Of a stretch of 21,535 nucleotides of DNA, positions 1 to 21,535 are shown piece by piece. Source of the DNA: Gammaproteobacteria bacterium. Lineage in GTDB: Bacteria > Pseudomonadota > Gammaproteobacteria > Halothiobacillales > Halothiobacillaceae. Positions within the stretch are counted from its first letter, which is position 1. The number at the start of each line of letters is the position of its first letter. Position numbers and translations under genes: made by a program. The stretch spans positions 1 through 21,535 of the forward strand of contig JARJMX020000176.1 of the NCBI GenBank assembly GCA_029335925.2, given 5' to 3'. Under the pieces are notes generated by a model, which had not been told where the DNA came from, searched no databases, and saw only the letters and a program-made list of their open reading frames with translations.

Positions 1-1
1 G

Positions 2-652
2 CACAAGCCGAAGTCCAAGATCATCATCCTCGACCCGAAGGACAAATTCTCCAAGCAGGGCCTGTTCATGGAGGCCTGGGAGACCCTGTACGGTGACATG
101 ATCGACTGGGTCAGCCCGGAGCGGGGCGGCGTAGTCACCTCGGTGGATGCTGGCTCGATGACCGTTACCACCAAAGATGGTGACAAGATCAAGGGGGATG
201 TGATCAATGTCATCCCGCCCATGCGGGCCGGTAAGATTGTCACCGCTTCCGGACTTGCCGACGATACGGGCTGGGCACCAGTCAATCAGCGCACCTTTGA
301 GTCCAGCAAAGCCAAGAACGTATATGTGATTGGTGATAGCTGCATCGCAGGCCCCATACCCAAATCGGGCTATGGGGCGAACTCCGAGGCGAAAATTGCC
401 GCAGCCGCCATCGTCAATGCCCTCAATGGTGCCGAGGCGGGCGACCCGAAGTTAGTCAACACCTGCTACAGCTATGTTTCCGCGCAGGACGCGATCTCCG
501 TTGTTGGAGTCTACGAGCTGAGCGCCGAGAACAAGATCGTCGAAGTCAAGGGCTCAGGCGGTGTGTCGGCCAAGGGGGGTAACAACTGGAAGGCTGAAGG
601 CCTATTTGCCAAGGGGTGGTACGAGGGCATCCGCCAGGACACCTGGGGCTGA
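2..652 (+). CDS. fccB: Sulfide dehydrogenase (flavocytochrome c) flavoprotein subunit, C-terminal part
   Basis: This is the 3' part (216 codons) of the FAD subunit of flavocytochrome c sulfide dehydrogenase, which oxidises sulfide in the periplasm and passes electrons to a c-type cytochrome subunit (FccA). The reading frame is open from base 2, so the N-terminus, with any signal peptide and the first FAD-binding motif, lies outside the window. Visible family features are the second FAD-binding segment VYVIGDS (partial residues 108-113), the following PKSGYGANSEAK stretch, and the C-terminal flavin-binding domain containing NTCYSYVSAQDA (153-164). Its cysteine sits where this family carries one half of a redox disulfide; that assignment comes from knowledge of the family. 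A perfect terminator hairpin follows 19 bases after the stop, so this is the last gene of its operon. FccA or related sulfur-oxidation genes would be expected upstream. SoxF is a close alternative name. Confidence 0.9.
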   Translation, partial: HKPKSKIIILDPKDKFSKQGLFMEAWETLYGDMIDWVSPERGGVVTSVDAGSMTVTTKDGDKIKGDVINVIPPMRAGKIVTASGLADDTGWAPVNQRTFESSKAKNVYVIGDSCIAGPIPKSGYGANSEAKIAAAAIVNALNGAEAGDPKLVNTCYSYVSAQDAISVVGVYELSAENKIVEVKGSGGVSAKGGNNWKAEGLFAKGWYEGIRQDTWG

Positions 653-671
653 TCCAGCCTCTCCCTCCAGC

Positions 672-703
672 AACCCCCGCCTTCGTTGCGGGGGTTCTTT
701 TTT
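672..703 (+). terminator. Intrinsic terminator of fccB
   Basis: A 9-bp perfect stem (AACCCCCGC at 672-680 pairing with GCGGGGGTT at 688-696) with a 7-base loop is followed by C and six T (698-703). It lies 19 bases past the fccB stop and 2 bases before the end of the converging PAP2 gene. The minus strand has no T-tract after the stem, so termination should act mainly on + transcripts. Confidence 0.9.
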
Positions 704-704
704 G

Positions 705-1265
705 CTACTGCGCCAACAGGGCGAGGCCGGCCAGCAAGCCGCCCAGCAGGGCTCCGGCCAGCACATCGGAGAGATAGTGCAACCCAAGCACCATGCGCGA
801 GGCGGCCACCAAAAGCGCAAACGGCCCCACCAGCCAGGCCAGATCCGGCGCGTACTCCAGCAACTGCACCGAGAAGTTGACCGCGAGTAGGGTGTGCCCG
901 GAGGGAAAACTGTACTTGTCGAGCGGTGGCACGCTCAGCCGGATGCCGTCACACACCGCACAGGGGCGCGGACGGGCGGTGAGCTTCTTGATCGCCCCGT
1001 ACAGCAACAGCCCTGCCAGGGCGGTGGCCAGCATCCAGCCGACCGGCTGGATGGCAGCCAGCCCATCATGCCAGGCCAGCCAGAACAAGAGAGCATACCA
1101 GCCGATGCCATCCCCCAACCGGCTGGCCGTGGCGAACACCGCGCGCACGGGGCGGAAGCCGCTCAGGCGGTTGGCGGCCAGGGTGATGGCCTGCTCCCAG
1201 CCAAGATAACGGTGCAGCCCCATCCGGAGCCATGCCGCGGGGTGGGCAAGACGTGGGACATTCAT
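705..1265 (-). CDS. PAP2-family membrane phosphatase
   Basis: A 186-residue membrane protein of the type 2 phosphatidic acid phosphatase family, which removes phosphate from lipid phosphates such as phosphatidate or undecaprenyl diphosphate, usually on the outer face of the inner membrane. All three catalytic signatures are present: K93-x6-R100-P101 (KKLTARPRP), PSGH at 121-124, and S156-R157-x5-H163-x3-D167 (SRMVLGLHYLSD). Hydrophobic segments lie at about 55-68, 75-92, 143-155 and 166-185. The ATG overlaps the stop of the upstream glycosyltransferase by one base (TGATG), so the two are translated together and probably serve one glycolipid or lipid-carrier task. The true substrate cannot be read from the sequence. 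Confidence 0.88.
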   Translation of the reverse strand: MNVPRLAHPAAWLRMGLHRYLGWEQAITLAANRLSGFRPVRAVFATASRLGDGIGWYALLFWLAWHDGLAAIQPVGWMLATALAGLLLYGAIKKLTARPRPCAVCDGIRLSVPPLDKYSFPSGHTLLAVNFSVQLLEYAPDLAWLVGPFALLVAASRMVLGLHYLSDVLAGALLGGLLAGLALLAQ

Positions 1266-2413
1266 CAGGCGACCCTCCTCGGTGAAGCGGTTGCGGCATC
1301 GATCACCTCAAGCCACATCGACTCGAGCTGACGTACGATGGCCGTCCAGCTTTGCTGTTCGGCGCGCTCGCGTGCGGCCTGGCCCAGCCGCGCCGCCAGC
1401 TTGTTATCCTCAACGAGGCGGGCGGCCTGGTGCAGAAAGGTCTCTTCGTCGCCGACGGGGGCCACCAGACCGCAGCGGTCGTCGTCGATCAGCAAGCGTG
1501 CCGCCGCGTAATCGAAGGCCAGCACGGCGAGGCCGGAGGCCATGGCCTCGAGCAGGACATTGCCGAAGGTCTCAGACAGGCTCGGGAAGACGAACAGGTC
1601 GGCGCTGGCGTAATGGGCCGCCAGCGCCTCCCCGACCTGGGCACCCGCGAAGTGGATGTCAGGGTGGGCGTGGCGCAGGCTGGCCGCGAGCGGACCATCC
1701 CCCACCATCACCGCGCGCAGCTTAGGGCAACACTCGCGCATGGTCTGGATGGCACGCACAAACAGGTCAAGGTTCTTCTCCGCCGCCAGCCGCCCAACAT
1801 ACAAGACCACCGGGGTATCCGCATCCGCACCCCAGCGCGCCCGCAGCGTGGGATCACGGCGGGCGGGATGGAACAGCGTGGCATCGACTCCGCGTCCAAG
1901 CACGCGCAGGCGCTCAAAACCTTCGGCGGCATACTGCGCGCGCTGATCCTCGGTCGGAATCAGGGTAAAGGCCGTGGCGTTGTGGAAATAGCGCAGGTAG
2001 GCCAGCACCGGACCGCTCAGCCAAGGCAGGCCATAATGGCGGGCATAGATATGGAAATGGGTGTGCAAGCTGGACGTGACCGGAATGCCAAGGGCACGCG
2101 CTGTGCGCAGTGCCGAGTAGCCGAGAGGCCCCTCGGTGTCGATATGCACCACATCTGGACGCCAACGGGTCCAGCGAGCGCGCAGACGTTGCCCGGCAGG
2201 CAGGCCGAACTGCATGGCCGCATACCCTGGCAGGGGCAAGCCGCGCACGCGCAGTTCCCCCTCTTCAGGCGGGGCGGCATCCCCTCGCGGCGCGGGACGC
2301 ACCAAATCCACCGTATGCCCCAGCGCCCGCAACTCGCGCACCATGGCCACGAGCGTGCGGGCGACCCCGTTCAGTTCGGGGGCATAGGTTTCGGTGACCA
2401 GCGCGATGCGCAT
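1265..2413 (-). CDS. GT4-family glycosyltransferase (MgtA/SqdX-like)
   Basis: A retaining GT-B glycosyltransferase of family 4. The N-terminus MRIALVTETYAPELNGVART and the segment VVHIDTEGPLGYSALR (88-103) resemble the group holding GDP-mannose-dependent mannosyltransferases and SqdX-like glycolipid synthases. Donor-site features are GRLAAEKN (207-214, with R208 and K213) and the E-x7-E motif ETFGNVLLE (E281 to E289). I place the start at the ATG at 2413 (382 residues) because AAGGG (2426-2422) sits 8 bases before it. The in-frame GTG at 2422 overlaps that ribosome-binding site and is unlikely. Coupling to a PAP2 phosphatase suggests a lipid acceptor such as diacylglycerol or a polyprenyl lipid. 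This is inference, and the sugar is unknown. Confidence 0.87.
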   Translation of the reverse strand: MRIALVTETYAPELNGVARTLVAMVRELRALGHTVDLVRPAPRGDAAPPEEGELRVRGLPLPGYAAMQFGLPAGQRLRARWTRWRPDVVHIDTEGPLGYSALRTARALGIPVTSSLHTHFHIYARHYGLPWLSGPVLAYLRYFHNATAFTLIPTEDQRAQYAAEGFERLRVLGRGVDATLFHPARRDPTLRARWGADADTPVVLYVGRLAAEKNLDLFVRAIQTMRECCPKLRAVMVGDGPLAASLRHAHPDIHFAGAQVGEALAAHYASADLFVFPSLSETFGNVLLEAMASGLAVLAFDYAAARLLIDDDRCGLVAPVGDEETFLHQAARLVEDNKLAARLGQAARERAEQQSWTAIVRQLESMWLEVIDAATASPRRVA

Positions 2414-2421
2414 CGTACACA

Positions 2422-2426
2422 CCCTT
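2422..2426 (-). promoter_or_regulatory. Ribosome-binding site deciding the GT4 start
   Basis: AAGGG on the minus strand ends 8 bases before the ATG at 2413. It favours that ATG over the in-frame GTG at 2422, which shares a base with it. Confidence 0.6.
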
Positions 2427-2496
2427 AAACAACAGATGCAGACAAGGATGCGATGTGCAGATGAAAGATTGGTGACGATGGCGCCAAAGGTGGGGA

Positions 2497-2514
2497 GAGT
2501 AACTAGAGTAACTA
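2497..2514. repeat. Short tandem repeat, GAGTAACTA x2
   Basis: Two exact head-to-tail copies of the 9-mer GAGTAACTA, followed by GAGAAG. They lie in the 167-base gap between the kinase-Rieske gene and the GT4 gene. No function is evident. The gap holds no convincing open reading frame. Confidence 0.7.
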
Positions 2515-2545
2515 GAGAAGGCTCCCTCCTCCGCGTGTGACCAGA

Positions 2546-2568
2546 CCGTTATAAAGGGCTTTCAACGG
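2546..2568. repeat. Imperfect inverted repeat downstream of the kinase-Rieske gene
   Basis: CCGTTATAAAG, spacer GGC, TTTCAACGG on the + strand gives a hairpin with outer CCGTT/AACGG pairing, 12 bases past the stop of the minus-strand kinase-Rieske gene. No T-tract follows on the minus strand, so it is at best a weak terminator; it could also be an operator for the GT4-PAP2 pair. Confidence 0.4.
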
Positions 2569-2580
2569 ACGGTTAGAAGC

Positions 2581-3810
2581 TCATGCGCCCGCTTTTTTAG
2601 AAGACATGAGGACGACATGCCCTTGCTCCACCGTCACCTCGACCGGCGTTAAGGCCTCGCCCCGGCAGGGGCCGGCGATACAGCGGCCATCCTCGATGGT
2701 AAACAGCGCGCCATGCACCGCGCACAGGATGTAGCGCTGATCGGCGTCGAGGAACACATCCGGCTGCCAGTTGAGTTCTGCGCCGATGTGCGGGCAACGG
2801 TTGAGGTAGCCCTTCACCGTGTGGCCCCGGCGGACGATGAAAATCGGGCGCATGGCACCGTCGAGTTCGACTTCAAGGCCGCGGCTGCCCGGATCAGGTA
2901 GGCTGGCGAGGGGACAGAGGTATTCGCCCGCAGCCATGGCGGTGGGCTTGAACAGGCCTTCAAGCCCCACTTGCCCCACCTTGCGCCCCGCTAGGCGGCA
3001 AGCATCCTCCACGGCGAGCTCAAGGGCGCGGCCGGAAAGCATGGCGTGGATCAATCCGGCGTTGAAGGTGTCGCCCGCGCCAAGGGTATCGACCACCTCA
3101 GGCGGCGGGAAGGCCGGGCTGTGCAGCAGCGCATCGCCCTGCATCGCCCAGGCCCCCTGGTCGCCCCAGGGCAGAATCAGGATGGCACGCGGCGCCCAGG
3201 CACGCGCCTCGGCCAGGAACGCCTGCGGCTGCTCGAACCCACGGCCGCGGGCGAAGGCGCGCGAAAAAATGATGATGTCGGGATAGTCCCACAACTGCTC
3301 CAACCCATCGCGCTCCTTCTCTACCTCGAGCGAGATCGGCTGATCACGCACCATACTGCGCGCATAGGCGAGCATGGCCGCGAGTTCGTCGCAGTTACGC
3401 GCCTCGAAGTGCAGCCAGTCGAACGTCTCCACGGGGATCTCCATGAAGTCGTCCATGCCGAACTCCGGCAGGTCGCGGTGGTGGATGATGGTGCGTGAGC
3501 CGTTGCGCCGATTGAGGGCGATGTACGAAGTGGGCGTGGCACCGCCCGCCATCCGCCGGGCATACTCCAGACCGATGCCGCGCGCTGTAAGCTCCGCCGT
3601 GATGCGCTGCCCCCCCATATCGCCCGCCAGTACCCCGGCAAAATGGCACTGATGCCCAGCCTGGGCAAGGATACCTAGAGTATTGGCGGTATTTCCCCCC
3701 AGCCGCACAGCCTGCTCCACGGCGCGCACCTCGCTGTCTTCGGCGGGATAGCCATCGACCGTGTTGATGATGTCGAGGGTGGCGATACCGGTGCCAAGGA
3801 TGCGGGCCAT
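2581..3810 (-). CDS. PfkB-family (ketohexokinase-like) kinase fused to a C-terminal Rieske [2Fe-2S] domain
   Basis: One uninterrupted 409-residue frame with two recognisable domains. Residues 1 to about 300 are a PfkB/ribokinase-fold sugar kinase. They carry GGNTANT (38-44), a ketohexokinase-like WLHFEARN (132-139) and the catalytic VVDTLGAGDTFNAGL (239-253), with D247 the expected base. This part would transfer phosphate from ATP to a ketose or similar small substrate. Residues about 312-409 are a compact Rieske ferredoxin-like domain with both cluster-ligand pairs, C339-P-H341 and C363-x2-H366, in NRCPHIGAEL and CAVHGALF. The link at about 285-318 (FKPTAMAAGEYLCPLASLPD) is short. Neither domain lacks a key residue, so both may be active. 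The gene lies 36 bases downstream of the phosphoesterase, in the same direction. The physiological substrate and the electron partner are unknown. Confidence 0.88.
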   Translation of the reverse strand: MARILGTGIATLDIINTVDGYPAEDSEVRAVEQAVRLGGNTANTLGILAQAGHQCHFAGVLAGDMGGQRITAELTARGIGLEYARRMAGGATPTSYIALNRRNGSRTIIHHRDLPEFGMDDFMEIPVETFDWLHFEARNCDELAAMLAYARSMVRDQPISLEVEKERDGLEQLWDYPDIIIFSRAFARGRGFEQPQAFLAEARAWAPRAILILPWGDQGAWAMQGDALLHSPAFPPPEVVDTLGAGDTFNAGLIHAMLSGRALELAVEDACRLAGRKVGQVGLEGLFKPTAMAAGEYLCPLASLPDPGSRGLEVELDGAMRPIFIVRRGHTVKGYLNRCPHIGAELNWQPDVFLDADQRYILCAVHGALFTIEDGRCIAGPCRGEALTPVEVTVEQGHVVLMSSKKAGA

Positions 3811-3846
3811 GCTTCTCGCTTGGTGATGCAGAAAGACTTTTGAAAA

Positions 3847-4356
3847 CTAGCCGCGAAAGACGTGGATGTCCACCCTCCACTGCTCCGCCCCGGCGTTCAG
3901 CACTAGGCAAGAGGGCGCGCCGCAGGTGCGGATGCGCCCCGCCGCACCGGGGTTGAGCACCCAAGGCCACGCTTCCTGGTCGATAACCAGCCGATGCGTG
4001 TGGCCATAGACCACGGCCCGGGCATACGGATGGCGCTCGCGCAGACGCGCATGACGCAAGGCGGCAGGCAGGGCGCGATGACCATGCTCGACCGCGAGGA
4101 TGCCTCCGGGCAGATCGATCTCAACCTGCTCCGGCAGCTCGCGCAACCAGCCCTCCGAGCCGCGCGGCCACTGCAAAGGGGTGTCGTTGTTACCGCGTAC
4201 CGCAATCACCCGCCCACTCTTAGGCTGGAGCGCGGCCAGCACACGTGGCGCACCGATATCTCCCGCATGCACGACCAGATCGCAGTCGGCCACGATCTCG
4301 GCAATGTGCTCATTGAGCGTGCCGTGGGTATCCGCCACCAGCGCCACCCGGATCAT
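3847..4356 (-). CDS. YfcE/MJ0936-type metallophosphoesterase
   Basis: A compact 169-residue calcineurin-like phosphoesterase that would hydrolyse phosphodiesters or phosphomonoesters in the cytoplasm using two metal ions. The metal-ligand motifs are complete and in order: D9-T-H11 (ADTHG), GDIG with D33, GNND (55-58), H91 in EHGH, and GHTH (118-121). The length matches the YfcE/MJ0936 subfamily. The ATG is preceded by GGAGG within CGTAGGAGGCGAGG and overlaps the stop of the upstream permease gene by four bases (ATGA), so translation is coupled. It is not a PlcP phospholipase, which is longer. The natural substrate is not known for most of the family. Confidence 0.87.
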   Translation of the reverse strand: MIRVALVADTHGTLNEHIAEIVADCDLVVHAGDIGAPRVLAALQPKSGRVIAVRGNNDTPLQWPRGSEGWLRELPEQVEIDLPGGILAVEHGHRALPAALRHARLRERHPYARAVVYGHTHRLVIDQEAWPWVLNPGAAGRIRTCGAPSCLVLNAGAEQWRVDIHVFRG

Positions 4357-5444
4357 CCTCGCCTCCTACGCGCAAGCCCTGCCAGTGCCAGGAGCACAAG
4401 CACCACCAGCGCCGCCCAGGCCACAGGCGAGGCCGCCTCGGCCTCGCCTGTGGAGGGGATGATGTGCAAGTCAAGCACACCGACCAGCCACTCGGTTAGG
4501 AGGCCAAGCAGCAGGGTGACGGTGGCGAGGGCGACCAGATAGACCGTCAGCAGCCGCCCGCCAAACTCGCGCTTAAGCACGCCAAGCGTACCGAGATTGG
4601 CCGCAGGCCCCGCGAGCAGGAACACCAGCACCGCACCCGGCCCCACGCCGACCGTCAGCAGGGCAGCAGCCACCGGCGTCGCAGCCGTGGCGCAGACGTA
4701 CATGGGCAGACCAAGGACGAACATCAGCAGCATCCCCGGCAACCCCTGCCCCAGACTAGCCAGGGCCAAGGGGGGGGCGAAGGCGGACAGCGCCCCGGCG
4801 ACCAGCAGGGCCATCCCCAGCCAGGGGGCGAGGTCGTCCCACAAGGTAGTCAGGGCGTAGCGCACCCCTTCCATGGTCCGTGCCAGCACGGCACGGTCCC
4901 GGCTGCGGGGGGGTGGGCATCCGCCCGCGCAGGCTGCGGGCGGTGGCGGAGGTGGCATGGAGCATCCCGCGCCGCAGCGGCCCGTGGCGCAAGCCGATCC
5001 CGCAGCAGGTACGGCAGAAGGATGGCCATCATCGTCGCCCATCCGGGAGGCCGCCCACCCCACCGTCACCGCGGAGATCAGCGCCCCCAGCGGCCGCAGT
5101 ACGGCATACACCGGGCCAAGCAGGGCGTAGGTCACAGCCACGGAATCGACCCCGGTTTCGGGGGTGGCGATCATGAAGGCGAGAGTCGGCCCCTTGCCCG
5201 CGCCCTGGCGGCGTAGGCCGAGCGCGGTCGGCAGCACACTGCAAGAACACAGCGGTAGGGGCGCGCCAACCAACGCCGCTCGCACCACAGCCCCAAGGCT
5301 CTCGCCTCCGACCCAACGTACCAGCCACGCCTCGGACAGGAAAGCCTTGAGCAGACCGGCAAGCACCAGCCCCAAGAGCAGCCATGGCGCGGCATCAAGG
5401 GCCAAACCCAGCGTGGCGTGAGCAAAGGCGGGGAGCCATTCCAT
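4353..5444 (-). CDS. SO_0444-family Cu/Zn efflux permease (DUF318/ArsP-like)
   Basis: A 363-residue multi-pass inner-membrane permease. The signature CSCSVLP (66-72) at the start of the second transmembrane bundle, TPETGVDSV (94-102), and in the second half GLPMYVCATAATPVAAAL are typical of SO_0444-type heavy-metal efflux transporters of the DUF318 family. About eight hydrophobic segments are visible. The central cytoplasmic loop (about 140-180) is rich in cysteine and proline: C152, C157, C161, C172 and C176 around a run of six prolines, a plausible metal-sensing or docking loop. A run of eight G (4770-4777, + strand) is present in the gene but does not break the frame. It starts 3 bases after the nitroreductase stop and overlaps the phosphoesterase start. 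The exported metal cannot be told from sequence. Confidence 0.85.
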   Translation of the reverse strand: MEWLPAFAHATLGLALDAAPWLLLGLVLAGLLKAFLSEAWLVRWVGGESLGAVVRAALVGAPLPLCSCSVLPTALGLRRQGAGKGPTLAFMIATPETGVDSVAVTYALLGPVYAVLRPLGALISAVTVGWAASRMGDDDGHPSAVPAAGSACATGRCGAGCSMPPPPPPAACAGGCPPPRSRDRAVLARTMEGVRYALTTLWDDLAPWLGMALLVAGALSAFAPPLALASLGQGLPGMLLMFVLGLPMYVCATAATPVAAALLTVGVGPGAVLVFLLAGPAANLGTLGVLKREFGGRLLTVYLVALATVTLLLGLLTEWLVGVLDLHIIPSTGEAEAASPVAWAALVVLVLLALAGLARRRRG

Positions 5445-5447
5445 CCC

Positions 5448-6055
5448 TTAGCTCATCCTCCAAGACCGACCGAAGCCACCCGCGAAGAAAGTATCACCCA
5501 ACGGGCGACGACGGCGTGGGGCGATCTCGTTTTCGTAAAAAGAGCCTTCCAGCTGCTCCGCCCGCCCCGGGTAACCGACGGCAATCATCGCCATTGGCTG
5601 ATAGCGCTCAGGCACGTTGAAGGCGACACGCACGGCCTCCACATCGAAACCGCCCATCTGGTGGGCGATGAGCCCCTGATGCACGGCTTCAAGACACAGA
5701 TTCTCGCTCGCTGCCCCCGTGTCATACCCCCCCCCCAAGGGTTAGGCTGGTCATGATGCGTAAACACGGTATCAGCAAGAACAATCAGAAGTACAGGCAC
5801 GGCCTTGCACCAGGCCTGGTTACCTGGGGCCAGCACGGCAAACGCCCGTTGCCAGGCCGCCTCATCCCGCGCCCGGTCGCAGACGATATAGCGCCAAGGC
5901 TCATCCCCCCAGCAGGACGGGGCCCAGCGCGCCGCCTCGAACAGGGCAGCCAGCTTCTCGGGCTCGACATGACGTGCAGTATCGAAGGCGCGCGGGCTCC
6001 AAAGCGCTGCGATTTCCGCCAAGATAGGCACAGATGTTTCAGCCAACTTACTCAT
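5448..6055 (-). pseudogene. Nitroreductase-family protein, frameshifted in a G10 tract
   Basis: FMN-dependent nitroreductase-like oxidoreductase of about 200 residues in two frames. Residues 1-109 (WSPRAFD, AARWAPSCWGDEPWRYIV, then PNPWGG) read from the ATG at 6055. The rest (YDTGAASENLCLEAVHQGLIAHQMGGFD to the TAA at 5448) reads in another frame. The shift falls exactly in ten consecutive G on the coding strand (5736-5727). Eight or eleven G would restore one frame; eight gives W-G-G-Y-D, the spacing I expect from homologues. As written, the frame runs on to about 5585 with unrelated sequence. Either the gene is inactivated or phase-variable, or the tract length is a sequencing error. A run of eight G two bases before the ATG (6065-6058) provides the ribosome-binding site. 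The start overlaps the DUF2238 stop by eight bases. Confidence 0.85.
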
Positions 6056-6672
6056 AACCCCCCCCTTTCAATTCACGAATCTGGCGCTGCTGGATACCGC
6101 CGAACATCACCAAGGCCATCACAGCCCCAAGTAATGCCATGAGCATATCCCACTGGGTATCCCAGATATCCCCTTGCATGGCGAGGAAGTGTTCAGCCTG
6201 TGCGCCGTAGGCCATCGCCGCGGACCATTCCATCAATTCATAGAGAGCACTGAAGGCGAGTGCTACGCCCATAGCGAGAAAGAACACCCAGCCGTTCCCA
6301 TTCACTACCCGCAGACGAATGAAGACCTCACGCGCCAGCAAGGCCGGGGTAATCCCTTGGAGCAGATGGCCGAGGCGATCGTAGGGGTTGCGGGAAAGAT
6401 CAAAAACCTCCTGAAGCCATAGCCCTGGTGGCGTCAGCGCGTAGGTGTAATGTGCCCCCACCAGGAGAAAGACCATATGCAGGACAATGACGCGATTGAG
6501 TAGGGGGGGTAAGCGGGAAAACTCGCATGCTAAGCAGCATCAGCGGCAGACCGATCACGACAGGAAGTGACTCCAGCCACCAGGTCAGGCGATCTACAGG
6601 CTCAATCCAAGACCAAGCCATCACCCCAAGCACTAGGACCAAGGCAACGACACGCTCGCTTTTTGAACTCAT
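6048..6672 (-). pseudogene. DUF2238 (YjdF-like) integral membrane protein, frameshifted in a C7 tract
   Basis: A small integral membrane protein of about 205 residues split between two frames. The N-terminal part (VVALVLVLGVMAWSWIEP, then SLPVVIGLPLMLLSM and RVFPLTP) is in one frame. The remainder (LLNRVIVLHMVFLLVGAHYT, WDTQWDMLMALLGA, ending near 6048) is in another. The break is at a run of seven C on the coding strand (6509-6503). Six C would give FPLTPLLNRVIV and join the halves; HYTYA and the WDxQWDM segment are what I know from the DUF2238 family. I prefer the ATG at 6672, because AAAAAAGG (6689-6682) abuts the ATG at 6681 but lies 9 bases before 6672. The function is unknown. It is the first gene of the minus-strand block and overlaps the nitroreductase start by eight bases. 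Confidence 0.8.
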
Positions 6673-6711
6673 CGACGACATCCTTTTTTAACTTTCCTTT
6701 AGCATAGCGGC

Positions 6712-7554
6712 ATGAACTACCGTCACGCCTTCCATGCCGGCAATTTTGCCGATGTCCACAAGCACATCACTCTGCTGGCCCTGATCGAGTCCCTGCTACG
6801 TAAGGACACTCCCTGCATCGTGCTGGAGACCCACGCCGGTGCTGGAATATATGACCTACTCGGCGGCGAAGCCCGGCGCACCGGTGAGTGGGGCGAAGGC
6901 ATCGGACGCCTTGTTGGCGAAACCAAGGCCCCCGCCGTAGTGCGCGCCTACCTGCAACAGGTGCGCACGCTCAACCCTGAGGGTAGGCTGCGTCTCTACC
7001 CTGGCTCGCCCGTGCTGACCGCCGCCACCCTCCGGCCACAGGATCGCCTGGTGCTGTGCGAGCTTGAACCATCCACCCATACCGCCCTGCGTGAGGCGCT
7101 GAAGGGACGGAAGGGCATCGCTATCCACGCCCGCGACGGCTGGGAAGCGCTCAAAGCCCTGCTACCGCCGCGCGAGGCCAAGCGCGGATTGGTATTGATC
7201 GATCCGCCATTCGAGGCGACCAACGAGCTGACGCGGCTGGCAGATGCACTCATCGCCACGCACAAGCGCTGGCCCCAGGGCGTGCTGGCCGCCTGGTACC
7301 CGATCAAGGACCGTCCGCCGCTTGATCGTTTTTTGCGCATGCTGCGCACCGCTGATCTGCCCGACCTGCTGGTGAGCGAGCTGTGCATCCACCCACCGAC
7401 CAGCGGCATCAAGCTCAACGGCAGCGGCATGGTCATCATCAACACGCCGTGGAAGCTCGAAGACACCCTGCATGAGGCCACCGCCTGGTTGCATGACCAC
7501 CTCGCCCACACCAAGAATGCACCCTGGCGGGTGGAGCGACTTACGGGCGGTTGA
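6712..7554 (+). CDS. rlmJ: 23S rRNA (adenine(2030)-N6)-methyltransferase RlmJ
   Basis: A 280-residue methyltransferase that places an N6-methyl group on A2030 of 23S rRNA using S-adenosylmethionine. The N-terminus MNYRHAFHAGNFADVHKH is highly characteristic of RlmJ. The SAM-binding segment ETHAGAGIYDL (39-49) and the catalytic DPPF tetrad (164-167) are intact; position 164 for the aspartate matches the E. coli enzyme. LNGSGMVIINTPW near the C-terminus is also typical. The length equals the E. coli protein. Only 30 bases separate the start from the divergent DUF2238 gene, and no strong ribosome-binding site is visible. The downstream gap to glnE holds REP-like copy A and a palindrome. Confidence 0.96.
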   Translation: MNYRHAFHAGNFADVHKHITLLALIESLLRKDTPCIVLETHAGAGIYDLLGGEARRTGEWGEGIGRLVGETKAPAVVRAYLQQVRTLNPEGRLRLYPGSPVLTAATLRPQDRLVLCELEPSTHTALREALKGRKGIAIHARDGWEALKALLPPREAKRGLVLIDPPFEATNELTRLADALIATHKRWPQGVLAAWYPIKDRPPLDRFLRMLRTADLPDLLVSELCIHPPTSGIKLNGSGMVIINTPWKLEDTLHEATAWLHDHLAHTKNAPWRVERLTGG

Positions 7555-7604
7555 ACTGGGCGAAACCGCCATGCCCCGCGAGCTGCACTATAAAGCCCCT
7601 CATC

Positions 7605-7627
7605 GGCCCGAAGGCAAGCCTCCTACA
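7605..7627 (-). repeat. REP-like element, copy A
   Basis: Read on the minus strand it is TGTAGGAGGCTTGCC then TTCGGGCC. It shares the TGTAGGAGGC head with copies B (10654-10676) and C (12021 on). GGCTTG can pair with CGGGCC through two G-U wobbles, keeping the hairpin that copy B forms with perfect pairs. It lies in the 195-base rlmJ-glnE gap. Confidence 0.6.
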
Positions 7628-7657
7628 CCATCTACAGTCAAGGCCTAACACAAGCTA

Positions 7658-7672
7658 TTGAAAGCGTTTCAA
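7658..7672. promoter_or_regulatory. Perfect palindrome, possible operator upstream of glnE
   Basis: TTGAAA-GCG-TTTCAA has 6-bp arms around a 3-base centre, 78 bases before the glnE start. The shape resembles repressor operators such as LacI-type sites, but no matching regulator is present in the window and no promoter could be placed, so the role is a guess. Confidence 0.3.
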
Positions 7673-7749
7673 CAGCCTGTCAGTCCGCCTCTTGGTCCGG
7701 CAGGCGCAGCCCGGTAGCCTGTAAACCCCATCGGCCTTCTGGAGGAGTC

Positions 7750-10611
7750 ATGGACACCCTACCCCCTGCCTTGCGCGAAGAAGTGCTGCGTGCACTCGAA
7801 CGCCTGCACGCGGACGACCGCAGCGCCCTCATGAACCACGCCCAGGCCGCCGAGGCCTTCCCGCGCGTGCTGGCCGCAAGCCCCTTTGTCGCCGAGTCTC
7901 TCATCCGTCAGCCCGGGTTATTGCTGGACCTGCTCGGACAAGGCGATCTGTGTGCACCCTATGCCGACACGGCCCTCCCCGAACGGTTGCGCGCCGCGCT
8001 GGAAGAAGTAGAGGACGAGACCGGCCTATTGCGCACCCTGCGCCGGTTCCGTCGCCGCGAGATGGTGCGCATCGCTTGGCGCGATCTGGCCAACTGGGCG
8101 GAAACGAACGAGACCTTGCGTGAGCTGACCTGGCTGGCCGAGACCTGCGTGCAGGGTGCACTCGAGTGGTGGAACACGGAGCTTTCCCGCCGCCACGGCA
8201 CCCCGCGCAATGCGCAGGGGCAGGCGCTCGGCCTCGTTGTGCTTGGCATGGGCAAGCTTGGCGGGCATGAACTGAATTTCTCTTCTGACATCGACCTGAT
8301 CTTCGCCTTCGAGGAGGACGGCGAGACCGACGGCCCAAAGCCATTGGAGAACAGCGAATATTTCACCCGCCTGGGCCAGCGCCTGATCCGCGCCATTAAT
8401 CAGATCACCGAAGAGGGCTTCGTGTTCCGTGTGGACATGCGTCTGCGCCCCTGGGGCGATGAGGGCCCGCTGGTCATGACCTTCGACCAGATGGAGACCT
8501 ACTACACCCTGCACGGGCGGGAGTGGGAACGCTACGCCATGATCAAGGCCCGTCCCATCGCAGGCGATCTTGCGGCCGGAGAGCGGCTGATGCGCCAGCT
8601 TCACCCCTTCGTCTACCGCCGCTACCTCGATTATGGTGCCTTCGGCCAGCTGCGCGAGATGAAGGCGATGATCGAGCGCGAGATGGCCAAGAAGGGCATG
8701 CGAGACAATGTGAAGCTCGGGCCCGGCGGGATCCGCGAGGTGGAATTCATCGGCCAGGTGTTCCAACTTTTGCGTGGCGGGCGGGAAAAATCGCTGCAGC
8801 AGCGCGGCATCCTCCCCATCCTGCGCGTGCTGGGCGCCAATGAGGTCCTGAGCGCCGAGGAGGTGGAGCAGCTCATCCACGGCTACGACATGCTGCGCCG
8901 GGTAGAGAATCGCCTGCAAGCGGCGTATGACCAGCAAACCCAGCTCCTGCCCGAAGATGCACACGAACGCCTGCGCCTGGCCTTCGCCATGGGCTACGCG
9001 AGCTGGGATGAATTCATCACCACCTTCAACCACGTCCGTGCCCAGGTGCACCGGATCTTCCGCCGCGTGTTCCGCGTGCTAAAGGCCGACCAGGGAGAAG
9101 AGCGCAACCTGCTGGCCGACGTGTGCAGCAACCTTGTGACCGGCGAGGCCGCCATAGAGGTGTTATGTGCCGAGGGATTCGCCATGGCCGATGCCCCACG
9201 CGTGCGCGACCTCTTGCACGCCTTTTTGAGCGAGCGCTTCCTCCGTACCCTGAGCGACACCGCACGCGAACGCCTGTTTCGACTCCTGCCGCAGCTGCTC
9301 GCGCGCCTGGCCCATGAGCTGTCCGCCGTCGAGATCTTGCCGCGTATCCTCGAACTCTTGACCCGCATCGGCGGACGCAGCGTCTACCTTGCCTTGCTGC
9401 TGGAAAACCCACCCGCGCTCGATCAGCTGGTGCGCCTCACTGCCGCCAGTCCCTGGATCGCCGAGCAGCTCACCCGCCATCCCATCCTGCTCGATGAGCT
9501 CTTGGATGCGCGCAGCCTGTACGCCCCGCCGGGACCGGCGGAGTTGCGCGAGGAGCTTTCCGCCATGCTTGCCAATGTGCCCGAGGGCGACATGGAGCGG
9601 CAGATGGACGAGCTGCGCCGCTTCAAGCAGGTCAGCGTGCTTCGCGTGGCCGCGGCGGACATTATGGGCGTGCTGCCGGTGATGAAGGTCAGCGACCATC
9701 TCACCTGGATCGCCGAAGCCCTGCTCGATGAGGTGTACCGCGAGGCCCTGTCCGAACTGGTCGCCCGCCACGGCAGCCCGCGCTGCATTGTCGATGGCCT
9801 CACCCATACACCCGGCCTCGCCGTGATCGGCTACGGCAAGCTTGGCGGCATTGAGCTCGGCTACGGCTCCGACCTCGATCTCGTGTTCCTGCACGACTCC
9901 ATAGGCGAGCAGCAGGAAACCGACGGCGACCGCCCGCTGGACAATGCTCAATTCTTCGCTCGCCTCACCCAGAAGATGATTCTGCGCCTGACCACCCAGA
10001 CGCCCGGGGGAATACTTTATGAGGTAGACACCCGCCTGCGGCCTGATGGGGCCGCAGGGCTTTTGGTCTCCAGCCTTACCGCCTTCGAGGACTACCAGCG
10101 CCAGCATGCCTGGACCTGGGAGCATCAAGCCCTGTGTCGGGCCCGCTGGGTGGCGGGCGAGCCACGCCTTAAGGGGACCTTCGAGGCCGTGCGCGAGGCC
10201 ATCCTTCGCCTGCCGCGCGATGCCGAGAAACTGCGCCATGACGTCGTCGGGATGCGCGAGAAGATGCGTGCCGAGCTTGACCAGAAAGACCCCAGCAAGT
10301 TTCACCTTAAGACTGGCACGGGCGGGCTGACCGATATCGAATTCATCGTCCAGTACCACCTCTTGGCCCATGCCCATGCATATCCAGTGATCGTGCGTTT
10401 TAGCGACAACATCCGTCAGCTTGAGGACCTTGCCGCCGTTGGCCTTCTCACCACCGAGGAGAGCACAAGCCTTGCTGAGATCTACCGCCGCCTGCGCGAC
10501 CGTGGTCATCGCCTGGTGCTCGAAGGTCGCAAAACTGTGGTGGACGCCACCGAGTTTGCCGAGGAGCGCGCCCTGGTACGCGAGGTGTGGGCGCGGCGGA
10601 TGCTGGCCTGA
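7750..10611 (+). CDS. glnE: Bifunctional glutamine synthetase adenylyltransferase/deadenylylase
   Basis: A 953-residue enzyme that attaches AMP to and removes it from glutamine synthetase, switching its activity with nitrogen supply in response to PII protein and glutamine. Two nucleotidyltransferase domains are evident. The N-terminal deadenylylase half has LGMGKLGGHELNFSSDIDLIF-type signatures at about 164-185. The C-terminal adenylyltransferase half has VIGYGKLGGIELGYGSDLDL at about 691-710. Further GlnE blocks are VDMRLRPWGDEGPLV, KLGPGGIREVEFIGQ, VDTRLRPDGAAGLLV and KTGTGGLTDIEFIVQ. The length is normal (E. coli 946). A GGAGGA ribosome-binding site lies 4 bases before the ATG. Several long open frames lie on the opposite strand, but they are by-products of its GC-rich codons. 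Confidence 0.97.
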   Translation: MDTLPPALREEVLRALERLHADDRSALMNHAQAAEAFPRVLAASPFVAESLIRQPGLLLDLLGQGDLCAPYADTALPERLRAALEEVEDETGLLRTLRRFRRREMVRIAWRDLANWAETNETLRELTWLAETCVQGALEWWNTELSRRHGTPRNAQGQALGLVVLGMGKLGGHELNFSSDIDLIFAFEEDGETDGPKPLENSEYFTRLGQRLIRAINQITEEGFVFRVDMRLRPWGDEGPLVMTFDQMETYYTLHGREWERYAMIKARPIAGDLAAGERLMRQLHPFVYRRYLDYGAFGQLREMKAMIEREMAKKGMRDNVKLGPGGIREVEFIGQVFQLLRGGREKSLQQRGILPILRVLGANEVLSAEEVEQLIHGYDMLRRVENRLQAAYDQQTQLLPEDAHERLRLAFAMGYASWDEFITTFNHVRAQVHRIFRRVFRVLKADQGEERNLLADVCSNLVTGEAAIEVLCAEGFAMADAPRVRDLLHAFLSERFLRTLSDTARERLFRLLPQLLARLAHELSAVEILPRILELLTRIGGRSVYLALLLENPPALDQLVRLTAASPWIAEQLTRHPILLDELLDARSLYAPPGPAELREELSAMLANVPEGDMERQMDELRRFKQVSVLRVAAADIMGVLPVMKVSDHLTWIAEALLDEVYREALSELVARHGSPRCIVDGLTHTPGLAVIGYGKLGGIELGYGSDLDLVFLHDSIGEQQETDGDRPLDNAQFFARLTQKMILRLTTQTPGGILYEVDTRLRPDGAAGLLVSSLTAFEDYQRQHAWTWEHQALCRARWVAGEPRLKGTFEAVREAILRLPRDAEKLRHDVVGMREKMRAELDQKDPSKFHLKTGTGGLTDIEFIVQYHLLAHAHAYPVIVRFSDNIRQLEDLAAVGLLTTEESTSLAEIYRRLRDRGHRLVLEGRKTVVDATEFAEERALVREVWARRMLA

Positions 10612-10653
10612 GTAACCACGACACCCCGTCGCAATAGCACGCGGGGAACGTTC

Positions 10654-10676
10654 GGCCCGTGGGCGGGCCTCCTACC
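10654..10676 (-). repeat. REP-like element, copy B
   Basis: Read on the minus strand it is GGTAGGAGGCCCGCCC then ACGGGCC. On the + strand GGCCCG and CGGGCC form a perfect 6-bp stem with a 4-base loop. It lies in the 205-base glnE-ilvE gap, just after a weaker CCCCG/CGGGG inverted repeat (10624-10646) that lacks a T-tract and so is not a clear terminator. Confidence 0.62.
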
Positions 10677-10747
10677 GGCAGACCCGCAGAAGCCACGCCA
10701 TCGTCGCCACGAGGGGCCAAAGTATCGCCCCGGGAGGCTTCCCCGCC

Positions 10748-10776
10748 TTCAGCCCTCTCCCCTTCCATGCCATAAT
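10748..10776 (+). promoter_or_regulatory. Candidate sigma-70 promoter of ilvE
   Basis: A weak -35 TTCAGC (10748-10753), a 17-base spacer and the -10 CATAAT (10771-10776, five of six consensus bases), preceded by TG one base upstream as in an extended -10. Transcription would begin near 10783, about 34 bases before the ilvE start. Inferred from sequence only. Confidence 0.45.
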
Positions 10777-10816
10777 CCAGCGATCTTTTTGGAGCGCATT
10801 CTTTAGGAGTTTTTCG

Positions 10817-11749
10817 ATGGCAATGCCCACCATGGCCGACCGTGACGGTCTGATTTGGTACGACGGCCAGTTGGTTGACTGGCGCGAAGCCAAGACCCAC
10901 GTCCTCACTCACACCCTCCACTACGGCATGGGCGTGTTCGAGGGCGTGCGCGCCTACAAGACCGACAAGGGCAGCGCCATCTTCCGCCTTGCGGACCACA
11001 CCAAGCGCCTACTCAATTCGGCCAAAATCCTGCGCATGGATATGCCCTGGAGCGCCTCCGAGCTGAACGAGGCCCAGCGCACCGTCGTGCGCGAAAACAA
11101 GCTTGAATCGGCTTATATCCGCCCAATGTGCTTCTACGGCCCGGAGGGCATGGGCCTGCGAGCCGATGGTCTGCGGGTGCACTGCATCGTCGCTGCCTGG
11201 ACCTGGGGCAGTTATCTCGGCGCCGAAGGCATGGAGCGTGGCATCCGGGTAAAGACCTCCTCCTTCACTCGCCACCACGTCAACATCACCATGTGCAAGG
11301 CCAAGGCCAATGGCAACTACATGAATTCCATGCTGGCCCTGCGCGAGGCGCTGCAGGACGGCTACGACGAGGCCATGCTCCTGGACGCTGAAGGCTACGT
11401 GGCCGAGGGCTCGGGCGAGAACATCTTCATCGTTCGCGACGGCATACTCTATACCCCCGACCTTACCTCCGCGCTGGATGGCATCACCCGCCGTACGGTC
11501 ATCCAGCTGGCCGACGAGCTGGGTCTTAAGGTCGTGGAAAAGCGCATCACCCGCGACGAGGTGTATGTCGCTGACGAGGCCTTTTTCACCGGCACTGCGG
11601 CTGAGGTCACCCCAATCCGCGAGGTAGACAACCGCCCGATCGGCAGCGGCTCCCGCGGCCCGATCACCGAGCGCCTGCAGGCCCTCTACTTCGACGTCGT
11701 CCACGGCCGCCATCCCAAGCACCTGGGCTGGCTGACCCACGTGGCCTGA
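10817..11749 (+). CDS. ilvE: Branched-chain amino acid aminotransferase
   Basis: A 310-residue class IV PLP-dependent aminotransferase that performs the last step of leucine, isoleucine and valine synthesis (and the reverse reaction) with glutamate and 2-oxoglutarate. Diagnostic segments are THTLHYGMGVFEGVRAY (31-47), the PLP-lysine region KAKANGNY (161-168, K163 most likely), GYVAEGSGENIFIV and the cofactor phosphate-binding AFFTGTAAEVTPI. The length matches IlvE rather than D-amino acid aminotransferase or PabC. AGGAG lies about 8 bases before this ATG, supporting it over the in-frame ATGs a few codons later. The small zinc-finger gene follows 18 bases downstream, a pairing I know from other proteobacteria. 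Confidence 0.95.
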   Translation: MAMPTMADRDGLIWYDGQLVDWREAKTHVLTHTLHYGMGVFEGVRAYKTDKGSAIFRLADHTKRLLNSAKILRMDMPWSASELNEAQRTVVRENKLESAYIRPMCFYGPEGMGLRADGLRVHCIVAAWTWGSYLGAEGMERGIRVKTSSFTRHHVNITMCKAKANGNYMNSMLALREALQDGYDEAMLLDAEGYVAEGSGENIFIVRDGILYTPDLTSALDGITRRTVIQLADELGLKVVEKRITRDEVYVADEAFFTGTAAEVTPIREVDNRPIGSGSRGPITERLQALYFDVVHGRHPKHLGWLTHVA

Positions 11750-11767
11750 TTCTTTGGGAGTGTAGGC

Positions 11768-11980
11768 ATGAACCCGGACACCGCATCCCACCCGCAGGAC
11801 TTTAAGACCCCGAACGCCGCCAAGGTGGTGAAGGTCACCCGCCACGAGCTGCCGGTGCACTGCCCGCGTGAAGGCGAGAGCCTGTGGAACTCCCACCCGC
11901 GGGTGTACATCCCGGTCGAAGAAAACGGCGGCCGCGCCATCTGCATTTACTGCGGCACAGTGTACGAGCTGGTGGACTAA
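11768..11980 (+). CDS. CHCC-type zinc-finger protein
   Basis: A 70-residue protein of the zf-CHCC family (PF10276 type), related to the zinc-binding NDUFS6 subunit of mitochondrial complex I. The four expected ligands are C32, H43, C59 and C62 in HCPREG, SHPRVYIPV and CIYCGTVYEL. The N-terminal 20 residues look unstructured. A GGGAG ribosome-binding site precedes the ATG, and the gene lies 18 bases after ilvE, so the two are co-transcribed. The bacterial function is poorly defined. No terminator with a T-tract follows; a small CCCC/GGGG hairpin (11984-11996) and REP-like copy C fill the gap to the converging gmhB. Confidence 0.9.
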   Translation: MNPDTASHPQDFKTPNAAKVVKVTRHELPVHCPREGESLWNSHPRVYIPVEENGGRAICIYCGTVYELVD

Positions 11981-12020
11981 AGACCCCATCGCGGGGAGGA
12001 TGCCGCTCCGATACCCTGAT

Positions 12021-12039
12021 TGTAGGAGGCCCGCCCCGG
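12021..12039 (+). repeat. REP-like element, copy C (partial)
   Basis: TGTAGGAGGCCCGCCCCGG matches the head of copies A and B but in the opposite orientation, and its right part does not complete the hairpin. It lies between the convergent ends of the zinc-finger gene and gmhB, a usual position for REP sequences. Confidence 0.55.
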
Positions 12040-12045
12040 ATCCAT

Positions 12046-12606
12046 TCATCCAACCGCCGCCTGCGCCAGCAAGGCCTCCACCGCCTGCGCCAAGTCATCG
12101 AACACCGACGTATCCGCAGGCAAGCCCCCCTTGGCCAAGGTCCGCGCACCTTTGCCGGTGCGCACCAATATCGGCCGCGCTCCTACCGCAACGGCGGCCT
12201 CCAGGTCGCGCAGACTGTCGCCAATCACCGGCACCCCGATAAGGCTACAGCCAAAGTGCTCCGCAATCTCTTCATACATACCGGGCAAGGGCTTGCGGCA
12301 GCGGCAGGTCGAGCCTGGCCCGTGCGGACACCAGGTGATGTAGTCAATCGCCGCGCCATGCTCCGCCAGCAGGGCGGCCAGCTTGTCGTGCATCGCGTTC
12401 AAGGCGGCTTCGTCGAACAGGCCACGCGCAATGCCTGACTGGTTGGTGGCGATACCGACCGTCCAGCCGGCCTGCTTAAGGCGCGCGATGGCCTCGATGC
12501 TGCCCGGCAGCGGCACCCACTCCTTGGGTGACTTGATGAAATCGTCGGAGTCCTCGTTGATCACCCCGTCGCGATCGAGGATGACCAGCTTCCCGCAGTC
12601 GGTCAT
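12046..12606 (-). CDS. gmhB: D-glycero-beta-D-manno-heptose 1,7-bisphosphate 7-phosphatase
   Basis: A 186-residue HAD-superfamily phosphatase that removes the 7-phosphate from heptose 1,7-bisphosphate in the cytoplasm, the third step of ADP-heptose synthesis. The catalytic DxD is D11-R-D13 (ILDRDGVIN). [10 protein letters not shown] (53-62) is HAD motif II. The structural zinc site C93-H95-C101-C103 ([11 protein letters not shown]) marks the GmhB/HisB-N type, and D130 lies in [12 protein letters not shown]. The length is normal (E. coli 191). The ATG overlaps the gmhA stop by four bases (ATGA), so the pair is coupled. Confidence 0.95.
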
Positions 12607-13175
12607 GCCCCATCCTCCCGGAAGGCTTCATCGATCATCGCGCACCAGATATGGCCGATCAGGATGTGGCATTCCTGAATCCGCGGTGTGTCATAGGAGG
12701 GCACAATCAGGACGTAATCCACCAAGTCCTTAAGCGCCCCACCACTGCCGCCGAGCAGGCCGATGGTGGTCACGCCCAGCTTGCGCGCCATCTTCACCGC
12801 CTCAATCACATTCCGACTGTTGCCCGAGGTGGAAATCCCAATCAGAACGTCGCCCTTGCGCGCCAGCGCCTCGACCTGACGGGCAAAGACGTGATCGAAG
12901 CCGAAGTCGTTGCCAATCGAAGTCAGCGCCGAGGAATCGGTGGTCAGGGCGATGGCGGGCAGGCCGCGCCGCACATGGGCGAAGCGCCCGACCAATTCGG
13001 CCGCGACGTGCTGCGCATCCGCCGCGCTGCCGCCGTTGCCGCAGAGCAGAACCTTGCCGCCTGCGCGCAAGGCGGTAAGCAACCGCTGGCCGATGGCGTC
13101 CATAGTCGGAGCAAGCCCGCGCAGGGCGCTCACAGCCTGAAGATGATGGTCAATCTGTTGAATGATAAAAGACAC
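12603..13175 (-). CDS. gmhA: Sedoheptulose 7-phosphate isomerase
   Basis: A 190-residue SIS-domain isomerase that converts sedoheptulose 7-phosphate to D-glycero-D-manno-heptose 7-phosphate, the first committed step of LPS heptose synthesis. [12 protein letters not shown] (45-56) and [14 protein letters not shown] (113-126) are the phosphate-binding loops. H56, E60, Q167 and H175 match the metal ligands of the E. coli enzyme with a constant offset of five. DiaA also has a SIS fold, but the ligands and the neighbouring gmhB, hldE and hldD favour GmhA. The start is GTG at 13175, preceded by AGGG at a 7-base distance. It is divergent from hldE across 75 bases. Confidence 0.94.
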
Positions 13176-13250
13176 GGGCGCACCCTAAGGAAGCAAATTC
13201 ACTTAGAATGCGGGCAGCTTAATGCAGAACCACCCGTACACGATCCCATC
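13176..13250. promoter_or_regulatory. Divergent intergenic region between gmhA and hldE
   Basis: A 75-base region that must hold, or lie close to, the promoters of both heptose transcription units. TAGAAT at 13204-13209 is a five-of-six -10 match on the + strand, but no acceptable -35 lies 16-18 bases upstream, and no clear minus-strand promoter was found. The region is low in GC compared with its surroundings. Confidence 0.35.
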
Positions 13251-14678
13251 ATGCTCCTTGACCTGCCCGATTTTTCCCGAGCCCATGTGCTTGTGGCCGG
13301 CGATGTCATGCTCGACCGCTACTGGCATGGTGCCACCTCGCGCATCTCGCCCGAGGCCCCTGTGCCCGTGGTTAAGGTAGAGGGCGACGAGCTGCGCGTC
13401 GGCGGGGCGGGCAACGTCGCACTGAATGTCACCGCGCTAGGTGCTGGGGCCACCCTGGCGGCCCTGGTGGGCAACGATACCGAGGCCAATACCCTACGCG
13501 AACGGCTGAAGACGGGCCGGGTCGCCTGCCGCCTGCTGACCGTGCCCGGCAGTCGCACCCTCACCAAGCTGCGCATCATCAGCCGCCATCAGCAGCTCAT
13601 CCGCCTCGACTTCGAGGACAACTTCCCCGCCGAATCCGCCGCCGCCATGCCGGAGGTGGTACAAAGCGCACTGGCGGGCGCGGGGGCACTGGTGCTCTCC
13701 GACTACGCCAAGGGTACGCTTAAACATGCACAAGCGATGATCCAAGCGGCGCGCGCGGCCGGGGTGCCGGTGGTGGTCGACCCCAAGGGCACGGACTTCG
13801 AACGCTACCGCGGCGCGACCGTGCTCACCCCCAATCTGGCCGAATTCGAAGCCGTGGTCGGCCCCTGCATGGATGAGGCCACCCTGGTCGCGCGCGGCGA
13901 GGCGCTGTGCGACCAGCTCGAGCTCACGGCCCTGCTCATCACCCGCAGTGAGCGCGGCATGACCCTGCTTGTTACCGGGCAACCGGCCCTGCACCTGCCC
14001 GCCCGCGCCCGCGAGGTGTTCGATGTGACCGGTGCAGGCGACACCGTGGTCGCCGTGCTGGCCGCCGGACTCGCCGCCGGTATGCGCCTGCCCGAGGCCA
14101 CTGCGCTGGCCAACCTTGCCGCAGGGGTGGTGGTCGGCAAGCTTGGCACGGCCACCGTGTCGCTCCATGAACTGACCGAGGCTATGCAGGGGCACACCTC
14201 GCTACCGACCGGGCCGATGGATGAAGACCGCCTGCTGGAGATCCTCGCCCGGGCGCGGGCGGCGGGCGAGCGCATCGTCATGACCAATGGTTGCTTCGAC
14301 ATCCTCCACCCCTGCCATGTCACCTACCTGCACCAGGCCCGCGCCCTCGGCGATCGCCTGATCGTGGCCGTCAACGACGACGACTCCGTGCGTCGGCTCA
14401 AGGGGCCCTCACGCCCGGTCAACGGACTCAAGACACGTATGCTCATGCTGGCGGCGTTGTCCTCCGTGGACTGGGTGGTACCCTTTAGCGAAGACACCCC
14501 CGAGCGCCTGATCTGCCGCCTTAAGCCCGATGTGCTGGTCAAGGGCGGCGACTATCGGCCCGAGGACATTGCAGGGGGCCGATGCGTCATCGACTATGGC
14601 GGCGAGGTGAAGGTTTTGGGGTTTGTTGAAGGGTATTCCACCTCGGGACTCATCGCCCGTATCCAGGAGACGCCATGA
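13251..14678 (+). CDS. hldE: Bifunctional heptose 7-phosphate kinase / heptose 1-phosphate adenylyltransferase
   Basis: A 475-residue fusion enzyme (E. coli 477) catalysing steps two and four of ADP-heptose synthesis. Residues 1 to about 315 are a ribokinase-type kinase with [10 protein letters not shown] (51-60) and [12 protein letters not shown] (259-270, D264 the expected base). Residues about 325-475 are a nucleotidyltransferase with [20 protein letters not shown] (344-363) and [13 protein letters not shown] (431-443). The adenylyltransferase HxGH motif reads H353-P-C-H356, so the glycine is replaced by cysteine (codon TGC; GGC would differ by one base). I chose the ATG at 13251 because the kinase begins directly after it. 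The frame is open about 200 codons further upstream, but only antisense to gmhA. It overlaps hldD by four bases (ATGA). Confidence 0.95.
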
Positions 14679-15619
14679 TCATCGTCACCGGCGGTGCCGG
14701 CTTTATCGGCAGCAACATCGTACAGGGGCTTAACGCCCGTGGCATCACCGACATCCTGGTGGTGGACAACCTCAAGGATGGGCGCAAATGCATCAATCTG
14801 GCCGATGCAAACTTCCGCGACTATCTGGACAAGGACGACTTCCTCGCTCTGATCCAGCAGGGGTACAACTTCGGTCCGGTCGAGGCCGTGCTGCACCAAG
14901 GTGCCTGCTCCACCACCACCGAGTGGAACGGGCGCTTTATGATGGCCACCAACTACGACTACTCCAAAGCCCTGCTGCATTGGTGTCTCAAACACCGTAT
15001 CCCCTTCCTCTATGCCTCCTCGGCCTCCGTCTATGGGGCAGGGCCGGTGTTCACAGAAGGACGCGAGCATGAACGCCCGCTGAACGTGTACGCCTTCTCT
15101 AAGTTTCAGTTCGACCAGTACGTGCGCGCGCTGGGGCCGCTGCATAGTCCGGTGGTGGGGCTACGCTATTTCAATGTTTACGGCCCGCGCGAGCAGCACA
15201 AGAAGGACATGGCCAGCGTCGTCTTCCATTTCCACCGCCAACTTTTGGAGAGTGGCAAAGTCCGTCTGTTTGAGGGCTCGGACGGCTTCGGCCCCGGCGA
15301 ACAGCGGCGCGACTTCATCCATGTGGACGACGTGGTGGCCGTCAACCTATGGCTGATGGACCACCCTGAGGTCCGCGGCATCTTCAACCTCGGCACAGGC
15401 CGGGCCCAGAGCTTCAATGACGTCGCCCACGCCGTCATTGCCTTCCATGGTCGCGGCGAGATCGAATACATCCCCTTCCCCGAACACCTCAAGGGCGCCT
15501 ATCAGAGCTTCACCCAGGCCGATATGCGCGCTCTGCGCGCTGCAGGATACACCGCCCCCTTCTTGAGCGTGGAAGAGGGTGTGCCGCGCTATCTTGCCTG
15601 GCTGAGCCGACAAGGATGA
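14675..15619 (+). CDS. hldD: ADP-L-glycero-D-manno-heptose 6-epimerase
   Basis: A 314-residue short-chain dehydrogenase-type epimerase (E. coli 310) that inverts C6 of ADP-D-glycero-D-manno-heptose, producing the donor used by WaaC and Waa[11 protein letters not shown] (5-14) is the NADP-binding Rossmann loop. [13 protein letters not shown] (74-86) and the catalytic S116, Y139 and K143 ([14 protein letters not shown]) are intact and almost in E. coli register. [14 protein letters not shown] (163-176) is diagnostic of HldD. The start overlaps the hldE stop (ATGA) and the stop overlaps the waaF start in the same way, so all three are translated as one unit. Confidence 0.96.
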
Positions 15620-16623
15620 GCGCACCCCGCATCCTGATCGTCGGCCCCGCCTGGGTGGGCGATATGGTCATGGCCCACAGCCTGATCCAGACCCTGCTGC
15701 AACGCCATTCCGGCGCAGTGATCGACGTGCTGGCTCCCCGCTGGTCGCTCCCCCTCCTAGCCCGCATGCCCGGGGTGCATGAGGGTATCGAAATGCCCCT
15801 CGGCCACGGGCAGATCGGCCTTGCCACCCGCTGGCGTCTGGGGCGCCGCCTGCGCGGCCGCTACACTCAGGCCATCATTTTGCCAGGATCGCTGAAGTCC
15901 GCCATCGTACCTTTCTTCGCCGGCATTCCTCAGCGCACCGGCTTTCGCGGTGAATATCGCTATGGTCTGATCAATGACATGCGCTCCCTGGACAAGGCCC
16001 GCCTGCCCATGACCGTGCAGCGCTTTACGGCCTTGGGTCTGCCTGCGCATGCCGTCATGCCTCCCCCCTATCCCCGGCCGCGCCTGACGGTGGACCCTGC
16101 GAACCAGGCGCGCCTGCTACGTGAACTGGCGCTGGATACCAGCCTACCGGTGATCGCCATGATGCCGGGGGCCGAATACGGCCCGGCCAAGCAATGGCCC
16201 CTGTCCCACTTTGCTGCACTGGCGCGCCACCTCGTGGCATCCGGGCGGCAGGTCTGGATCCTAGGCTCGGCCAAGGACCGCGCGGCAGGCGAGACGATCT
16301 CCAGCCAAGCAGGCGCAGGCGTGCTCAATCTCTGCGGGCAGACGCGGCTGGAGGATGCCGTGGACCTGCTCGCCCTCGCCCAAGCGGCAGTGACCAATGA
16401 CTCCGGCCTCATGCACGTCGCCGCCGCCTTGGATGTACCCACCATCGCCCTGTTTGGCTCCTCCTCCCCGGCCCATACTCCCCCGCTCTCTGCACGCGCA
16501 AAGGTGCTGTATTTGGGACTGGGGTGCTCGCCGTGCTTCAAGCGTGTTTGTCCGCTGGGGCATACGCGCTGTCTCTTTGAGATCCACCCCAGCCAGGTCA
16601 TGGAGGCCATTCAAGACCTCTGA
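15616..16623 (+). CDS. waaF: ADP-heptose:LPS heptosyltransferase II
   Basis: A 335-residue GT9 glycosyltransferase adding the second heptose to the LPS inner core on the cytoplasmic face of the inner membrane. The N-terminus [19 protein letters not shown] is the WaaF hallmark, as are [14 protein letters not shown] and the donor-site [13 protein letters not shown] (about residues 259-271) followed by [16 protein letters not shown] cysteine cluster near the C-terminus ([17 protein letters not shown]) is typical of this protein. The start overlaps the hldD stop by four bases (ATGA), and waaL starts 2 bases after its stop. No anomaly was seen. Confidence 0.94.
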
Positions 16624-16625
16624 CG

Positions 16626-17978
16626 ATGCAAGCTGCCCTCCACCAAGGACTGACCCGGCACGGAGCCGCCGCGTCCATCGTTACATTCTTCGCTCTGTTG
16701 CTAGTGACGCGGCATACCTACAATGTCGGGCCGATCTTTCTACTGCTCGCCAGCGCAAGTCTCTGGCTGTCCGGCAGGCGCACCCCCCTACCCCCTCTCG
16801 CCTGGCCTCTGCTTATGGCCTTTAGTGGGTATGTCTTGGCGATCGGTTTATCTATGGTCGCCACCGGGGAGAGACTCTCCACCCTCGACAATCCCAGCCG
16901 CCTGCTCTTGCTGCTGGTCGTGCTCTGGGGCCTGTGGTGCTGGCCGTTCCGGCTCGAGGCCGTCTGGCTGGGGGCCAGCCTCGGCGCCTTTGGCGGACTT
17001 GGCATCGCCCTTTACCAGCGCTTTATCTTGGAGATGCCCCGTGCTGAAGGCTTCCAGCACCCGATCATGTTCGGTGATGTCGCCATGCTCCTTGGCCTTT
17101 TGGCCCTGGTGGGACTCGCTCATGCCCTGCACACCAGGCGCCTGCGCCGGATGCTGGTCCTCTACCTTGCCGCCTCCCTGGCCGGCCTTGTCACGTCCCT
17201 ACTCTCGGGCACACGAGGGGGATGGATCGGGCTGCCCGTGATCCTATTCGCACTCTATCGCTACTACGCCCCCATCCTTCCCCGCCGCTTGTGGCTTGGG
17301 AGCCTGATCGGCTTTGCACTGGTGGGGTTTATGACCTACACCATCCCAGCCACAGGGGTCGCTGATCGCATCCATCAGGCCATACACGAGGTTAAAACCT
17401 TCCATCAGGACACCGGAGCCGAAAGCTCCGTCGGCGCACGTTTGGAACTATGGCGTGCCGGGGCCAAGCTGGTCAGGGAAGCTGGGCTCCTGGGCCTGAG
17501 CGAGGCGCAGGTCCATGATCGACTGCGCGCCTTGGTGGATGAGGGCACGGTTCGCCCCCCCGTGCTGGAACAGCCCCATTTCCACAACGAGATCCTCCAA
17601 CACTGGATTCGACACGGACTGCTCGGACTTCTGGCCCTGCTTGCACTCTACTTTTTACCTTTGCGCACCTGTATGCGCCTGGTCACGATCCATGCCCCGG
17701 AGCTCAAGGCTGCCGCAATGGCCGGCGTAGTGACCCTTACCGCGATCATCGACTTTGGCCTCACCCAAACGTTCCTTCTCCACCAGATTGGTATGATGGC
17801 CTTTGGCTTCACCGTCACGGTCTTGTGGGTGGCCATGCTTCAAGCTCCCGCAACCAACGAAGGTGCATCCCTTAATGTTCGTTCCGACCTGGAACAACCT
17901 TACCTGCCTGAAGCTCTGCATCGACAACCTCCGACGGCATGCAGCCCATGCGCACGAGATCCTGATCCGCGTCAATGA
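16626..17978 (+). CDS. waaL: O-antigen ligase family protein (WaaL-like)
   Basis: A 450-residue polytopic membrane protein of the Wzy_C/O-antigen ligase family, which would transfer polymer from undecaprenyl diphosphate to lipid A-core at the periplasmic face. About ten to twelve hydrophobic segments are visible. SGTRGGWIGLPVILFALYRY (the conserved (T/R)RGGW block) and HFHNEILQHWIRHGLLG in the large periplasmic loop and after it are characteristic. It begins 2 bases after waaF. The last 34 residues, from N417 on (NVRSDLEQPYLPEALH and onward), are hydrophilic, rich in P and C, and run out of frame across the start of a glycosyltransferase fragment. The natural C-terminus was probably near residue 415, and the tail looks like read-through. 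The ligase role is inferred from family and context; WaaL and Wzy are hard to tell apart by sequence. Confidence 0.85.
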   Translation: MQAALHQGLTRHGAAASIVTFFALLLVTRHTYNVGPIFLLLASASLWLSGRRTPLPPLAWPLLMAFSGYVLAIGLSMVATGERLSTLDNPSRLLLLLVVLWGLWCWPFRLEAVWLGASLGAFGGLGIALYQRFILEMPRAEGFQHPIMFGDVAMLLGLLALVGLAHALHTRRLRRMLVLYLAASLAGLVTSLLSGTRGGWIGLPVILFALYRYYAPILPRRLWLGSLIGFALVGFMTYTIPATGVADRIHQAIHEVKTFHQDTGAESSVGARLELWRAGAKLVREAGLLGLSEAQVHDRLRALVDEGTVRPPVLEQPHFHNEILQHWIRHGLLGLLALLALYFLPLRTCMRLVTIHAPELKAAAMAGVVTLTAIIDFGLTQTFLLHQIGMMAFGFTVTVLWVAMLQAPATNEGASLNVRSDLEQPYLPEALHRQPPTACSPCARDPDPRQ

Positions 17979-18110
17979 GAGTTCGAATGGCTCCCTAGAT
18001 TGGCTGAGAAGCAAAGGAATCAACTTCTCGCACTCGTTGGGCACTATCGACCTCTGCCGTCAACTATTTTGCAAGTCCCGTCTAAAGTACACTTTTCCCG
18101 TTAGCCCACC
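17875..18110 (+). pseudogene. Truncated GT2-type glycosyltransferase fragment
   Basis: In a frame different from waaL, an ATG at 17875 opens MFVPTWNNLTCLKLCIDNLR, then HEILIRVNESSNGSLDWLRS and KGINFSHS. This resembles the first 60 or so residues of a family 2 glycosyltransferase (nucleotide-binding beta-alpha-beta unit with PTWN and VN-x-SxG). Similarity fades after about residue 60, and the frame runs into the next gene at about 18111 without the DxD motif or acceptor domain, so the product cannot be a complete enzyme. It overlaps the 3' end of waaL and directly abuts the next GT2. A deletion that removed the rest is the simplest reading. The family assignment rests on pattern recognition. 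Confidence 0.55.
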
Positions 18111-18851
18111 ATGCCGACCCTCTCCGTCATCCTCATCACCCTCAATGAAGCCGAGCGCTTAACCACAACGCTGGAGGCCATCGCCTGGGCGGATGAGATT
18201 GTGGTGGTGGATGCAGGAAGCACCGATGGCACGGTCGAGATCGCCCGGCGCTTCACCACTAAGGTGGTGATCACAGGCGATTGGCCGGGGTTTGGCCCGC
18301 AGAAGAACCGCGCCCTGGATATGGCGACCGGGGAGTGGGTGTTGTCTATCGATGCCGATGAGCGGGTGACGCCCGAGCTTGCCACGGAGATTCGCGCCAC
18401 CCTCGCCTCACCGCGCTTTACGGTCTACGCCATCCCGAGACTGTCAAGCTTCCTCGGTCGCCCCCTGCGGCACGGCGGGTGGTGGCCGGATTATGTCCCG
18501 CGCCTGTTTCGCCGTGATGCGGCACGCTTTTCTGAGGATGTAGTGCATGAGCGGCTGGTCTTTACCACAGCCATGGGCCGTTTGCGCAATCCCTTGGAAC
18601 ATGAGACCGTGCGCGATCTTGACCAGCTGCTGGAGAAACTGAACCGCTACAGCCACGCCGGTGCCGAGCGCCTCGCCCAAGCCGGCAAACGAAGCACCTT
18701 CAGGGGGGCCATAGGTCACGGCCTGTGGGCCTTCATCCGCACCTACTTACTTAAAGGCGGCTTTCTCGATGGCCGCGAAGGATTCATTATGGCAGTCGCC
18801 ACTGCCGAAAACGCCTACTACAAGCATCTTAAGCGGTTATACAGGCGATGA
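18111..18851 (+). CDS. WaaE-like GT2 LPS core glycosyltransferase
   Basis: A 246-residue GT-A glycosyltransferase of the WaaE/KdtX-like GT2 group, which in enterobacteria adds glucose to the first inner-core heptose. It has TLSVILITLNEAERL (3-17), EIVVVDAGSTDGT (29-41), the nucleotide/metal motif SIDADERV with D81-x-D83, and WWPDYVPRLFRRD. The C-terminal region (GFLDGREGFIMAVATAENAY and YYKHLKRLYRR) is also typical. Unlike most genes here it has no recognisable ribosome-binding site before its ATG (GTTAGCCCACC). That fits the idea that the sequence upstream was rearranged. The sugar and acceptor are inferred from family only. Confidence 0.87.
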   Translation: MPTLSVILITLNEAERLTTTLEAIAWADEIVVVDAGSTDGTVEIARRFTTKVVITGDWPGFGPQKNRALDMATGEWVLSIDADERVTPELATEIRATLASPRFTVYAIPRLSSFLGRPLRHGGWWPDYVPRLFRRDAARFSEDVVHERLVFTTAMGRLRNPLEHETVRDLDQLLEKLNRYSHAGAERLAQAGKRSTFRGAIGHGLWAFIRTYLLKGGFLDGREGFIMAVATAENAYYKHLKRLYRR

Positions 18852-18976
18852 ACGCAGGCGAACGTTTCACCGCCCCTCCCGTAAGGCCATGAGCAACGCA
18901 TTGGCTCACCGCATGGTATCTTGGCAAAAGCCCAAAGACGTCATTCTGTCGGCCAAATGTCCGCAAAACTGATCCC

Positions 18977-19702
18977 ATGCCCATTCCCATCCTGATGTAC
19001 CATCAGATCGACAACCCACCCGCACGGGGCACGCCCATGCGCGGTCTGGTGGTCTCGCCACGCCGCTTCGCCGCGCAGATGAGGCTGCTTAGCCGCATGG
19101 GCTATCGCGGCCTGTCGATGAGCGAGCTTGTGCCTTACCTCAACGGCGAGCGCCAGGGCAAGGTGGTGGGCATCACTTTCGACGATGGTTACCGCAACAC
19201 CCTCGAGCATGCCCTACCCATCCTCAAGGCGGAGGGCTTCACCGCGACTTGCTATGCCGTAAGCCGGAAGCTTGGCGGGTTCAATGACTGGGATGCCGCT
19301 TTAGGGGTACCGCAAAAGCCCTTGATGACCGCTGCGGAGCTTGCCGCCTGGGTCGCCGCTGGGATGGAGGTGGGGGCGCACACCCGCCACCACGTCGATC
19401 TCTCCGCACTGCCCGATGAAGAGGCCCAAACAGAGATCCGGCAAAGCCGCAGCGAACTGGAAAGGGTCATCCAAGCCCCGGTGCGTCATTTCTGCTACCC
19501 CTACGGGCGCTTTCGACCCGAACACGTGAATATGGTGCGCACTGCGGGATTTGCCACGGCCGTGACCGTAAGGCGTGGGCGGGTCACGGAGGCTGACGAC
19601 CTCTTCCAGCTCTCCCGCGTGCTGGTGGCCCAGGCCACCCACCTTGCGCAATTCGCCCTCAAGCTGTGGACAAACTACGAGGATCGGCGGGAGCGACGGT
19701 GA
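18977..19702 (+). CDS. Polysaccharide deacetylase (NodB-type)
   Basis: A 241-residue carbohydrate esterase 4 protein. It starts MPIPILMYHQID, carries the catalytic TFDDG (67-71, D69 base and D70 metal ligand), the metal-binding H135-x3-H139 (GAHTRHHVDLS) and FCYPYGRFRPEHV. It would remove N- or O-acetyl groups from a surface sugar. No signal peptide is visible, so it may act in the cytoplasm on a lipid-linked or core intermediate. A 125-base gap without a convincing gene precedes it; the stop overlaps the GTG start of the following GT4 by four bases (GTGA), tying it to core synthesis. A deacetylase paired with core glycosyltransferases suggests a deacetylated amino sugar in this LPS. Confidence 0.9.
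   Translation: MPIPILMYHQIDNPPARGTPMRGLVVSPRRFAAQMRLLSRMGYRGLSMSELVPYLNGERQGKVVGITFDDGYRNTLEHALPILKAEGFTATCYAVSRKLGGFNDWDAALGVPQKPLMTAAELAAWVAAGMEVGAHTRHHVDLSALPDEEAQTEIRQSRSELERVIQAPVRHFCYPYGRFRPEHVNMVRTAGFATAVTVRRGRVTEADDLFQLSRVLVAQATHLAQFALKLWTNYEDRRERR
19689..19693 (+). promoter_or_regulatory. Ribosome-binding site deciding the GTG start at 19699
   Basis: GGGAG lies 5 bases before the GTG at 19699, which itself overlaps the deacetylase stop (GTGA). This favours the GTG over the ATG at 19666, which is inside the deacetylase gene. Confidence 0.6.
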
Positions 19703-20859
19703 AACCACGCCTGCGTATCGCGATCCTCACCCGCAACTTCGACCCCATGGGCGGGGGTGCGGAACGCTATGCCGTGGCGCTGGCCGAACGGCTTGCAGTA
19801 CGGCATGAGGTGCACGTCTTCGCCCAGCATATCGCCCACCAAGCCCCCGGGCTGATCTACCACCGCTTACCCGCCTTAAGAAAGCCGCGCTGGATCAATC
19901 AGCTCCTATTCGCCTACCTTGCGCAGCGCCACACGCGAGTCGGGTTCGATATCATCCATGCCCATGAAAACGGCTGGGCAGGCGATGTGCAGACTGTGCA
20001 TGTGCGCCCCATGCGCCACAACCTGTTGGGCGGCCTCCGCGGGCTGCGGCGAGGGTTACGCTGGCTGAAGATCGCCACCAGCCCACGCCTTGCAACCTAT
20101 CTCTGGCTTGAGCGAAGTCGTTTCCGTCCCTGTCCTGGACGCAAGGTTGTGGCGGTGTCTGCGACCTTGCGGTACGAGGTGGCCATGAGCTACCCCGAGA
20201 GCGCGACCTGTCTTGCGGTGATCCCGCCCGGGGTCAGCTTGCCGGATAAGCCCCCCACGCAGGCCGAGGCGAGACGGGCGCTGGGGTTGCCCAAGGGCAT
20301 CCCCCTGCTACTATTCGTGGCCAATGACCTTGCGCGCAAGGGCCTGGATACCGCCTTGCAGGCCCTGCGAGATAGCGCCTCTGTACTTTCTCGGTGCCCC
20401 CAACTGGCCGTGGTGGGCGGGAGCCCTGAGCAGATTCACCACTACCGCCGTCTTGCCACCCGCCTGGGGCTGGAAGGGCAGGTGCACTTTCTCGGCCCCC
20501 AGCGGGCCATGAGCATCGTGTATGCCGCGGCTGACCTCTTGATCCACCCCACCCGCGAAGACACCTTCGGCATGGTGGTGCTGGAGGCCATGGCGCATGG
20601 CCTGCCGGTGGTGGTCAGCCGTGCGCCTTGGTGCGGCATGGCCGCCGACCTGAGTGAGAAGGAGGCTTGGCTTATGGATCATCCCGACGATGCCTCCAGC
20701 TTAGCCCAAGCCATTCAGCGCCTACTCACTGATGAAGCCCAGTGGAAACAGTTGGCCCGTACCGGACCGTTGGTCGCCGCACGTTACGCCTGGGACGACA
20801 TTGCTAAGCGGCACGAGGCCCTCTACCGCGAGCTGCTGGAGGCGCGATGCGCATCCTGA
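19699..20859 (+). CDS. GT4-family LPS core glycosyltransferase (WaaG-like position)
   Basis: A 386-residue retaining GT-B glycosyltransferase. After the GTG start comes LRIAILTRNFDPMGGGAERY (residues 5-24), whose GGGAE loop is typical of GT4 acceptor domains. The donor half has VANDLARKGLDTALQAL, and the E-x7-E motif in EDTFGMVVLEAMAHGLPVVV (about 286-305). The position between a deacetylase and waaC suggests core extension, as for WaaG, but identity is not high enough by eye to give that name. Its 3' end overlaps the waaC start by 13 bases; GGAGG within the last codons provides the waaC ribosome-binding site. Confidence 0.88.
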   Translation: MKPRLRIAILTRNFDPMGGGAERYAVALAERLAVRHEVHVFAQHIAHQAPGLIYHRLPALRKPRWINQLLFAYLAQRHTRVGFDIIHAHENGWAGDVQTVHVRPMRHNLLGGLRGLRRGLRWLKIATSPRLATYLWLERSRFRPCPGRKVVAVSATLRYEVAMSYPESATCLAVIPPGVSLPDKPPTQAEARRALGLPKGIPLLLFVANDLARKGLDTALQALRDSASVLSRCPQLAVVGGSPEQIHHYRRLATRLGLEGQVHFLGPQRAMSIVYAAADLLIHPTREDTFGMVVLEAMAHGLPVVVSRAPWCGMAADLSEKEAWLMDHPDDASSLAQAIQRLLTDEAQWKQLARTGPLVAARYAWDDIAKRHEALYRELLEARCAS

Positions 20860-21535
20860 TCGTCAAGACCTCCTCGCTCGGGGATGTGGTGCACATGCTC
20901 CCTGCCCTCACCGACGCGGCTCGCGCCATACCGGGACTGACCGCCGATTGGGTGGTGGAGGAGGGCTTTGCTGCGGTGCCGAGCTGGCACCCGGCCGTGG
21001 CGCGCATCCTCCCGATTGCTCTGCGCCGCTGGCGCAAGCGGCTGGGCGAGGCCACCGCCTGGCGCGAACTTGCGGCCGCCCGGCAGGCACTTGGCCAGAC
21101 CACCTACGACGCAGTGATCGACAGCCAGGGGCTTCTTAAGAGCGCCCTTTTCGCCCGCTGGGCACGGGGGCCACGCTGGGGGTATGACCAGAGCTCCTGC
21201 CGTGAGCCGCTAGCGAGCCTGTTCTACACCCACCGCGTGCACGTGCCGCGTGGGCTGCACGCCATCGAACGCTCCCGGCGTCTTTTGGCCGCTGCTTTGG
21301 GCTACCCTTTGAACGACGCAGCCGTGGACTATGGCCTCAGCACACTTGCTGAGCGCTTCCCCCCAAGCCTGCCTGGCCTGCCCGAACGCTACGTCGTGGC
21401 CCTGCATGGCACCAGCCGCATCGACAAGGAATGGCCCGAGGCGTATTGGATCGCGGTCGGCCTCGCCTTAGCCCAGCACGGGCTCGCCCTGCTCCTGCCC
21501 TGGGGCAATCCGCGCGAGCATGAGCGTGCTCAACG
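20847..21535 (+). CDS. waaC: ADP-heptose:LPS heptosyltransferase I, N-terminal part
   Basis: The first 229 codons of a GT9 heptosyltransferase that adds the first heptose to Kdo2-lipid A; the window ends inside the gene. MRILIVKTSSLGDVVHMLPA is the WaaC signature. VIDSQGLLKSALFARWARG, GYDQSSCREPLASLFY and VALHGTSRIDKEWPEAYW (the donor-binding loop) support WaaC rather than WaaF. The ATG at 20847 is preceded by GGAGG at 20838-20842. The frame overlaps the upstream GT4 gene by 13 bases. The C-terminal donor-site motifs lie outside the window. Confidence 0.93.
   Translation, partial: MRILIVKTSSLGDVVHMLPALTDAARAIPGLTADWVVEEGFAAVPSWHPAVARILPIALRRWRKRLGEATAWRELAAARQALGQTTYDAVIDSQGLLKSALFARWARGPRWGYDQSSCREPLASLFYTHRVHVPRGLHAIERSRRLLAAALGYPLNDAAVDYGLSTLAERFPPSLPGLPERYVVALHGTSRIDKEWPEAYWIAVGLALAQHGLALLLPWGNPREHERAQ

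Follow-up and report, generated by a model that had tools for sequence, protein, structure and literature searches.

The window, the whole 21,535-nucleotide stretch of DNA that was analysed, carries on its minus strand an open frame of 409 codons with an ATG start, encoding a putative ketohexokinase-type sugar kinase joined to a C-terminal Rieske iron-sulfur domain (Table 1). The original prediction of one frame holding both domains is confirmed, the strand having been left unstated there; stops are present when the plus strand is read in the same phase. Both domains score above their curated Pfam cut-offs: PfkB covers residues 3-283 with 112.8 bits (cut-off 25.8; E 2.6e-32), and Rieske covers residues 320-385 with 30.5 bits (cut-off 20.3; E 3.4e-7). 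The predicted positions of the GAGD motif and of both ligand pairs are exact, the former in the protein's own sequence, in the alignment to human ketohexokinase (KHK) and in close homologues, and the latter likewise the same in close homologues. The source genome (G000; 1.64 Mb, 92.5% complete) has a single match to the fusion protein.

Table 1. Coordinates of the kinase-Rieske gene, its domains and motifs, and genes that lie beside it or beside its relatives.
Feature	Position	Strand	Evidence
Whole gene, 409 aa, putative ketohexokinase-type kinase with Rieske domain	2581..3810	-	ORF, Pfam, genome match
Kinase domain, aligned to human ketohexokinase over residues 3-286	2953..3804	-	E 1.2e-58, Pfam
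GAGD motif, residues 244-247, with D247 as the predicted base (equivalent to D258 in human KHK)	3070..3081	-	Sequence, KHK alignment, PMC2651755 (available text)
Rieske domain, about residues 295-401	2608..2928	-	Pfam, locus comparison
First ligand pair C339/H341 (CPH)	2788..2796	-	Sequence, Rieske alignment
Second ligand pair C363/H366 (CxxH)	2713..2724	-	Sequence, Rieske alignment
Extra cysteine pair C377/C382 (DGxCxxGPC)	2665..2682	-	Kept in all checked members of this Rieske family
Upstream same-strand gene for a YfcE-family phosphodiesterase	3847..4356	-	Neighbour clustering, profile scan
cNMP-binding and rhodanese-domain protein before the kinase or the kinase-Rieske pair	L011, L033, L034, L040, L044, L050, L052, L053, L055, L059	same strand	Clustering; Pfam on two

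The YfcE-family gene upstream belongs to a cluster present in four of the 64 loci compared (the window, L002, L005 and L009). A terminator-like stem (3880-3853) lies within the end of this gene, before the kinase start, making co-transcription of the two doubtful; the terminator scan found four such elements against 2.3 by chance, and a promoter scan found none. Overlapping the YfcE gene by four bases is a gene for an SO_0444-family Cu/Zn efflux transporter (4353-5444, minus strand) that scores over its NCBIfam cut-off. A nitroreductase-family gene (5448-6055, minus strand) is split into overlapping frames, with the N-terminal part at 5585-6055 and the C-terminal part at 5448-5738, indicating that the gene is broken or the assembly is in error. 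Near the window start, 68-652 (plus strand) encodes the C-terminal portion of a flavoprotein resembling flavocytochrome c sulfide dehydrogenase, which fits a sulfur-oxidizing host. ADP-heptose and lipopolysaccharide core genes encoding GmhA, HldE, HldD and heptosyltransferase II occupy 12046-16623; with HldE the window holds a further PfkB-type kinase, and the HAD phosphatase adjoining GmhA was taken as GmhB.

The fusion is neither chance nor an assembly joint, because 106 of the best 120 of 2918 homologues are two-domain proteins (three of them short pieces), all 106 with the four Rieske ligands and the additional CX4C cysteine pair (105 identified by pattern, P0062 by eye); the remaining 14 are kinase alone. 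Fusions down to about 42% identity keep the four ligands and the Asp of the GAGD motif, which reads AAGD in some. The frame has no stop between the domains; such a stop was one of the two outcomes named beforehand as telling against the prediction, and the other, a fusion limited to one genome, is contradicted by Guyparkeria, Halothiobacillus and another Halothiobacillaceae MAG, which are likewise fused. When the Rieske half alone was used as the query, the 15 proteins found from 107 candidates were all the same fusion. Named fusion hosts also include Hydrogenovibrio, Thiomicrospira and Thiomicrorhabdus; the kinase and Rieske genes lie side by side in Methylophaga, Sedimenticola and Candidatus Thiodiazotropha, and the kinase is found without a family Rieske gene in the fetched flanks in Thioalkalivibrio versutus, Thiothrix fructosivorans and Thiorhodococcus drewsii. 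In one Thiomicrorhabdus MAG (L041, 6956-8201) the kinase is split over two frames.

Both a profile score above the curated cut-off and the GAGD motif place the kinase half in the PfkB/ribokinase superfamily. The closest solved relatives are chains of human ketohexokinase (202 bits over residues 3-286, with 111 of 284 aligned residues identical), followed by sulfofructose kinase as the next different solved protein at 54.7 bits. According to the available text of PMC2651755, Asp15, Gly41, Asn42, Asn45 and Asp258 of KHK hydrogen-bond fructose, Glu139 contacts it via water, and Asp258 is the likely catalytic base; the available text of PMC11332825 describes KHK-A as inactive with alanine at D15, N42 or N45, and R141 and K174 as important. 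The KHK residues D15, G41, N42, N45, E139, R141, K174 and D258 correspond to D13, G39, N40, N43, E136, R138, K165 and D247 of the present protein, all eight being invariant across the 38 rows of alignment A1. Since human KHK is the closest solved relative and the fructose contacts given in that text are conserved, the kinase half is by sequence of the ketohexokinase type; the kinase class originally proposed, PfkB/ketohexokinase-like, holds and is narrowed accordingly. None of the 25 NCBIfam models listed (28 matched) reaches its cut-off, the best scoring 65.6 bits against 330. D25 (D27 of KHK), at a position we take to lie inside the pocket, and E136 are kept. R112, which does not vary among the bacterial sequences aligned, stands opposite a Thr of human KHK, in a placement that is unsure because an alignment gap adjoins it.

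The Rieske half presents a CxH and a CxxH motif, with two Cys and two His as ligands. These four ligands and the CX4C pair are found in 100 of 100 Rieske domains taken from the loci (85 different), 30 of which are labelled as having no neighbouring kinase; the C377/C382 pair is kept with or without a kinase neighbour. Among solved structures, the soluble ferredoxins of ring-hydroxylating dioxygenase and toluene monooxygenase systems come closest, with a b6f-type subunit scoring close behind. Rieske proteins of the bc1 type carry extra cysteines inside the ligand motifs; the present domain has none there and instead has CX4C after the second motif, where C382, by its position, presumably falls in the Pro loop of other Rieske proteins. 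Scores against the model of the nitrite reductase small subunit NirD (TIGR02378; 17.2 bits against 74.65) and the HcaC-type dioxygenase ferredoxin equivalogs (16.6 against 150 and 15.1 against 113) fall below the cut-offs. No oxygenase gene was found beside the Rieske gene among the window neighbours scanned or, elsewhere, among the neighbour-cluster representatives looked at.

An even draw of 369 genomes from the class was surveyed for the kinase (E <= 1e-40) and the Rieske family (E <= 1e-20), giving 101 genomes with the kinase, 137 with the Rieske family and 59 with both. The two genes are linked in 38 of these 59 (9 fused, 29 adjacent) and apart in 21; the linked genomes span 24 families and the fused ones four. 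In 42 of the 101 kinase genomes the Rieske family has no match, and the Rieske family occurs without the kinase in 78 genomes, which together with the 21 genomes that hold the two apart indicates that neither partner needs the other. Among 42 separate pairs, 35 have an identifiable Met start; in 34 of them the spacing from the kinase stop is between -8 and +26 nt, the exception being G245, an adjacent pair in reverse order. The statement that the two domains are normally separate proteins stands, with the qualification that the separate genes are often immediate neighbours. Some genomes are represented twice in the locus comparison, the Rieske tree and the gene-distance set, as a named locus and a G handle or as two loci. 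In a draw of 200 genomes from the phylum, only the gene's own genome and G435 (29% identity, distant) were recovered.

The kinase tree, built from 89 loci (25 fused, 24 adjacent, 40 alone) after leaving out rows below 300 bits (L041, in two frames; L060 and L062, at contig ends; and the distant PfkB loci L065-L079), requires at least four changes of the fused state, three of them forced by well-supported branches. A joint kinase-Rieske tree of 59 pairs requires three to four, and none of 200 bootstrap trees has a single change. The AU test does not reject a single fused clade (p 0.26 and 0.139), and independent fusions are for this reason not claimed as proof of coupling; on the kinase tree, holding the two large fused groups together improves on the score of the quick tree by 32.6 log units. 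Of the groupings around the core, only the core plus L084 is rejected (p 0.03), with p 0.19 for the core plus L008 and p 0.37 for the core alone. The Rieske tree has few columns, and its 100 rows come down to 85 distinct sequences; linked and unlinked rows are intermingled in it, and L062 is labelled there as lacking the kinase only because its kinase is cut off.

After the Rieske gene, the gene found most often beside the kinase on the same strand encodes a large protein with cNMP-binding and rhodanese domains and lies upstream of the kinase in 10 of the 64 loci (Table 1); in L059 it also has an FGE-sulfatase domain. The same protein precedes the Rieske gene alone in L142, L149, L163 and L170, a pattern that would fit a common locus from which either partner can drop out. 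This neighbour hints at a regulated locus in some lineages and is absent from the window. The other neighbours of the 64 loci looked like local synteny, and a conserved metabolic operon was rejected. The contexts of the Rieske gene were sampled in 61 hand-picked, non-random loci (L138-L198), comprising 56 of the 78 genomes with Rieske and no kinase, four of the 21 in which the genes are apart (G019, G036, G285 and G318) and G435. The direct neighbours in these 61 loci include SnoaL/NTF2-like proteins, AmpG-like transporters and SppA-like S49 peptidases (six each), HAD phosphatases and carA-like genes (five each) and the cNMP-rhodanese protein (four), the HAD, S49, SnoaL and cNMP-rhodanese kinds having been checked by Pfam on related loci and the other kinds named by eye. 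The HAD and S49 neighbours correspond to a gene order of HAD, Rieske and SppA. In L158 (G435; 1309-2652) the gene immediately before the family Rieske gene encodes another PfkB-type kinase, which scores 63 bits against the kinase model, and downstream lies a gene identified by eye as DksA-like, forming a second Rieske-PfkB neighbourhood; the other 60 loci have no match to the kinase model.

In the class draw, RuBisCO (PF00016) is matched in 93 of 101 kinase genomes versus 83 of 268 others (Fisher p 4e-28). Counted by family, with the codes f1-f182 taken as the whole draw and kinship handled at this level, 51 of 54 families with the kinase also have RuBisCO, versus 35 of 128, and one of the other three has the key enzyme of the RuMP cycle. 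The animal-type ketohexokinase, which to our knowledge has no place in textbook C1 metabolism, thus unexpectedly tracks RuBisCO. The Rieske family is far less tied to it (85 of 137 versus 91 of 232), and within the RuBisCO genomes it occurs in 52 of 93 with the kinase versus 33 of 83 without (p 0.036), an association so weak that co-occurrence of kinase and Rieske says little and adjacency is the informative signal. The source genome has one RuBisCO and one PRK-family match. Among the eight kinase genomes without RuBisCO, hexulose-6-phosphate synthase is over its cut-off in three (family f3), and G002 and G160 of this family group with Methylophaga loci in the kinase and joint trees; PF00485 is matched in five of the eight (G002, G033, G048, G285 and G360), which is weak evidence, the model also matching in E. 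coli. G210 has a match to neither hexulose-6-phosphate synthase nor PF00485.

The source and fate of a fructose substrate were also considered. Sucrose-phosphatase (PF05116) is matched in 63 of 101 kinase genomes versus 47 of 268 others, with an odds ratio of 3.2 inside the RuBisCO genomes; since G000 has no match, and 38 of the 101 kinase genomes have none, sucrose can explain the supply of fructose at most in part. Were the kinase to make fructose-1-phosphate, its hosts would be expected to carry either 1-phosphofructokinase or a class I aldolase. In 30 of the 38 linked genomes, searched for FruK and class I aldolases, three gave a strong FruK match (>200 bits, though always below the curated cut-off) and ten a class I aldolase, and 18 of the 30, G000 included, have neither.

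Alongside the observed domains, conserved residues, gene linkage and fusion, and co-occurrence with RuBisCO, we propose, with a probability of roughly 0.35, that the protein is a ketose 1-kinase returning free ketoses to the phosphate pool of a C1 cycle under the control of its Rieske cluster. Judging from the two families, the N-terminal half would most likely transfer the ATP gamma-phosphate to the C1 hydroxyl of an uncharged ketose with D247 as base, candidate ketoses being fructose or the related xylulose, ribulose and sedoheptulose, and the C-terminal half, a ferredoxin-type Rieske domain, would most likely bind a [2Fe-2S] cluster. The two genes were most likely neighbours at first, transcribed together, and may have become one chain in some lineages. 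Most hosts carry a C1 cycle that runs through pentose phosphates, either the Calvin cycle or, in Methylophaga-type genomes, RuMP; there the kinase could salvage free ketoses lost from the cycle or made during sugar storage, and the redox state of the cluster could gate the kinase, so that ATP would be spent in this way only when electrons are plentiful. Such gating would be the best reading of the pair. In favour of the proposal stand the KHK score with the conserved fructose contacts, the invariant Rieske ligands, the linkage and tight spacing of the two genes, and the tie to RuBisCO, with hexulose-phosphate synthase in three of the eight exceptions. Counting against a gated ketose kinase are the 42 kinase-only, 21 apart and 78 Rieske-only genomes and, should fructose-1-phosphate be the product, the 18 of 30 linked genomes in which its usual routes were not found. 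No Calvin- or RuMP-like genes were found among the neighbour-cluster representatives looked at or the window neighbours scanned. The three functions first suggested for the architecture, namely redox control of the kinase, electron delivery to a linked reaction and a coupled step on a phosphosugar, are all weakened by the one-partner genomes, and each could draw on the recurrence of the pair and the conservation of the ligands.

The same one-partner genomes, and the 21 with both genes apart, favour a neutral operon fusion, in which a lost stop joined two neighbours whose domains work separately and the Rieske domain serves as a soluble, kinase-independent electron carrier. The many other gene contexts of the stand-alone Rieske in the 61 loci are consistent with this explanation, as is the AU result that the fused genes may share one origin. 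We regard a neutral fusion as only slightly less likely than the gated kinase; against it, the kinase is the commonest Rieske partner seen (38 of 137 Rieske genomes), the linkage extends across 24 families, and the most divergent fusions retain both the ligands and the catalytic Asp. A Rieske domain that gives or accepts electrons in a step on the same sugar, and that keeps a reductase or oxygenase partner making or using the ketose beside the kinase, would agree with the ferredoxins of dioxygenases and of toluene monooxygenase as nearest solved relatives. This appears improbable, as the sole oxidoreductase among the neighbour-cluster representatives looked at, a check by representative rather than by single neighbour that would miss a partner encoded elsewhere, is an FAD enzyme of the DAO type, encoded next to the kinase in four related loci (L026, L030, L031 and L047), which have no family Rieske gene in the fetched flank.

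The remaining explanation concerns the substrate: the kinase might act on a phosphorylated C1-cycle sugar, for example fructose-6-phosphate, and yield a bisphosphate, with R112 near the pocket end perhaps holding the distal phosphate. The tie to RuBisCO and RuMP and the difficulty of using fructose-1-phosphate in 18 of the 30 linked genomes speak for it, as does the bacterial invariance of R112 opposite the human Thr, to the extent that its uncertain placement allows. The kept acidic residues E136 and D25 would not favour a phosphate, and G000 has its own PRK-family match; we consider a phosphorylated substrate unlikely. A bolder form of the gated ketose kinase, which we consider unlikely as it stands, is that a Rieske redox switch in a sugar kinase might couple electron supply to the Calvin/RuMP sugar-phosphate pool of C1-assimilating gammaproteobacteria, perhaps with the participation of the invariant CX4C pair.

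The domain pair is visible in precomputed Pfam lists. A search of the open-access literature found no description of a ketohexokinase-Rieske, PfkB-Rieske or other sugar kinase-Rieske protein, in agreement with the original remark that no described function was known to its author for this architecture. Nothing was found in the open-access literature on ketohexokinase in Calvin-cycle autotrophs or on fructose-1-phosphate in Thiomicrospira; the open-access papers that combine ketohexokinase with Gammaproteobacteria, methylotrophs or sulfur oxidation deal, as far as their available text goes, with fructose and liver disease, glioblastoma, a kinase survey and biotechnology. With the recurrent union of kinase and Rieske domain, the regulation of a sugar kinase by an iron-sulfur cluster becomes directly testable, and since hosts with strain names exist (Guyparkeria, Hydrogenovibrio, Thiomicrorhabdus and Methylophaga), knockout and assay should be practical.

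Among known systems, the ketohexokinase of animals (EC 2.7.1.3; PfkB/ribokinase superfamily) resembles the kinase half in its 39% identity over 284 residues and in the conserved fructose contacts and catalytic Asp given in the available KHK text, whereas the bacterial protein differs in its C-terminal Rieske domain and in hosts that mostly have RuBisCO and in which the usual fructose-1-phosphate routes were often not found. The other prokaryotic PfkB kinases, including ribokinase, ribose-1-phosphate kinase, sulfofructose kinase and FruK, share the PfkB profile and GAGD but give the far weaker scores noted above. The ferredoxin-type Rieske proteins CarAc, T4MOC and BphF (PF00355) are alike in size, in the CxH...CxxH ligands and in having no membrane anchor seen in their sequences, and differ in that the fusion-family Rieske is tied to a kinase; relative to 3gce, the loop between the ligand pairs is three residues longer in the fusion family, and 3gce has only the second Cys of the CX4C pair, both being present in every fusion-family member checked. 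The proposed Rieske switch would be a counterpart to the thioredoxin control of the plant Calvin cycle, with a cluster in place of the dithiol.
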